DNA from: Methanolobus vulcani
GTDB lineage: Archaea; Halobacteriota; Methanosarcinia; Methanosarcinales; Methanosarcinaceae
Direction of reading: 5' to 3'
DNA length: 64,000 nt
Assembly (NCBI RefSeq): GCF_900100715.1
Contig: NZ_FNCA01000008.1
Span: 1-64,000 of the forward strand
Below the pieces are notes generated by a model, which saw only the letters and a list, made by a program, of their open reading frames with translations, was not told the origin of the DNA and ran no database searches. Positions 1-64,000 of the stretch are shown in pieces. A program made the translations under genes and the position numbers. The first letter of the stretch is position 1; every line of letters begins with the position of its first letter.

Positions 1-1
1 T

Positions 2-337
2 GCTATTGATAGAGTTGGGAAAAGGTTCATCAACTGTTCTTTTGGCAGCAGAGGCACAGAAACTGGAATACAACTCTGGGACAAATTAAAGGATATTGAG
101 ATAAAAGAAGTCATGACGGATCACTGGAAAGCATATGCAGAGTTTCTTCCAGCGGCGATTCATACTCGATCCAAAGCAGAAACATATACTGTAGAAGGAT
201 ATAATAGTATATTTAGGCATTTTCTGGCAAGGTTGAGAAGAAAGTCCAAGTGTTATACAAAGAGTATTGAAATGCTGCGGTACTCTGTCCTACTGTTAAT
301 GAAATTCAGAAATAAAGAGTTAACTATATTTGAGTAA
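2..337 (+). mobile_element. IS1-family transposase, C-terminal part (5' end outside window)
   Basis: The reading frame is open from the window edge to a TAA at 337 and encodes about 111 residues. It carries an IS1/InsB-type DDE transposase C-terminus: DRVGKRF, then MTDHWKAYAEFLP, then the IS1 signature HFLARLRRKSKCYTKS. The start lies upstream of the window, so intactness cannot be judged. The right inverted repeat should lie in the ~40 bases before the yjbQ-like gene, but I cannot define it without the left end. The family call is firm; mobility is unknown. Confidence 0.8.
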
Positions 338-376
338 CAATGCCAATAATTCTATTAAGATCCAGAATAATATCAG

Positions 377-781
377 ATGGTAGTGACAACTATGCAGATC
401 AAGACTGGCAAGAGGATAGAGCTTATTGATATTACGGACAAAGTAAGAGAACAGTTAAAAGATACCGGAGTAAAGAATGGAATATGTGTAATAAGTACAA
501 AACACACAACAACCTCGATCATTATCAATGAGAATGAATCAGGTCTTGTGTCAGACATACTTGAATTGCTGGAGAAACTTGTTCCTGCACATGCCGGTTA
601 TGCTCATGACAGAATTGAGAACAATGCTGATGCACACTTAAAAGCGGTGTTGCTTGGAAGCAGTGAAACACTTCCGGTCATTGATGGCAATTTACATCTT
701 GGGACATGGCAGAGTATTTTCCTTGTAGAGATGGATGGTCCAAGGACAAGAGAGGTCACAGTTACTGTTATCAGTAGTTAA
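377..781 (+). CDS. YjbQ / UPF0047 family protein (secondary thiamine-phosphate synthase type)
   Basis: 134 residues, the usual length for this small trimeric family. Family signatures are visible: STKHTTTSIIINENESG near residue 42, a His-Asp-Arg-Ile-Glu-Asn stretch after position 75, and the C-terminal block GSSETLPVIDGNLHLGTWQS with its conserved HLGTWQ. E. coli YjbQ has weak thiamine-phosphate synthase activity, but the true cellular role is unsettled. A second ATG at 392 (MQIKTG) is an equally good start; neither has a clear Shine-Dalgarno sequence. The gene lies just downstream of the transposase and is not obviously in an operon. Confidence 0.85.
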   Translation: MVVTTMQIKTGKRIELIDITDKVREQLKDTGVKNGICVISTKHTTTSIIINENESGLVSDILELLEKLVPAHAGYAHDRIENNADAHLKAVLLGSSETLPVIDGNLHLGTWQSIFLVEMDGPRTREVTVTVISS

Positions 782-872
782 TGAGACGCATGAGCTGCAT
801 AAATCTGATCATCTGATGGTAACTGATGCAGTAAAAAGAAAAAGAAAAGAACTGAATCAGTTTTATATTTTA

Positions 873-1070
873 TTACTCTGACTTTTCGTAGTCAGCGTGT
901 GCATAGAAGCATCTCTTTGGAGTGCAGACCGCATCTGCGCTCTTGAGTGTTTTGAGGATCTTGCTGACCTCTTTGCTTTCAAGACCTGTTGCTTCAGCAA
1001 TCTCTCCAGGTCTCATTGGCTTTCCAGCATCCTTAAGTGCGTCAAGTACTTTCTGTTCATCATCTGCCAT
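873..1070 (-). CDS. small winged-helix DNA-binding protein (65 aa)
   Basis: Almost the whole 65-residue protein is one helix-turn-helix: EQKVLDALKDAGKPMRPGEI, then AEATGLESKEVSKILKTLKS, then a short wing ending in CTPKRCFYAH. This pattern matches archaeal MarR/ArsR-like mini-regulators. The ATG at 1070 has AGGAG eight bases upstream, so the start is well supported. Two cysteines (VCTPKRC) sit in the wing and could bind metal or respond to redox; that is inference. The target is unknown. It lies downstream of the HIT gene on the same strand. Confidence 0.75.
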   Translation of the reverse strand: MADDEQKVLDALKDAGKPMRPGEIAEATGLESKEVSKILKTLKSADAVCTPKRCFYAHADYEKSE

Positions 1071-1181
1071 ATTTTATTCTCCTACAATTATTTTACCATA
1101 AACGTGATTGTGAAATAAATAGTTGATGCAATTGATTGTGCTATTTTTCCCAGATATTTGAATCGGATGTTCAGATGCGAT

Positions 1182-1595
1182 TTAAAATGAGTTCCTGAGC
1201 TTTTCAGCAAGTTCAGCAATGTTGTCTGTGGATGGATGAAGTTCCACGATGGTGTGCATATTCCCTTCTCCGTCACCTGCACGTCTTGGAATAATGTGAA
1301 CGTGCACATGTGGCACTGTCTGTCCGGCTATCTCCCCGTTGTTTATACCAATATTCATCCCTTCAAGTTCCAGTGTTTTTCCCACTGTCTTTGCAATCTT
1401 ATTAACTGAAGCAAACAGGCTGGCAGCCTCGTCCTCACTCATATCAGTGAATTTTCCAAAATGCTTTTTCGGAAGCACAATTGTGTGTCCCTCTGCACAG
1501 GGATAGATATCCAGAAACGCATAAACAAAATCATCTTCATATACTTTATGTGAAGGAATTTCACCGGCAACGATCTTACAGAACAGACAATCCAT
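1182..1595 (-). CDS. HIT family hydrolase (histidine triad)
   Basis: 137 residues. N-terminal MDCLFCKIVAGEIPSHKVYE and the catalytic triad motif HVHVHII near residue 97 are diagnostic of the HINT/HIT branch, which hydrolyses nucleoside phosphoramidates or adenylated small molecules. The DCLFCKI pair of cysteines is the Zn-associated N-terminal motif common in prokaryotic HIT proteins. A longer frame exists from a GTG at 1604, but GAGGGTGAT lies properly spaced before the ATG at 1595, so I take MDCLFC as the start. The exact substrate cannot be told from sequence. Confidence 0.9.
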   Translation of the reverse strand: MDCLFCKIVAGEIPSHKVYEDDFVYAFLDIYPCAEGHTIVLPKKHFGKFTDMSEDEAASLFASVNKIAKTVGKTLELEGMNIGINNGEIAGQTVPHVHVHIIPRRAGDGEGNMHTIVELHPSTDNIAELAEKLRNSF

Positions 1596-1720
1596 ATATA
1601 TCACCCTCTTCCTTTGAGGCTCTGGATATTTAATTATTGTTGTTGATTTGTTTTTTGTAAGCGTTAGTTTGTTTCTATATTAATTAAATTGATTTTAACT
1701 AAAAACATTCATCTTTTTAT

Positions 1721-2254
1721 TCAAGCTTGTGATACCAATATATTTAGTGAATTAACGAAACTTTCTACATTATTTTTATCTAAAAAGGAAACTTCATTTG
1801 TTATGGATTGTCCGCCGGTGTTGTATATTGTGAAAGTTGTAGTATAGCAATTAAGGATGCCAAATAATCCCAAAAGAAGTAAAATTACTAAAAGGGATTG
1901 AATTAGTATTGATAGAAAAGCCAAACCTTCGATTGAAGGATTAAATATTAAATTTATTCCTAATATATCTAAGGCTACCAGTAATATTTTTGGCGATAAA
2001 ATACAGAGTGTACCAATAATAAATCTTTCTGGATATAATTTATTTGATACTGTAACAGATGCTATTGTTTTTAATGGTTGGGTTATTTTTGTTTTTCCTA
2101 AAGGAATGCTATTGAATGCATATGTGTTATGTTTGCTTCCAAATAAATTCTTACTTGTTATCCAATAATTTGCTTTAATCCAAAAAAACAATATATTTAT
2201 TCTGAAACTATAATATGTTAATATGTTTTCTTTGTCGTTAAATAAATTGTCCAT
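1721..2254 (-). CDS. hypothetical membrane protein (177 aa)
   Basis: Family not recognised. The protein has a polar N-terminal third and two strongly hydrophobic segments, around residues 82-100 (FIIGTLCILSPKILLVALDI) and 113-137 (LAFLSILIQSLLVILLLLGL), followed by a polar C-terminal domain of about 40 residues. The ATG at 2254 has GGTGA four bases upstream. Base composition is markedly more AT-rich than the flanking HIT and SfsA genes, with many ATA/AAT codons, which suggests recent acquisition or weak codon selection. Function unknown. Confidence 0.6.
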   Translation of the reverse strand: MDNLFNDKENILTYYSFRINILFFWIKANYWITSKNLFGSKHNTYAFNSIPLGKTKITQPLKTIASVTVSNKLYPERFIIGTLCILSPKILLVALDILGINLIFNPSIEGLAFLSILIQSLLVILLLLGLFGILNCYTTTFTIYNTGGQSITNEVSFLDKNNVESFVNSLNILVSQA

Positions 2255-2424
2255 ATGTTCACCAAAAATACGATGGTGAATATATTTTGATTCTCATATA
2301 AATTTGTTATCATGAGAACTATAATGTAGTTAATATAATAGTGTGTTGATTCACATGGAGAAAAGAATACCTCAGGCAGAGTTACTAAATACCTTTCCTA
2401 TAATCATTAAAGAGAGGGTTATAG

Positions 2425-3039
2425 TTGATCTTGATACGAAAATATGTAGTTATTGTACTTTTGATCGTTCTGGCGCTGGTTTCAGTCACATATCTGGACA
2501 TCGGATTAAAATCAAGCATCACAAGTTCGGATTCGTCCGTAAGTGCATATTCCAGTGGTAACAAAACAGATCTGTCCAGTGATATTATCCTTTACGTTCA
2601 TCAGCAAAATGCAAACACCAATATACTGGAAAAAGAACTTGTCAGTTCCCTTGAAGAATACGGCTACTCAGTAACAGTTGTGAATGAAATAAAAGATGAT
2701 TATGCTTCACAGTTTGCGTTCGTGAATATCGTCAGCATAAGTAGATCCTATACACCTGTGTATTCAAGCTCCGATAGTCAGGTACGCTTCGGATTTTCTT
2801 CAACAGGTGAAACTAAATATCTCGATATTACAGGAAAAGATACACAAAAGACAGTTGTTTTCTCGTCAAATGATGGTTATTCCTACAATCTACTTATTCA
2901 GGGAGATATAACCCTGCATGATAAGACAAAAGGACTTTTCACTTATAGGTCATACCAGAACCACATTGAAAAAGAGATAGCAAAATCCGTTGCTTCCCAG
3001 CTTGATTCACAGTTAAGGGCACAGATGATCTCCAGTTAA
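2425..3039 (+). CDS. membrane-anchored exported protein of unknown function (204 aa)
   Basis: One N-terminal hydrophobic segment (residues 6-24, YVVIVLLIVLALVSVTYL) is followed by a Ser-rich linker and an extracytoplasmic domain of about 150 residues with alternating beta-like and helical stretches (ILYVHQQNANTNILEKELVS; EEYGYSVTVV). It looks like a signal anchor or uncleaved signal peptide. The start is a TTG at 2425 with AGGG six bases upstream; a TTG at 2431 is possible. No enzyme motif is visible. It ends 43 bases before sfsA on the same strand and may be co-transcribed with it. Confidence 0.6.
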   Translation: MILIRKYVVIVLLIVLALVSVTYLDIGLKSSITSSDSSVSAYSSGNKTDLSSDIILYVHQQNANTNILEKELVSSLEEYGYSVTVVNEIKDDYASQFAFVNIVSISRSYTPVYSSSDSQVRFGFSSTGETKYLDITGKDTQKTVVFSSNDGYSYNLLIQGDITLHDKTKGLFTYRSYQNHIEKEIAKSVASQLDSQLRAQMISS

Positions 3040-3082
3040 TAGTTGTTTGACAGTCAGACATTCCGCGAATTAAGGTATAATT

Positions 3083-3844
3083 ATGACACAGAATGCTTCT
3101 TCCCCGTCCAGTACATCTCAAAAAGTCCTCAACATCCAAACTGATGTTGAAGGCACACTTATTGAAAGGCCAAATCGTTTTCTGGCCATCGTCGAGATCG
3201 ATGTGAACGGAACCAAAAGTCAGGAAAAGGTACACGTCCATGACCCTGGAAGGCTCATTGACATACTATATCCGGGAAACCGGGTGCTGCTTAGAAAAGC
3301 CAGCAATCCGAAAAGAAAAACCAGCTGGGATATGATAGCCGGAAGGTCCGGGAATAACTGGATCCTCATTAACTCTGCATTTCACAGGCAGCTATCCGAA
3401 TGGGTGATTGAGAATAACATCATTGACCTTTTAAGTAATGCAGATACCGTTCTGCCGGAGCAGAAATTCGGAGAGAGCAGGCTTGACTATCTCTTAATGA
3501 AAGGGGACACAGATATCTGGATCGAGGTCAAAGGTTGCACACTGGCAGAAAGAAAAACAGCATCTTTTCCCGATGCACCAACAACCCGCGGAAAACGCCA
3601 CCTTGATGAACTTATCAAAGCCAGGTCAGAGGGCCACGAAGCTGCAATCCTCATTCTCATATTCAGACCAGAAGCAGAATGCTTTACAGCAAATGGAATA
3701 ATTGACCCGGATTTTGCTCAAGCATTTGAAAAAGCACTGGAAGCCGGTGTTAATGTGTTTCCACTTTTGTTCTCATTCGAGAATAACACGGTTATATATC
3801 ACTCACAACTTCCGTTCTGCAAGAACGTCCTTTACAAAAAATAA
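3083..3844 (+). CDS. sfsA: SfsA family protein (DNA/RNA nuclease-like)
   Basis: 253 residues, close to the family's ~235. It has the SfsA N-terminal OB-like part (RPNRFLAIVEIDVNG, then HVHDPGRLIDILYPGNRVLL) and the PD-(D/E)xK-like C-terminal core (FGESRLDYLL, then WIEVKGCTLAE, then FPDAPTTRGKRHLDELIKA). E. coli SfsA was named for sugar-fermentation stimulation, but the fold is nuclease-like; the role in archaea is not established. The ATG at 3083 has AAGGT six bases upstream. The first ~20 Ser/Thr-rich residues exceed the usual start, so a slightly later start is possible. Confidence 0.9.
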   Translation: MTQNASSPSSTSQKVLNIQTDVEGTLIERPNRFLAIVEIDVNGTKSQEKVHVHDPGRLIDILYPGNRVLLRKASNPKRKTSWDMIAGRSGNNWILINSAFHRQLSEWVIENNIIDLLSNADTVLPEQKFGESRLDYLLMKGDTDIWIEVKGCTLAERKTASFPDAPTTRGKRHLDELIKARSEGHEAAILILIFRPEAECFTANGIIDPDFAQAFEKALEAGVNVFPLLFSFENNTVIYHSQLPFCKNVLYKK

Positions 3845-3860
3845 ATTGTAATAATAACAT

Positions 3861-5240
3861 TCATTTATCATTAACCAGCCAGCAGTGACAATTTGCCTGG
3901 AAAATATCCCTTCTTGTGAAATTAGCCGCAATGCAGCTTCCCCTGCACACAGGAAGCCACTGACAACGACTGCATTCACCTTTCATGTCCGAGGCTTTCA
4001 GGCTCCTGAAATAATTAAGGAAACGTGAATTATCCCATATCCACCGGAAAGACCGGTCTTTCACATTCTCAACATCTGCCCCCTCAAAATAGTTACATGG
4101 AAGCACATCACCTCTTGAAGTGACCGTGCAATATCCTATGGCACCATCACATCCGATCCTTATGTCAGTATCAATCTCAATCTCATGTTCTGGAATTGGT
4201 CGGAAAGTACACTCAAATTCCATGGGTGCGATCTCAGGACCATCAGATTCTCTTTTACTGAGAAGGAATTCTGTCAGCTTCCGCATCCTTGCGGGTTTTA
4301 CTTCCAGGTCAAAAGCACCTGTTCCACGTCCGGAAGGAACAAAAGGCAGGATTCTGAATGTCTGCACTCCAAGTTCTTTCCCCAGTTCATAGGTTTCAGG
4401 GATATTATCTATATTCATTGTGGTTACTGCGGCTGCCAGTGTGACAGGAACACCGGCTTTTACCAGCAGTTTAATTCCCTTCACTGTTTTTTCCCACGAA
4501 CCTGAAGACTGCCGAAAATCATCATGAATCTCAGGTACGCTTGAATCAAGGCTCACCTGCGCCCTCGCTCCGATATTTGCAAGTTTCTCAGCAGCATCCT
4601 CATCAATCAGCGTTCCGTTGGTGGCTACCTGTATCATTATATTTTTGGAAGCGGCATATTCTGCTATATCGAAAAAGTCCTTTCTTATCATAGGCTCGCC
4701 GCCGCTTAGTATCAACTGGCCGACTTCAAAATCAGCAAACTCATCGATAAGCCTGCAACAATCATCAAAGCTCAGCTCATCGCTGCATTCCTCTCCAGCA
4801 CTTACAACGCAATGTCTGCATCTGAGATTACATTTTGATGTAAGGTCCCAGAGCACACCAGCAGGAGCAGGGACTTTCCAATAGTTCATCCTTTCATTGC
4901 GCCACCACAAAAGTCCTCGATAGGTGAGTTCATCAAGTACCGGTTTGCTTTTCTCCATCACAGTGTCCCGGTCAGAATGAAAAGATGTACTCAATTGTGC
5001 AGTGATCTCGTCAAGTGTCCGGTACCCGTCACACATTTTAAGCAGCCAGTATGCAGCTTCATTCAATTCCTGTATTTCAGAACTGAGAGGGTCTTCTGTT
5101 ATCCAGATATCATCTTCTTTCCTTATCCTGAAAGGAAAATAAGGGACAGCAGATCTATCCGGAAGGCCACTGCCAAAAGCCATTCCAGCATCTATATTAT
5201 ATGCATCTGCTGTCAATGTGCCGGACTGCTTTTCTATCAC
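3861..5240 (-). CDS. radical SAM / SPASM peptide-modifying enzyme with N-terminal PqqD-like domain
   Basis: 459 residues. Residues ~35-115 look like a PqqD-type RiPP recognition element (DIWITEDPLSSEIQELNEAA, then LLKMCDGYRTLDEIT). The radical SAM core starts with C137-x3-C141-x2-C144 (CNLRCRHC), followed by LILSGGEPMIRKDFF. The C-terminal ~90 residues are a cysteine-rich SPASM region (GYCTVTSRGDVLPCNYFEG; CSRCQWLPVCRGSCIA) that would bind auxiliary Fe-S clusters. The GTG start at 5240 overlaps the stop of the upstream M4 peptidase gene (GTGA), so the two are translationally coupled. PqqD + rSAM + SPASM in one chain is the architecture of ribosomal-peptide maturases; AhbC/D-like haem enzymes share the fold but lack this context. 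The substrate is inferred, not shown. Confidence 0.88.
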   Translation of the reverse strand: MIEKQSGTLTADAYNIDAGMAFGSGLPDRSAVPYFPFRIRKEDDIWITEDPLSSEIQELNEAAYWLLKMCDGYRTLDEITAQLSTSFHSDRDTVMEKSKPVLDELTYRGLLWWRNERMNYWKVPAPAGVLWDLTSKCNLRCRHCVVSAGEECSDELSFDDCCRLIDEFADFEVGQLILSGGEPMIRKDFFDIAEYAASKNIMIQVATNGTLIDEDAAEKLANIGARAQVSLDSSVPEIHDDFRQSSGSWEKTVKGIKLLVKAGVPVTLAAAVTTMNIDNIPETYELGKELGVQTFRILPFVPSGRGTGAFDLEVKPARMRKLTEFLLSKRESDGPEIAPMEFECTFRPIPEHEIEIDTDIRIGCDGAIGYCTVTSRGDVLPCNYFEGADVENVKDRSFRWIWDNSRFLNYFRSLKASDMKGECSRCQWLPVCRGSCIAANFTRRDIFQANCHCWLVNDK

Positions 5241-7348
5241 TTGATTTCCCCAAGCATCACAAGTGTCTTCTTTCTCCAGTCATGTATCCTGTTTTCTGAT
5301 ATTCCAAGTGTCTTTGAAAGTTCAGCTACCTTTTTTGCATCCTCTGTTGCTTTCAGGAAGTCTCCAAGTGTTGAAATTGATCTTCCCTTGAAAAGGGTTG
5401 AAGTTTCAGGTCCGATACCGACGATCTCTATGATGTCAGTTTTCAGTGTAATGACCGGGTTCTTGACACGTATGTATGGGTCATATGGCAACGGGTCCGG
5501 TCCTGGCAGACATGAAAGTCCCGGAGATGGGGGACAGGCTATGTAAGGTGACGGTGGACAGATTACCATTGGTGATGGCGGGCATACAAAGTCCGGTGCA
5601 GGCGGGCAGATGTAAGGAGCAGGCGGACATACAAAGCCTGGTGCAGGAGGACATAGTACATGTGGTGACGGTGGACAGATCATCGGAGCTATCCAGCATG
5701 TGAATGGGCATATCACAGACGAACCTATTCCAACAGCAGCAAATGCATTGATTATGCTTGCTCTCCAGCGTGAATAATGCGGATTGGTTGCATATAGATC
5801 ATGAAGTGAATCCAGTACTGCATCCCTCATGTCGCTGAAATCCGAACTTGATACCAGATATGTTGTAAGTGCCTGATAATAGAGAAGCCCAAGCACATCA
5901 CGTCCAAGCCCCTCACATACCCTGATTCCTCTGTGCGTTCCGCCGGTGGCTATCAGGTAAGCGGCTTTGTTCATAATCCCACTGTTGATATGGACTCCAC
6001 CGTTATCCGAATATCCTGTATATTTGTCGTCCATGTGGTCTGGCTGATGACCTGCTCTGCAACTATCAAGTGGATTTGCAGGGTCATACTGTCCCCCGTT
6101 TGTCGGATCTTCCATATTACGCAGGGCTGGCGCTGTTGCAGGCAACCACGCATCTTCACCGATGAGCCAGTTACCGGATATCAGAGCACCGAAAACATCT
6201 GACATGGATTCGTTAAGTGCACCAGATTCATTACTATAGACCAGTCCGGCTGTATGTTCAGTAACTGCATGTGTCCATTCATGGGCTATAATGTCCAGTG
6301 CACAGAGTGAATCAAACCTTGATCCGTCACCGTTACCAACCTTTACATAACTGCCGTTCCACGTTGCATTGTTCCAGTTAGTTCCGCAGTTGGCGTAGAT
6401 ATGCATGTCAGCTCCTGCATCATCGTAACTATCACGTCCGTGTACGGTAAAGTAATAGTCGTAAACCATTCTTGTATAAAGATGACAATCAACGTCAGGC
6501 CCCTGTCCGGATGCAGACCAGTTATTATTGTCGTCTTCCGAAACAGGAGCAGGAGGATAGTCGCCGTTGGCATCATGGGTAATTACTCTTGCAGAACTTG
6601 GTACCCATTGATCCTCGAGCAGATATTTGGCTGTGCCATGATCGTGTAGTGTGTTGATGGTTACAGAACCTGCATATGTTCCGATTCCCGAACCAGTGGT
6701 CCTAGTGTGTCCCTGCTCGTTATTATATTTCCAGACCACTTTTCCGGTCAGTGCATCAACAAAATATTCCCATTTGGCAGGAGTGTCTTCACCGCCAAGA
6801 TCCTTGTCAATTCCGTTAACTGTAACATGCCATACCAGATGTGGTTCTTTCACAAACTGTGACAGTATCATCAGTGTAGGTTCTGCATGCAGTTTTTCTC
6901 TGGAATTGTTCCTGTCATCTCCAAGAACGGTCTTCAATGCCTCTTTTCCTGTTACCTTTGCCTTGTCCGGCAGATCAATTTCAGGAGTTAGCTTTCCAGT
7001 CGTTCCTTTAATATTATCATCGGCATCTATATGGACTATTATCTCACTGCCAAAAACAGGCAGTTCTTTGTAGACCTGCTGCATACGCACATGTCTGGCG
7101 CCGATACGGTCAGTATCGATCCTTTTAACAAGCATTTCCTTGCTGACAGAATTTAGCAGATAAAGGTCTTTGTTAACTTCCATAAATTCGATGGCAGCCT
7201 TTCCCGGATCCTTCTGTTCAGATTTTGCAAGCAAGCCTTTGAGTCTAAGTGGAATGCCGGTACGTTCATCCCATTTAACATCTACGTTCTCATCGAAGAT
7301 TTTCAGCTTATCGAGTATGTCTTTTTGTTTCCTGACAGGTTCATACAT
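5237..7348 (-). CDS. M4 (thermolysin-type) metallopeptidase with Cys-Pro-Pro repeat tail and HhH-like C-terminus
   Basis: 703 residues. Residues ~10-200 are an FTP/PepSY propeptide. The catalytic domain has HEWTH at 356-360, the third zinc ligand E380 in GALNESMSD, and the general-acid region GGVHINSGI with H453. After the usual M4 C-terminal helices the chain continues into an eight-residue repeat (C547-C613): cysteines at 558, 566, 574, 581, 589, 597 and 605, all but one pair eight apart, each starting CPP[SA]P. The last ~65 residues resemble a helix-hairpin-helix domain (EIVGIGPETSTLFKGRSIST). No signal peptide is visible: the ATG at 7348, with GGGGGAG seven bases upstream, gives MYEPVRKQKD. 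That is odd for a thermolysin. It overlaps the radical SAM gene by four bases, so the Cys repeat is a candidate substrate; a disulfide- or metal-binding stalk is the alternative. Confidence 0.9.
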   Translation of the reverse strand: MYEPVRKQKDILDKLKIFDENVDVKWDERTGIPLRLKGLLAKSEQKDPGKAAIEFMEVNKDLYLLNSVSKEMLVKRIDTDRIGARHVRMQQVYKELPVFGSEIIVHIDADDNIKGTTGKLTPEIDLPDKAKVTGKEALKTVLGDDRNNSREKLHAEPTLMILSQFVKEPHLVWHVTVNGIDKDLGGEDTPAKWEYFVDALTGKVVWKYNNEQGHTRTTGSGIGTYAGSVTINTLHDHGTAKYLLEDQWVPSSARVITHDANGDYPPAPVSEDDNNNWSASGQGPDVDCHLYTRMVYDYYFTVHGRDSYDDAGADMHIYANCGTNWNNATWNGSYVKVGNGDGSRFDSLCALDIIAHEWTHAVTEHTAGLVYSNESGALNESMSDVFGALISGNWLIGEDAWLPATAPALRNMEDPTNGGQYDPANPLDSCRAGHQPDHMDDKYTGYSDNGGVHINSGIMNKAAYLIATGGTHRGIRVCEGLGRDVLGLLYYQALTTYLVSSSDFSDMRDAVLDSLHDLYATNPHYSRWRASIINAFAAVGIGSSVICPFTCWIAPMICPPSPHVLCPPAPGFVCPPAPYICPPAPDFVCPPSPMVICPPSPYIACPPSPGLSCLPGPDPLPYDPYIRVKNPVITLKTDIIEIVGIGPETSTLFKGRSISTLGDFLKATEDAKKVAELSKTLGISENRIHDWRKKTLVMLGEIK
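5498..5710 (-). repeat. tandem 24-bp (8-codon) repeat encoding CPP[SA]Pxxx
   Basis: About seven units in frame inside the M4 peptidase gene, each encoding Cys-Pro-Pro-Ser/Ala-Pro followed by two or three mostly hydrophobic residues (HVL, GFV, YI, DFV, MVI, YIA, GLS). One unit is one codon short. The DNA copies have diverged at synonymous positions while the CPPxP motif is kept, which suggests selection on the peptide rather than a fresh slippage expansion. Confidence 0.85.
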
Positions 7349-7567
7349 TACCTATCTCCCCCTGTATAGTTTCCACTATCCTGATCACACTTCAGTCAGG
7401 GCAAATGAAAAAGATTGCAGACCTTTCCTGGAGCACCCCCGCCCGGCCAGATTCAGAACCTTCCCCTATCCTTATTACCCTAATTATAAATTCCCGCTAA
7501 TAATCTATAAAGTTTGCTCTGGGATTCAGTTCAATATATTAAAATAAGTGAAAATAAGTAAAAAGAA

Positions 7568-7765
7568 TTAATCTTTTTTCTCTCTTTTTTTCTTCTCTTC
7601 TTCCTCAACTGTAGTATTGTCACACCATGCATCAACTTCAAGATCTGCTGCACTTTTGTTTTCATCATTTGAATCCGGTACTGTACACCATGTATCGATC
7701 TGTTCATCAAGGCTTGGTATCTCTATATCTTCAATTTCTTTCTTTTTAACATCCTTTTTGTCCAT
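7568..7765 (-). CDS. small acidic repeat peptide (65 aa), possible RiPP precursor
   Basis: The ATG at 7765 has a strong GGAGGT seven bases upstream, so this short gene is likely expressed. The peptide has a Lys-rich N-terminus (MDKKDVKKKEIEDIEIP), then two related units 21 residues apart, LDEQIDTWCTVPDSN and ADLEVDAWCDNTT, each with a Trp-Cys pair (W26-C27 and W47-C48), and a charged tail EEEEKKKREKKD. No known fold. It lies 219 bases upstream of, and on the same strand as, the M4 peptidase and the radical SAM/SPASM gene. Leader-plus-repeated-core layout suits a modified-peptide precursor, but that is inference. Confidence 0.65.
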   Translation of the reverse strand: MDKKDVKKKEIEDIEIPSLDEQIDTWCTVPDSNDENKSAADLEVDAWCDNTTVEEEEKKKREKKD

Positions 7766-8036
7766 TCTAAACCTCCGTTTTGGTTTAATTATACTATGTA
7801 TTCAAAGCATCTGTTTTGTTTTCCTGAAATTCTATCAGTCCTGAAGCTTAAAAAATGTTTTTACCGTGAAGAATCGATGAAAGAATGATACCAAATTATA
7901 TTAAGCTAAAAAAATGAATAATTCTGCAGGAAAATTATTAGTTCCGGGAAAAAATGGGGTAGTTATATCTATGGGAATGGAGTCAGGCTGCTAAAGTTGA
8001 AAAAGGGTTGGTATAAATCATTTAATGGAGATTGTT

Positions 8037-9275
8037 ATGAAGCGGATCGTTTTAGGATTCCAGCATGTGCTGGCCATGTTTGGTGCGACAGTGACAGTCC
8101 CTCTGGTTGTTGGTTCTGCCATTGGGCTTTCACTTTCGGAAATTGCAGTGATGATGCAGGCTGTTCTTTTTGCAATGGGAATTGCAACCCTGCTGCAGAC
8201 ATTTATCGGATCTAAATTCCCAATTGTGCAGGGTTCAAGTTTTGCTTTCATTCCGGGTCTTATTGCAATAGGGTCTGGCCTTGGCCTTGCAGCTGCTGAA
8301 GGAGCTCTGATTGTTGGGGGTATCATTGAAGGACTTACCGGCGCTTTAGGTCTCATTGGCAGGCTGAAAAAACTGTTCTCACCACTTGTTACGGGAATAA
8401 CCATAATGCTTGTGGGTTTCTCGCTTGCCAATGTGGCTGTCATGTACACGTTCAATTATTACGCTGATGCCGCTGGCACAACTATTCTGCCTTCTTCTAT
8501 TATTGCTATAGTGACGTTCATTACAACTATTCTTGTAGCGCTCAAGGCAAAAGGAACCTACAAGACGATGCCTGTTATTGCAGGTGTAATTGTAGGGTAC
8601 ATTCTGAGTATGGCATTCGGACTTGTTGATTTCAGCCTTGTTAAGAGCATGCCTATTGTGAGTCTGCCAAAACTGTTTCCATGGGGAACTCCGGTGTTTG
8701 ATGTCAGTGCCATCATAATCCTGCTCTTTGCTTTCATGGTAAGTATAATAGAGAGTGTAGGCGACTATCATGCAATCTCAACCATCGCTGACCTGCCAAT
8801 TGATAATAAGAAGATAAACCGAGGTATAGGTTCAGAAGGTCTTTCCTGTTCAATTGCAGGTATTTTCGGTGCATGTGGTACAACCAGTTATTCAGAGAAT
8901 ATCGGTCTTGTGGCTCTGACAAGGGTTTCAAGTGTTCAGGTCGTGCAGATCGGTGCCGGAATTCTTATCCTGTTCTCACTTATCCCTAAATTCTCAGGTC
9001 TGCTGGCATCAATTCCTGCTCCGGTACTTGGAGGACTGACAACAGCGCTGTACGGAATGATCGGTGTTACAGGTCTGAAACTCATCAAGGACAGGGTAGA
9101 GCTCAACGACAGGAACACGCTGATCCTTGCAAGTTCACTGGTTCTGGGACTTGGTGCTCCTCAGCTTCCTGCAGAATTCCTTGCAAATTTCCCGCAGATA
9201 ATTGCAAGCATACTCGAATCCGGAATGGCAGTGGGTGCGATCTCAGCAATCCTAATGGATCAGTTACTCAAATAG
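8037..9275 (+). CDS. uraA: uracil/xanthine permease (NCS2 family)
   Basis: 412 residues with about 12-14 hydrophobic segments. It starts MKRIVLGFQHVLAMFGATVT, where QHVLAMFG(A) is the NCS2 hallmark, and has the substrate-site stretches SIIESVGDYHAIS and GIFGACGTTSYSENIG. UraA-type transporters import uracil with protons. GGAG at 8027-8030 fits the ATG at 8037 better than the in-frame ATG at 8025. The uracil phosphoribosyltransferase gene follows 57 bases downstream, so a two-gene pyrimidine-salvage operon is likely and uracil the most likely substrate. Confidence 0.9.
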   Translation: MKRIVLGFQHVLAMFGATVTVPLVVGSAIGLSLSEIAVMMQAVLFAMGIATLLQTFIGSKFPIVQGSSFAFIPGLIAIGSGLGLAAAEGALIVGGIIEGLTGALGLIGRLKKLFSPLVTGITIMLVGFSLANVAVMYTFNYYADAAGTTILPSSIIAIVTFITTILVALKAKGTYKTMPVIAGVIVGYILSMAFGLVDFSLVKSMPIVSLPKLFPWGTPVFDVSAIIILLFAFMVSIIESVGDYHAISTIADLPIDNKKINRGIGSEGLSCSIAGIFGACGTTSYSENIGLVALTRVSSVQVVQIGAGILILFSLIPKFSGLLASIPAPVLGGLTTALYGMIGVTGLKLIKDRVELNDRNTLILASSLVLGLGAPQLPAEFLANFPQIIASILESGMAVGAISAILMDQLLK

Positions 9276-9332
9276 GGCAAACTAAACAGATACGACAGAT
9301 ACTGGATATTGATCAATATTAAGGGTGTTAAC

Positions 9333-10031
9333 ATGATAGAAGATAAAAGATGGGAAGGTGTGTATTCCTTTGAAGATTCTCCTTATCTTATGGAGATACT
9401 TACCGAGCTTCGTTCAAAAGAAACGGAAAATGTTAGATTCAGGAAAGATCTTGTGAAACTTGGCAGATACATGGGCTATGAGTTCACAAAGACAATGGAT
9501 TTCAAAAAAGTAAAGATAGAGACTCCTCTTGAGAGCACAGAGGGTGTTGCCTCAGGTGACAGGGACCATGTGTATATCATTACTGTGCTTAGGGTAGCCA
9601 TTCCGCTCATGGAAGGCCTCATCAAGACACTGGAACATTCAAGGGTAGGAATTGTCTCTGCTTCCAGGGGCAAGGCTCCTGATTTCAATATTGAGATGAG
9701 CTACATCAAAGTTCCTCATATGAGGGAAGAGGACACTGTAATAGTCTGCGATCCTATGATAGCCACAGGTTCAACTCTTCTGAAAACGGTTTCAGAGATA
9801 AAGAAATGCGGAAGCCCAAAGAGGATTGTCATCATAGGTATTCTTGCAGCTCCTGAAGGCATAACCGCTCTGAAAGAGGAACTTCCTGATGTTGAGATAT
9901 ACGTTACAAAGATCGACAGGGAGCTTAATGATAAAGGTTACATCCTTCCGGGTCTTGGAGATGCAGGTGACAGAGCATTCGGAGAACCGCTTAACATCTC
10001 AATGCTTCCACTGATGCATAATCTGGAATAA
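9333..10031 (+). CDS. upp: uracil phosphoribosyltransferase
   Basis: 232 residues. UPRTase converts uracil and PRPP to UMP. The PRPP-binding loop is seen as [15 protein letters not shown], and the C-terminal uracil-binding region as [16 protein letters not shown], typical of UPRTases. The frame extends up to a TTG at 9309, but GGGTG lies just before the ATG at 9333 ([10 protein letters not shown]), the better start. It works with the adjacent permease in uracil uptake and salvage. A hairpin with a T-run follows the stop at about 10067-10101. Confidence 0.92.
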
Positions 10032-10066
10032 GCTGAAAAAGTTAAAGATAAAATCAAAAAATAAGT

Positions 10067-10101
10067 CAGGTCTGTTACAGGCGTAACAGAACCCTGTTTT
10101 T
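10067..10101 (+). terminator. intrinsic-type terminator after upp
   Basis: GGTCTGTTAC / GTAACAGAACC pair around an AGGC loop (one bulged base) and are followed by CTGTTTTTCTTT. It lies about 40 bases after the upp stop and fits the end of the uraA-upp transcript. Confidence 0.6.
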
Positions 10102-10141
10102 CTTTATTTGAGTTTAAAGTTTTAAGTAAGTTGAAACTAGC

Positions 10142-10894
10142 TTACAGTATCGGACTTATCGTTCTTATTTCTACAATCTGTCCCCACATGTGGAAACTTG
10201 CCATATCGCCACGTGGGTAGGCTGTGAATCTTACTTCCGTTCCATCAGTTCTAAGATCTTTCGGCAGATTTATAGGGTCATATCTCGCATCGTCGGTGCC
10301 CACGATTCCATAAAAGCCGCCTTCAAGGTTGTTGTATGTCACAGTTCCGGTATCGGTTATAAGCTCGCTTTCCGGAATTACCTGGATTGTCAGTTCATAG
10401 CTGTTCTCGTTTCCTGTAGTTTCTTCCCATGGCCGTTTGTAAATTGCGGATATGTTTTGTTCACCTGTTTCAGTAACCTCAAAAGTCCACATGTGAGAAC
10501 CGCCTGCGCCAACAAGAGTTACATTTGTACTGGTTTCAAGGAACGCATCCTCTGTAAGCTTAAGTCCTTTACTGTATGTCATATTCCATGAATATCCGGT
10601 TGTGGGATTCTCTTTAAGCTCAACTATAATGGTGTCTCCGACAATGGCATAGGCAGTGCTCTGACTGTCAGTCTCTGAAAATTGATGGCTTAGGGTTGAC
10701 ACTGTGCCTATGGCAACGTCCGAATTATCGGTGTTTCCTGCCTGTTCGTCTACATTCTGTGTTGCATTGCCATTGTTGTCAATGCTGTTGTTACTGCCGG
10801 TATCTTTGCTGTCTGATACACAGCCGGAAGCCATGCATACAAGCAGGACAACTGCCGCAACCGTAACTAATCTAATGTTCATTTTAATGTTCAT
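10142..10894 (-). CDS. chagasin-like cysteine protease inhibitor (I42) lipoprotein
   Basis: 250 residues. The N-terminus is a lipoprotein signal (LVTVAAVVLLVCMASGC, lipobox SGC). After an Asn/Asp-rich linker comes a chagasin fold with its three inhibitory loops: NPTTGYSW, GAGGSHMWTFEV, and YKRPWE. Chagasin-family proteins block papain-like cysteine proteases, so this surface-anchored copy may guard against extracellular proteases. The last ~70 residues (GTVTYNNLEGGFYGIVGTDD) form an extra beta-rich domain outside the inhibitor fold. GGGAG abuts the first ATG; the second ATG at 10882 is an alternative. It converges with upp. Confidence 0.85.
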   Translation of the reverse strand: MNIKMNIRLVTVAAVVLLVCMASGCVSDSKDTGSNNSIDNNGNATQNVDEQAGNTDNSDVAIGTVSTLSHQFSETDSQSTAYAIVGDTIIVELKENPTTGYSWNMTYSKGLKLTEDAFLETSTNVTLVGAGGSHMWTFEVTETGEQNISAIYKRPWEETTGNENSYELTIQVIPESELITDTGTVTYNNLEGGFYGIVGTDDARYDPINLPKDLRTDGTEVRFTAYPRGDMASFHMWGQIVEIRTISPIL

Positions 10895-11226
10895 CTCCCT
10901 GTATTTATTACTTACAGAATTGTTTTTCAGATATATACAGGTTTATTTAACTGCGAATATGCTTGCATTCATAGGCTATAGTAGGATCACTGTCTTGAAG
11001 AATCGTAGTATTAATATGTATAGTATAAGTTAAAAGACTTATATCTCATGAGTATAAGTTAAAATAATTATATATTATAAATATAATTTATAAAAATGAT
11101 ATTATATATAAGCTAAAAACACATATAAATAATAAGCTTTTAATATGATATTATTAAGATATAATTTTGAAAACTTATAATTAGTCTTCATCTGACATAT
11201 GATACGAAAACAGGAAGTGGTTTCAT
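10895..11226. other. AT-rich intergenic region between divergent genes
   Basis: 332 bases separating the chagasin-like lipoprotein and the satD-like gene. It is extremely AT-rich with recurring TATAAGTTAAAA-type segments (around 11022, 11052 and 11110) and several TATA-box candidates. No open reading frame or stable GC hairpin is seen. It probably holds both divergent promoters. Confidence 0.5.
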
Positions 11227-11916
11227 TTGCAAGATAAAAGAAAACTGTATGCAGTTATCACAGGCGACCTTGTAAGTTCTTCTGATATGGATTATAGTGA
11301 CAGGGAATCACTTCTCTCGGTAATGCATGATTCCTTTTCTTTTGTGAAAAATTGTCTGTACCTGGATGGTGGCAAGATCATGCCCTTTGAGATATCCAGG
11401 GGCGACAGCTTTCAGACTGTGGTCAGGAATCCGAAGGATGCGTTGTTGATATCAGTGCTCCTCCTTCTGAAATTAAGTGTTGGTGAAAATGGGCAAAGGC
11501 TTGAATCCAGGTTTTCAATAGGTATTGGAAGTGTGGAATATTTCCCGGATTCCGGTAGTGTGGGTGAGGCTGACGGACAGGCTTTCAGGTTTTCAGGTAA
11601 GGAACTGGACAACATGAAAGAGCAGGAAAAACAGCTTCTAATAACAACAGCAAATCCGGCATTGAATCTAATGCTGGAATCACAATGCGCATTTTTTGAT
11701 AACATGGTTGCCAGGTGGACAGATGTTCAGAAAGAGATACTTCTTGAGAAGCTTAGTGGCCTGACGCAGGATGAGATCGCATCAAAACTTGGTAAATCCC
11801 AGTCAAGCATTTCCCAGAGCCTTAAAGCCGCAGGTTTTGATGCGTTGAGGAAGTTTCTGGATAACTATGCAAACTTATTTGAATATACGGAGATATTCCA
11901 TATGGAGAATGAATGA
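11227..11916 (+). CDS. SatD family protein with C-terminal HTH
   Basis: 229 residues. The first part fits the SatD family: KLYAVITGDLVSSSDM, then FEISRGDSFQTVVRNPKDAL. Residues ~175-215 form a helix-turn-helix (LSGLTQDEIASKLGKSQSSI, then SQSLKAAGFDALRKFL), as in sigma-70 region 4-like domains of this family. The start appears to be a TTG with AGGAAGTGG upstream; no ATG lies near the natural N-terminus. The stop overlaps the ATG of the next gene (ATGA), so the pair is coupled. satD is known from a streptococcal secretion/acid-tolerance locus, but its biochemical role is undefined. Confidence 0.75.
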   Translation: MQDKRKLYAVITGDLVSSSDMDYSDRESLLSVMHDSFSFVKNCLYLDGGKIMPFEISRGDSFQTVVRNPKDALLISVLLLLKLSVGENGQRLESRFSIGIGSVEYFPDSGSVGEADGQAFRFSGKELDNMKEQEKQLLITTANPALNLMLESQCAFFDNMVARWTDVQKEILLEKLSGLTQDEIASKLGKSQSSISQSLKAAGFDALRKFLDNYANLFEYTEIFHMENE

Positions 11917-12644
11917 TGGATGCTGCTCTGTTAAATGTATCACTGCTTGCGAGACTTCTTCTTTCACATGTACTTGCAGATTTTGTATTCCAGAATCAGG
12001 TAATGGTCAATGACCGTTTTGAAAATAAGTGGCATTCAAAATGGCTTTACATACACGGCTTCCTTGCAGGTCTGCTTGCATATGTTCTTTCAGGTGCTTA
12101 TGGTTTTTTCTGGCTTTTTTTTGTCTACACGATCTCCCATATCATAATAGATGGTTTTAAGTCCACACGCAAAGATGATCTGAAATGGTTAATTCTTGAC
12201 CAGCTGGCGCATATGCTGATAATATTGCTTGTTTGGGCATTGATCACCGGACCCGAAAATATAGTTTCAGGCCTTCCGTTTCTTCAATTGAATAATACAA
12301 ACACATGGATTCTGATCCTTGCTTATGTTATCGTAATATGGCCAAGCGGGATATTAATTGGTAAATTCACAGAACCCTGGCATCATGATAAGGACGGGGA
12401 AGAAGGTGAAGGTCTTTTTAATGCGGGTCTGTGGATCGGGCGCCTTGAGAGATTCCTGCTTCTGACATTTGTGTTACTTGAACAATATCAGGCAATTGGA
12501 TTGCTTGTAACTGCAAAATCCATTTTCAGGTTCACCACCGACCGTAAGGTAAGTGAATATATTCTCATAGGTACATTATTGAGCTTTACGATAGCTGTTT
12601 TTGTGGGAATTATCGCAAAATGGATGCTTGATATGGGAGTTTAG
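11913..12644 (+). CDS. DUF3307 family membrane protein
   Basis: 243 residues and about six hydrophobic segments. The family motif at the N-terminus is clear: LLARLLLSHVLADFVFQNQ, then the histidine-rich WLYIHGFLAGLLAYV and YTISHIIIDGFKS, then LDQLAHMLIILLVW. The repeated His/Asp in membrane segments suggest a metal site, but no function has been assigned. It overlaps the SatD-like gene by four bases; SatD-DUF3307 pairs recur in many genomes, so the two probably act together. Confidence 0.8.
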   Translation: MMDAALLNVSLLARLLLSHVLADFVFQNQVMVNDRFENKWHSKWLYIHGFLAGLLAYVLSGAYGFFWLFFVYTISHIIIDGFKSTRKDDLKWLILDQLAHMLIILLVWALITGPENIVSGLPFLQLNNTNTWILILAYVIVIWPSGILIGKFTEPWHHDKDGEEGEGLFNAGLWIGRLERFLLLTFVLLEQYQAIGLLVTAKSIFRFTTDRKVSEYILIGTLLSFTIAVFVGIIAKWMLDMGV

Positions 12645-12752
12645 ATCTTTTGATCGTTCGGTTTCAGTTATTTTTTGTCAGTTCTAAAATAGTATTATAT
12701 ATTATAAAGTCAGATATTGACTGCCGATTAAGGCAAAGGAAAAGGTGAAAAC

Positions 12753-12917
12753 ATGGATATAGCAACTACACTGAGGTATGGTTTGATAAACATGAACCAT
12801 TTCAGAAGATGTATGATGAGCAGAATGACCTACCAGCTTTCATCATACTGGAAAAAAGATGCCGATATCCCTGCTTTCGACATGAAACCGGTGAGTTTAT
12901 CGCCTTACACAGTATAG
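12753..12917 (+). CDS. possible small ORF (54 aa), or frameshifted remnant
   Basis: AAGGTGA lies five bases before the ATG at 12753, and a TATA-like stretch (TATTATATATTATAAAG) precedes it by about 50 bases, so initiation here is plausible. The product (MDIATTLRYGLINMNHFRRC and on) is Met- and Arg-rich and unlike known proteins. The -1 frame over the same DNA (ATG at 12809, stop at 12958) reads much more like protein: KMYDEQNDLPAFIILEKRC, then FRHETGEFIALHSIDSII. So this may be a gene broken by a single frameshift, or one of the two frames may be fortuitous. A terminator-like hairpin follows at 12992. Confidence 0.35.
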   Translation: MDIATTLRYGLINMNHFRRCMMSRMTYQLSSYWKKDADIPAFDMKPVSLSPYTV

Positions 12918-12991
12918 ATTCAATCATCGCGAAAAACAACTTGCCATCTCTCCAATAGGAACTGCCGGTTTCATTAAAAATGAAGTCTACG

Positions 12992-13025
12992 TGGGTGCGA
13001 AAAGCACCCAACTCCTCCATTTTTT
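12992..13025 (+). terminator. GC-stem hairpin plus T-run
   Basis: GGGTGC (12993-12998) and GCACCC (13004-13009) pair perfectly around GAAAA, with an outer T-A pair, and a run of six Ts starts at 13020 with more T-rich DNA after it. It closes the transcript of the small ORF at 12753 or read-through from the DUF3307 gene. Confidence 0.7.
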
Positions 13026-13198
13026 CCTAATTTTGTTTTATTTTTATTCTTGCTTTAATACAGGATGTTACGCAAGATTTAAGCATCTTTGCGACATATA
13101 ATTTGTATAAAAGATGTTGGACAGTATCTCCAAATATCTTTTTAGACTAATTGTCAACAAATCGGTTTAATTATCAGGGAGTTACCGGGGGCAGTAAA

Positions 13199-13531
13199 AT
13201 TACAGTTGTTATCTCACTGGAGAACATATGCCGGAACAGAACAACAGTTCTGGCCCAGCATGAAGGTAAGAATACAAGAATAAACGTTGAAACGACCTGT
13301 GCAAAGATCAAAAAATGGGGTAATGAATTCAACCTCCCTAAAATGGATCTTATAGACAGGGATGTATCTTTTGATCTTCTTAATAAAAAGAGGGCGGAGT
13401 ATTCGATTTGCAGTAATTGTTACGTTCCTCCGACAGTTATGAGTGCTTACTGGATAGAAAACGAGAAGATCCCAAAAGAAGTTGCAAAGAAATATGAGAG
13501 TGTTGACATAACTTTCGAAGAGATCAAATAA
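13199..13531 (+). CDS. Cys-rich paralogue family protein A (110 aa), probable ATT start
   Basis: First of four related small proteins here (13199, 13578, 15326, and 17361 on minus). Shared features: a Cys at residue 11-12, VETTCAKIKKWG (the ET-x-C-x-K motif), CSNCYVPPTV (CxxCxxP), and a C-terminal E-x4-K-x2-AK stretch. The open frame goes up to a TTG at 13151, but no Shine-Dalgarno precedes it and it would add 16 unmatched residues. GGGGG at 13187-13191 sits seven bases before an ATT at 13199; starting there puts the first Cys at residue 11, exactly as in the neighbouring paralogue. Four conserved cysteines suggest metal or Fe-S binding (inference). Function unknown. Confidence 0.7.
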   Translation: MTVVISLENICRNRTTVLAQHEGKNTRINVETTCAKIKKWGNEFNLPKMDLIDRDVSFDLLNKKRAEYSICSNCYVPPTVMSAYWIENEKIPKEVAKKYESVDITFEEIK

Positions 13532-13577
13532 AGGGGATATTTGAAACGAATTTGAATGAATTCTATGGAGGTTTAAT

Positions 13578-13910
13578 ATGGTTGTAACAATGTCAGTAGA
13601 CTCTCTTTGTGGACATAAGGCCTATATTACAGCAGTTACTGAAGGCAGAAAGACTCACATACATATTGAAACAGATTGTAAGAAACTGAAAAAATGGGGT
13701 TGTGATTTTGATCTTCCTAATGCTGAAATGACACAACAGAATATTCCGTATTATGAGATTATCATGAAGACCATGAAGAATGCTATATGTGAGAATTGCT
13801 ATGTGCCTGCCACAGTTATGAACGCATACTGGGTTGAAAATGAAAAGGTATCAAAAACCCTCGCAAAGCAAATAGGTAAAGTAGAGCTTACCATTGAGAA
13901 AATAGAATAG
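13578..13910 (+). CDS. Cys-rich paralogue family protein B (110 aa)
   Basis: A close relative of the gene just upstream, with a 46-base gap and the same strand, so a tandem duplication. GGAGGT lies five bases before the ATG. Conserved residues: C11 (DSLCGHKAYI), the IETDCKKLKKWGCDF block, CENCYVPATVMNAYWVEN, and the tail VSKTLAKQ. It carries an extra Cys (WGCDF) compared with protein A. Predicted small, soluble, mixed alpha/beta, with no signal peptide. I do not recognise a characterised homologue; a metal-binding or cofactor-handling role is only a guess from the cysteines. Confidence 0.75.
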   Translation: MVVTMSVDSLCGHKAYITAVTEGRKTHIHIETDCKKLKKWGCDFDLPNAEMTQQNIPYYEIIMKTMKNAICENCYVPATVMNAYWVENEKVSKTLAKQIGKVELTIEKIE

Positions 13911-14236
13911 ATATTCTAAAAATTCATATTTCTCCTTCATAATAATATATCTGATGTAATCGTGTTCAGAACTTCAGAGTAAATATCTTTTTGTTAAACT
14001 AAGAGTCTCCGGTATGGAAAATGGATCATTCTTTATTATCGGGACGTAAAAAATAACACTTATGCAGGACATATATTTCTTCAATGGCATAATGTCAATT
14101 TTTGGGGCAAATTGAAATGTGTCACTATTCCGGGGGCAATTTGAAGGGGGAATAATAGAAGATATTCAAAGCCTATTCTGTTTCAACATTGTTTATTGTA
14201 TAATGTTTCTGTACTTGCCTGAAATTGTTTTGATCC
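13911..14236. other. intergenic region with IS-end-like sequence
   Basis: 326 bases with no convincing gene. Its second half carries a pair of imperfect repeats, reported separately as a possible insertion-sequence end. A short open frame from 14119 has no homology or ribosome site and is discounted. Confidence 0.5.
14093..14150. mobile_element. solitary IS21-type terminal repeat (remnant)
   Basis: The stretch reads TGTCAATTTTTGGGGCAAAT, then TGAAATGTGTCAC, then TTCCGGGGGCAATTTGAA. Two copies of a GGGGCAA(A/T)TTGAA unit lie 27-28 bases apart, next to TGTCA. Multiple repeats of this style, with a TGT... tip, are typical of IS21-family ends. No istA/istB gene lies nearby, so it would be a solo end left by deletion. 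I recognise the style, not a specific element. Confidence 0.4.
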
Positions 14237-15091
14237 ATGAAACAGGAAATGACCGGAGTAATATCATATACAAAGTCACAGGTGTTGAATATGGTTCATT
14301 GTGAAACAGTAAATCGTATTGATAAAGATAATAACAGACATAATGATGGGCAAAACGAAGCTGGAAAATATACTAACGGCTGTATTGAGGGAATTGATAA
14401 TAAAAATACAGGCAAAGTTTATGTAAACTCCATTGGAATTGAATTCGTGCTGATCCCTTCAGGTAAGTTCATGATGGGATCCAAGCAGGATGCCACTGCC
14501 AGGCCAGTACATGAAGTTACAATTTCAGAACCTTTTTTTCTCGGTAAATATCCAGTAACACAGAAAGAATGGATATCAATAATGGGCAGTAATCCTTCTT
14601 TATTTAAGAGCCATGATAACCATCCTGTAGAGCAGGTTTCATGGGATGACGTACAGGAGTTTATTAGTAAACTGAACAAAAAAGAGGGTACTGATAAATA
14701 TCGTTTACCATCTGAGGCCGAGTGGGAGTATGCCTGCAGGGCAGGTACTACAAGTAAATATCATTTTGGAGATGATGAATCTGATCTGGATGATTATGGC
14801 TGGTATTCAGGCAAAACAACCTATCCGGTAGGCCAGAAGAAACCAAATCCATGGGGTCTGTATGATATGAATGGTAATGTGTGGGAATGGTGTGAGGATA
14901 AATGGCATTCAAGTTTTGAAGGTGCTCCCGAAGATGGCAGTGCCTGGGGAGATAGCAGCAGTTTCCTTCGTATTGATCGCGGTGGTTGCTGGAGCAGTCT
15001 TTCCAGGTTTTGCCGGTCAGCACTTCGCAGTGCTAACATTGCTGATGATCGTATGGGATTTACAGGATTCCGTATTCTAAAGGAAGTGTAA
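14237..15091 (+). CDS. formylglycine-generating-enzyme-fold (SUMF1/FGE-sulfatase domain) protein
   Basis: 284 residues. After a polar N-terminal ~60 residues comes a complete FGE-sulfatase domain: IPSGKFMMGSKQ, then FFLGKYPVTQKEWISIMG, then HPVEQVSWDDVQEFISKL, then YRLPSEAEWEYACRAGTTSK, then NPWGLYDMNGNVWEWCEDKW, and MGFTGFRI at the end. The usual GGSW/CR region reads RGGCWSSLSRFCRSALR, with two cysteines eight apart. True FGEs use a closer Cys pair to oxidise sulfatase cysteine; many prokaryotic members lack it and are ligand-binding or hydroxylase-like. No sulfatase gene is nearby. The start is uncertain (ATG 14237, or ATG 14291), with no good ribosome site at either. Confidence 0.8.
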   Translation: MKQEMTGVISYTKSQVLNMVHCETVNRIDKDNNRHNDGQNEAGKYTNGCIEGIDNKNTGKVYVNSIGIEFVLIPSGKFMMGSKQDATARPVHEVTISEPFFLGKYPVTQKEWISIMGSNPSLFKSHDNHPVEQVSWDDVQEFISKLNKKEGTDKYRLPSEAEWEYACRAGTTSKYHFGDDESDLDDYGWYSGKTTYPVGQKKPNPWGLYDMNGNVWEWCEDKWHSSFEGAPEDGSAWGDSSSFLRIDRGGCWSSLSRFCRSALRSANIADDRMGFTGFRILKEV

Positions 15092-15325
15092 ATTGTGCTT
15101 AGAACAAACTCTTTTTATTTTCTTGGAAATCACAGGATAAATAGCAATTTCATGTTTTTTGTCATGAGTCCGAATATTTTCAGGAGAAAAACATATATTA
15201 ACGCTGTTAACTATCATTACATGCCAAAATCTGCCCAGCCTCTCAGAGAGTTTATAATAACCAGGGCTTGCAGGTTACTTTTACTTTAGGATCCAGAATA
15301 AAACTAGGAAACAGGAGATTTTTAC

Positions 15326-15646
15326 ATGACGTCTGTAGTACACGTAAACTCAAGTATATGTGGTTTCATCCATATAATTAATGGAAAATTTGATGGAAAG
15401 AACATCATAGTAGATATTGAAACGCCCTGTTCAAAGGTAAAACAAATGTCAAGTATGGAAATTCCAATGATGGAAACCCTGGATGTCAAGGATAATTATG
15501 TGATGGACAGGGCGCAGGAAGCTCATTGCTGTCCTGGTTGTATCTTGCCTACCGGAGTATTGCATGTATGCAGGCTGGAGTCTGGAATGATTTCAAAGAC
15601 CCTTGCAAAACAGGTTGAAACAATGACAATTGAGTTCAAAGAATGA
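15326..15646 (+). CDS. Cys-rich paralogue family protein C (106 aa)
   Basis: AGGAGAT six bases before the ATG supports the start. It has the same skeleton as proteins A and B: C12 (NSSICGFIH), VDIETPCSKVKQM, a CCPGCILPTGVLHVC cluster (one Cys more than A or B before CxxC, and one after), and MISKTLAKQ. It is most like protein D at 17361, with which it shares GKFDGKxII-type and MEIPxxxT segments. So A/B and C/D form two sub-pairs. It is followed 255 bases on by a triple-PAS gene in the same direction. Function unknown; six cysteines suggest metal or cluster binding. Confidence 0.75.
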   Translation: MTSVVHVNSSICGFIHIINGKFDGKNIIVDIETPCSKVKQMSSMEIPMMETLDVKDNYVMDRAQEAHCCPGCILPTGVLHVCRLESGMISKTLAKQVETMTIEFKE

Positions 15647-15901
15647 TGATTTACAAAAACTGCCGGATATTTTTTAATAGTTTTTTGCCTTTTGTTTTTT
15701 TCAGGTAAGAATCCTTCTTCATTCTGATTGTTTTTATATTTTCGTTTATATTCCCAGCAGAATGTAGCCTACATTATCATACGATTTTCAGATATTTCAG
15801 TAAATAATATATTTTAATTTAATGTTCTGATCTTGTTTTTACTAAATGGTCTTTGTGGATAGTCTTATTAACTAATCGGACAAATGATTATATGGGGGTA
15901 T

Positions 15902-17197
15902 ATGATGTCGGATACATCATCTCAAGGTGGGAAAGAAGATTCTGAAAGTTCATTGGAAAAAGTACTTGAAAGAAAAGAGGAACTTGAAAAGATAAGAGAT
16001 AAAAGTCCTGTTATTTCTTTTCTCTGGAAAGCAGGGGGTCCTAATGAAGAGGAAGAATGGCCGGTGGAGTATGTTTCAGGTAACGTGGAGCTCTTAGGCT
16101 ATACAGCAGATGATTTTCTTTCCGGTGACGTTTTTTATGCAGATATAGTTCATCCTGATGACCTGCATAGTTTGCGGAAATCTCTTACTGAGCAATGTAA
16201 TGAAGGGGCAGATTTCTTTGACCATAAATACAGGATCATATTAAAGTCCGGTGAAGTACGTTGGGTAAATGAGAGAACTTATGTACTTCGCGATAAAACC
16301 GGTAAAGTGGCACACTACCAGGGTACGATCTTCGACATAACTGAGCAGAAAGAAAAAGAACGGACCTTGCAGGAAGCATTGAAGAAAAAGCAGCTTCTGG
16401 AAGAGATCATCAATAATAGCTCCATCATGGTATTTCTGTGGAGGAACGAGCAGTTCTGGCCTGCAGATTATGCTTCTGACAATGTTTCAAAACTTGGTTA
16501 TCCTGTTGAGGATTTTGTAGAAGGTCGTATCATGTATAGTGACCTCATACATCCGGATGACTATGAAATGGTTAAAAATACACTTGCTGAGCAGTGCGAT
16601 AGCGGTAGTGACTATTATGATAAGGAATATCGCCTGATAACAAGAGATAATAAGACCTTGTGGGTAAGTGAAAAAACTTTCATCCTCAGGGACAGGGCCG
16701 GGAATGTAACTCATTTTCAGGGAATTGTCCAGGATATCACAAAAGAGAAAGAAAATGAAATTGCTCTGCGACAGTCACTTAAAAAACAGGATGAACTTCT
16801 GGAAAGAAAGCAAGCCCTTGAAATAATCATTAACCACAGTCCTGTGGTAGCTTTTTTGTGGAAAGCAGAGCCAGAGGATGAAAATGAGCTCTGGCCGGTT
16901 GAGTTTGTTTCAGATAACATAAACCAGTTCGGATACTCAGTTGAGGAATTTCTTTCAGGAGAAATCCTTTATGGTGATATAGTCAATCCTCATGATCTGC
17001 CCTATATTCAAATAGAGCTTTCAGATGTTGTAAAAGAAGGTGGCAAGGTTTTTGTAAAGGAATACAGGATTAGGACAAAATCGGGAGATGAGAGATGGGT
17101 GGAAGAGCAAACATTCATTCAGCGTAATGATGATGGTGTTGCTACACATTATATGGGTGTTATCCAGGATATTACAGAACGAAAAGAAACAGTTTAA
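15902..17197 (+). CDS. triple-PAS domain protein without kinase or output domain (431 aa)
   Basis: Three tandem PAS(fold-3)-PAC units fill the chain, about residues 30-145, 160-280 and 300-425. Each runs F-L-W-K/R, then YVSGNVELLGYTADDFLSG (or a close variant), then YADIVHPDDL, ending with a PAC segment of the type VRWVNERTYVLRDKTG and GTIFDITEQKE. Short coiled linkers join them. No histidine kinase, GGDEF or HTH domain is present, so it must work through partner proteins. No membrane segment. GGGGGT lies just before two adjacent ATGs (15902 and 15905). Its first and third units closely resemble PAS units of the 1051-aa protein at 21154. Ligand unknown. Confidence 0.8.
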   Translation: MMSDTSSQGGKEDSESSLEKVLERKEELEKIRDKSPVISFLWKAGGPNEEEEWPVEYVSGNVELLGYTADDFLSGDVFYADIVHPDDLHSLRKSLTEQCNEGADFFDHKYRIILKSGEVRWVNERTYVLRDKTGKVAHYQGTIFDITEQKEKERTLQEALKKKQLLEEIINNSSIMVFLWRNEQFWPADYASDNVSKLGYPVEDFVEGRIMYSDLIHPDDYEMVKNTLAEQCDSGSDYYDKEYRLITRDNKTLWVSEKTFILRDRAGNVTHFQGIVQDITKEKENEIALRQSLKKQDELLERKQALEIIINHSPVVAFLWKAEPEDENELWPVEFVSDNINQFGYSVEEFLSGEILYGDIVNPHDLPYIQIELSDVVKEGGKVFVKEYRIRTKSGDERWVEEQTFIQRNDDGVATHYMGVIQDITERKETV

Positions 17198-17360
17198 ATG
17201 TTAGTTCCACATGAATTATGTGGAGGAAAAAAGGCACTGAGTACCGGCAACATAGTTCTAGCTAGATCAATTGGTACACAGCTGTAATATATGTCAGGAT
17301 TCAAGCTTATTTCTACTTTCCAAATAAAGATATTCTATGAAGTCAATGTTACAAAAATTA

Positions 17361-17681
17361 TTATCCTTCAGTGAAATCGATATCAACTGTACCTGCTTGT
17401 TTTGCCAGGTTCTTTGAAAGCATACCCAATTCCATTTTGCACACATACATGACTGCTGCAGGGACAATACATATTGCACAGCATGTATCTTTTGCCTGGT
17501 CCATGGCATAGTTCTCCTTAATGTTCATTGTCTGTTTTTTAGGAATCTCCATATGCGCGATCTTGGCTACTTTGGCACAGTCTGTTTCGATATCAGTTAT
17601 TATTTCTTTTCCTTCAAGCTGCCCATTGATCTTATGTTTAAATCCGCATATTGTTGAATTAACTTTAACGCTAGATGGCAT
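17361..17681 (-). CDS. Cys-rich paralogue family protein D (106 aa)
   Basis: AGGAGAG six bases before the ATG at 17681 fixes the start. Conserved layout: C12 (NSTICGFKH), ITDIETDCAKVAKI, TCCAICIVPAAVMYVCKMEL, MLSKNLAKQ. It is closest to protein C, suggesting that the C/D pair arose by duplication with inversion around the PAS gene. It converges with that gene. Six cysteines, no signal peptide, no recognised function. Confidence 0.75.
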   Translation of the reverse strand: MPSSVKVNSTICGFKHKINGQLEGKEIITDIETDCAKVAKIAHMEIPKKQTMNIKENYAMDQAKDTCCAICIVPAAVMYVCKMELGMLSKNLAKQAGTVDIDFTEG

Positions 17682-17884
17682 ATTTTCTCTCCTGTAGTAA
17701 TTTATCAGATAACGGTCTTTTTAAGACGTTATTCTATTGTTAAGTAATGGATTGAACCGTACTGGGTTTAAAAGTTTTTGTTAAAATCAAAAAACACTGA
17801 TTTTTCAGCAGTTCTATATCAATATCAATGCTAATACAGAAAATCAGAAAATAAAAAAAAGTAAAAAGAAAAGATGTCGGTAAT

Positions 17885-18220
17885 TTATTTCTCTTCGTCT
17901 CCTGAACAACTGCAGCAGACATTGCCTTTCATTATTTCTTTCCAGTCACCGATCACATCATGAGTCCAGCAGTCATCTGCACCCGCGGCTTCTCTCATTG
18001 TAAGAGCGAGTATATAGGAAAGCTCTTTTACGGTTGCTCCGGCATCCAGTGCACCCTTGAAATGCTTAAGAACACAGGGCTTTGACCTTGCTTTGATGGA
18101 AAGTGCAAAGCAGAGGAACTGGTATGTTTTCTCATCAACGGGTCTGTTTTCAGCGTAAAGTTTGTCGATCTCATCAAGTTTTTCGGTAAATTCCGGGAAG
18201 AATTCTTCTAGCATCCTCAT
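17885..18220 (-). CDS. carboxymuconolactone decarboxylase / AhpD-like protein
   Basis: 111 residues, typical of single-domain CMD proteins. The core reads FLCFALSIKARSKPCVLKHF, then KGALDAGATVKELSYILAL, then TMREAAGADDCW. The CxxxH (CVLKH) replaces the CxxCxxH of peroxidase-coupled AhpD, so AhpD-like disulfide chemistry is uncertain. The C-terminal NVCCSCSGDEEK adds three clustered cysteines not usual in the fold, perhaps a metal or redox tail. Start at ATG 18220 (MRMLEEFF). Role in the cell unknown. Confidence 0.8.
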   Translation of the reverse strand: MRMLEEFFPEFTEKLDEIDKLYAENRPVDEKTYQFLCFALSIKARSKPCVLKHFKGALDAGATVKELSYILALTMREAAGADDCWTHDVIGDWKEIMKGNVCCSCSGDEEK

Positions 18221-18376
18221 GGCATAATCTCCATTGTTTTTGAAGTTAACAGTGTTAATCCATCGCCAATCTTTTCATATCAGCGGTGAATACTTCAAAT
18301 TATGTTGAAATAGATATTTAAGCTTAATTATTGATCTCTGGTGAATGATACAAAAAAGAAAATAGTTTCTCTCCTT

Positions 18377-19333
18377 TTAAACCTGTATCTTAAAGTATTT
18401 CCCGAATATCTTCGGGCTTTTTTCCATTACTGCAATGTAGGCTCCAAAGAGAATGAAAACACATCCTATTATCGTATTCATAAGTAGTGGGGTATGAACG
18501 ATGGTATAATCAAAAAAGATACCACTCACCGGTTCAAGCAATGCAAGGATACTTCCCTTTTGTGCTTCTATCTGGGAAATGCCGCTAACATAAAGAAGTG
18601 CCGCGATGGCCGTATTGATAATACCAAAGAATATCAGCATTGGCATGTTGTCTATGATGACTGGTTGCGGGACACCACCTGATAAAGGGATCAATAGGAT
18701 CACTCCAATAAAAGTATACCAGAAAAGCAGGGCAACACTTGAGTAATCATCCTTGATATATCTTATAGTTACTATCTCACTTCCAAATGAAAGACCGGAC
18801 AGAATTCCTGCGGCAATTCCTATTAGGTAACCGTTGTTACCGTTGATTCCAAGACTAATTCCTGTTACAACATTTCCTATATTAACAATAAAGAGAAGAC
18901 CGGTCAATGATAGTATTAATGCAACAACACCTTTTCTTGTTATTTTCTCTTTAAGCACCAGCGGTGAAAGCAGGGTTACATACATGGGTGCTGTGTATAG
19001 CATCAGTATTGCAACTGAAAAGCTGGTATATTTGATGCAGGTGAAGTATGAAAATATCGTGCATGTATTGATAAATCCAAGAAGTAGAATATACTTTTTT
19101 TTCCTGCGTGGTACAATTTGGGATAGCTTTCCGGTTAATACGATAAAGATAAGCAGTGATACCAAACCAAAAAATTGCTTGTAAAATATCATGGGTCCTG
19201 TGGGAACGTCTTTAAGATATTCAACAAAAACTCCCAGAAGTCCGAACAGGACCGAGCCTGTTATCAGTTCAAAATAAGCTTTTTTAGAACCCTGACTCAT
19301 AGACTGGAAATATCCATATAAGCTATAAAGCAT
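18377..19333 (-). CDS. EamA/DMT-family transporter
   Basis: 318 residues with about ten hydrophobic segments in two five-helix EamA halves (ITGSVLFGLLGVFVEYL near the start; GYLIGIAAGILSGLSFGSEI at the start of the second half; LLEPVSGIFFDYTI near the end). DMT proteins export or import metabolites such as amino acids; the substrate cannot be assigned. The ATG at 19300 (MSQGSK) is an alternative start closer to the first membrane helix; neither start has a clear ribosome site. It diverges from the VOC gene next door. Confidence 0.8.
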   Translation of the reverse strand: MLYSLYGYFQSMSQGSKKAYFELITGSVLFGLLGVFVEYLKDVPTGPMIFYKQFFGLVSLLIFIVLTGKLSQIVPRRKKKYILLLGFINTCTIFSYFTCIKYTSFSVAILMLYTAPMYVTLLSPLVLKEKITRKGVVALILSLTGLLFIVNIGNVVTGISLGINGNNGYLIGIAAGILSGLSFGSEIVTIRYIKDDYSSVALLFWYTFIGVILLIPLSGGVPQPVIIDNMPMLIFFGIINTAIAALLYVSGISQIEAQKGSILALLEPVSGIFFDYTIVHTPLLMNTIIGCVFILFGAYIAVMEKSPKIFGKYFKIQV

Positions 19334-19407
19334 TCGGTGGACATGGTTTTGATACTATGACAAAGATATTAATATTTAGGGATACAAGTTTTAATGGGGG
19401 TTTAAAA

Positions 19408-19782
19408 ATGCCTGCGTTTATACATATTGATATACCAACGGATAATGTGGAGAGAGCCAAAAGATTCTATTCCGATATTTTTGAATGGACATTTGAGAAA
19501 CCATCACCTGACATGGATTACTATCTATTCAGTACCAAAGATCTTGATGGAAATGAAGGTATTCATGGAGGAATGGGGCTTCGTGGTGAACCTGATCAGA
19601 GGATAGCTGCGTATATTGGGGTTGATTCAATTGAGAAATATGCGTCCAAGATCGAACAGGCCGGTGGTCAGGTTCTGAACAAAATGCCAGTCCCGGACTG
19701 GGGTGCTCTTGCAATTTGCCTTGATACTGAGGGAAACCTCTTCGGGTTATGGGAAGATTCAGATAAAGGGGAAAACAAATAG
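19408..19782 (+). CDS. VOC-family (glyoxalase-like) protein
   Basis: 125 residues, one VOC unit pair: FIHIDIPTDNVERAKRFYSD, then IFEWTFEKP, then MDYYLFSTKDLDGNEG, and a C-terminal IEQAGGQVLNKMPVPDWGAL, then DTEGNLFGLWEDS. This matches the SMU1112c/YP_-type subfamily of small VOC proteins whose substrate is unknown. GGGGGT lies six bases before the ATG at 19408, preferred over the upstream in-frame ATG at 19357. Metal ligands H7, E and the terminal E are partly present. Confidence 0.8.
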   Translation: MPAFIHIDIPTDNVERAKRFYSDIFEWTFEKPSPDMDYYLFSTKDLDGNEGIHGGMGLRGEPDQRIAAYIGVDSIEKYASKIEQAGGQVLNKMPVPDWGALAICLDTEGNLFGLWEDSDKGENK

Positions 19783-20124
19783 ATCCGGAAGAAAAGTATT
19801 TCCTCAGCAACATATTTTATTTTTAAATATACTCTTTCATGTATCTGTAACTATAGGATTTTTTTTAAAAATGGTTATTGCACACTAATTTGAACTCTAT
19901 TAATATTTGTTTGATCTCTATAATGACAAATGATGATGATTTTTAACTGTGATATTGATGAGTAAGAAATATATTTCTCATTTTTTAGACGTTAACTTTA
20001 CATATCAGACTTGCACTTAAAGTAGCCATTGGTATAATGTATATACATTATACTTCATTACAGACGTCCACAAACTGTGAACGGTATGCATTGTTTAAAA
20101 ACGAGAAAGTACAAAGGAGGTTCA
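19783..20124. other. intergenic region upstream of orphan mtaC
   Basis: 342 bases without a convincing gene. AT-rich, with a perfect 22-bp palindrome (separate entry) over the likely TATA box of the orphan mtaC. The leader from the predicted start site to the ATG would be about 55 bases. Confidence 0.5.
20032..20053. promoter_or_regulatory. perfect 22-bp palindrome over the orphan-mtaC TATA box
   Basis: GTATAATGTAT is followed immediately by its exact reverse complement. The centre TATATA could itself act as TATA box, about 80 bases before the ATG at 20125. An 11+11 dyad with no spacer is an ideal dimer-binding operator. A promoter role is inferred from position. Confidence 0.55.
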
Positions 20125-20889
20125 ATGCTAGATATAGACCCAACGGGTATCCTTGTCAGGTACAATGTTAAGTTAGAAAGTGAATTAACCCCTGATGAGA
20201 TAGCAAGAGAACTATTCCCCGTAGATATTCTTTTAAGGAATATAGTTGAAGCGGTTTTTGAAGGTGATGAGGACGAGGTTATAGTTACCCTCAAAGATGC
20301 CGTAAAAAAAGGCAAAGACCCTATATCTCTCATCGATGATGCGCTTATGGTGGGAATGGATATAGTATCCCAGTTATATGAGGATGGGAACCTGTTCCTT
20401 CCGGATGTGATGATAGCATCCCATGCAATGACAGATGGTATTGAATATTGTAAACAGATATCAGGTAAGACTCATGAATGTAAGGGTACTGTTGTTTCCT
20501 ATGTTGTGGAAGGTGACATACATGATATCGGCAAGAAGATACTTACAGTGCTTCTGAAATCCAATGGATACGAAGTCATTGATCTTGGAAGTGATGTGCC
20601 CACTGATGAAGTTATCAGCGCCGTACTAAAATACAGACCTATAATGATCACAGGCACTTCCCTGATGACAACTACCATGTATTCTTTTATGGAACTTAAC
20701 AACCGGCTTCTCGATAATGATATCAGAATACCTCTTGTATGTGGTGGAGGTGCTGTGACCCAGGATTTTGTCATGAACTATGAACTTGGCATCTATTGTG
20801 AAGATGCTGCATTGGTGCCTAAAATTGCAGATTCTATTCTCAAGGATAAAAGTATAGATGAGCTAAGGGAACAGTTTCATGTACATTGA
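20125..20889 (+). CDS. orphan MtaC-like methanol corrinoid protein
   Basis: 254 residues, the same length as the MtaC at 24950 and alignable from end to end. It has the helical cap (KGKDPISLIDDALMVGMDIV, then YEDGNLFLPDVMIAS) and the B12-binding Rossmann domain with DIHDIG (H133 as the cobalt ligand), GTSLMTTTMYS and CGGGAV. AAAGGAGGTTCA precedes the ATG at 20125. No mtaB follows; the next gene is a large PAS/GAF protein. Codon use is ordinary AT-rich, unlike the highly biased mtaCB operon, so expression is likely low. A sensory or specialised methyl-carrier role is plausible; serving MtaB as a minor isozyme is the alternative. Confidence 0.85.
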   Translation: MLDIDPTGILVRYNVKLESELTPDEIARELFPVDILLRNIVEAVFEGDEDEVIVTLKDAVKKGKDPISLIDDALMVGMDIVSQLYEDGNLFLPDVMIASHAMTDGIEYCKQISGKTHECKGTVVSYVVEGDIHDIGKKILTVLLKSNGYEVIDLGSDVPTDEVISAVLKYRPIMITGTSLMTTTMYSFMELNNRLLDNDIRIPLVCGGGAVTQDFVMNYELGIYCEDAALVPKIADSILKDKSIDELREQFHVH

Positions 20890-20949
20890 AACTATTATGC
20901 ATGGTTAAGCATTAAAAAGAGGTGGCTCACATCCAAAGACAGATCCCTC

Positions 20950-20980
20950 TTGTGTAGATTGGATTGAAGGAAGTATGGCA
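20950..20980 (+). promoter_or_regulatory. degenerate copy of the mtaC leader
   Basis: TTGTGTAGATTGGATTGA (20950-20967) is identical to 24881-24898 in the mtaCB leader, and the following AGGAAGTATGG resembles the AGGAGGTATAG before the mtaC ATG. The ~40 bases lying between these parts in the real leader are missing. A flanking stem GGCTCACATC / GATGAGAGCC encloses it. It lies between the orphan mtaC and the PAS/GAF gene. Confidence 0.6.
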
Positions 20981-21153
20981 TTCAGATGAGAGCCAATTTA
21001 TGCTTTTCAACTCCATGTATTTAATATCTCCTTTTTTGTGATATTTATATGAAATGTAAGAAAGGAGCTTTTGCATATAATAATAACAAATCTTTGCAAT
21101 ATCTTTATAATTGTAAGTGAGATGCCATTAAATCTTATGTCGTAAGGGAACAA

Positions 21154-24100
21154 ATGGCGCAGCGCGGGGGTCACATTATCAGCTCTGAAAAAATACAGGA
21201 AAATAAGTATTCTTTGCTTAATGGGAATACTGATTGCCGAATGTCTGACGCTATTATCTCTTTTCTCTGGAAAGGAGCTGATAAAAAGCATGTTATCTCA
21301 GTTTCTGAAAACATATCCCTTTTAGGTTATCACCCAGATGATCTAATATCTGGAAAATCTGGTTTTATGGATATTATTTATCCCTCTGACATTGAGGCTG
21401 TAATGCACAAGTATACTCAGTATACTAAAGATAATAATAGTCCTTTTTTTGCTGCAGATTATAGATTGAGATCCGCTGACGGTAAGATATGTGAGGTCAG
21501 TGAAAGAACAGTTGAACTTTCCCGGGATGATGGTTGCCTTTATCATGGGATCATATCTATAAAAAGGAGTTTTGAGTTCGACACAGATAAAGAAAAGAGC
21601 TATTGCAAAAGCATAGTTGACGGTATACAGCATCCTCTTTTAATTCTTGACAGCACATTTCACGTTTTTTCTGCTAACCGATATTTCTACGAACTTTTCA
21701 AGTTGAAACCTGAAAATACTGAAGGAAAGCATTTTTTAAGTTTGAATAATTCAAACAGGAATGAGCTGAGCTCTTTTTTTGATAAAGCCCTTCAGGATGA
21801 GTATTTCTTTGATTCTATTGAAGTTGGCTGTAGTATAGATGGCCTTGGAAACCGTACAATGAAACTTACTGCCCGCCTTCTTGATACGGGTATGGATAGA
21901 AAGAAGTTAATTCTGGTTTCAATAGAAGATATAACTCCACAAAAAATGGCTGAAGCAAAACTCCGTGCTTCAGAAGAAAAGTATTCCACTCTTGTCGAAA
22001 AGGGAAATGATGGTATTCTTATCGTAAACAGAAAAGGGGATCTTGGTTTTGCAAACTCAAAATTCTCCCAGATGATCGGAATTGAAGAAAACAAACTTTC
22101 AGGTAAGAATCTTCTGGATTTTGTCCCTCTGGAATATCATCGTATGATAGGTATTCGACTCAAGAAAGTTCTCAGAGATATGCGCAGTACAAAGCGCAAT
22201 GATGAGGTTGAATTTTCCAAAACAGAGGGTGGAACATTTTCTGCAGAGATCAGTCTTTCCTATATAGTACATGAACACCAGCCTTCTGTGATGGTGGCTG
22301 TCAGGGACATCTCTGAGAGAAAACGTGCCGAAGCAGAACTAAAAGCTTCCGAGGAAAAATATTCCACACTTGTTGAAAAGGGCAATGACGGTATAATAAT
22401 TCTACATGATCTGTCCTTTAAGTTTGCAAATTCAAAGTTCTCTGAGCTAACGGGCTATTCACGAATGGAATTACTCGACAAGACATTCACAGATCTTGTG
22501 CCGGTAGATTACAGGCGCATGATAGGAAAACGTATCAAAAAGGTCTTGAAAGATAAACATAGCATCCGTAGAAATGATGAACTTGAGTTTCTGACAAAGG
22601 CAGATGAGATCTTCCCGGCTGAGATCAGTCTTGCGTATATATTACATGAGGAAATGCCCTCTGTAATGATGACTGTCAGGGACATCTCTGAGAGAAAACA
22701 GACTGAAGCTGAACTAAAAGCCTCTGAAAAGAAATATTCCTCCCTTGTAGAAGAAGGTAATGACGGTATTATTATTGTTCAGAACGGTGTACTTGTTTTT
22801 GCCAATATGAAGTTCTGCGATATAACTGGTTTTTCAAAGACTGAAATACTTCGCAGGCCTTTTGAGGATTTCCTTTCACTGGAGTACAAGCGGCTTGTTA
22901 TGAACAAATTCAGGAGGAGCCTTGAAAAGAAACGCAAGTCTTCACTGAAATATGAGATCGAGCTTGTTTCAAAGGAAGGTAGCAATACTCCTGCTGAGAT
23001 CAACTCTTCAATTATCGATCATGAAGGTGCACCTGCTATAATGGCAATTATCAGGGACATAACCGACCAGAAGGAAAAAGAAAGGGAACTCCTTGAACTT
23101 ATCGAGGTACAAAAAGTACTTGAAACTGTAATCAAGAGCAGTCCTGCGGTTGTCTTTTTCTGGAAGCCTGACGAAGACTGGAAAGTGGAATTCGTTTCAG
23201 AGAACATATCACAGTTCGGTTACCAGGCAGAGGACCTGATGTCAGGTAAGATCCTTTATGGCGATATCATTCATCCTTCTGATGTGGAAAGGCTTACTAT
23301 GGAGTATGATATCTTTTCAGGTGAAGATAACCTTTCTTTCGAGTATCGCATACTTACAAAAGCAGGTGAGGTACGCTGGGTAGATGAAAGGTCAGTTCTG
23401 AAACGTGATGCAGAAGGAAATCTCCAGTATATTCAGGGTATTATTGTAGATATCACTGAGCGCAAGAATGTGAATAACTTCATGCAGATCGGTAATGATG
23501 TAGGGATGCTTTTCAGTCCTCTTGGTGATGTTGGGGACATGTTCTCGCAGCTTGTGGAATTCACTACCCAGATGGATAACCTGGACTGCGGCGCTCTCTA
23601 TCTTGTCGACGGGGAAACAGGTGATATGAATATAGTTGCTCATTCCGGTCTTTCGGCTGAGTTCGTTAAAAGCGCAAGGCATTATGGTGGAAAATCCATC
23701 CATGCCCGCCTGTTGAAGACGGAATATCCCCTATATACAAGATACTATGAGCTGACTTCCATGATTCCCGGGGAAAAACAGAGTTCTGAAGGTCTTGAAG
23801 CAACCGCCCTGGTTCCTATTAGATATGGTATGGAACTTGTGGCAATATTAATGCTGTCATCTCATAGCGTTTATGCTGTTCCTTTTGAAGTAAGGGATTC
23901 TCTTGAGACTGTGGCATCTCAAATCGGTCCTGTGATAGGGCGCATGCGTGAACAGGCAGATGTCCAGAAGAATATCAGGAACCTGCAGGTTATTTTTGAT
24001 GTCATGGAGGACATGGTTTTCATGCTTGATGCTGATGGTTGTATCCTCTATGCAAATCCTCACACGTTCACAAGACTTGGCTACTCCAAAAATGAGCTTA

Positions 24101-24309
24101 TTGGGATGAATCTTATCAATCTCTATCCTCAGAAAGTGCTCCTTGAAGCCGCAACTGAAATCAAATCTATACTGGAAGGCAGGGCAAAGGTCTGTGCAAT
24201 TCCTTTTGAGGCTGTTTCTGGTGAACTTGTGGCTGTTGAGATGAACTGTTCAATGGGGCAACTGGAAGATGATCCAATAACGATATGCGTCTCCCGTGAA
24301 AAGGTATAA
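21154..24309 (+). CDS. multi-PAS/GAF sensory protein without output domain (1051 aa)
   Basis: Seven PAS-like units and one GAF domain. PAS1 (~25-135) is of the FLWKG type; PAS2 (~145-265); PAS3-5 (~275-400, 405-525, 530-650) are near-repeats that start EEKYSTLVEKGNDGI and end in (S)VRDISERK-type PAC segments; PAS6 (~660-770, VVFFWKPDEDW); GAF (~775-930); PAS7 (~940-1048), after which the protein simply stops. No kinase, receiver or HTH domain and no membrane helix. AAGGGA precedes the ATG. In related methanogens PAS/GAF proteins sit beside methyltransferase genes and regulators; this one lies between two mtaC genes. Signal and partner unknown. Confidence 0.85.
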   Translation: MAQRGGHIISSEKIQENKYSLLNGNTDCRMSDAIISFLWKGADKKHVISVSENISLLGYHPDDLISGKSGFMDIIYPSDIEAVMHKYTQYTKDNNSPFFAADYRLRSADGKICEVSERTVELSRDDGCLYHGIISIKRSFEFDTDKEKSYCKSIVDGIQHPLLILDSTFHVFSANRYFYELFKLKPENTEGKHFLSLNNSNRNELSSFFDKALQDEYFFDSIEVGCSIDGLGNRTMKLTARLLDTGMDRKKLILVSIEDITPQKMAEAKLRASEEKYSTLVEKGNDGILIVNRKGDLGFANSKFSQMIGIEENKLSGKNLLDFVPLEYHRMIGIRLKKVLRDMRSTKRNDEVEFSKTEGGTFSAEISLSYIVHEHQPSVMVAVRDISERKRAEAELKASEEKYSTLVEKGNDGIIILHDLSFKFANSKFSELTGYSRMELLDKTFTDLVPVDYRRMIGKRIKKVLKDKHSIRRNDELEFLTKADEIFPAEISLAYILHEEMPSVMMTVRDISERKQTEAELKASEKKYSSLVEEGNDGIIIVQNGVLVFANMKFCDITGFSKTEILRRPFEDFLSLEYKRLVMNKFRRSLEKKRKSSLKYEIELVSKEGSNTPAEINSSIIDHEGAPAIMAIIRDITDQKEKERELLELIEVQKVLETVIKSSPAVVFFWKPDEDWKVEFVSENISQFGYQAEDLMSGKILYGDIIHPSDVERLTMEYDIFSGEDNLSFEYRILTKAGEVRWVDERSVLKRDAEGNLQYIQGIIVDITERKNVNNFMQIGNDVGMLFSPLGDVGDMFSQLVEFTTQMDNLDCGALYLVDGETGDMNIVAHSGLSAEFVKSARHYGGKSIHARLLKTEYPLYTRYYELTSMIPGEKQSSEGLEATALVPIRYGMELVAILMLSSHSVYAVPFEVRDSLETVASQIGPVIGRMREQADVQKNIRNLQVIFDVMEDMVFMLDADGCILYANPHTFTRLGYSKNELIGMNLINLYPQKVLLEAATEIKSILEGRAKVCAIPFEAVSGELVAVEMNCSMGQLEDDPITICVSREKV

Positions 24310-24831
24310 TATAATCCTTTTGGTCGAGTTCTCTTTTTTAGTGCAATTCTATCTGTAAAAATAAATAGCAATATATAATTTATTATGTATTTTAGTTTTA
24401 ACATTCATTTTCATTCATATTCATTTTTCAAATAGAGATTTTATCAATTACATTATTAAATTCATTTCTTCTAGCTATAAAGTTCGAAAATTTGTTATAT
24501 ATAAAGACATCGGTAATTTATTGAATTAAAAATCCAGCAATATTCTTTATTATTGATAAACGCCATCAATAACCCTTATAATTGACTATTATCTGTTAAT
24601 TTTTACTAAAATCTATTATTTTGTGTACATTTCTTTTTATATCAGTTTTTATGGGCTGCTTTTAGGTTCATTATATATAAACATTCGTCTCTATATTGTA
24701 GTTGAAGATGTACATGTAAACATAAATGTATACTAAACGCTATCTAATAGCCTTGTATTTAGTTGGAATTAATTTGTAATTATGTATGGCAAATAAATAG
24801 TTTTATATATGTGTATCTTAGCAAGGGAACC

Positions 24832-24839
24832 TTTATATA
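24832..24839 (+). promoter_or_regulatory. proximal TATA box of mtaCB
   Basis: TTTATATA preceded by the purine-rich AAGGGAACC (BRE-like). The usual archaeal spacing puts the transcript start near 24860, immediately before the leader hairpin at 24863. Confidence 0.55.
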
Positions 24840-24862
24840 TCATAAAAAAAGTGCATGATTTG

Positions 24863-24947
24863 AGGTTCGGAAGAACCTTTTTGTGTAGATTGGATTGAGC
24901 TTGACTCAAGCTCAAGAAAATAGACTATCCAAATTGAAGGAGGTATA
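24863..24947 (+). ncRNA. structured 5' leader of mtaC mRNA
   Basis: A 6-bp stem AGGTTC/GAACCT with a GNRA-type GGAA loop and a trailing U-run (24863-24882) would form the very 5' end of the message. Next comes the 18-base motif shared with 20950, then GAGCTTGA-C-TCAAGCTC (24897-24913), an 8-bp inverted repeat, enclosed by TTGGAT/ATCCAA. AGGAGGT lies six bases before the mtaC ATG. It may stabilise the message or regulate translation; the fold was drawn by eye. Confidence 0.55.
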
Positions 24948-24949
24948 GA

Positions 24950-25714
24950 ATGTTAATAGTAGACAAAGAAGGTATCCTTATCAGATACAACGTTAAAATG
25001 GAAAAATCAATGACCCCTGAAGAGGCGGCAGCAGAACTCTATCCAAAAGAGGAGTTATACAAGCCAATCGCAGAAGCGATCTTTGAGGGTGAAGAAGATG
25101 ATGTTATCGAAGGTCTCGAGGCAGCTATCGCAGCAGGCAAGGACCCAATCGCACTCATCGACGATGCACTTATGGTAGGTATGAAGGTAGTAACAGACCT
25201 TTACGACCAGGGTGTAATCTTCCTTCCAAACGTAATGATGTCAGCAGATGCAATGCTCGAAGGTATCGAGTTCTGTAAGGGCCAGTCCAACGAAGCACCT
25301 GTCCAGAAGGGCAAGGTTGTCTGTATGGTCGCAGAAGGTGACGTACACGACATCGGTAAGTCAATCGTAGCAGCTCTCCTCAGGGCAAACGGATATGAAG
25401 TTATCGATCTCGGAAGAGACGTACCATCCGCAGAAGCACTCGCAGCTGTAAAGGAACACAAGCCAATCATGATGACCGGAACTGCACTCATGACAACAAC
25501 CATGTATGCATTCAAGGAAGTAAACGACCTTCTCGTCGAGAGCGGAATCACAATGCCATTCGCATGTGGTGGCGGAGCAGTAAACCAGGACTTCGTATCA
25601 ACCTACTCACTCGGTGTATACGGTGAAGAAGCAGCAGATGCACCAAAGATGGCAGACGCTATCCTTGCAGGCGCAGACATTGCAGCACTCAGAGCAAAAT
25701 TCCACAACCACTAA
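24950..25714 (+). CDS. mtaC: methanol-specific corrinoid protein MtaC
   Basis: 254 residues. Cytosolic methyl carrier: MtaB methylates its Co(I) corrinoid with methanol, and MtaA moves the methyl to coenzyme M. The N-terminal helical cap (residues ~1-115; KDPIALIDDALMVGMKVVTD) is followed by the B12-binding domain with GDVHDIGKSIVAALL (H133 ligand), TGTALMTTTMY and CGGGAVNQDF. AGGAGGT precedes the ATG. It is 11 bases from mtaB. Codon use is strongly biased to ATC, AAG, CTC and GCA, unlike neighbouring genes, which indicates very high expression, as expected for the main catabolic methyltransferase. Confidence 0.95.
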   Translation: MLIVDKEGILIRYNVKMEKSMTPEEAAAELYPKEELYKPIAEAIFEGEEDDVIEGLEAAIAAGKDPIALIDDALMVGMKVVTDLYDQGVIFLPNVMMSADAMLEGIEFCKGQSNEAPVQKGKVVCMVAEGDVHDIGKSIVAALLRANGYEVIDLGRDVPSAEALAAVKEHKPIMMTGTALMTTTMYAFKEVNDLLVESGITMPFACGGGAVNQDFVSTYSLGVYGEEAADAPKMADAILAGADIAALRAKFHNH

Positions 25715-25725
25715 GGTGATTACAA

Positions 25726-27105
25726 ATGGCAATTAAAAGATTTACATCAATGGCATACTCCGAAGCAGATGAAATGGTCTTCGGTAACGCAAAATTACCT
25801 GTGAAAGCAGGTCTTGACCTCGAGATCGGAGCAGGATACACAACTGCAGAAGTAAACTACGCACCAAGGCCAGAAGCTGGTGAGTCCATGGAGAAACTCG
25901 TAAACGAGTACCAGAGGATTACAAAAGACATCATGGCAAGAATGGTCCAGGTCGGTTTCCCATCCGTAGTACTTGAGACAGAGCACGTTCAGCAGATGAC
26001 CAACAACCCATCATGGGGAGCAGCTGTAGCACACGCACAGAAGACCATCATGGAAGAGTACCATGAAGAATATGGAATCAAATGTGCACTGAGACACACC
26101 CCTGGTGACATCAGAGAACACAAAGAGTTCATGGAGCTCAGAGGCGACAAGATGACAACCGTCATGGAGTCCTTCGAGCAGATCGCAGAAAGCGGCGCAG
26201 ACCTTCTCTCCATCGAATCAATGGGTGGAAAGGAAATCTTCGACTACGCAGTACTCAGGAACGACGTTCCAGGTATGCTCTACGCAATCGGTTGCCTTGG
26301 TACCATGGACATGGAATACCTCTGGCAGGAAATCGCAAGTGTCGCACAGAAGAAGGGCGTAATAGCTGCTGGTGACACAGACTGTGCACAGGCAAACACT
26401 GCAATGTTCATTGCAGGTGGTCTCCTTGACAAGAATCTTGCACACACCCTTGCAATCCTCGCAAGAGCAATCTCCGCTCCAAGATCACTCGCAGCATACG
26501 AGGCTGGCGCAGTAGGTCCAGGAAAGGACTGTGGATACGAGAACATCATCGTAAAGGCAATCTCTGGTATGCCAATGTCCTTTGAAGGTAAGACTTCAAC
26601 CTGTGCACACTCCGATGTAATGGGTAACCTTATCATGCAGTGCTGTGACCTCTGGTCAAACGAGTCCGTTGAATACCACGGTGAATTCGGTGGTACAACA
26701 GTACAGTGCTGGTCCGAGTCCCTCAACTACGACTGTGCTCTTATGAACACAGCTCTTAAGTCAGGAAACGAGAAGATCCTCAGAGACCTCCTCATGGCTT
26801 CCGACAGATTCAGAGACCCACAGTCATATGTACTTGCATACGACAACGCATACACCGTCGGTGAAGCAATCGTAAAGGACGCAGACGATGTCTTCCTCCG
26901 TGCAAAGAATGCTGCAGTAGCATGCTGTGACCTCCTGAACAACGCAGAGGGTCTTGAGATGACAAAGTTCGAACTCGGTGCACTCGCAAAGGCAACCTCA
27001 GAGCTCGACGCAATCACCTCAGAATCCGAGACATTCATGAGCGAATGCATGGAGAGATTCAAGGCAGAAGTACCAGTCTTCAAGCCAGAGAACTACGCTC
27101 TCTAA
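25726..27105 (+). CDS. mtaB: methanol:corrinoid methyltransferase MtaB
   Basis: 459 residues, the family's usual size. MtaB cleaves the C-O bond of methanol with a zinc ion and transfers the methyl to MtaC. The ligands known from the Methanosarcina enzyme fall at the same positions: E164 (SIESMGG), C220 (GDTDCAQ) and C269 (GPGKDCGYE). GGTGAT before the ATG and an 11-base gap to mtaC show an mtaCB operon, with the same high-expression codon bias. A strong hairpin terminator follows the stop. It is catabolic, cytosolic and feeds methanogenesis. Confidence 0.96.
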   Translation: MAIKRFTSMAYSEADEMVFGNAKLPVKAGLDLEIGAGYTTAEVNYAPRPEAGESMEKLVNEYQRITKDIMARMVQVGFPSVVLETEHVQQMTNNPSWGAAVAHAQKTIMEEYHEEYGIKCALRHTPGDIREHKEFMELRGDKMTTVMESFEQIAESGADLLSIESMGGKEIFDYAVLRNDVPGMLYAIGCLGTMDMEYLWQEIASVAQKKGVIAAGDTDCAQANTAMFIAGGLLDKNLAHTLAILARAISAPRSLAAYEAGAVGPGKDCGYENIIVKAISGMPMSFEGKTSTCAHSDVMGNLIMQCCDLWSNESVEYHGEFGGTTVQCWSESLNYDCALMNTALKSGNEKILRDLLMASDRFRDPQSYVLAYDNAYTVGEAIVKDADDVFLRAKNAAVACCDLLNNAEGLEMTKFELGALAKATSELDAITSESETFMSECMERFKAEVPVFKPENYAL

Positions 27106-27459
27106 ATTTAAAACCAGGACTAGAAGTTTTCTTTACGAAAACTTCTTTCCTTTATATTTCAAAAACGAGAAATCTTACAATTATCAATTCAAAATTAACT
27201 CCACAATTAAAAATCATAGGCTTTACAGGATTAAGGGTCAAAACGCCATCAATTCTACCTCCAACTCCACAACCTTCATTTTATGGCAAGTGCCTGTCAC
27301 TTCTTCTGTAAAGCCTTTGATATCTTCATAATTCTGTTTTTCCTGTTCTTGCTAATGTTTTTCAGATGACAATATTAAGTTTTTTGTGTACATGAATCCA
27401 CATTTCATGTTCATTACACTAATAAGCACAAACAAAGGTTCCTTCATATAGGTGCCTTT
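27106..27459. other. intergenic region after mtaB
   Basis: 354 bases: the mtaB terminator at the left end and the promoter/ribosome site (GGTG before 27460) of the surface-protein gene at the right. Nothing else is recognised between them. Confidence 0.5.
27122..27158 (+). terminator. terminator of mtaCB
   Basis: AGAAGTTTTC (27122-27131) and GAAAACTTCT (27137-27146) pair perfectly over 10 bp around TTTAC, followed by TTCCTTTAT. It starts 17 bases after the mtaB stop. Confidence 0.75.
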
Positions 27460-28533
27460 ATGGATTCTTCAAAACGATTTAATTTACTTACAATATTTAC
27501 ATTAATAGCTGTGGTTATTTTTCCTGGATTGGTAGATGACAGCAGTTCTGCAGAGTTTTCTGTCAGTGAAATAAGCGTCATACCTTCCAGTTATGAGGTT
27601 GAACCGGGAAATTCGTTCACGATTGATGTCAGTATTGATCCGGTAAATCCTGTATCAGGTGTGCAATTTGACCTGTCACTTCCTTCTTCGGATTATTCAG
27701 TGATCAGTGTGAATGAAGGGGACCTGTTCTCCCAATCAGGAGCTACTGTGGCATTTGAACTAAAAACTACTTCTTCATCAATTTCTTCAGGAACAGTATA
27801 TTCAGCAGTTCTTGGTAACATCTCAGCAACAAATGCCGGTACAGTTGTAGAAATGACTGTTGTTGCCGGAAAAGAAACCGGCTTTTTTGATATTGGTCTT
27901 CAAAATGTGATATTGAGTGATTCATCATCAAATCCTATGCAATTTGTCTCAAATCCGGCAACGGTTCTTGTTGATTCAAAACCTATTTTGACCAATCCTG
28001 GATTGGTTCAGGTTAAAGAGAGTGATCTGCTGGATCTGACATTACAGGTAACTGATGCAGATAAAGATATTCTGATATTCTCAGCCACTTCACTTCCAGC
28101 CGGTGCATCATTTAATAGTTCCACTGGTAACTTAATGTGGATTCCTGATGCCACTCAGGTAGGTGAGCATTCTGTTGAAGTAATGGTAAGCGATGGTTAT
28201 CTGAATGACACAGCGGTTATGACAATTCAAGTCCTTCCTTCAGATTTGCCACCCATTGCAGATGCAAATGGTCCGTATACAACAAGAGTTGGTAAAAAGA
28301 TTAAATTAACAGGTACAGATTCCTATGATCCTGACGGAACTATCATGTCATATATCTGGGATTTCGGGGATGGTAGCACTTCAGTTGATGCAACTCCTTT
28401 CCATACATATACAAAGACAGGTGTCTACACTGTAACATTGACCATAATGGACAATGCCGGAAATACTGATACAGATGTGACAACAGTAACAGTTGAGAGC
28501 TTCTTTAAATATTATGTTAGTCAACTAAAATAA
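27460..28533 (+). CDS. secreted protein with cohesin-like, Ig-like and PKD domains
   Basis: 357 residues. Signal peptide (FNLLTIFTLIAVVIFPGLV), then a cohesin-type beta sandwich (~residues 35-170; VEPGNSFTIDVSIDPVNPVS and GVQFDLSLPSSDYSVISVNE), an Ig-like/putative-cadherin unit (~175-265; ATSLPAGASFNSSTGNLMWI), and a PKD domain (~265-350; SYIWDFGDGSTS, then FHTYTKTGVYTVTLTI). No membrane anchor or sorting tail follows; it ends SFFKYYVSQLK. Cohesins bind dockerins, but no dockerin repeat is seen nearby. Likely a cell-surface or matrix protein. GGTG lies five bases before the ATG. Confidence 0.8.
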   Translation: MDSSKRFNLLTIFTLIAVVIFPGLVDDSSSAEFSVSEISVIPSSYEVEPGNSFTIDVSIDPVNPVSGVQFDLSLPSSDYSVISVNEGDLFSQSGATVAFELKTTSSSISSGTVYSAVLGNISATNAGTVVEMTVVAGKETGFFDIGLQNVILSDSSSNPMQFVSNPATVLVDSKPILTNPGLVQVKESDLLDLTLQVTDADKDILIFSATSLPAGASFNSSTGNLMWIPDATQVGEHSVEVMVSDGYLNDTAVMTIQVLPSDLPPIADANGPYTTRVGKKIKLTGTDSYDPDGTIMSYIWDFGDGSTSVDATPFHTYTKTGVYTVTLTIMDNAGNTDTDVTTVTVESFFKYYVSQLK

Positions 28534-28563
28534 AAAAAGGAATCAATTTAATGTCAGAAGGCT

Positions 28564-29607
28564 TTAAGCCTCCTGCCATCCTATTTCTGTAAGTGGTTTC
28601 ACGGCACTTTCTTTTACTTTCATTGTGTATTGACATTTTCCATCATTGAGAATGTCAGAGCTCAGATCTGAAATTTCTATGTTATACACAGTGCCAAAGT
28701 ATGCAATTGCAAGTTCTTCTTCTGTTGGTTCTTTGAAGAAGTTGATATTACCTTCAGCATACCAGTTCTGCCATGGTGTTTCATTGCAGTTCATTTCTCC
28801 TGATACCATTGTGACAGTTTGCTCCAGCATTACCTGGTTAACTTCATCCCATACACCGTCAATTGTTGCGGTCATCACATTCCTGTTATACAGCACCAAT
28901 TCGATACTGTGCTCGGTTATTACTTGAGTTACCATCTGTCCGGATCTGTTTCCATAGCCACCGTGGCTGCTTGTGAATTTATATGATAGGGTGGACTCAC
29001 TGGGATTCTCTACACTGACATTGTATTTGACAAATTCAAGATCAGAACCATCAAAGCTGTAAGTTGGTGCTTCCATTATCCATTCGCTGGCAATTTCTTT
29101 TAGTTCATCTTCAGTAGGTGACATTACGTATTGTCTCAGTTTAAGAAGTTCATCATTTATCCTGTTTAAGCCATCTGGCATGTATTCGGAAGCATAAGGT
29201 TGAACCTTGACTATTTTTGTAGCATCTCCCTGAATAACCTGGATCTCAAGTGTACCTGTATCCGCAACGATGGGCATTCCGTCCTTTGGTTCATAGAGTT
29301 CATTAAGTTCCATGAAGTTGTTCTCATTAAAAAGAGCAACCAGTTTATCTCTGGTTTCCTGATCAACAGGTTTGACATATCTGGCTGTCAGTTCATCCTG
29401 GTAATTGTAATAACTGAATTCAACTGATGTGGAGTTCACTACCAGTTTCTGAACTGCCATTTCAGGTAATGTGTAAGCACCGTATGAAAGACGCACTATT
29501 GTGGCACTATCAGATACAGCATTTTCGTTAGTATTGTTCTGCACTTCAGCACAGCCAGCGGCGATGAGGAAAAGTGCTAGTAAAAAAATAGTGATCAATT
29601 TATTCAA
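28564..29607 (-). CDS. lipoprotein of unknown function (347 aa)
   Basis: Lipoprotein signal FLLALFLIAAGCAEVQ (lipobox AAGC). The body is a soluble extracellular domain rich in beta-strands, with no enzyme motif I recognise; it contains KLVVNSTSVEFSYYNYQDEL and repeated P-T-E-(D)-E-L-x-x-(I)A segments (SPTEDELKEIA and EPTEEELAIA), hinting at an internal duplication of about 150 residues. The start is a TTG with GGGAGGG upstream. It converges with the cohesin/PKD protein. Confidence 0.65.
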   Translation of the reverse strand: MNKLITIFLLALFLIAAGCAEVQNNTNENAVSDSATIVRLSYGAYTLPEMAVQKLVVNSTSVEFSYYNYQDELTARYVKPVDQETRDKLVALFNENNFMELNELYEPKDGMPIVADTGTLEIQVIQGDATKIVKVQPYASEYMPDGLNRINDELLKLRQYVMSPTEDELKEIASEWIMEAPTYSFDGSDLEFVKYNVSVENPSESTLSYKFTSSHGGYGNRSGQMVTQVITEHSIELVLYNRNVMTATIDGVWDEVNQVMLEQTVTMVSGEMNCNETPWQNWYAEGNINFFKEPTEEELAIAYFGTVYNIEISDLSSDILNDGKCQYTMKVKESAVKPLTEIGWQEA

Positions 29608-29973
29608 TATAACCCTCCCGTTATTATAATGGTTCGTTTTTTCTATAATATTGTTCTTGTTGTTCGTAATGTCCTTATTGTCTCACAGTTGAGACTAAAA
29701 CGCATTGTACTTATTAAATAATTACTAAAACTTCAAACCAATTCGTAGCTATGATCCTGAAATATTATCTGAATAAAATGTATTAATTTCAAAAAAATAT
29801 TCATTTATAATATTCCTTTCAGTCCTCTGAGTGAATCACCAATTTTTAAGATATTTGAAGGTTCACCTCCAAGATGGAAATATTCAATGTTTATTCACAT
29901 GAATATAAATATATTTTCATTTAGTTTCAGAAAACTAGCCTTTAAAAAATTAAAATGTGGATTAGTTCTATTT
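29608..29973. other. intergenic region, nothing recognised
   Basis: 366 AT-rich bases between two minus-strand genes. It holds the presumed promoter of the lipoprotein gene on the left. No open frame with a ribosome site and no strong hairpin seen. Confidence 0.4.
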
Positions 29974-30297
29974 TCAGACGAAAACTGAGATGATTCCGTT
30001 CTCAATCTTTATCTCATAAGTGTCAACCTTAGGATCATCCATGTCGATATATTCTCCTGTATCGACATTCTCACCGGTCCTTATGTCAAAACCCCAATTG
30101 TGACATGCACATTTGAGCGTGTAATCATCAAGTGTGCCACTTTTAAGAGGACATCCCTGATGAGGACATTCGTTATCAAGTGCATATATTTGATTGTTCT
30201 TCCTTATCAGAGCTATTTGCTTATTACCGGTGTTCACAACTTTTATTTTCTCTTCTTTAAGATCTTCTTCCTTAACGGCAGCTACCCACTCAGGCAT
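29974..30297 (-). CDS. Rieske [2Fe-2S] ferredoxin
   Basis: 107 residues forming one Rieske domain. The cluster ligands are plain: C44-P-H46 (ECPHQGCP) and C63-A-C-H66 (KCACHNWGFDIRTG). This matches soluble Rieske-type ferredoxins (NirD / dioxygenase-ferredoxin-like). GGGG before the ATG at 30297 makes MPEWVAAVKEED the start, rather than the upstream ATG at 30312. No partner oxidase or reductase lies next to it, so its electron partner is unknown. Confidence 0.9.
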   Translation of the reverse strand: MPEWVAAVKEEDLKEEKIKVVNTGNKQIALIRKNNQIYALDNECPHQGCPLKSGTLDDYTLKCACHNWGFDIRTGENVDTGEYIDMDDPKVDTYEIKIENGIISVFV

Positions 30298-30579
30298 GAT
30301 ATTACCCCACATCTGGTTTTAGTCTAAAGAATGGATTGGTCTGGTAGTAACAGCTTTTTCTTCGCAGACTTTTCCCTTTTCCCACAATTATCTCTGACCT
30401 TTATTTATAAATAAATTTCTACAATTCAAATTTACTGTCAGTTTCTAACAGTTTGTATCGGTTTATGATTTTTGTAGCAGCCCATAATTACATATGTTCT
30501 GAAAACAGATACTAAAACAGATACCAATTAAAATGGCAGTATTGCATGGTTGTCATAAAAAATGACTACTGCTTAAGGA

Positions 30580-31827
30580 ATGAATACTATCAATAGTACA
30601 AAATCATTTAGATTATTAATAGATGAAAAGATTTCTGCAGATGTTCTGTATTTGTGGTTAAAACGTATATTTTTCTATGTTCTTCTGTTCTTGGTCAGTT
30701 CAGGGCTTTCTCATTATCTTGTCAGTGAGTTCGGTTCTTCAGATTATAATATGGCAAGTGCACGTTACATGATAAGTGCCCTGATACAGAGTGAAGCAGC
30801 TATAATGGCAATAATTGTGACTTTAAGTCTTGTTGCTGTGGAACTGGCTTCCAGCTCCTACTCTGTGAGAATGATAGACCTTCTCAAGTTATATAATCCA
30901 GATTTCTGGATTTTGATGATTGCATATATTGTATCAATGAGTTATGGCCTTTTTATCTTAAAATCAATTCCGGATGAAGGTAATAGGGAGATAGATATGC
31001 ATATCTCATTTGTATATTATACAGGGATATTTTCATTTTTAATATTGTTCCCGTATCTTTTCAGAACACTCAAAACACTCAAACCTTCAACTTTACTGAA
31101 TATGCAGGCAATGAAACTGACAGCTGGCAATATTACAACTGCTATCAGTTCGGATGCGGCCGATCCACTGGAAAAAGACCCGATACAACCATTGATCGAT
31201 ATTGTGAGCAGTTCTATGCTGAACCATGATTTTGAAACAACAAGGAATGGGTTGAACATCATAGGCCTCAGGTCAAAGGAAATATTTTCTAATGAAGATC
31301 TTGAGCCCACTGAACTTAAAATAATAGCAAATTACATATTTTCCAGACTTGCAAGGTTTGGTAAGTTCACTTTGAACCATTATGATGAAGATGCTACTTT
31401 CATTGTTATCAGAAATCTGGAATTGTTATGGAATGAGCTTGAAAAAAGTGACAAACGGGAAGCAATACTTGAGGCTTCATCTTCACTGGAGCAGATAGGT
31501 GTGGTTGCTGCTGATGTAAACCAGAAGAATATTCTCTCTACTGTTATTAATCATCTGTATGATATCGGTCAGAAGGGATTGAATGAGGATCTTGATAGTG
31601 AATCTGCAAAGGTTATCGATTCAATTGGTTCAATTGGAGTTGCATGTGCCGGGAATAGAATGGAACCATGGATTATTGAAGATATTATTCATGATATCAG
31701 TAAGCTTGGTGAAAAATCATCTGAAATGGAGCACTGTGCTTCATTGAAGCAAGCCCAAGATCAATTGGATGCATTGAAATCTTCCATTCAATTAGAAAAA
31801 AATACAGGTTATTTCATTAATATGTAA
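30580..31827 (+). CDS. DUF2254-like membrane protein (415 aa)
   Basis: Four hydrophobic segments in the first ~165 residues (FFYVLLFLVSSGLSHYLV; AAIMAIIVTLSLVAVELASS; FWILMIAYIVSMSYGLFIL; FVYYTGIFSFLILFPYLF) followed by a ~240-residue cytoplasmic helical domain (DPIQPLIDIVSSSMLNHDFE and SSLEQIGVVAADVNQKN). The arrangement resembles DUF2254 predicted membrane proteins; the match is by general features, not a signature residue. Function unknown. Two small lipoprotein genes follow on the same strand. Confidence 0.6.
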   Translation: MNTINSTKSFRLLIDEKISADVLYLWLKRIFFYVLLFLVSSGLSHYLVSEFGSSDYNMASARYMISALIQSEAAIMAIIVTLSLVAVELASSSYSVRMIDLLKLYNPDFWILMIAYIVSMSYGLFILKSIPDEGNREIDMHISFVYYTGIFSFLILFPYLFRTLKTLKPSTLLNMQAMKLTAGNITTAISSDAADPLEKDPIQPLIDIVSSSMLNHDFETTRNGLNIIGLRSKEIFSNEDLEPTELKIIANYIFSRLARFGKFTLNHYDEDATFIVIRNLELLWNELEKSDKREAILEASSSLEQIGVVAADVNQKNILSTVINHLYDIGQKGLNEDLDSESAKVIDSIGSIGVACAGNRMEPWIIEDIIHDISKLGEKSSEMEHCASLKQAQDQLDALKSSIQLEKNTGYFINM

Positions 31828-31875
31828 ATTGGTTTGAGGAGACTATATTAATCTTAAAGATGTAACATCAGAGAC

Positions 31876-32307
31876 ATGAATTCTAAAAAAATGTTTGTTT
31901 TAGTTCTGCTGCTGGTTTTTGTTGCAGCTGCAGGATGTCTTGCTGAAAGTCAGGTATCAAGGGCCAATGTGGAATCATCAAATTATGATGGGGCCCTGCT
32001 AAATGAAAATATGGATCGAATTCTGGATAGTCAGATAGTTGGCTCCGAGCCTATTAAGTTTAGCAGTGTTAATGATTCTAAAGTTTATTGGGACTGGCAC
32101 CATCATACTTCAGATATGTTAGAAGAGCGAATTGGAAAAAAGATTACGGTTTATAGTCACTCGTTAAGTTATTCCGGAGTACTAAAGGAAGTTAGTAAAT
32201 ACTATATTCTAATGGATGACTATTATTGTGGGTTAGTTTATATTGATATTGACAGGATTACTGCTATTTCTGATAAGAGTTACTGTTATTTCTGCTCAAA
32301 ATTGTAA
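31876..32307 (+). CDS. small lipoprotein 1 with Sm-like C-terminal domain
   Basis: 143 residues: signal FVLVLLLVFVAAAGCLAES (lipobox AAGC), a disordered Asn/Ser linker, then a compact C-terminal domain: KVYWDWHHHTSDMLEERI, then KITVYSHSLSYSGVLKEVS, then KYYILMDDYYCGLVYIDI, then DRITAIS. The last ~50 residues follow the strand pattern of the Sm/Hfq fold. A tandem copy follows at 32413. An extracellular Sm-like barrel is unusual, so another small beta-barrel (SH3-like) is possible. Role unknown. Confidence 0.65.
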   Translation: MNSKKMFVLVLLLVFVAAAGCLAESQVSRANVESSNYDGALLNENMDRILDSQIVGSEPIKFSSVNDSKVYWDWHHHTSDMLEERIGKKITVYSHSLSYSGVLKEVSKYYILMDDYYCGLVYIDIDRITAISDKSYCYFCSKL

Positions 32308-32412
32308 GGTTATTATATTGCTAAAACAGATAATGATCGAAAATCAATATATTCATATAGTAGTGTAATTTTATTACAAATCACCCTATCATTTATTCAA
32401 AGAAGGTAGAGC

Positions 32413-32847
32413 ATGGATTCTAAAAAGGTATTTATTGTATTTATGTTACTTGTCACAGTAGCAATTGCAGGCTGCCTCGCAGACAGCCAGACCAATCAAA
32501 TGATTGAAAACAATTCGAATGCACCGGATAATACTGTAACTTCAGATAATGATAATGGAGATGATGTTCAGGAAGTTCGAATTGTCAATTCCGAGCCCAT
32601 CAAATACGAGAATGTCAGAAGCTATGAAGTTTATTGGGACTGGCACAATACAACATCAGATCTGCTTAGAGAACATCTTGGAGAGGATGTAAAGATATAT
32701 TGTTATTCCTTAAGTTATTCAGGAAAACTCAATGAGATTGGAAAGTATTATATTCTCCTAGATGACAATGCACAAGGCTTGATATATGTTGATATCGATC
32801 AGATTACTGCTATTTCTGCAGAAAATCCAACTGTAAATGCACACTAA
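32413..32847 (+). CDS. small lipoprotein 2 with Sm-like C-terminal domain
   Basis: Tandem paralogue of the preceding gene, 144 residues. Signal FMLLVTVAIAGCLADSQ (lipobox IAGC), linker rich in Asn and Asp, then EVYWDWHNTTSDLLREHL, then VKIYCYSLSYSGKLNEIGKY, then YILLDDNAQGLIYVDIDQ, then ITAIS. The conserved core is much better kept than the linker, so the domain is under selection. AAGGT precedes the ATG. The 105-base gap has TATA-like DNA, so it may have its own promoter. Confidence 0.65.
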   Translation: MDSKKVFIVFMLLVTVAIAGCLADSQTNQMIENNSNAPDNTVTSDNDNGDDVQEVRIVNSEPIKYENVRSYEVYWDWHNTTSDLLREHLGEDVKIYCYSLSYSGKLNEIGKYYILLDDNAQGLIYVDIDQITAISAENPTVNAH

Positions 32848-33053
32848 GTCTCTAGGAGATTTTTGGACAAAGTTGAGATGATGATTTTAAATCTGTAGAG
32901 CCATCATCTCAATTTGCTTTATAACCGACAAGCTTAATTCCATTGTTGCTATTAAGAGAGCACAGATCTTTTTTGTTTTGCTTTACCAAAACAATTTGGA
33001 ACGTTTAAAGACTCAAAGACTTTATTTTGAAGCATGGCCAAATTGGAAACCGT

Positions 33054-33102
33054 TGTGATGATTTATCTCATCCTGTGTTTTGCATAAGGCCGTATCATCA
33101 CA
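33054..33102 (+). promoter_or_regulatory. leader hairpin before DEAD-box helicase
   Basis: TGTGATGAT (33054-33062) and ATCATCACA (33094-33102) pair perfectly over 9 bp around a 31-base loop; the 3' arm abuts the AGGAAT ribosome site before the ATG at 33115. It could mask translation at some temperatures. Cold-induced helicase genes in related methanogens have long leaders; regulation here is inferred. Confidence 0.45.
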
Positions 33103-33114
33103 GGAATTATTAAT

Positions 33115-34407
33115 ATGGAATCATCAACTTTCAAAGACCTTCATTTATCACGAAATCTTGAAAAAGCAATTGAAGAACTGGGTTTTGAGGAGCCAACTCC
33201 TATCCAGGCCCAGTCAATACCTTTTATTATGGAAGGCAGGGATGTCATCGGACAGGCCCAGACAGGTACAGGAAAAACAGCGGCTTTCGGAATTCCTGCT
33301 CTTGAAATGGTAAATCCTAATAGCAAGAAGACACAGGCACTTGTACTATGTCCTACAAGGGAACTTGCAAACCAGGTTGCAGAAGAGATGGGCAAACTTG
33401 CCAAGTATCTGAATGTAAAGATACTTCCGGTTTACGGCGGACAGAATATTGACAGACAGATCAAGGCTCTCAGAAAGGGTGTCCAGATAGTTATCGGTAC
33501 TCCTGGAAGGGTTCTGGATCACATTGAGAGAAAGACACTGAAGCTTAACGGCGTTGATATGATCGTGCTTGATGAAGCCGATGAAATGCTGGATATGGGT
33601 TTCAGGGAAGATATCGAGACTATTCTTAGCAGTGTTCCTGAAACAAGGCAGACCATTCTTTTCTCTGCAACCATGCCAAAGCCAATAATGAGGCTTACAA
33701 AGCAGTATCAGCAGAACCCTACGCTTGTAAAGACAATTCATAAGGTAGTTACTGTTCCAAACATGGAGCAGTCCTATTTTGAGGTAAAGCATCATATGAA
33801 ACCTGATGTTCTTTGCAGGATGATCGATATCTATGATGTGAAGTCTTCTCTTGTATTCTGTAATACTAAGAGAATGGTTGATGATCTTGTTACCACTCTA
33901 AAGGCCAGAGGGTATCTTGCAGATGGTCTTCACGGTGATATGAAGCAGACCCAGAGAGAAAAAGTAATGGCTAGTTTCAGGAAAGGTGAGATCGAAACAC
34001 TTGTTGCTACTGATGTGGCTGCACGTGGTATCGATGTGGAGAATATTGAGGTTGTATTCAATTTTGATATGCCACAGGATGAAGAATCATATGTTCACAG
34101 GATAGGAAGGACCGGCCGTGCAGGAAGGCAGGGAATTGCACTTACTTTTGTCACTGCAAGGGAAATCTACAAGATCAAGAATATCCAGAAGTATACCAAG
34201 ACCAAGATAAAGTGCAAGAAGGTTCCTACCAGAAGCGATGCCGAGGAGATCAAGGCAGGTATGCTTGCAAACCGGGTCAAAGAAACCATTGATGAAGGTC
34301 ATCTGGGCAAATATGTCCACTGGGTAGAAAAAATGCTTGATGAGGATTGTACTACCATGGATATTGCAGCAGGTCTTGTTAAGATCATGCTTGCTGAGAA
34401 CAGGTAA
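33115..34407 (+). CDS. DEAD-box RNA helicase
   Basis: 430 residues with the full motif set: Q motif PTPIQAQSIPF, I AQTGTGKT, Ia PTRELANQ, Ib GTPGR, II DEAD, III SAT, IV LVFCNTKR, V ATDVAARGIDV, VI HRIGRTGRAGR. It unwinds short RNA duplexes. The C-terminal extension is short (about 60 residues) with no long Arg/Gly tail. Related helicases of cold-living methanogens are cold-induced. It is followed, after a gap, by aIF1A on the same strand. Start ATG 33115 with AGGAAT upstream. Confidence 0.93.
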   Translation: MESSTFKDLHLSRNLEKAIEELGFEEPTPIQAQSIPFIMEGRDVIGQAQTGTGKTAAFGIPALEMVNPNSKKTQALVLCPTRELANQVAEEMGKLAKYLNVKILPVYGGQNIDRQIKALRKGVQIVIGTPGRVLDHIERKTLKLNGVDMIVLDEADEMLDMGFREDIETILSSVPETRQTILFSATMPKPIMRLTKQYQQNPTLVKTIHKVVTVPNMEQSYFEVKHHMKPDVLCRMIDIYDVKSSLVFCNTKRMVDDLVTTLKARGYLADGLHGDMKQTQREKVMASFRKGEIETLVATDVAARGIDVENIEVVFNFDMPQDEESYVHRIGRTGRAGRQGIALTFVTAREIYKIKNIQKYTKTKIKCKKVPTRSDAEEIKAGMLANRVKETIDEGHLGKYVHWVEKMLDEDCTTMDIAAGLVKIMLAENR

Positions 34408-34713
34408 TCATTCTGATATTCGGGTCATTGGATATATGAGCTATATATACTGATCAAATTAATGGGGATTCCCCCATATTTCATTTATATCCTACGGTTC
34501 ATATTATATACTATGACCCTGTTTATTGAATACTGATAATTAAATACCTGTTAAAAACTGTTAATATCTTATTATTTTTCAGTAACAGGTAATGTATGTT
34601 TGTTTTATTTAACTGGGATATTTTTGATGTTGTGTGATCTTGACAGCATTTGTCATTAATGTCTTGTATTTGAATAAAGCAGGAATAAAAACAGTTCACA
34701 CTGAGGTATTAAT
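34408..34713. other. intergenic region between helicase and aIF1A
   Basis: 306 AT-rich bases. GAGGT at its right end is the aIF1A ribosome site. TATTATATACTATG near 34504 is a possible TATA box, but then the leader would be about 180 bases. No other feature seen. Confidence 0.4.
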
Positions 34714-35049
34714 CTGGCTAATTATAGAAGTAAGAAAAGGAAAAGTAACGCAAGTGGGGGAAACACTGATGGCGAAGTTGTCAGAGTCAGAACTCCACGT
34801 AAAGATAATGGTGAGGTTCTTGCAACCGTTTCAAGTTTACTTGGAGCTAACAGGGTAAGGTTGCAGTGTATGGACGGTGTTGTCCGTATGGGAAGGATCC
34901 CTGGTTCAAAGAAGAAGAGAATGTGGGTTCGTGAAGGCGATATTGTTATTGCTACTCCCTGGGAAATTCAGGATGAGAAAGCTGATGTTATCTGGAAGTA
35001 CACAAGGCCACAGGTTAACTGGCTTGAAAAGAAAGGATTCCTTAAATAG
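34714..35049 (+). CDS. eif1A: translation initiation factor aIF1A, apparent CTG start
   Basis: 111 residues, the usual length. It promotes ribosomal scanning/initiator-tRNA placement in the A site. N-terminal basic tail [19 protein letters not shown], then the OB-fold: [60 protein letters not shown], and the C-terminal [15 protein letters not shown]. There is no ATG, GTG or TTG at the natural N-terminus. The codon before Ala-Asn-Tyr is CTG at 34714, with GAGGT six bases upstream and an in-frame TGA at 34702 that rules out a longer protein. The next standard start (TTG 34861) would remove half the fold. A terminator follows the stop. Confidence 0.85.
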
Positions 35050-35071
35050 ATGAATTTATTATTCATCTTTT
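35048..35071 (+). terminator. terminator of aIF1A
   Basis: AGATGAAT and ATTCATCT pair perfectly over 8 bp around TTATT, followed by TTT. The stem begins inside the stop codon. Confidence 0.7.
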
Positions 35072-35343
35072 AATTGGTTTTGATCTTTAAGTCATCCAGA
35101 TTTTCGTTTTTTAATATTTTACAAACTACTATTTTGAACTATGGACTATTGCATTTCATTATTTTGCATTATTCTCTTTATAGGTCCACAATCTCTTTAC
35201 AGGATATAACAATTTTTTCAAATAATCAACATTGCTATTTGAAAGACCGTTAAAAATCAGATTGCTTCAATAGTAGAAGATTAAAGAGTTCAAGAATAAT
35301 TTAAAAGAGTGAAAAATATCTGAAGTACCGATGTTACTTTATT
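35072..35343. other. intergenic region between convergent genes
   Basis: About 270 AT-rich bases between the terminators of aIF1A and the TRAM gene. No coding potential or strong structure seen. Confidence 0.4.
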
Positions 35344-35371
35344 AAAAAATGTAAGTTGCTTATTCAGCAAC
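35344..35371 (-). terminator. terminator of TRAM gene
   Basis: On the minus strand GTTGCT / AGCAAC pair around GAATA and are followed by TTACATTTTTTAAT. The stem overlaps the last codons and stop. Confidence 0.65.
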
Positions 35372-35566
35372 TTCTGCGAAAGCGAACTTTCTGAGTACTT
35401 TTGTGATCTTGATGTTTACTTCATCGCCTACGGATGTACCTGGTACAAAGATTACAAAACCGCTTACTCTTGCAATTCCGTCTCCTTCTCTTGCGATATC
35501 CTCGATTGTTACTTCGTATGTCTCTCCGGCATCTACTGGAGCAGTTGATTCTTCTCTGTTGAACAT
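35360..35566 (-). CDS. TRAM-domain RNA-binding protein (68 aa)
   Basis: A single TRAM domain: VTIEDIAREGDGIARVSGFV, then VPGTSVGDEVNIKITKVLRK. Stand-alone TRAM proteins are archaeal RNA chaperones, proposed as the methanogen counterpart of cold-shock proteins (in Methanolobus and Methanococcoides). GGACGTGA lies before the ATG at 35566. Its compact operon-free placement with its own terminator fits an abundant small protein. Confidence 0.9.
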   Translation of the reverse strand: MFNREESTAPVDAGETYEVTIEDIAREGDGIARVSGFVIFVPGTSVGDEVNIKITKVLRKFAFAEVAE

Positions 35567-35801
35567 TTTAAATTCACGTCCTTTTTAATAAAGCCTAAAA
35601 TACCTGAAGTAAGCTGAAAACATAATGCAAAATAGAAATCTACAGTAAAAGTAAATGCCATTTAATGTCAATACGTTTAGCGAATAACAGTCTTATTTTA
35701 AAGCATTCTATCATAGGTTTGTTTGTATAAAAGGGTTATGCATGGAGGTGTTTTTTATTTATTACTTTAATTCTTTCTTCTTTAATAATGGCAAAAAAAT
35801 T

Positions 35802-36098
35802 TTACTGGCAGCATCCATCCTCACCACAGCAGCATGCTTCGCTATCCATGTCCTTTCCCTTAAGGGCTGCACTGATCATTGCCCACGCACAGCCAACACC
35901 ACTCTGTACTTCAATTGCCTGTACCGGACAATTCCCGGCACATGCTCCACATTCCATGCATAATTCCGGTTTTGTGAGTTCTACATGCTTTTCTCCTTCG
36001 GTGAAAACTCCATGCGGGCAGACATGTGTGCACATAAGACAGTTGATGCATTTTTCAGGATAGTACTGAAGTGTGTTCTCTTTGTATGAATTGAACAT
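35802..36098 (-). CDS. hgcB: HgcB, ferredoxin partner of mercury methylation
   Basis: 98 residues. Two [4Fe-4S] motifs: C17-x2-C20-x2-C23-x3-C27-P (CINCLMCTHVCPHG) and C47-x2-C50-x2-C53-x3-C57-P (CMECGACAGNCP). It ends in a cysteine-rich tail with vicinal pairs (ACCCGEDGCCQ), the hallmark of HgcB and the proposed Hg(II)-delivery site; a conserved Cys follows the second cluster (GVGCAW). GGAG before the ATG at 36098 gives MFNSYKENTL. The ATG overlaps the hgcA stop by one base (TGATG), so the genes are coupled. It reduces the corrinoid of HgcA. Confidence 0.93.
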   Translation of the reverse strand: MFNSYKENTLQYYPEKCINCLMCTHVCPHGVFTEGEKHVELTKPELCMECGACAGNCPVQAIEVQSGVGCAWAMISAALKGKDMDSEACCCGEDGCCQ

Positions 36099-37177
36099 CA
36101 GATCATCTCCTTCAGGTATGCAATTGTCAGAATGAGCAAGCAAAGCAATCCGGCTCCTGCTGTCAGTGCCATGTAAGGTACGTATCTGAATATCTCTTTC
36201 TTAACACCGGTTCTTGATGTATAGGTTGTACAGCCTGTAAAGTTAAGAGCAAGGTAGCCTGTTACTGCCGGTACTATCAGGAACATAGCTATCAGTGATA
36301 GCATTTCTTTCCAGAGGAACATGGTATTATTTGCTGCAAAGCTGATTCCAAATGGCAAGGCTACCAGCCATCCTAAGATCATTCCCTTGATGCTGAGATC
36401 ATGTGCTGGCAGGTAAGGCAGCAGAACAGGGAACAATACTGTTCCTGCAAATGCTGTTACGATTGCAAGAAGTGCTGCAAAAGGACCGGACAGTAGGTAG
36501 AGGATTATCACAGCAATAAATGTCGGTTTGATAACATGGATGAACTCTATCGGTGTCAGTACCAGCCTGTCCCGGAAAGTGAACCTGACCTTTCTCATTT
36601 CAGTCGTTGCAATATGGTTCTTGAGATACTCCGGCAAGTCCTGAGCGCGTACCGGCCCGTATTCTACTTTGAATCCGGATTTGCGTTTAACTTCATGTGC
36701 AGAGACACCAGGTGCTCCAAGCTGTGGTAATATCAGGTTGCGGTGATTGACAAGCTTTGCAAGTCCTGACCACCTGATGCGATATACTATCTCATTAGTG
36801 CCGAATGTTCCTTTTCCGGCAGCACACCAGACATTGATTCCTTTTGTGTCAATGACAAGGATGTAACAGTCAATACCAGCCAGTGAACTGCGCAGTGCAT
36901 CAAAACTGAGTGTGTAGTTGGCAGAAACAAATACCGGTGAATCAGAATCAGGACTACCAAGTTTATAGATGCCCGGTTCTACTATATGTCCCATCCTGTT
37001 AACTCCCCAGCGGGCAAGGAAATGGTCAAGCCTGTCGTTGGAAGTGATTAAGCTTGTTGTTTCACGGATCTGCGGTGCAGGGACGTTTTTGTCCAGACCT
37101 ATCATCTGAATGAACTGGCCGGTATCCGCTTTGCTGTCAGAAGGGCAGCATGAACCTTTATCTATGGTGTCGTCCAT
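36098..37177 (-). CDS. hgcA: HgcA, corrinoid membrane protein for mercury methylation
   Basis: 359 residues. N-terminal cytosolic corrinoid-binding domain with the cap-helix signature N115-V-W-C118-A-A-G-K (INVWCAAGKGTFGT); C118 is the lower ligand of cobalt. The C-terminal third holds about five membrane helices (FIAVIILYLLSGPFAALLAI; MILGWLVALPFGISFAAN; MLSLIAMFLIVPAVTGYLAL; MALTAGAGLLCLLILTIAYL). HgcA transfers a methyl group to Hg(II), giving methylmercury. AGGTGA precedes the ATG at 37177 (MDDTIDKGSCC); the frame runs on up to 37246 but without a ribosome site. The HgcB gene overlaps its stop. Confidence 0.95.
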   Translation of the reverse strand: MDDTIDKGSCCPSDSKADTGQFIQMIGLDKNVPAPQIRETTSLITSNDRLDHFLARWGVNRMGHIVEPGIYKLGSPDSDSPVFVSANYTLSFDALRSSLAGIDCYILVIDTKGINVWCAAGKGTFGTNEIVYRIRWSGLAKLVNHRNLILPQLGAPGVSAHEVKRKSGFKVEYGPVRAQDLPEYLKNHIATTEMRKVRFTFRDRLVLTPIEFIHVIKPTFIAVIILYLLSGPFAALLAIVTAFAGTVLFPVLLPYLPAHDLSIKGMILGWLVALPFGISFAANNTMFLWKEMLSLIAMFLIVPAVTGYLALNFTGCTTYTSRTGVKKEIFRYVPYMALTAGAGLLCLLILTIAYLKEMI

Positions 37178-37502
37178 GTTTTTCACCTTGAAATAGGAAT
37201 GTTTCAAAAAGATTTGAACAATTAGTAGTATGGTGGGAGGCTGCACTTATATTTATCTGATAGATTGTGACAAGGGTGTTTTCTTGATATAATAATTGAG
37301 GATAGAAGTTTATTTTTTCGTTTATGGAATGTGCCGGCTTCGCCGGGACTTCTTCGACATGTTTTTTACTATATTTTCCGATTAGTCAACTTTAACGCAA
37401 AAGTAATTTCAAAATTGCTATGCGTGTTGTAAAATGAGATTTAACATATAAATTAATCTTTTGTATACTAAATTTAATTGGAAGTTTTCTTTTATTGGGT
37501 GG
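37178..37502. other. intergenic region upstream of hgcA
   Basis: 325 bases. A GC-rich hairpin CCGGC-TTC-GCCGG at 37334-37346 stands out in AT-rich DNA, with GTTTTTT about 15 bases further on the plus strand. It could terminate a plus-strand transcript or lie in the hgcA upstream region; no ORF is seen. The hgcA promoter must be here. Confidence 0.5.
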
Positions 37503-37778
37503 TTACGGAGAAGTGTTAACAAGTGCGAGTGCCGACTCCATCTTGGAGGACCAATCATTCCACAGAACAATTATAATCACAAAGGAAAGAATAAAAAAAA
37601 TGATATTTATCCATATTCTACCATTTTCATTCAACTTATCTTTAGCTACATAATCATCTATTAATCTGAAAAGAGTAGTTATAAATAAATTTCCTGCAAT
37701 TCCAGCAGCCAAACCTATACCTAGTGCAGCATAAAACAAAAATGAACTAAAGGCTTCAGAATTCATATCATTACCCAA
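37503..37778 (-). CDS. small membrane protein (91 aa)
   Basis: Two hydrophobic segments: residues ~12-34 (FLFYAALGIGLAAGIAGNLF) and ~56-73 (IWINIIFFILSFVIIIVL), with a polar loop RLIDDYVAKDKLNENGR between them. No known motif. The start is ATG 37778; the ATG at 37766 (MNSEAF) is an alternative. It is AT-rich and lies alone between divergent and unrelated genes. Function unknown. Confidence 0.5.
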   Translation of the reverse strand: MGNDMNSEAFSSFLFYAALGIGLAAGIAGNLFITTLFRLIDDYVAKDKLNENGRIWINIIFFILSFVIIIVLWNDWSSKMESALALVNTSP

Positions 37779-37918
37779 TTAACTTAATATACAATACAAA
37801 AATCAAGAAAAGATATATACTTATTTATTTTGTTTTGATATTCCGATAGATTAAATAATAAAGTATTTTTAGGACCACATGATATTTTGAAATACCAAGT
37901 ATTGTATGGGGGATTAAA

Positions 37919-38119
37919 ATGGCAAAGAAATCTGCAAAAAAGACCAGTTTAGTAGGTCCAGCCATCGAGAAAAATGGACCTAAAACAAGGCAAGGTAAAA
38001 TAAATAGAATGATGACTGGAGACGGAAGACGTAATTATAACAATTTATCCTTAGAGGAAAGAATGAATCTTATGATGGGAATCGCACCGACTTCTAAAAA
38101 GAAAAAATCAAAAAAGTAG
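37919..38119 (+). CDS. small highly basic protein (66 aa)
   Basis: GGGGGAT lies six bases before the ATG, so translation is likely. The product is rich in Lys and Arg at both ends (MAKKSAKKTSLVGP; TSKKKKSKK) with a helical middle (LSLEERMNLMMGIAP). No Cys, no signal peptide. A nucleic-acid- or ribosome-associated role is suggested only by the charge. I recognise no family. Confidence 0.55.
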   Translation: MAKKSAKKTSLVGPAIEKNGPKTRQGKINRMMTGDGRRNYNNLSLEERMNLMMGIAPTSKKKKSKK

Positions 38120-38171
38120 TTTCAATTAATCTTCCTTTTATTGGTGATAATAAAAAATCCATCAAACAAAA

Positions 38172-39185
38172 TCAAATCAACAAATCACTCAGATCGATCT
38201 CTTCCCCAGTCCTCAACTGGTCTCTCATAAGTGTGATCTTCCTGTCAATTTTCTCAAGGCTTTCCAGATGCTTTTTCTCATCATCTGTGGTCTTCAGAAG
38301 TTTTGAGATGCCGCCGTTCTTGATGACAATACGCTGGTCTGCCGACAGGGCTAAAAGTGGGTCATGAGTGCTGATAAGGACAATCTTATTGTTACTTACC
38401 AGAAGTTCAAGGGATTTGACCTTGTCAACTCCGGCATTCTCAATTTCGTCTATCAGGACAACGGATGCAGGGCTTAGGAGCGCTGTGTCTGCTATCATCA
38501 GGGCTCTGGATTGTCCTCCTGAGAGTTGTGTAACAGGAGTTTCCCGGCTGAAAGGTTCGCCTGCAAGGACGTTTGCAGTATCGTATATCTTCTGGACAAT
38601 GTGGTGGATCTCATCGACCATACGGCTCTCGGCATGAAGTGTCAGGAAATCCTCGACGCTCAGGTCCATGACAAAATTCATGTTCTGGGAAAGTTGTGCG
38701 ATAAAGCGTCCTTCAGTTGAGAAACGTTCCTCATCTGTAGGGGAGCGGCCATCCACCAGTATGCTTCGTCCAGTGGGTGTGTCTTTCTGCGCCAGTGATT
38801 CAATATCAGCCAACAGGCGGGATTTGCCTGATCCGGTTGGACCGACAATTGCTGTCACTTTTCCCTTTTTCAGCTCAACTGAAAAAGCCTCAGTTTCTCC
38901 ATTCTTATTTCGTCCGGGGAAGACTGTCAGTGAATTGATGGAAAATCCACTATCCTGCTTAAGAGCTTTGACCTGCTCGATAAACATGAAGAAACCGTCA
39001 ATAAAGGCATGATAGGTGGTTCCTTTTTCCATAAAATAATCCTTGCCAGGTGTTGAACCTAATTCTTCCAGCTTCAGGTTCCCGATCTCAGCAGGGTCGA
39101 TTGCAAACGAAGAGAAATAATCCTCTATCCAGGGCATCATCTCCATGAGCTCATCTATTGCCATTTGAAGAAGAGTTGTTCTCAT
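38172..39185 (-). CDS. ABC-type ATPase of a cytosolic three-gene system
   Basis: 337 residues. After ~100 helical N-terminal residues without known motif comes an ABC ATPase: Walker A GPTGSGKS, signature LSGGQSRALMIADTALL, Walker B VVLIDEIENAG with the catalytic Glu, and H-loop STHD. No membrane segment, and no permease gene is nearby. ATG 39185 is preferred: GGGGAG is nine bases upstream, and it starts just after the GTPase stop (39187). Acting with the GTPase and the binding-protein-like gene upstream, it may drive a conformational or metal-transfer step. The target is unknown; a plain importer is unlikely without membrane subunits. Confidence 0.8.
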   Translation of the reverse strand: MRTTLLQMAIDELMEMMPWIEDYFSSFAIDPAEIGNLKLEELGSTPGKDYFMEKGTTYHAFIDGFFMFIEQVKALKQDSGFSINSLTVFPGRNKNGETEAFSVELKKGKVTAIVGPTGSGKSRLLADIESLAQKDTPTGRSILVDGRSPTDEERFSTEGRFIAQLSQNMNFVMDLSVEDFLTLHAESRMVDEIHHIVQKIYDTANVLAGEPFSRETPVTQLSGGQSRALMIADTALLSPASVVLIDEIENAGVDKVKSLELLVSNNKIVLISTHDPLLALSADQRIVIKNGGISKLLKTTDDEKKHLESLEKIDRKITLMRDQLRTGEEIDLSDLLI

Positions 39186-39186
39186 T

Positions 39187-39882
39187 TTAGTCATCTCCCC
39201 TGAAATTGACAAGTTTTGAAACACCAATTTGCCTGTCATCGCCTATCTTTCTCTCACCAAGGCAATAAGAGCACAAAGCTCCTGGCATGGTAAACCTGAG
39301 TGTTGCACCTCGTAGTGTATCAACCGAGCTGGTCTTCTCAACTTGCTTTGCAAGGTAGAAACTACCCTGTCCTGTAACGCCGTTGATGTGAATAATCATT
39401 CCTCTTGGGTTGACCTGTCTCACCCTGTATGCAAAGACTTCACGCTCAGCCTGGGAGACAATATCGCCTTTGGTTATGACAACGATGTCTGCCATTTTAA
39501 GCATCGGACCTATCTTTTTAGGTGTGTTGACACCACTGAGGTTATCAATTACACAGATTGCCAGAACATCTTTTATGTGAGGAGAACACCGGTTGCAAAG
39601 ACCTGCACTCTCTGTTATCAGGAAGTCAAAATTCCTGTCTTCAGCCCATTTGATTGCTTCTTCAATATTGCTCACAAAAAAATGATCAGGACAGAGTCCT
39701 CCGGAAAGTCCGGTCCTGACAGGGATACTGTAAGCTGAATAAAGCTCTTCGTCCTGTGCCGAGAGACAATCGAATTTAACTACGCCAACAGTGAAGCCCT
39801 TATTTTTGAGTTCTTCAACTGTCCTGACGATTATGCTGGTTTTTCCTGAAGATGGAGGACCTGCTACCGTAACAAGTCTCAA
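39187..39882 (-). CDS. HypB/UreG-like GTPase with CxxC motifs
   Basis: 231 residues. P-loop GPPSSGKTSIIVRTVEEL, a switch region with FDFLITESAGLCNRCSPH (CxxC), the guanine-specificity motif TKGD, and a C-terminal PGALCSYCLGERKIG (second CxxC). SIMIBI-class GTPases of this kind (HypB, UreG, CobW) insert metals into enzymes; the two CxxC pairs could carry a metal. The start is a TTG at 39882 with GGAGG six bases upstream; it overlaps the stop of the upstream gene (TTGA). Middle gene of a three-gene operon. Confidence 0.85.
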   Translation of the reverse strand: MRLVTVAGPPSSGKTSIIVRTVEELKNKGFTVGVVKFDCLSAQDEELYSAYSIPVRTGLSGGLCPDHFFVSNIEEAIKWAEDRNFDFLITESAGLCNRCSPHIKDVLAICVIDNLSGVNTPKKIGPMLKMADIVVITKGDIVSQAEREVFAYRVRQVNPRGMIIHINGVTGQGSFYLAKQVEKTSSVDTLRGATLRFTMPGALCSYCLGERKIGDDRQIGVSKLVNFRGDD

Positions 39883-41114
39883 ACCACGCCTCCGGTTGTC
39901 ATGAACTGTTTGTTGAATACTTCAGCAATCTCCTTTTTGAGTGCACCGATGTCATTGTTTAGCAGGAAATCCCATCCAAGCCAGTAGAGTGAGCCGACAT
40001 CATCCATCTTATTCTTGACTTCAGGATTTGTTGTCGGGAAGAAAGCCCTGGCAGAAATGTCACCGAACTTCTTTCCGCAAAGGAAATCAATTATTTCCTT
40101 AACTCTTTCAGTTGCTTCCTTTTTTACCAGCATCTGTACCGGACTTACGATTGCTCCTTCTTTTGGTACAGTAATCGAGACCCTGGATTTGTCCTGTATC
40201 TTCATTGCAAAGAAATGAGGCATGATATACATAGGTGGCACATCATCCTTCTTGCTATCTACCATCTTCACCATCTGGGATGGGTGCAGTCCCATATAAA
40301 CCGAGGATGCCAGTTTCCTGATTCCTTCCGTGCCATACATCTGGTAGAATGGAAGCAGTACTCCGTTACAGAAGAATCCATTCTGTCCACGCATAGCAAC
40401 CTTGTTCCTGAATTCGTCTTTCAGGAGTTCTTCCCATGACTCTGGTCTTGGATTATCTCCCATGAGTTCATCTATTGTAACCAGCACAAGGAGATTTCCT
40501 GAGATCATGGTAAACTGTTCACGAGGGTCAGCAAAACCTATCTTCTCAAAGTCACTGTTCATTGGTGATGCACCAAGATCAATGAAGTATTCATGACTCA
40601 GGAAGTTCTCCAGGAATGGTTTATGGTAGAAACTGTTAATATCGGAACTGATGATTATATCCGGTAATTCTTCAACCGACGTTACCGAGTCCATATATGC
40701 ATAGTAGGAAAGTTCATGATTGACGTTACCTTCTACGAGTGAGTGGAGCACATTACCTGTCTGCTTGCTGTACTCGGTAGAGAACTCATTAAGAGCTCGG
40801 TTAAAAGGCATTTTCATGCCACATGGTAAAAGGGCAAGAAGTGTGAGCTCCTTTTGTCTCTGCGGAGCATCGGCAAGGGTGAAATCACCTCTTGATTCAT
40901 TGTCTGCTATAGCCTGGTTCAGTAACTCAATGAATGATTCCTTATTTACTGAAACCATTGAAAGGGCTGTTTTCAGTTTGAGTAATGGTCCGAGTTGTTC
41001 AAGCACATCCTTCGTCTCGAATTTTCCCATCCCATGCTGCTTGAATATTTTCAGTAAAAAGGGATATTCACTTAATATCTGGTATACGCTCATCGTTTCA
41101 TCTATTTTTTCCAT
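39879..41114 (-). CDS. leaderless substrate-binding-protein fold with N-terminal DUF1858-like domain
   Basis: 411 residues. Residues ~8-65 (SVYQILSEYPFLLKIFKQHG, then MGKFETKDVLEQL) resemble DUF1858/ScdA-N. The rest (from ~95) looks like an iron(III)/metal ABC substrate-binding protein (ELPDIIISSDINSFYHKP; PESWEELLKDEFRNKVAMRG; GLHPSQMVKMVDSKKDDVPP; FFPTTNPEVKN). No signal peptide or lipobox, so it should stay in the cytosol. It is the first gene of an overlapping operon with the GTPase and the ABC ATPase. A binding-protein fold used inside the cell beside a metal-insertion type GTPase suggests metallocentre assembly; the ligand is not known. Confidence 0.75.
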   Translation of the reverse strand: MEKIDETMSVYQILSEYPFLLKIFKQHGMGKFETKDVLEQLGPLLKLKTALSMVSVNKESFIELLNQAIADNESRGDFTLADAPQRQKELTLLALLPCGMKMPFNRALNEFSTEYSKQTGNVLHSLVEGNVNHELSYYAYMDSVTSVEELPDIIISSDINSFYHKPFLENFLSHEYFIDLGASPMNSDFEKIGFADPREQFTMISGNLLVLVTIDELMGDNPRPESWEELLKDEFRNKVAMRGQNGFFCNGVLLPFYQMYGTEGIRKLASSVYMGLHPSQMVKMVDSKKDDVPPMYIMPHFFAMKIQDKSRVSITVPKEGAIVSPVQMLVKKEATERVKEIIDFLCGKKFGDISARAFFPTTNPEVKNKMDDVGSLYWLGWDFLLNNDIGALKKEIAEVFNKQFMTTGGVV

Positions 41115-41579
41115 ATTTATTCCCCTGATACTTTTTTACTTATTTTTGATCCTTATTCTCACAGCTTGCATTAACTGTATTAATAATCTGTTTTGATTAT
41201 CAGGTATCCAAATAGCTATACAAATATATAAATATTATCATATAAGAACTAGTTTTCCGGGTAATTGGTTGCTTTTTGATAGTCTGTCGCTATTTTGCGA
41301 AAATGTCAATTGTTTTTTAAGTAAATGACCGCTCTACATCATCATTATGATATATTAATTCATGGATATATTTATTAAGTATTAAAATCTACTAGATTTT
41401 AGTCAACAAACACAATAAAAACGGAAAAACAAAGATAGTGAAAGATGCAGGTATTACGGTTACACTCTCCCCTCAGACCATGTCCGTAAAAGGACGATAA
41501 ACCTGTACATTTCATTTGACACAAGAAGTGGAGTATGAGCGGTGGGGTTGTGTTTGTTGATGGGGTTATTGTCATACAG

Positions 41580-41599
41580 GAGGATATTTCCTCTTTTTT
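41580..41599 (+). terminator. hairpin with T-run, transcript unknown
   Basis: GAGGA / TCCTC pair around TATT and are followed directly by six Ts. No plus-strand gene ends just before it, so it may close a small non-coding RNA or a decayed gene. Confidence 0.5.
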
Positions 41600-41731
41600 C
41601 CAGCTTTTTTATATAATATAATTGCTGCATGAAGGAGTCAGAGTCTTTAGTATTTATTTTATACTTACTATTCTGAAAATATATGTTAAATCAAAAATAA
41701 TTGCTGCATTTCGTATCAATATTTCAGAATG

Positions 41732-41739
41732 TTTATATA
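41732..41739 (+). promoter_or_regulatory. TATA box for the 36-aa membrane peptide
   Basis: TTTATATA 42 bases before the ATG at 41774; typical spacing puts the transcript start near 41757, just ahead of the AAAGGTGAG ribosome site. Confidence 0.5.
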
Positions 41740-41773
41740 GTACGGACGCCAATGTTAAAAAGGTGAGTTTTTT

Positions 41774-41884
41774 ATGAAAAGTAGTACTTATGTTGAAATT
41801 AAGAAAGGTCTTCTGATATTTCTGGTCTATACTTTTCTAATGGTATCATTGGGAATTATGTCCCAGGTGACTGGATTTATTTAA
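41774..41884 (+). CDS. 36-aa single-span membrane peptide
   Basis: AAAGGTGAG lies seven bases before the ATG and a TATA box 42 bases before it, a complete short gene. The peptide is MKSSTYVEIKKG followed by one hydrophobic segment LLIFLVYTFLMVSLGI and a short tail SQVTGFI. It has one membrane helix and no cysteine. Such peptides often bind and modulate membrane complexes; nothing here tells which. It converges with the NAPRTase gene. Confidence 0.5.
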   Translation: MKSSTYVEIKKGLLIFLVYTFLMVSLGIMSQVTGFI

Positions 41885-41909
41885 TCCCGACTCTTCCAAT
41901 ATGATTTTC

Positions 41910-43118
41910 TTAATCATCAAGTCCTTTACGGCCGAAAATATAGTTTGCCACCCTTAAGGCATCCTTATCTCCTGTCTCTTTTCCTTCGTCATCACTCAAT
42001 TTTACAACTGGTATATCATTGACACTATGCAGTTTAATGACCATGTTCAGAGGTGGACTTGAGCGGAAAAAATCATAATTGTTTGTAAGGCTGGTACCTA
42101 TTCCGAAAGTGCAGTTTATGTGTCCCGCACATTTCTTCTTTATTTCAATAGCAGCAGTAGCTGAAAGTGAATCACTGAACACCACTACCTTTGTCAGTGG
42201 ATCAATTCCCATTTTCTGATAGTGCTCTATGACCCTGTCCGCAAAGACAAGCGGATCACCGCTATCATGACGCACACCATCGTAAAGTTTGGATAATTTC
42301 AGGTTGAAATTCCTGAAGAAAGGCTCTGAGCCAAAAGTATCAGAAAGAGCAATACCAAGATTTCCCTTGTAAACGCTTACCCAGTTCTCCAGTGCAAAAA
42401 GATTAGCATTTCGCATTCCGATAAGTGCGGAAATTCCCATAATCCATTCATGACCTATTGTACCTATGGGTCTGACACCATATTTTTTCGCAAGATAAAC
42501 ATTACTTGTACCTGAGAACGCCTTACATTTATGTAATACTTTTACAGCAATGTCATGTATTTTGAAACTGCGTCTTCTGCGGGTTCCGAACTCTGAAAAA
42601 CTACAGTTGTTCTGTTCAAGTTCCCTGCCTATCTTTCCCATAAGATCAGCGTAATCCTGCAACAGTTCATCATAAACTCTGCCAGTATCAGGGTCTGTAT
42701 TTTTCCAGTCACTTTCTACCATATCAAAATAAAGCTCGGAAAGTGTTGCCATAAGGACGATCTCCCAGAGAATACTGCTGTGCCAGGGTCCTTTTACCAC
42801 AAGGTCAAGATTGTTATCTTCAGTCAGGGACACAGATACTTCCGAAGGGTCAAAACGATAATTTCTGAGATATTCTACATAACTGGGTTTAAAAAAAGGA
42901 CATTCAGCTTTCAGCCATTTGTATTCATCATCTGTCAGGCGGAATAAAGGAATCTCTTCCCTGATAAGCCTTTTAAGCTCTTCAACAAATTCCGGTGTGA
43001 AGCGCTGTTCTCCTCTGTTGGTGAATCTGTATTCTGCAGATGCCTGCGGGAACAGCTCAAGAACTGCCATCTGCATGGTCAATTTGTATAGGTCGTTATC
43101 CAGTATTGAGCAAATCAA
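41910..43118 (-). CDS. pncB: nicotinate phosphoribosyltransferase
   Basis: 402 residues, the size of the PncB1 class. It joins nicotinate to PRPP in NAD salvage. Signatures: [18 protein letters not shown] at the N-terminus, the catalytic-His region [33 protein letters not shown], and [11 protein letters not shown] for phosphate binding. The start is a TTG at 43118 with GGGGAT eight bases upstream; there is no ATG near the N-terminus. It diverges from a wHTH regulator 199 bases away, which could control it. Confidence 0.92.
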
Positions 43119-43317
43119 GTTGATTCATCCCCATAAGTCAGTAATAAATAGTTGCTGTAAAGCTTCCTACATGCCTACACTCTTCATCTATATATCATGT
43201 TTGATTGTGTTCATCATTTTTGCCTGCATATTTCATCTTTCTGGAAATCAGTTCAGTATAGATTAATATAGTTTCATAACATCATACTGTACAAGGTTAA
43301 AAACAGGAAGGATATTT

Positions 43318-44115
43318 TTGAGTAGCAATGCAATCACTGATGATACTGCCGCAGGTAGCGTTATGGAGAATGTCTATCTGGAAGAGTTCAGGAACCTCAG
43401 GTCTGAGATCAAATCCCTGAAAAAAGATGTCAACAGAGCACTGGAAATATCCGGTCACAGACATTCGGATGCTCTTTTCATGGAGATGAAAGGTGGCCTT
43501 TCCAGACCGCTTATCCAATATATGCTTGCCGACACAAAAGAAAATCTTGGAATTGGTCTTAATTCAAGCTGCAAGCATGGTGATTCCTGTAAATCTGCTT
43601 TTTCAGGCCTGCTTCAGGAAATGGCATTGCTTTTGCTTGAGGATAGAGTTAATGAAACATCTCTGGTAGAATTTAGGCAAAGGTTTGAAGAGCTTAAAGA
43701 CATGGCAGTCTTTGAGAATTGTGACAACTGTCTGGAAACTACAACCCGGATATTTGAAAAACAGGTGGAACTCATAAGGTCGTTCAGTATATCTCCGGCT
43801 GAAGAACAATCTTCTCTCAATACTATGAATATAGAAAACATATCAGATGACATCGTAAGTCAGATATGCGAACCGCTTGCCAACAGGCAAAGACTCTTAA
43901 TTCTCCGTCTTGTGAACTCGTCCACAAGAAGTTTTTCTGATATATCCAAAGGCACCGGTCTTAGAGGTGGTAATCTTCTGTTCCACATACAAAAACTTCT
44001 TGATACCGATATGATAGTCCAGAGAAGCGAGCGTGGGGACTATATGATCACAAGAAAAGGTCATATGACTTTAAAAGGAATGGCTGAGCTTTTTGAGAAG
44101 CTCAGCAAAATCTAA
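43318..44115 (+). CDS. Cys-containing winged-helix transcriptional regulator (265 aa)
   Basis: The N-terminal ~60 residues look coiled (EFRNLRSEIKSLKKDVNRAL). The middle has a C-x5-C pair (CKHGDSC) and CDNC, candidates for metal or redox sensing. The C-terminal ~80 residues are an ArsR-type winged helix: ISDDIVSQICEPLANRQRLL, then STRSFSDISKGTGLRGGNLL and FHIQKLLDTDMIVQ. Methanogen Msr-type regulators have the reverse order (HTH first), so this is a different family. It probably starts at a TTG (43318) with AGGAAGGA upstream. The nearest candidate target is the divergent pncB. Confidence 0.8.
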   Translation: MSSNAITDDTAAGSVMENVYLEEFRNLRSEIKSLKKDVNRALEISGHRHSDALFMEMKGGLSRPLIQYMLADTKENLGIGLNSSCKHGDSCKSAFSGLLQEMALLLLEDRVNETSLVEFRQRFEELKDMAVFENCDNCLETTTRIFEKQVELIRSFSISPAEEQSSLNTMNIENISDDIVSQICEPLANRQRLLILRLVNSSTRSFSDISKGTGLRGGNLLFHIQKLLDTDMIVQRSERGDYMITRKGHMTLKGMAELFEKLSKI

Positions 44116-44129
44116 TTATTCGATCTCAA

Positions 44130-47100
44130 TTAAACAAGCATGGCATTAATACTGCCACTTGCTTCTGTCTTTTTTACCTTTGAAGACGCTTTTGCATTTT
44201 TGCTGACTTTAAACTTGGAAACCAGTACCTGCATGTCAGCAGAAATAGTTGATAATACCTGTGCTGAAGCTGCGAGCTCCTGCATTGACGCTGTCTGCTG
44301 TTGTATAGCTGCAGCTGTCTGCTGAGTTCCGGCAGCAGATTCTTCGGAGATGGTAGCAACTTCTTCAATTGAGGTTACAACCTGGTCAATTGACGATGCC
44401 TGCTGTTCTGCCAGTGATGCCATCATCTGGACCATGGTCATGATCTCTTCTCCAGAGCTGACAACCTTTGCTACGGATTCCACTGCCTCTTCAAGAGATT
44501 CATATCCAACAGCAACCTCATTGTTCACCTGTTCCATTGAGGTCACTGCACCATTGGTTCCGTCCTGCATCTCATGAATCAGGTTTGCAATTTGCTTTGC
44601 AGCATTACCGGAATCCTCTGCCAGTTTTCTAACTTCATCTGCAACAACAGCAAATCCACGCCCATGTTCTCCTGCTCTTGCAGCCTCAATAGCAGCATTA
44701 AGAGCAAGGAGGTTGGTCTGGTCTGCAATATTTGTGATAAGGTTAACAATTTCATCGATACGAGTGGATTTTTCAGCCAGGTCATTTATCTGTCTGGCAG
44801 AATCACCGGATGCATCTCTTATGCTATCCATCTTATGTTTGAGAGTATTGGCAATATTCCCAAGGTTCTGTATAAGCTGATTTGAAGTAACAGAGGTTTC
44901 TGCAGTTTTGCTGGAGTTCTCTGCAACTTCCTGAACTGCATTTGTCATTTCATCCATGGATTTTGTAACCTGTTCGGTCTTCAGGGACTGTACCTGTGCA
45001 CCTCTTGCCATCTCCTCAACCGTTGATGATATTTCTGTGGCCGCATAGGTAAGTTCACCGGAAGATGCGGAGATCTGTTCTGCTGTAGCAGCAACGTTCT
45101 GTGCAGATCTTAACATATTACCTACGATCTCATTCAAGGCCAGTCTGCAGTTCTCAACTCCTTCTGAGAGCGTCTTGAATTCTCCAACACCTTCCACTTC
45201 CACTTCTCTTGTCAGGTCATTGGCTGCAATAGCCTCCAGCACTTCATTAGAATCCTCGATAATAGACTGTAATCCTTCACCAAACATGTTCAGGGTATCT
45301 GAGAGTTTCTTGAAGTCACCTCGTGTCTCTATGACAGTTCTGCTATCCAGTTTACCTTCTGCATAATCAGTGATTATCCTTGAAGTTTCTTCAATAGGTG
45401 TTACAATGGCATCAAGACAATTATTCACACCTTCTACAATTTTCCTGAAGTCTCCTCCATGTTTAGATGCATCTGCCCTGGTTTCCAGTCTGCCATCAAC
45501 ACCTGCATCAGCCAGCATTATTGCATCTGCAACAAGCAAATTTACGGCATCGATACACTGGTTTATGTTGTTCTTGATCTCGTTGAAATCTCCCTGGTAC
45601 TCATCTGTGATCTTATCAGGAATGTTACCTTTTGATATACGGTCAATATATTCCGCAGCGACGTTAAGAGGTCCTATAACCGCATCAAGGGTTGAATTGA
45701 CACCTTCTATTATATTCCTGTAATTACCTTCAAAAATGGTAGGGTCAGCACGCTCATCAAGTCTTCCTGCAATGGCTGCATTCACAAGGTCTTCCACACC
45801 TTTTGTAATTTCCATCTCTTTACTTATGTCAAGAACATATTCCAGACCACCTACTAACTCCCCGTCTTTATCACGTAATGCAGTTCCGGTGTATCTGATT
45901 GGAATGGTACCTCCCGGCAGGTTTGCTTTCGTATCGCCTGTGCATACCTCTCCGGTTTTCATGGCACGGCTGACTCTGCATTCTTCTGTGTTACAATGTG
46001 GGGTATTGAAAAGATCAAAACATTTCCGACCAAGACATTCTCCGGTAGTACATCCGACAGCAGAAGCTGCAGCATTATTCATAAACTGGACTGTGAACTC
46101 CTTGTCAACAATCATGACAGGCGTCGGTATCTTTTCAAGGTAATCAACCTTGACATTAGCATCTTCGATGGCATTTCTGATCTCTGTTTTATCAACAACT
46201 ATCTCAAGTGCACCAACAATATTTCCTTTCTGATTTCTTATTGGGACACCATTGTATTCAATGCATAATTCCTGTTCTCCAGGATGTGCAAATGTCTCGC
46301 TTGTTTCACTCTTATTTGAATTCATAGCCCTTGCACAGGCACATTTTCCCGTAAGACAATCATCAGTCTTGAAATGATCGTAACACTTGTCACCAATCAG
46401 TTGTTCTTTTGTTGCACCTAGAACATCGGCTCCTGAATTATTTATGTAAGAAATGTTAAAGTCCCTGTCAATTAGCATTAACGGGGCTGGTATGTGGTTT
46501 ATGTGCCCAACTAATGTGTCAATAACCTGATTGATATTGTTTACCAGTTCACCATATTTGCCATCAAAGACTTCAGCATTACCTCTGGTATCTATCTTTC
46601 CTGCAATAGCCGCATTGATAAGGGAATTTGTTTCTTCAAGAAGCATGCTAAGGGAAGCAATGCACAGGTTCAGGTTGTTCTTTATCTCGTTGAAATCACC
46701 TTTGTAATCATCAGTGATTATATCAGGAATATCTCCCTTTGATATCCTGTCCACATATTCTGCTGTAACATTCAGTGGTCCTATCACGGCATCCAGACAG
46801 TTGTTCACCCTTTCCACAACTCTTCTGAAGTCTCCTGAGTGTCTGCTTGCATCTGCTCTTGTATCAAGTTGTCCTGCAATTCCTGCGTTTGCCAGCACAA
46901 GAGAATCTTCAACAAGTAAGTTGATGGCATCGATACACTGATTCAGGTTATTCTTTATCTCGTTGAAATCCCCGTTGTACTCATCTTTGATTTTTTCTGG
47001 AATGTCACCTTTTGATATCCTGTCCACATATTCTGCTGTAACATTCAGTGGTCCTATCACGGCATCCAGACAGTTGTTCACCCCATCCACAACTCTTCTG

Positions 47101-47951
47101 AAGTCTCCTGAGTGCCTGCTTGAATCTGCTCTTGTATCGAGTTGTCCTTCAACTCCAGCATTTGCCAGCATCATTGAGTCATCAACAAGTAAGTTGATGG
47201 CATCGATACACTGATTCAGGTTATTCTTTATCTCGTTGAAATCCCCGTTGTAGTCATCAGTGATCATATCAGGAATATCTCCCTTTGATAACCTGTCTAC
47301 ATATTCTGCTGTAACATTCAGTGGTCCTATCACAGCGTCCAGACAGTTGTTCACTCCTTCCACAACTCTCCTGAAGTCTCCTGAGTGTTTGCTTGCATCC
47401 GCTCTTGTATCAAGTTGCCCTGCTATCCCTGCGTTAGCCAGTATAAGGGAGTCTTCCACAAGGAAATTCACAGCATCTATACATTGGTTGAGGTTGTTCT
47501 TTATCTCGTTGAAATCCCCTTTGTATTCATCTGTGATCTTTTCAGGTATGTCACCTTTTGATATACGGTCAATATATTCTGCAGAAACATTCAGTGGTCC
47601 TATCACAGCATCAAGTAGCTCATTAATGCCACTGAGAATTTCCTTTGAAGGACCTTCAAAGTTTTCTGCCATTGCTCTTGAATCAAGTTTTCCATCAACA
47701 GCATTTTCCACAAGAGCCGAAATTTCATCTAGCAGTACTACTGCACTATCGCAAACCCTTGCATTTTCTTCCAGCTCTTCTATCTTTGCATTCATATCTG
47801 AAAAGCTGTCTAGTAAAAGATTTATTTGTTCAGCAGCATTCTGGTTCTCAGAATGTGATTGTGCTTGTATTCTGGCATCTAAATTGCCGTTCATAAATTG
47901 AACAAGAACTTCTGATATTTCAGATTGAAATCCTGTATCTTTTTTAAACAT
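44130..47951 (-). CDS. cytosolic poly-HAMP chemoreceptor with two PAS domains (1273 aa)
   Basis: No membrane helix. A short N-terminus is followed by a run of HAMP pairs in 91-residue units ([20 protein letters not shown], then [20 protein letters not shown], then [20 protein letters not shown]); four are in tandem, then two PAS domains ([40 protein letters not shown]), each with a Cys-rich loop ([19 protein letters not shown]), a fifth unit, and an MCP signalling domain ([20 protein letters not shown], then [18 protein letters not shown]). PAS cysteines could bind haem or sense redox. It would signal to CheA, which is not in the window. The ATG at 47951 (MFKKDTG) is chosen over the GTG at 47966. 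Confidence 0.9.
46741..47832 (-). repeat. four tandem 273-bp repeats encoding HAMP pairs
   Basis: Starts of the same segment (GATAT/GATAA, then CTGTCCACATATTC-like) fall at 46741, 47014, 47287 and 47560, exactly 273 bases apart. Long identical tracts, such as CATATTCTGCTGTAACATTC in three of the units, show recent duplication or gene conversion. The number of units could differ among strains. Confidence 0.85.
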
Positions 47952-48214
47952 CCCTATCCCTTTCACAACAGTTTAATTGTTACCCATAAAAATATCCACA
48001 TACATCTAAGCTGACAGATATTTTTACAAAGATTCGAATAATTAAACTTTTTAATTGTACTACACATTATATATATATATTTATGTATTGTAGTTTATTT
48101 ATTTATAATGTTGTTATTTAGTACGAACTACAGAAAACAGGCTACATTTAAACAAAAAAAACAAAATATAGAAAAAAGTAGGATTGTAAAAAGAGAGCAA
48201 TTATGAAACTTCAA

Positions 48215-48556
48215 TCAGCATTCATTCCACATTGAATAGATGGACATAACTTCCTGAGCTCTCTCTTTTCCCATCTTTTCAGCTATTACATCAAGGAAGA
48301 CGGTCATATAATGAGGCTGTACGCATCCGAGGCTCTCTTCACCAGTTTTGATAAGTGAAAGGAGATACTCAAGATCATCTGCATCAAGAGCTGATATTCT
48401 GCTCCTAAAATCCTCTTCGTTTTTAGCATAGTGGTTTGAAAGTGGAGGAAGTATTGATCTGTATGGTGCCTTTGAACCGGCACATTCAAGTCCTTCGCAT
48501 TCCGGAGCTACCTTTTTCAATACTGCAATGTCTCTGGGGGAAAGTTCTCTTGCCAT
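48215..48556 (-). CDS. conserved-looking hypothetical protein (113 aa)
   Basis: GGGTAA lies before the ATG at 48556. Mostly helical and soluble: MARELSPRDIAVLKKVAPEC, then EGLECAGSKAPYRSILPPLS, then LDADDLEYLLSLIKTGEESL, then EKMGKERAQEVMSIY. Four cysteines: C20 and C25 (CEGLEC), C78 (LGCVQPHY) and the C-terminal residue. I recognise no family. It lies between the chemoreceptor and the U32 gene on the same strand, but gaps of 90-250 bases argue against one operon. Confidence 0.6.
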   Translation of the reverse strand: MARELSPRDIAVLKKVAPECEGLECAGSKAPYRSILPPLSNHYAKNEEDFRSRISALDADDLEYLLSLIKTGEESLGCVQPHYMTVFLDVIAEKMGKERAQEVMSIYSMWNEC

Positions 48557-48644
48557 GGTAATTACCCTGTCGTTTTTAAATAGTGCTATCAGTACTATTC
48601 CATGAAGTATAATGTCCTTATGCTTTTTATGTTGGTACTATAAT

Positions 48645-51119
48645 CTAAAGAACACCTTTGAAGTAATGACCTTCGTCATATTCTTCTTCCCTGCTATTCT
48701 TCAGTTTGATCTGTTTACCATCAAGTGCTTTCCTGAAATTGCGTGTTATATCCTTTACATCATCCCTGTCATAAAGCGAGAGGTCAAGTCTCAGCACATC
48801 CGCACCGGTTACAGATAATTCATCCAGTTTTTCCAGCATATTAAGGACAGTGGAATTATAGATCAGTGTACGTTCATCCTTTCTCATGACAGGGAATGAA
48901 CCTTTGGTGCTGTCTATCAATAAGACCTCACTATTTTCATCTATTGTTTCGTCCTGAAGAAGTGGTTTGAGCAGGTCGTTCTTTGTAACAAGCAAAAGTT
49001 CACGTCCATAGGCCAAAACTTCTATCTGAACGTCAGGATTTGTGTTCCTGCAGACAGCCTTGGTTTCTTCAAGGTTCAGCTCGGTTGAAAGGGTAACACG
49101 ATAAGCCCCGGAACTTCCAAATGCATTGGCTGTCCAGGCATTGAAAGGGTTGAACTCTTTCTGCGCTACAAAACCGGTTCCAAGTTCATTTGCAAGCTGC
49201 ACTGTTCCATAATTGGAACACGCAAGTTTGAATCCGGAATCAGTGACCTGCTGCATGAGTTGTTTTAATTCAGGCATTTCCTCTTCAAAGGAGATTGCAG
49301 GTGTCATGAGAACCAGTTCAACATTCTTTTCTTTCAGTCCCATTGTCCTGAGAATATTGTCCTCGTTCATCATTTCACTGAAAAGAGAAATTGGTGCATA
49401 AACAATATCTGCTCCTGATTTTGATGCAACTATTACAGAGTCGACATCAGAAACCTCAACGCTCAGCAGCGGCTCGTTTTTCTTTTTGCTTTTCTTCTTG
49501 CGGTCAAACCCTGTGGAAACATCAGGGCAAGGACGGTTGCGTCCCTGCATATCAAAACGTGATTCATACAATTTGTCTACTGCTTCTCTTCTAGTGCCTG
49601 AAAGTGCTCCCAGAGGAATGAATATGTTTTCATCTACATCCAGAATTATATCTTCTGCATGGAATGTAGTATCGCCAAGTTTTCCAAGCGCCGTGATGAT
49701 TTGTTCTCTGCTTGTGGGAGCTTTCTTTGCTTCTTCTACAACATAATCCCCAATGGCTTCCGTTTCGAGATTGCGGCTTTTGACGTTGATCTTCAGTTTT
49801 TCCCCTTTGTGCGCATGAATAGTTATGGTAAGGGGTGTTGTCATCAAATCCATATTCTGCAATCTTTCAAGCATCTGTGGGTCCATGGATACATATACTT
49901 CATCATGTTTCCTCACTGATTTGCTTGTTCTAGGACTTATCAGCAGGGTTGCAGTTTCACCTTTATGCGCAATCTCAACAGGCTTATCATCAACAAGAAT
50001 TCCATCAATACGGCACCCAATTATCCTTATTTTTGTGTTGATGCTGATACCATCATTGACCTTGATGTCCTGTTCAGGTACAATGGTGAGTCTTCCCTCT
50101 TTCTCGGATTTGACGATGTTTGCAACTTTTCCAAGATAAGCACCGTAGTTTGCACTATACTTGCGCTGGGTCACATCTTCCTCACCAAGCACAAAGCCTC
50201 TCGTAAAACCCCGGTAGAATAACTTTGCAAGCTCGGTTTCCATCTCCTCGAGTTCTTCGTCTGTGAAGTTCTCTCCGGTTTTGCACACCTTCTCTGCAAC
50301 AGCCTTGTAGGTTCTTACACTGGCGGTCACGTATTCAGGCTTTTTCATCCTGCCTTCTATTTTAAGACTTTTTACACCGGTCTTTATTATATCTGCAAGC
50401 CCGGGAAAAGTACAGAGTTCAGCACAGCTTATTGGGTAGCCACCTACAATATTGCTGTCAATTATCTTTCCATCTGCAGACATCTTGTATTGTCTTCGGC
50501 ATGGCTGGAAACATGCTCCACGATTTGCGCTTCTGTCAGTAATTGCAGTACTGAAAAGGCATCTTCCTGAAAATGAATAACAAAGTGCACCGTGAACAAA
50601 GAGTTCGATTTCAATGTTTGTTTTGTCAATTATGCTTTTGACCTGCTCGGTTGTCAGTTCCCTTGAAAGTATAACTCGTGAAGCCCCTGCATTACCAATA
50701 AAGTCAACACCCTGCGGGTTGTGAATGGTCATCTGGGTGCTTGCATGTAATGGAAGGTCAGGGAAATGTTCTTTCAGCAGGAAGAAAAGACCAAGATCCT
50801 CAAGGATTATTGCATCGATCTTGTAAGAATAAGCTTTATGCACAACATTGATGGCTTCCCGCATCTCATATTGTTTAAGTGGAATATTAAGGGCCAGGAA
50901 AACTTTAACTCCATAGGAATGTGCAAGTTCGATATTCTCCCTCAGTTCTTCTATTGCGAAGTTCTTTGCACCCTGGCGTGCATTGAACTCTCCTACTCCA
51001 AGATAGACGGCATCTGCTCCTCCTTTTATGGCAGCCCTTAAGGCTTCAGGATCACCGGCGGGAGCCAGTACCTCAGGAGGCGTGCAGACTGAATTCATTG
51101 AATTATAATTAGTATGCAT
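48645..51119 (-). CDS. U32 family protein (RlhA/TrhP-like, with DUF3656-type C-terminus)
   Basis: 824 residues. The U32 core at the N-terminus: EVLAPAGDPEALRAAIKGGA, then ADAVYLGVGEFNARQGAKNF, VFLALNIPL, LPLHASTQMTIHNPQG, SRELTTEQV, FVHGALCYSFSGRCLFS, RSANRGACFQPCRRQY, and SLKIEGRMKKPEYV. Cysteines of this region bind an Fe-S cluster in RlhA-like proteins. Members hydroxylate 23S rRNA (RlhA) or tRNA uridine (TrhP) rather than act as peptidases; which applies here is not decidable. The length beyond ~450 residues matches RlhA with its accessory C-terminal domains. It follows the Rsm22-like gene by 14 bases, a likely operon for rRNA modification. Confidence 0.85.
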   Translation of the reverse strand: MHTNYNSMNSVCTPPEVLAPAGDPEALRAAIKGGADAVYLGVGEFNARQGAKNFAIEELRENIELAHSYGVKVFLALNIPLKQYEMREAINVVHKAYSYKIDAIILEDLGLFFLLKEHFPDLPLHASTQMTIHNPQGVDFIGNAGASRVILSRELTTEQVKSIIDKTNIEIELFVHGALCYSFSGRCLFSTAITDRSANRGACFQPCRRQYKMSADGKIIDSNIVGGYPISCAELCTFPGLADIIKTGVKSLKIEGRMKKPEYVTASVRTYKAVAEKVCKTGENFTDEELEEMETELAKLFYRGFTRGFVLGEEDVTQRKYSANYGAYLGKVANIVKSEKEGRLTIVPEQDIKVNDGISINTKIRIIGCRIDGILVDDKPVEIAHKGETATLLISPRTSKSVRKHDEVYVSMDPQMLERLQNMDLMTTPLTITIHAHKGEKLKINVKSRNLETEAIGDYVVEEAKKAPTSREQIITALGKLGDTTFHAEDIILDVDENIFIPLGALSGTRREAVDKLYESRFDMQGRNRPCPDVSTGFDRKKKSKKKNEPLLSVEVSDVDSVIVASKSGADIVYAPISLFSEMMNEDNILRTMGLKEKNVELVLMTPAISFEEEMPELKQLMQQVTDSGFKLACSNYGTVQLANELGTGFVAQKEFNPFNAWTANAFGSSGAYRVTLSTELNLEETKAVCRNTNPDVQIEVLAYGRELLLVTKNDLLKPLLQDETIDENSEVLLIDSTKGSFPVMRKDERTLIYNSTVLNMLEKLDELSVTGADVLRLDLSLYDRDDVKDITRNFRKALDGKQIKLKNSREEEYDEGHYFKGVL

Positions 51120-51133
51120 GCAAATCAGTTAGA

Positions 51134-52666
51134 TCAGTTGTAATCGTCTGTTTCGTTCTCGTCAACATATTGTGATTCTATAATAGTACCTTTTCCTACC
51201 AGCAGATTATATGAATCATTTGCTTCATTGTACTTGACAAGAACGTTGAATATTTTGATGATACTGCCATATGGCGCTTTTGTGAGAACTTCGTTATCCT
51301 CTGAAAGGTTATGGGAAGGGATAACAGTGTATACTGCCTTTTTTGAAGTACCGTCACATACACGGAAAAGTTTATACTTTTCATCCCCAAGGTCTCCTGA
51401 CATAACAGAACAGATGACATTGATACGCTTTTTGTTGTGTTTTTCAATTTGTGACAGGCGGGCAAACTTTGATTTTGCAGACATATCAATGAAGTGTTTT
51501 GCAAGTTTATCTTTTCGAAGTATTGCATAAGAGTATTTAATGTCAGTATTGATGTAACGGTATGGTTCATCACACTGGGCAAGCGTTTCCATAAGTCTTG
51601 TGGTTTTGATGTCCTTTTTCTGCCCAAAGCTCCAGCAATTTTCAAGGCTGCATTCTCCAGACCATAGGAATGTGCAGGGGCTATATATCCTGACACCCAT
51701 TTTCTTCAGCATGATGGTAAGCCTGCGAAGTTCGGTTGAATTAGTCTTGTCAGCAGGTTCGATTATTACTATATTTCCATCCTGTGAGAGTTTTTCAGCC
51801 ATGCTTTTTACAAGACCGGCTTTCTCTTCCAGACTCATGTCTTTGATTTCGTTAAGGACATTGGAAAATACCATGAGGTCAATATTATCAGGCAGCTTTT
51901 TGATGTCAAGTTTTGATACATCTGCCCTGATGGGTTCTTTAACTGTGATATTGGATTTGATGGCTGCATATTGTGGTACCAGGAAATTGTAAGCCTCTAC
52001 ATTCTCATCGAAAAGTTCAACTGAATATATCTCAGCCTTGTGGTCGTCCAGGCGATTGTACATATCGACAAGCGCTAATGGAATTGTACCAGGTCCGCTT
52101 CCAACATCAAGTATTTTCATACGGGTCTTTAATAGTCCGTCCTTTGCCATTTCATAGAGCAGGTACTGGAATTGTATAAAATAGACTGGAAACTGATATG
52201 CCAGATAGCCAAGTACACTGTAGCCTTTTTCATAGCTTATGTTCCTGGAACTGCCTTCGCTCCAGTAACTTGCTTTTTGCATGCGTATGGCTTTTCTTAT
52301 CTTATCAAGTGTCTGTGGATCGTCCCAGCTTTTACTTGTTTTTTTCTCGATGTACTGTTCGATAAGACGTTCAAGCTTTCTGGAAACAGCAGCAGATCCA
52401 AAGAATTTCTCATTCTTCTTTATTTCTTCCTCACTGAGGGTCATCTGCCTGGAGGGGGATGCACGGACAATACGATAATCGTCATTTTCAGTAATGATAT
52501 CAGTACCCATATCGAAAAGAAGAGGGCTGAGTATCTGGTGTATTTGCTGGAGGGATGCCTCTTCTTTCAGATAATCCCTTAATTCTGACAACATGAATTC
52601 CTGTTTCATACGTGAAACATATTTGAAAGTAGATATGATCTCCCTGTCTGACATTAATGGATTCAT
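51134..52666 (-). CDS. Rsm22-family methyltransferase-like protein
   Basis: 510 residues. The middle holds a Rossmann SAM-binding domain: MKILDVGSGPGTIPLALVDM, then EIYSVELFDENVEAYNFLVP, and LMVFSNVLNEIKDMSLEEKA. A Cys cluster follows (YSPCTFLWSGECSLENCWSF), as in mitochondrial Rsm22, where it holds an Fe-S cluster. The N-terminal ~150 residues carry conserved helical features (YLAYQFPVYFIQFQYLLYEM). Rsm22 assists small-subunit ribosome assembly; methylation activity is unproven. It is upstream of the U32 gene. The ATG at 52666 has GGGGTAACAGG upstream. Confidence 0.8.
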   Translation of the reverse strand: MNPLMSDREIISTFKYVSRMKQEFMLSELRDYLKEEASLQQIHQILSPLLFDMGTDIITENDDYRIVRASPSRQMTLSEEEIKKNEKFFGSAAVSRKLERLIEQYIEKKTSKSWDDPQTLDKIRKAIRMQKASYWSEGSSRNISYEKGYSVLGYLAYQFPVYFIQFQYLLYEMAKDGLLKTRMKILDVGSGPGTIPLALVDMYNRLDDHKAEIYSVELFDENVEAYNFLVPQYAAIKSNITVKEPIRADVSKLDIKKLPDNIDLMVFSNVLNEIKDMSLEEKAGLVKSMAEKLSQDGNIVIIEPADKTNSTELRRLTIMLKKMGVRIYSPCTFLWSGECSLENCWSFGQKKDIKTTRLMETLAQCDEPYRYINTDIKYSYAILRKDKLAKHFIDMSAKSKFARLSQIEKHNKKRINVICSVMSGDLGDEKYKLFRVCDGTSKKAVYTVIPSHNLSEDNEVLTKAPYGSIIKIFNVLVKYNEANDSYNLLVGKGTIIESQYVDENETDDYN

Positions 52667-52930
52667 AGCCTGTTACCCCTGATAAATATAGTGATGAAAA
52701 AGTGGTGAAAAAGCGATGAAAAATAACAGATTTTTTGATATCTTACCTATAATACTATTATATATTATGCTAAACCGTGATATTTATATGGGATGGGGTC
52801 GTAATCAATTTTAGTTGTCTTAACACAAGTAAATTGGACCTGGTCCAAATATCATGGCAACAGATCTCACTTAAATGCATATAAATTCCCTTTGGACGAG
52901 GGATAAAATCATTTAAAAAGGACTGTCTAT

Positions 52931-53248
52931 ATGGAATCAGAAAAACCATTGTTCCGGAAAATACTACAAAAAGCACGGGAATCCATTCTTAATTTTGACA
53001 GCAACGAAGCGGAATCTGCTGTAAGGGAGGCAGTAGATGCCGGTATGGACCCTGTCGATCTAATAGAACTTGGATTCATCGAGGGAATGAAAGAAATGGG
53101 AGATAGATATGAGAAAGGAGATGTTCCTCTTTTACATATATTCGCTGCCTCCAGAATTATGGAAAGAGGTGTCTCTCTTCTCAAATCCTGTGCAAATGAG
53201 AATAAACTTGAACTGAAATTGTTCGGTAACATTGCCATGAATTCATAA
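52931..53248 (+). CDS. stand-alone corrinoid-protein cap domain (105 aa)
   Basis: The whole protein matches only the N-terminal helical cap (B12-binding domain 2) of methyl-carrier corrinoid proteins: AESAVREAVDAGMDPVDLIE, then GFIEGMKEMGDRYEKGDVPL, then HIFAASRIMERGVSLLKS. No DxHxxG Rossmann half follows: the stop at 53246 is built into a terminator hairpin, so the short form looks like the designed end rather than recent decay. It could modulate corrinoid proteins in trans, or be an old truncation that has been kept. AGGACT lies eight bases before the ATG. Confidence 0.75.
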   Translation: MESEKPLFRKILQKARESILNFDSNEAESAVREAVDAGMDPVDLIELGFIEGMKEMGDRYEKGDVPLLHIFAASRIMERGVSLLKSCANENKLELKLFGNIAMNS

Positions 53249-53280
53249 GGCAGACTCCGACCCTGCCTTATGTTCCTTTT
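53245..53280 (+). terminator. terminator after the cap-domain gene
   Basis: ATAAGGCAG (53245-53253) and CTGCCTTAT (53263-53271) pair perfectly around ACTCCGACC, followed by GTTCCTTTT. The stop TAA lies in the left arm. Confidence 0.75.
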
Positions 53281-53324
53281 ATCTACTGTAAGATTTATTA
53301 CTGATAAGTTTCCATCTTTTTATC

Positions 53325-53726
53325 ATGGGAAGTTCTTCCGCAGATGAAAACATCCTGATGCGAAAATCAGACATACTTATCGCTGATGGGAATTATGAGG
53401 AAGCCATATCCTGCCTGGACATGCTCCTTGAAGAAAAACCAGATGATGAAGAAGCCCTTTCTATGAAGGGACTGGCTTTATGCTTAAAAGGTGAAACTGA
53501 AAAGGGAATTGACATTCTGGAAGAGGCACTTTCAATAGATCCGTTTTCAAAAAAAGTCCTTATCATTTTTGCAGATGCATGTCTGCATTCTTCTATGCCG
53601 GAAAAATCCCTGGAGATACTTGACAGGGCGATAAGCTACTATCCTGATGATGATGGTTTCCTTATGCTCAAAGCCACCATACTTGGTGCTTTGAAAAAGA
53701 ATACAAGAAATTCTTATCTTAATTGA
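53325..53726 (+). CDS. TPR-repeat protein (133 aa)
   Basis: Three tetratricopeptide-like units: ILIADGNYEEAISCLDMLLE, then EEALSMKGLALCLKGETEKG, then KKVLIIFADACLHSSMPEKS. TPRs bind proteins; the partner is unknown. No signal peptide or catalytic domain. It precedes the next membrane-protein gene closely but with its own likely promoter. A start at 53325 gives MGSSSADEN; MRKSDILIAD at 53358 is an alternative. Confidence 0.75.
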   Translation: MGSSSADENILMRKSDILIADGNYEEAISCLDMLLEEKPDDEEALSMKGLALCLKGETEKGIDILEEALSIDPFSKKVLIIFADACLHSSMPEKSLEILDRAISYYPDDDGFLMLKATILGALKKNTRNSYLN

Positions 53727-53770
53727 TTCAAATCATTAACTATTTATGGAAACACTTTATATTTATTTAC

Positions 53771-54865
53771 ATGAGCTGGTATGTAATAGATGTAATTGAC
53801 AAGGCTGTGGAAAGGACACGTGCATGTCTTTTTGAGCCTTTTGATATCACAAAATGGTTGAAACTTGCGATAATAGTATTCTTCATTGGCGGGTCCGGGG
53901 GCTTCAATAGTGGGGGAAACGGTGGGTCATATGATACATCAGGAGGAAATCCTGATCTGTCCTGGATCCCGGATAGTTTTACAGATTTTATAAGTAATTT
54001 GTCTCATCATATCTCATCATATTCAGATACGACATTGTTACTTGTAATTGCTTTATTTTTACTGCTGCTTTTTTTATTAGCCATTATTTTAGGTTATATA
54101 GGCAGCACAATGGAATTCGTGCTGGTGGAATCACTTGTAAGCAATGATGTCAGGGTACGTGAATATTTCAAAAAGTACATGGGTAAAGGTCTTGCACTTT
54201 ATATCCTGCGCCTGATATTGGTGTTGCTGGTTATTCTAACAGTAGTTGTAGTGTCGCTACCTTTCATATTCCTGATATCTGCAGGTGACTCTGGCTCTTC
54301 AGGAGCAATAAGGATAGTGGGTCTGATCTTTGCGATCATTGTTGTTGTTCTGGTACTTGTCATTATTTTAGGAATTATAGGTTCATTCATATCCATGGCA
54401 GTTCCTGTTTCCATGTATCAGGGTTCCGGTTTTTTCTCTGCAATCGGAAGTGTGTTCAGGCAATTCAAAGCTGACTGGAAACAAATAGTAATTTATTGGA
54501 TAGGACGCGGTATTCTGGGAATTGCCGTTGCCATTATGGCCGGAATTCTAGGTCTGATAATACTAGTCATTCTGCTATTGATCTTAGGAGCAATTGACCT
54601 TGGATTATACTTTATTCTAAATATGATACTGCCCGGGACTATACTATGGTCACTGCTAATATCAGTGGTAATCGTGGAACTGCTGATTCTAAGCTTTGCA
54701 TCGGCTATGATCAGGATGCCATTTTCTGTATTCATGAAGTATCACATGCTGAGTTTTCTGGAATTATGGTATCCACTCAAAATGCCAATGTTCGATGAGC
54801 ATTATCATGTTCCAGGCAGCATTTCTGACCAATGGATCGAAGATGCTATGGTTCCTGAAGAATAA
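53771..54865 (+). CDS. multi-pass membrane protein of unknown function (364 aa)
   Basis: It starts MSWYVIDVIDKAVERTRACL, then FEPFDITKWLKLAIIVFFIG, followed by a Gly-rich loop (GSGGFNSGGNGGSYDTSGGN) and about five more hydrophobic stretches (SDTTLLLVIALFLLLLFLLA; LVLLVILTVVVVSLPFIFLI; LIFAIIVVVLVLVIILGIIG; ILGLIILVILLLILGAIDLG). Proteins with this N-terminus occur in haloarchaea and methanogens without a function. The 53723 upstream start overlaps the TPR stop and lacks a ribosome site, so I take ATG 53771. A TTTATATT box lies 15 bases before it, so the true promoter position is unclear. Confidence 0.65.
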   Translation: MSWYVIDVIDKAVERTRACLFEPFDITKWLKLAIIVFFIGGSGGFNSGGNGGSYDTSGGNPDLSWIPDSFTDFISNLSHHISSYSDTTLLLVIALFLLLLFLLAIILGYIGSTMEFVLVESLVSNDVRVREYFKKYMGKGLALYILRLILVLLVILTVVVVSLPFIFLISAGDSGSSGAIRIVGLIFAIIVVVLVLVIILGIIGSFISMAVPVSMYQGSGFFSAIGSVFRQFKADWKQIVIYWIGRGILGIAVAIMAGILGLIILVILLLILGAIDLGLYFILNMILPGTILWSLLISVVIVELLILSFASAMIRMPFSVFMKYHMLSFLELWYPLKMPMFDEHYHVPGSISDQWIEDAMVPEE

Positions 54866-54952
54866 ATTATAAAAATGGTAACTTTGCTTACCATCTTTTT
54901 ATTCTTTTGCTTCTACCGGATAACTGATATTCTCTGCCAGCTTCCCTCTACT

Positions 54953-55537
54953 ATGAAAAAAGTTATACTTGCCTCTGCGTCTCCAAGAAGAAGCGAACTG
55001 CTTTCCACTCTTATTGGTGGGGATTTTGAAATTATTGTCAGTTCCTATGATGAGAAAGCATTTGATGATCTGGCTCCGGTGGATCTTGTGATGTATCATT
55101 CCAGGGAAAAAGCGATTGATGTTGCAGGAAAACTTAACGAAGGTATCATTATTTCTGCTGACACTGTTGTTGTATGTGATGGAGACATTCTGGGCAAACC
55201 AGATGATACAGAAGATGCTGAAAGGATGCTTAAGAGGCTGAGTGGTAAAAAGATACAGGCAATTTCAGGTATCACTGTGATGGATGTGGCTACGGGTTTA
55301 GAAGTCACAGAGTATGAGATCACAGATATACTGATGCGTAAAATGTCAGATACTTTCATCATGAAATATATCAATACCGGAGAAACCGAAGGCAAAGCAG
55401 GTGCATTTGCAATTCAGGGAAAAGGTGCTGTACTTGTTGAAAGGATCGAAGGCGATTTTTTCAATGTGGTAGGACTTCCACTTTTCAGACTATCGCGTAT
55501 GATGGAAATATTTGGAATAGATGTTCTGGCGGTATAG
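54953..55537 (+). CDS. maf: Maf family nucleotide pyrophosphatase
   Basis: 194 residues. It starts MKKVILASASPRRSELLSTL, with the Maf signature SASPRR, followed by YSREKA-like YHSREKAIDVAGKL, the catalytic ISADTVVVCDGDILGKPDD, and the C-terminal GAFAIQGKGAVLVERIEGDF. Maf proteins hydrolyse dTTP/UTP or modified nucleotides and affect cell division or housekeeping. No ribosome site is seen before the ATG; the frame extends up to 54875, but the extra residues are hydrophobic and unlike the family. Confidence 0.9.
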   Translation: MKKVILASASPRRSELLSTLIGGDFEIIVSSYDEKAFDDLAPVDLVMYHSREKAIDVAGKLNEGIIISADTVVVCDGDILGKPDDTEDAERMLKRLSGKKIQAISGITVMDVATGLEVTEYEITDILMRKMSDTFIMKYINTGETEGKAGAFAIQGKGAVLVERIEGDFFNVVGLPLFRLSRMMEIFGIDVLAV

Positions 55538-55608
55538 CCGGAAATTAAAAACAGCAGAATAAAGAGCTATAGGGAAAAATAAAAAGAAAAGAAAGCTGAC
55601 CTTTGTGT

Positions 55609-56565
55609 TCAGCGATCTTTTTTCCAACGTTTCAGAATTCCCATTGCACACAGCATTGCAATAATGAACACAGGTGTTTCAAATCCCGGACTTGGTTGCC
55701 CGGATGAAGAGTCTGTTGCTACTTCTTCTGTTGCTTCTGTCGTAGGCATTTCTTCCACAGGAGAGGACGATGCTACCAGGGCATATGTAGTGGGTGTTTC
55801 CAGTTTAAGATCATGTAGTTTGATTGACGATGTGGTTGCTGCGCTGGAAGTCACTTTTCCATCGACAATAACATCAACACTGAAACTGTAAGATCCATCT
55901 GCAGGAACTGTCATTCTCACAGTAGCTCTTGTTTTCTGATTATTTTCAAGATTAGAGGCAATTGCACTGCCGGTGTATCTTGTGTAATCATCAACAATTG
56001 CAGTGACAACCACAGTTATCTTATTAGCTTCATTTCCCTGATTGTAAAGACCCGGTGAAGCTTCAAATATAATATCTTCTCCATAGTTCGTTGCCTGTAT
56101 GGTTTCAATCATAAGGTCAGTAAGTATTACATTTGGAACTTCTTCGGTTACTGCACTTGCCAGACGCACATGGGTTGTAGATTCATCTAAAAGACTCCCA
56201 TCTTCAAAAAGCTCGATAACTACAAGTTGTTCTCCGCTTTTTGGAACGTTAAAGGATATTGTCTTGTAAGATTGCTCCTGAGCCTTCAAATAGCCAACAC
56301 TTTCTTCATGTTCAGAAGTTATCAAATTCGTAGAAGGGTCCTTTGATTTCACTTTAAGGGAAAGTGAACCAGTGTCTGTGTTCAATGGGTTCATTATATA
56401 AGCTGTTACTTTAAGTTCGAACTCTTCGCCGTCCGGTGTCGACATTACATCCACATTGGTGATAGTTGGGTGTGGTGTCTCTTCGATCATATTCTGATTA
56501 ATGCATCCGCTGGAGACACAAAAAGCAAAAATGAAAAAGAAAAACAGAAGGTTCATAACTTTCAT
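55609..56565 (-). CDS. surface lipoprotein with PGF-CTERM-type sorting tail
   Basis: 318 residues. N-terminal signal FFFFIFAFCVSSGC (lipobox SSGC). Body of two to three CARDB-like beta-sandwich units (PTITNVDVMSTPDGEEFELK; EVPNVILTDLMIETIQATNY; YTRYTGSAIASNLENNQKTR). The C-terminus is SPGFETPVFIIAMLCAMGIL followed by KRWKKDR: PGF, a hydrophobic helix and a basic end, as in PGF-CTERM proteins processed by an archaeosortase. A lipobox and a PGF tail on one protein is unusual. It is 8 bases downstream of a second lipoprotein gene, one operon. Confidence 0.8.
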   Translation of the reverse strand: MKVMNLLFFFFIFAFCVSSGCINQNMIEETPHPTITNVDVMSTPDGEEFELKVTAYIMNPLNTDTGSLSLKVKSKDPSTNLITSEHEESVGYLKAQEQSYKTISFNVPKSGEQLVVIELFEDGSLLDESTTHVRLASAVTEEVPNVILTDLMIETIQATNYGEDIIFEASPGLYNQGNEANKITVVVTAIVDDYTRYTGSAIASNLENNQKTRATVRMTVPADGSYSFSVDVIVDGKVTSSAATTSSIKLHDLKLETPTTYALVASSSPVEEMPTTEATEEVATDSSSGQPSPGFETPVFIIAMLCAMGILKRWKKDR

Positions 56566-56573
56566 GTTATCGC

Positions 56574-57383
56574 CTACAGCTTAACTGTCAGTATCAGTGT
56601 CTGCTCATCTACGACATTATCGCCGTACATAAGTTTAACATAGATATCGGTCTCCCCGTTTGGAGCATCGCTCTTCACTGGTATCTGGATACCTTTGGTA
56701 TATGATGTCCCACTTCTGGCCATAGATTCATTAATATCCATTGAAGCATCATCAGCAATAAGTTCATTGTCCACATCAAATACAACTGTAAGGAGACCTG
56801 CAGGTATTGTGCTCTGACCATGGTTCTTCACGGAGAATGATATAGTTGCATTTTCCCCTTTCTTAAGTTCCCAGGTTTCAGATGTTGTTGTACGCAGTGA
56901 ATCCATGTTCTCAACAAATCCAAGGAACTGAAGCTGTACATCAGGCATTATTGTCACATCAACAGGTACTGACTTTGTCTTTGTGATCTGCTTGCTTTCC
57001 TCATCCATTCCTGAGAGGTAACTGATTGTTACAGCAGAATCATTGACATCTGTGTTAAATGCAGGTGCAGTGATCTTTGCATTAAGGACTGATGATTGTG
57101 CAGTTGTTTCTTTACCTGCTATGTTCACGGATCCTGTCCCTGTAACTGTAAATGGTATAAAACCTGAAACAGTCACAGATTCAATAGCCTGGGTATCATT
57201 GTTCGTTACTGTAAGCGATATGTCCTGTTCCTGGAATTCTTTAATAACTACAGGATTGGTGCTGACAAAGACATTGTCAGGGCTGACCGGATCAGCCGTT
57301 TGCACTGTGTCTGCACATCCGGACACCAGCAGCATTGCCAGTATTGATATCGCTAGGATCATCTTTCGGACTAGTTCTGTCAT
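56574..57383 (-). CDS. surface lipoprotein, beta-sandwich (269 aa)
   Basis: Lipoprotein signal MILAISILAMLLVSGCADT (lipobox VSGC). The body holds CARDB-like units: VVIKEFQEQDISLTVTNNDT, then ESVTVSGFIPFTVTGTGSVN, and WELKKGENATISFSVKNHGQ, then TIPAGLLTVVFDVDNELI. No enzyme motif; probably a structural or adhesion part of the envelope. GAGGT lies eight bases before the ATG at 57383. It is the first gene of a pair with the PGF-tailed lipoprotein. Confidence 0.75.
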   Translation of the reverse strand: MTELVRKMILAISILAMLLVSGCADTVQTADPVSPDNVFVSTNPVVIKEFQEQDISLTVTNNDTQAIESVTVSGFIPFTVTGTGSVNIAGKETTAQSSVLNAKITAPAFNTDVNDSAVTISYLSGMDEESKQITKTKSVPVDVTIMPDVQLQFLGFVENMDSLRTTTSETWELKKGENATISFSVKNHGQSTIPAGLLTVVFDVDNELIADDASMDINESMARSGTSYTKGIQIPVKSDAPNGETDIYVKLMYGDNVVDEQTLILTVKL

Positions 57384-57565
57384 ATATAACTACCTCACTT
57401 TTGAAAGTACTCAAAAGTTTAAATATTCTTTGTTATTTTTTTTGATTGATATTATATTTTTTATTTAAAATCGCTTGGTCAGTTTTATTTCCAGATTTCC
57501 CATGGAATTACTTTCTTATGCTCTGCATTCATATACAAGTAACAAGCAACGATCAGAGGTCTCAT

Positions 57566-58594
57566 ATGTCCGGTTATAATGCAAAAGAACGGTTTATTCG
57601 CTCCCTTGAGGGAAAAAAAGTGGACAAAGTTCCTGTTTGCTCTGTTACACAAACAGGTGTTGTTGAACTTATGGAACTTACAGGTTCAAAATGGCCGCAG
57701 GCCCACTACGATCCTGGCATGATGGCAAGCCTTGCAATAGCCGGTCATGAAATTGCCGGACTTGAGGCTGTAAGGTTTCCTTTTTGCACTACGGTGATAG
57801 CTGAAACCCTTGGTTGCACTTTTGATGAAGGTTCAATTGATACGCAACCCTATCAACTTGACTTCCCGTGCAAGACAAAAGAAGATGCAGAAAACTTATC
57901 CCTTCCTTCCAATCTGGCTGAATGCAGAAGAATAAAGATCATGCTCCAGGCTGCAGAAATCATCAAAAACACTATCTCAGATGACATTCCACTAATTGCC
58001 GGAATGATAGGTCCGGCTGCGATCGCATTTTATCTTTCAGGCGCAAAGAATTACCTGCGCTGGTGTATCACAGAACCAGAACTTTTAAAGCATCTCATGA
58101 AACTGGGAACTGAAGTATGCATCGAATATTCCAATATGCTATTTGAAAAAGGTGTAGATGCAGTGGTTATTATTGATTCTGAGGCAGGACCTGATATACT
58201 TCCGCCACCGCTCTTCACTGAACTTGTACTTCCTGAATATCATTTGTTGACCGCCGCAATGAAAGGTCACAGTATTCTGCATATTTGTGGTGATGCCACA
58301 GATATTCTTGAAAGCATGGCAGAATCAGGATTTGAAGGCCTCAGTGTTGAAGAAAGAACTGACCTTTCTTATGCAAAGAGTGTTGTTGGAGAACGAGCTT
58401 GTTTAATTGGTAATGTATCACCTGCTGCTACTCTTTTGTCTAGATCAAGAGACCAGATAAAAAAGGAAGCAAAACAATGCATTGATGATGGAGCAGGAAT
58501 ACTTGCCCCAGGTTGTGGTATAGCCCCGCGCACACCTGTTGAGAACATTAAAGCCTTTGTATCTGCCAGGGATGAATATTATGAAGAAAAGTAA
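57566..58594 (+). CDS. mtaA: methylcobamide:CoM methyltransferase (MtaA/MtbA type)
   Basis: 342 residues of the UroD-like family. It moves the methyl from a methylated corrinoid protein to coenzyme M. Key parts: MSGYNAKERFIRSLEGKKVD, then VPVCSVTQTGVVELMELTG, the zinc-site HICGDATDILESMA, and GILAPGCGIAPRTPVENIKA with its Cys. AGAGGT lies five bases before the ATG at 57566. MtaA and MtbA cannot be told apart with certainty by eye; the mtaCB operon in the window favours MtaA. It is monocistronic, about 30 kb from mtaCB. Confidence 0.88.
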   Translation: MSGYNAKERFIRSLEGKKVDKVPVCSVTQTGVVELMELTGSKWPQAHYDPGMMASLAIAGHEIAGLEAVRFPFCTTVIAETLGCTFDEGSIDTQPYQLDFPCKTKEDAENLSLPSNLAECRRIKIMLQAAEIIKNTISDDIPLIAGMIGPAAIAFYLSGAKNYLRWCITEPELLKHLMKLGTEVCIEYSNMLFEKGVDAVVIIDSEAGPDILPPPLFTELVLPEYHLLTAAMKGHSILHICGDATDILESMAESGFEGLSVEERTDLSYAKSVVGERACLIGNVSPAATLLSRSRDQIKKEAKQCIDDGAGILAPGCGIAPRTPVENIKAFVSARDEYYEEK

Positions 58595-58708
58595 AATACT
58601 ATAAATATTCCTTTTCTGTTCTTTTTTAATTACATCTTTTTCCGATAGGTCTATTCTAATTTCAATGTCTGATCGACATACAATTTTTATTTTATAATCG
58701 CATATTAT

Positions 58709-59647
58709 ATGGAGCCTTTAGAGAGGTTTTATCGATTGAAAGGATGGATACTGTACAAAACTGCTCAGAATTCTCTGAGCCCGGAAGCTTATGAAATTCA
58801 TCGTCTTATAGAGACTGCCGAAAAAAAAGGCATCTACATCGAGGTTGTTTCACCTGACCAGTTCGATCTTCTGGTAACACGGGAAGACCGTAAAAGTATA
58901 TTGCTTAATGGTGAAGTGGTACCTCTGCCGGATTTTCTCTTGCCGCGAATGGGTGCAGGTACTTCTTATTTTGGGATGGCAGTTATAAGGCATCTGGAAA
59001 AACTTGGTGTTTATATTGTAAATTCTGCACAGTCTATCGATACTGTGAAGGATAAACTTTATTCACAGCAGATACTTGCAGGTCACAATATTCCTGTACC
59101 GCGCACAATGCTGGGTAAATATCCAATTGATGATGCACTTGTAGAAAAGTACCTGAGTTTTCCTCTTGTGGTGAAAACACTTTCCGGCTCCATGGGAAAA
59201 GGAATCTTTCTTTGTGATAACAAATCACAGTTCAATGATCTGATGGGACTTATACACGTGACCAATCCCAAACTGAACATAATCCTTCAGGAATTCATCA
59301 AAAGCAGTCATGGAAAGGATCTCAGGGTCTTTGTTGTAGGTGGAAGGCCAATAGCCTGTATTGAAAGGACTTCAAGTGACAATAATTTCAAGGCCAATTT
59401 TTCACGGGGAGGACAGGTTTCCAGATTTGCAATGACCCCTGAAGTAAAATGGCTTGCAACAGAGACTGCAAGATTGTTCGGTCTTGATATAGCAGGTATC
59501 GATCTTCTTTTTGATGGAAAGCATTTCAGGGTTTGCGAAGCAAACTCATCTCCGGGTTTTAAAGGTATTGAAAGTTGTTGTGATATTGATATTGCCGACG
59601 AGATATACAATTTCATTAAGATCCGCCTGGGCCGTTTTGAAGATTGA
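58709..59647 (+). CDS. RimK-family ATP-grasp ligase
   Basis: 312 residues with the ATP-grasp layout: a pre-ATP domain with DFLLPRMGAGTSYFGMAVIR, then SIDTVKDKLYSQQILAGHNI, then PVPRTMLGKYPIDDAL, PLVVKTLSGSMGKGIFLCDN (nucleotide loop), QEFIKSSHGKDLRVFVVGGR, and CEANSSPGFKGIES (metal site). Methanogen members add glutamate to cofactors (MptN on H4MPT/H4SPT, CofF on F420) or to ribosomal protein S6. Which one this is remains open; the size suits MptN/CofF-type enzymes. No ribosome site is visible before the ATG, so it may be leaderless. Confidence 0.82.
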   Translation: MEPLERFYRLKGWILYKTAQNSLSPEAYEIHRLIETAEKKGIYIEVVSPDQFDLLVTREDRKSILLNGEVVPLPDFLLPRMGAGTSYFGMAVIRHLEKLGVYIVNSAQSIDTVKDKLYSQQILAGHNIPVPRTMLGKYPIDDALVEKYLSFPLVVKTLSGSMGKGIFLCDNKSQFNDLMGLIHVTNPKLNIILQEFIKSSHGKDLRVFVVGGRPIACIERTSSDNNFKANFSRGGQVSRFAMTPEVKWLATETARLFGLDIAGIDLLFDGKHFRVCEANSSPGFKGIESCCDIDIADEIYNFIKIRLGRFED

Positions 59648-59947
59648 GAACTTTGTAGGGGAACCGATTATTCCAAACCAAAATTTTATTTTATTTTATT
59701 TTATTTTTCAGATAATATATTTATAGCACGAGTTTCATTTTCTATTATGAGAGTTGGCTTAGTAAAAGTGGGTAACTGTTGGCAAGACGGCAGTCTCCTT
59801 CCGTGTAATATATAGCAACATTACTTTTATATAGTCAATATTTATATAATACTGTGTGCAAATGAGTAACATGAGTATTTTGTCGAGGGAATAATTATAC
59901 TATATTACTGACAGGAAAATAAAATAGAGTTAAAGGGATGCGATCGA
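59648..59947. other. intergenic region upstream of first Cache receptor
   Basis: 300 bases with two TATA-like boxes (around 59715 and 59840). A 22-codon open frame at 59747 starts close to where the first box would begin transcription, but has no other support. GTGTGCAA near 59858 recurs before the second receptor gene (62268). Confidence 0.4.
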
Positions 59948-61999
59948 TTGAACTTCAAAAAAATTACTATTAATAAGAAGATCATTGCTTTTGCTTTGAT
60001 CCTCACCATACTGCCAATGACAGCAGTTGGTATATTTGCATACGGACAAACAGCCACTGCTATAAGAGAACAGTTGCATGAAAGACTTGATGAACAGGTA
60101 TCTATGGAAGAACAATATATTGATGCCGTGTTCTCTGTTGCTCAAGAAAGCATGTTGGCGGATATAAATATAGCACAGCAAGATTTCTATTCACACGGAG
60201 AGGCCAGCATATCAAATGGAAATTTGATCATTGGTACTGACTACGTCGTAAATGGGGATACTGCTCTAGTTGATAAAATTCAGAATCAAGTAGGCGGTAT
60301 TGTAACAATATTCCAGGTGAAGGATGGTTCTGCTACAAGAATATCAACAACTGCCCTGGACTCCAACGGAAACAGGGCAATTGGTACCACACTTGGATCT
60401 GACATTTACAGTACAGTGGTAAGTGGTGGAAAGGCGTATAGTGGACGTGCAAATGTGCTGGGTCAGTACTATCTGAGCTATTATGATCCTATCAAAGATC
60501 CAAGTGGAAAGGTCATAGGTATTCTTTCAGTTGCAATCCCTGAAGAGATATACCGTTTGAAGATCAAAGAACAGATGTCCACAATTGTTTTCGGCCAAAC
60601 CGGATACATGTATGTAATGGATTCCAAAGGTAACGTTATCATTCACCCAAGTATAGAAGGTGACAACCTTTTGCAAAATGATTTTGCCAAAACAATGGTG
60701 GCAAACAAAAAAGGAAGACTTAATTATATGTGGCAGGGTCGCGAAAAAACAGTCAGTTATACTTATTATCCTGCCAAGGACTGGATCATTGCTTCAGGAA
60801 CTTATATAGATGAGTTCGAAGCACCTGTAAGAACTATCAGGAATGGTCTTATTGCAGCAATCATTGTATTTGCTATTTTGGGTTCAGCTGCTGCATTCCT
60901 AATGGGAAGATCCATTTCAAAAGGAATCCAGAGGATCGTTTCAGATTTCAAGCAGATCTCAGATGATGCACTTGGAGGCAAGATCAACAGGCGTGCAGAA
61001 CCTGATGTTGATATCGACTTTGTAGCGATCCCGGCGGGTCTTAATGAAATACTGAATTCGCTTACCAGTGTTATTAGTGTTGTCAGGAATAGTGCTGATA
61101 GTGTCGCCTCTACAGCAGAGGAAATGTCTGCATCAATAGAGGAAATGACTGCAGCTTCATCTGAGATCTCTGATACAGTCGGTGAGATCGCAAGGGGATC
61201 ACAGGAGCAGTCTTCCAGGGCTGACGATGTTGCAAAGACCATGAACGACATGACTATCAGTGTCCAGGATATTGCTAACAGTGCACAGAACGCAGCTGAA
61301 GCTGCAAATGCTGCAAGGGACTTTATCTTTAATGTCGGGATGCAGTCTAAAGAAATGCTTACTCAGATGGATGCCATTAAAGGTGCAACCAACACTTCCT
61401 CTTCCGTAATAAAGGAGCTTGAATCAAAGTCCAACCAGATTGGAGAAATTGTGGATATCATCACAAATATTGCTGACCAGACAAATCTGCTGGCTCTAAA
61501 CGCTGCTATTGAGGCTGCAAGGGCCGGAGAGCACGGACGTGGTTTTGCTGTTGTTGCGGACGAGGTCAGAAAGCTTGCCGAGAACTCAGGAACCGCAGCA
61601 GCACAGATAGCAGAGTTGCTTACGGAGATCAAGAATGGAACACATGAAGCTGTCTCATCCATGGATGCAGGTTCCAAGACCGTTGAAGATGGAGTTGTAG
61701 CACTTTCCGGTACAGTTGAAGCCGTACAGAAGATCGTTGAAGAGAGTAACAGGATCGCTGTAATGGCAGAAAGTATTGCTGCTGCTGCAGAAGAGCAATC
61801 TGCTTCCATTGAAGAGGTAACTGCCACGGTCGATGAGGTTGCATCTATCTCACAGGAAGCTGCTGCAGGTACTCAGCAGACATCTGCTGCAATGGAACAA
61901 CAGAACGCAACGGTACAGGAAATCTCCAGGAGTTCGCAACTGCTTGCTCAGATGGCAACTGATATGCAGGAGATTGTTGGAAAATATGTTACTGAATAA
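59948..61999 (+). CDS. methyl-accepting chemotaxis protein with Cache sensor domain
   Basis: 683 residues. TM1 (~13-33, [20 protein letters not shown]), an extracellular double-Cache domain (~35-290; [20 protein letters not shown], then [20 protein letters not shown], and [20 protein letters not shown]), TM2 (~298-320), a HAMP domain, and a full MCP signalling hairpin ([20 protein letters not shown], then [20 protein letters not shown]). It binds a small extracellular ligand and signals through CheA/CheW. The start is a TTG with AAAGGGATG upstream. A close paralogue follows in tandem. Confidence 0.92.
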
Positions 62000-62342
62000 A
62001 ATGGTTAAACCTTAAGTCTGCCAGACTTAAACAATGAACATGAGGGTTGCATCCCTCTTCTTATTTTTTTTCAGTTTTGTTTATTCATTTTATTGGTATT
62101 TTCTTATCATTTCTTTTTTGTCAGATTTTATACTGACTATTATTGTATATACGGGATTTCACAAAATATCATTCTCATATCTTTTTACATCTGGCTCATA
62201 TTTAAAAAAAAGTAAAATCTGAGAACCACTATATTTATATAATTTACATATTTATAATAGCTGCATAGTGTGCAACATATACACTATTGGGGTGGTAATA
62301 TACACTTCACATACACACTATGTAATTTAAGGATGTGGATCT
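62000..62342. other. intergenic region between the two receptors
   Basis: 343 bases: two hairpins after the first receptor (separate entries), then AT-rich DNA with TATA-like boxes near 62230-62260 and the AAGGATG ribosome site of the second receptor. The short open frame at 62034 covers the terminator and is not a gene. Confidence 0.5.
62012..62071 (+). terminator. double hairpin terminator after first receptor
   Basis: TTAAGTCT/AGACTTAA (62012-62030, GCC loop), then GAGGG/CCCTC (62042-62057, TTGCAT loop) followed by CTTATTTTTTTT. The second hairpin with its eight-T tract is the stronger signal. Confidence 0.75.
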
Positions 62343-64000
62343 TTGAATTTAAATAAATCTTTCAATTTTAAAAACATAACAATAAGTAAAAAAATCATTG
62401 TATTTGCATTAATTCTCACAATATTACCGGTTACAGCAGTAGGTATTTTTTCATACGAACAAACAGCCGGTGCCATTCGGGAACAGTTGCATGAGAGACT
62501 TGATGAGCAGGTTCTCATGGAAGAACAGTATATTGATGCTGTCTTTTCGGTGGCCCAGGAAAACCTGGTTGCAAGTGCCGGAGTTGCAGATGAAGTATTT
62601 TATTCAAATGGGAATCCGTCGATATCAAATGGAAATATGATCCTTGGAGAGGACTACGTTGTTAATGGAAATAATGAAATCGTCGACAACGTCAAAAGAC
62701 AAACAGGAAGTGAAGTATCTATATTCCAGGTTCGTGATGGATATGCAACCAGAATATCAACAACGACTACAAATTCAGATGGCAGTCGTGCACTTGGATC
62801 TAGAGTCTCAGATGAAGTATATAATGCAGTCGTAACAAATGGCAAGATATACACAGGACGCGCTAATGTCCTTGGTGAGTATTATCTGGCCTATTACAAA
62901 GCAATTAAGGATACAAGTGGAAATACCATTGGTATTCTTTCAATAGGTATCCCTGAAGAAGTATATCGTCTTCAGATCAAAAAGCAGATGTCTGGGATCG
63001 TAGTTGGTCAAACCGGATATATGTATGTGATAGATTCTAATGGTAATGTTATCATTCACCCAAGCGTAGAAGGCGATAATCTAATTACAAATGATTTTAT
63101 CAAAGAAATGATCGCCAACAAGGATGGCAGGATCACTTACATGTGGGAAGGCCGTGAAAAGGTAATGAGCTATGCTTATTATCCTGACAAGGACTGGATC
63201 ATTGTTACAGGAACCTATGTCGATGAGTTCGAGGCTCCTGTAAGGGCTATCAGGGATGGTATTGTTGCAGCAGTACTTGTTTTTGCTATACTTGGTGCGG
63301 GAGCTGCAATAATTATCAGCAGGTCTATTTCAGGTGGAATACAGAAAATCGTTGCAGATTTCAAGCAGATATCAGATGATGCTCTTGAAGGCAAAATCAA
63401 TACAAGGGCTGAAACTGATGTGGATATTGACTTTACAGCAATTCCTTCAGGTCTTAATGAGATATTGAACTCACTTTCAGCAGTCATAGGGGTTGTAAGT
63501 AAGAGCGCAAACAGTGTTGCTTCAACAGCTGAAGAGATGTCAGCTTCTATTGAGGAAATGACAGCCGCTTCAACTGAGATATCAGATACTGTTAATGAGA
63601 TCGCAAGAGGATCACAGGAGCAGTCTTCACGGGCTGAGGATATCTCAAGGACTATGAATGATATGACAATAGGTGTGCAGGATATTGCTAATAATGCTCA
63701 GAATGCAGCAGAGGCAGCAAATGCTGCAAGGGATTTCATTGCAAATGTCGGTCAGCAGTCCAGAGACCTGCTCGCCCAGATGGATGCGATACAGAATGCT
63801 ACTAACACTTCTTCAACTGTCATAAAAGAGCTTGAATCAAAGTCCAACCAGATAGGAGAGATCGTGGATATCATTACAAGCATTGCAGACCAGACAAACC
63901 TGCTTGCTCTTAACGCTGCTATTGAAGCTGCCAGGGCAGGAGAACATGGTCGTGGATTTGCTGTTGTTGCAGATGAGGTAAGAAAACTTGCCGAGAACTC
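62343..64000 (+). CDS. second Cache-domain methyl-accepting chemotaxis protein (3' end outside window)
   Basis: 552 codons to the window edge, no stop. Tandem paralogue of the receptor at 59948, alignable throughout: TM1 ([20 protein letters not shown]), Cache domain ([20 protein letters not shown]), TM2, HAMP and most of the MCP hairpin ([20 protein letters not shown]). It also starts with a TTG (AAGGATG upstream) and shares the Leu-Asn-x-x-Lys N-terminus. The ligand-facing half differs much more from its paralogue than the signalling half, so the pair probably senses different but related molecules. Confidence 0.92.

Follow-up and report, generated by a model that had tools for sequence, protein, structure and literature searches.

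The window analysed here, a stretch of 64,000 nucleotides from a genome of the methanogenic archaeon Methanolobus (2.95 Mb, 99.98% complete), carries three tightly packed genes for a leaderless binding protein, a HypB/UreG-like GTPase and a soluble ABC ATPase, and this trio is syntenic in more than 100 loci from more than 10 phyla of anaerobes. Because it recurs beside genes for metal enzymes of nitrogen fixation or nitric-oxide defence, its probable role is the loading or repair of intracellular metal centres. Our leading interpretation, to which we give not quite an even chance, is that the three proteins act as one cytosolic machine for a metal or metallocluster precursor, and that the likeliest client of the window copy is nitrogenase cofactor assembly, since this copy groups with nitrogenase- and molybdenum-linked lineages. 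No published description was found in the literature searched, in which coverage of subscription papers was limited; as far as that search shows, this widespread three-gene set is undescribed and uncharacterised. The features of the locus are as follows:

38172-41114, minus strand: the trio (binding protein, GTPase, ABC ATPase), tightly packed ORFs
39879..41114, minus strand: leaderless binding protein, DUF1858 plus SBP_bac_6, 411 aa (domain search, AlphaFold model)
40929..41105, minus strand: DUF1858 domain of the binding protein (PF08984, 45.7 bits; profile match to 2fi0, E 3.7e-6)
40821..40826, minus strand: Pro97-Cys98 at the start of the binding domain, invariant in 62/62 sequences
40368..40370, minus strand: Cys249, marking the nif/Mo-linked and archaeal lineages, Phe in the Hcp lineage (residue comparison)
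40209..40214, minus strand: Phe301-Phe302, where ferric-binding proteins have the iron-binding Tyr-Tyr (HMMER alignment to 1y4t)
39187..39882, minus strand: SIMIBI GTPase of the HypB/UreG superfamily, 231 aa, TTG start (domain search, alignment)
39682..39693, minus strand: CPDH motif of the GTPase, residues 64-67, aligned with the nickel-binding CPH of UreG (133/133 sequences)
39586..39597, minus strand: first CxxC of the GTPase, C96 and C99, invariant in 133/133
39262..39273, minus strand: second CxxC of the GTPase, C204 and C207, invariant in 133/133
38172..39185, minus strand: soluble ABC ATPase, likely 337 aa (ABC_tran match; listed ORF start 39239)
38940..39185, minus strand: DUF1858-type N-terminal domain of the ABC ATPase, homologous to the DUF1858 of the binding protein
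35802..37246, minus strand: hgcA and hgcB, the mercury methylation pair, outside the core trio (NCBIfam equivalogs above cut-off)

The stop codon of the binding-protein gene overlaps the TTG start of the GTPase gene in the TTGA at 39882, and an ATG at 39185 stands 1 bp from the GTPase stop (39187). Given this spacing, and a resulting length of 337 residues that matches the relatives, the ATG at 39185 is probably the true start of the ATPase and the listed ORF of 355 residues 18 residues too long. The preliminary description of the locus had proposed overlapping or adjacent genes for a leaderless binding-fold protein with a DUF1858-like N-terminus, a SIMIBI GTPase with two CxxC motifs and a soluble ABC ATPase, and no membrane subunit. 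Our data bear out this picture: the coordinates and the minus strand agree, domain matches and hydropathy support the binding protein, both CxxC motifs are invariant throughout the alignment, and the ABC_tran match comes without a membrane part. None of the three proteins (0/3) reaches a curated NCBIfam equivalog, and no viral relatives were found.

Two attributes of ABC importers, a permease encoded with the system and an exported binding protein, are missing. A permease is absent from the window locus and from beside the more than 100 homologous loci, and none is kept beside the trio in the loci examined, with the exception of one sub-lineage in which the trio adjoins a complete FepB/FecCD importer. 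In these loci neither of the two findings that the preliminary description had named as refuting, a conserved permease or an export signal in homologues, was made. Neither a signal peptide nor a lipobox was detected by hydropathy when the homologues were compared with secreted controls: the best N-terminal hydrophobic segment of the window protein scores 0.95, against at least 2.1 in the secreted binding proteins of the surveyed loci, and the score never exceeds 1.75 among the homologues, of which 0/73 have an export signal.

In the domain search the 411-residue protein matched DUF1858 (5.5e-11) and SBP_bac_6 (9.2e-66), and beyond this PF08984 match no other DUF1858 was found across the genome. 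The AlphaFold model (pLDDT 89) combines a class II binding fold with a helical domain at the N-terminus, and the nearest solved folds are those of the ferric-binding proteins FbpA, FutA and SfuA (Z about 22; Foldseek, VIA-align). In contrast to these, the trio protein has no signal peptide, possesses an N-terminal DUF1858, and shows Phe-Phe at the Tyr-Tyr position in 61/62 sequences, as judged by alignment with the Campylobacter ferric-binding protein 1y4t. Since the Tyr-Tyr iron ligands are replaced, Fe(III) binding of the FbpA type is unsupported; judging from the residues, the fold of a metal binder appears to be kept and its ferric site gone. The 'metal-type binding fold' suggested at first inspection therefore stands as regards the fold, but not as regards the iron-binding pair. 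Asp152, Ser156, His277-Pro278 and two Trp are further invariant residues.

The 231-residue protein contains a cobW/HypB/UreG domain (4.6e-13, domain search), and its structure model resembles UreG and HypB, which are nickel-insertion GTPases. Like them it has a SIMIBI fold with a P-loop GTPase core and an aligned metal motif of the C-P-(x)-H type, and residues C64, H67, C96, C99, C110, C204 and C207 are invariant among 133 sequences. It differs from both in its two extra CxxC motifs, in its partners, an ABC ATPase and a binding-fold protein, and in scores that lie below the curated cut-offs (54.1 bits versus 121.2 for HypB, TIGR00073; 36.9 bits versus 204.2 for UreG, TIGR00101).

The third protein matches ABC_tran (8.1e-17, domain search) and retains all catalytic motifs, with invariant Walker A, LSGGQ, Walker B and H-loop residues; no solved structures lie near it at E 1e-20. 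An hhalign comparison pairs its N-terminal domain with the DUF1858 of the binding protein (probability 96.5%, E 7.5e-10), whereas control pairs stay below 2%; through these DUF1858-type domains the two proteins may bind each other or share a docking partner. A soluble ABC ATPase also operates in Fe-S assembly, in SufBCD, which includes neither a GTPase nor a binding-fold protein. A precedent for an ABC ATPase as soluble motor in metallocofactor activation is the A2 component of the methyl-coenzyme M reductase activation complex, an ABC-type ATPase that works without a permease (PMC12176620). Unlike the trio ATPase, A2 consists of two fused ABC domains, and it has no HypB-like GTPase or binding-fold partner (PMC12176620).

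With the GTPase as probe 548 bacterial and archaeal relatives were found, and among the best 80 of these 548, which were retained for the analysis of loci, the order binding protein-GTPase-ABC is kept in about 75/80. Median identity to the window copy is about 65% for the GTPase, 49% for the ABC ATPase and 31% for the binding protein, and archaeal and bacterial GTPases are about 65% identical. Synteny across more than 10 phyla at such GTPase identity rules out chance.

The trios occur in two genomic contexts. Many bacterial trios adjoin genes for hybrid cluster protein (Hcp), the nitric-oxide-induced family YgbA, Crp/Fnr or Rrf2 regulators, or a HypA-like zinc ribbon. In samples of Clostridia and Desulfuromonadia genomes, drawn without regard to trio presence, others adjoin nifB, nifH, nifX, nifD, modABC and modE. 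The two contexts form separate clades on the GTPase tree (133 sequences): in the H clade Hcp, sm81 or YgbA neighbours occur in 54/72 loci and nif/mod genes in 0/72, whereas in the N1 and N2 clades together nif/mod neighbours occur in 21/32 and Hcp-type genes in 0/32. An additional group on the tree adjoins FepB/FecCD importers. Some genomes (G682, G704, G754, G409) carry two trios each, one per type; several Desulfuromonadia genomes are of this kind. Within the Desulfuromonadia nifD is present in 21/21 genomes with an N-type trio versus 5/12 with H only (p = 2e-4, a value limited, like all our co-occurrence p-values, by phylogenetic non-independence). In place of the single recurrent partner enzyme for which a neighbourhood survey had been proposed, there are several partners, differing by lineage. 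Behind H-type trios, at L115:9734-9979 and in 24 further loci, lies an 80-residue zinc-ribbon protein that matches HypA weakly and has no name in NCBIfam.

The binding proteins differ accordingly between the lineages. Tyr137 and Cys249 occur together in the window protein, in all N1, all N2 and the archaeal sequences, and in 0/65 of the H clade; position 249 is Cys in 34/34 N1, N2 and archaeal sequences and Phe in 65/65 H sequences. Both residues may line the pocket, and the two lineages may therefore bind different ligands. The ligand need not be molybdenum, because the Hcp lineage exists; molybdenum as the only ligand was rejected, molybdenum-cofactor genes lying near some H trios in an inconsistent pattern. 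The N1 trio is short, with a binding protein that has no DUF1858. In the Desulfuromonadia sample NifQ occurs in 0/14 N1 and 7/7 N2 genomes, with the second trio copies of G706 and G745 placed in N2 and N1, respectively, by analogy with close relatives. A role as NifQ substitute is accordingly unsupported for the N2 lineage; in genomes without NifQ, N1 might deliver molybdenum in its stead.

The window copy lies outside the H clade on the GTPase tree as well as on the concatenated GTPase and ABC tree, and its binding protein has the N-type Tyr137 and Cys249. The GTPase tree joins it to N2 with a support of 0.904; the concatenated tree, in which the H clade is well supported and the deep branches are weak, gives that branch no support. 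These weak branches leave the archaeal trios and N2 as no more than possible sisters, which counts against the nitrogenase interpretation. On the other hand, nifD is present in 18/18 archaeal carrier genomes searched, and among 16 Methanosarcina genomes a third nifD-like gene occurs only in the four trio carriers; it is vnfD in the three where it was identified. The weight of this pattern is lessened by the fact that the four carriers may be one clade. The M. acetivorans-like genome G398 has a second trio, which adjoins split homocitrate synthase genes and is separated from vnf/anf by about 10 kb. The binding protein of this second trio (L075:4810-10627) is without the Pro-Cys motif. Within Methanolobus, two further observations speak against nitrogenase as client: nif genes are lacking next to the trio, and one copy (L048) adjoins hcp. 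As nif occurs in 11/14 trio-less species, the association of trio and nif within this genus is not significant (p = 0.14). After the trio of two Methanolobus genomes (L048:11998-12294, L074:12689-13078) we observed a small conserved protein with a DDQKKALDNW motif, which is not seen there in the window.

The neighbours of the H lineage allow a different explanation, in which the trio, whatever its lineage, shields Fe-S and hybrid-cluster enzymes from nitrosative stress or mends them; Hcp would then be the client in general, and nitrogenase another NO-sensitive target. Besides the Hcp, YgbA, Crp/Fnr and Rrf2 neighbours in many bacteria, it can draw on the presence of Hcp in 46/50 carrier genomes, on its distribution in Clostridia (13/13 carriers versus 79/183 others, p = 3e-5), on the hcp gene adjoining the trio in Methanolobus G004, and on the DUF1858 domain, which we counted in its favour. 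The adjacency of H-type trios to hcp and Crp/Fnr regulators also recalls the HcpR/Hcp nitrosative-stress regulon; no mention of the trio appears in the passages of that study consulted (PMC1274295), and the window copy belongs to another lineage. We nevertheless regard this explanation as unlikely, for the nif-linked lineages never have Hcp-type neighbours and differ in their pocket residues, and Methanosarcina G353 and G398 possess the trio without Hcp. On these grounds, the two Methanosarcina carriers and the N-type loci that never lie beside hcp, Hcp was rejected as universal partner.

An origin from transport has to be weighed as well. The importer-type fold of the binding protein and the one lineage beside FepB/FecCD importers could point to a former ABC importer, now orphaned, which after the loss of its permease and secretion signal serves as regulator or sensor of a cytosolic small molecule. 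This we consider quite improbable, since the set never lacks its UreG-like GTPase with invariant metal-type motifs, the catalytic ABC motifs are invariant, and the importer of the FepB-linked lineage has its own binding protein. That the trio is a true transporter with a permease encoded elsewhere is the least credible possibility, given more than 100 loci without a permease beside them outside the FepB-linked lineage and binding proteins without export signal in all lineages. Hardly more credible is a service to HgcAB, e.g. in maturing the corrinoid or the clusters of this mercury-methylation pair. The hgcAB genes lie just downstream of the trio in the window; the linkage is found in the majority of Methanolobus carriers, though not in every one, the genes being contiguous in L054, and hgcA and trio co-occur in the genus (p = 0.0008 to 0.0026). 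However, Methanolobus G007 has the trio without hgcA, Methanosarcina acetivorans falls under the hgcA cut-off, four genomes of the same genus have hgcA without the trio, hgcA stands beside the trio in 0 of the bacterial loci scanned, and shared descent of the region explains the linkage. HgcAB was therefore rejected as general partner, and hgcAB are treated as neighbours because they are absent from other trio carriers. Within the genus hgcA is patchy, and it is stop-broken in G015. The window further contains a 91-residue membrane-type ORF of no confident family between the ABC ATPase and hgcA (37503-37778, minus strand) and a 1278-residue chemoreceptor-like protein with several near-identical internal repeats (44130-47966, minus strand).

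We thus return to a cytosolic metal or metallocluster machine, for which we infer a complex, a ligand, a direction of transfer and a client as follows. Capture of the ligand, a metal or cluster precursor, would fall to the leaderless binding protein; with the thiolates of its CPDH and CxxC motifs the HypB/UreG-like GTPase would retain the ligand or let it go; and a dimer of the ABC ATPase would drive opening or hand-over, docked through the DUF1858-type domains that it has in common with the binding protein and that would replace a membrane permease. Clients would differ by lineage, the likeliest for the window copy being nitrogenase cofactor assembly (Mo or V, or an Fe-S precursor). The intracellular metal or metallocofactor delivery anticipated in the preliminary description is the best-supported reading, as regards the C-P-H motif and the metallocluster-enzyme neighbours. 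It is possible, though we hold it only tentatively and would not bet on it, that the trio represents a new class of machine driven by both ATP and GTP, in which a binding fold and an ABC ATPase joined via homologous docking domains cooperate with a metallo-GTPase in loading complex metalloclusters, with paralogues for the nitrogenase cofactor and for hybrid cluster protein.

How metals or cluster precursors move to nitrogenase and hybrid cluster protein in anaerobes is largely an open question. The lineage-wise tracking of these enzymes by the trio, together with the differing pocket residues, makes the question of metal delivery directly testable in genetic hosts, among them Methanosarcina acetivorans and Geobacter-type bacteria, and the trio may supply a component still lacking for the reconstruction of nitrogenase in foreign hosts.
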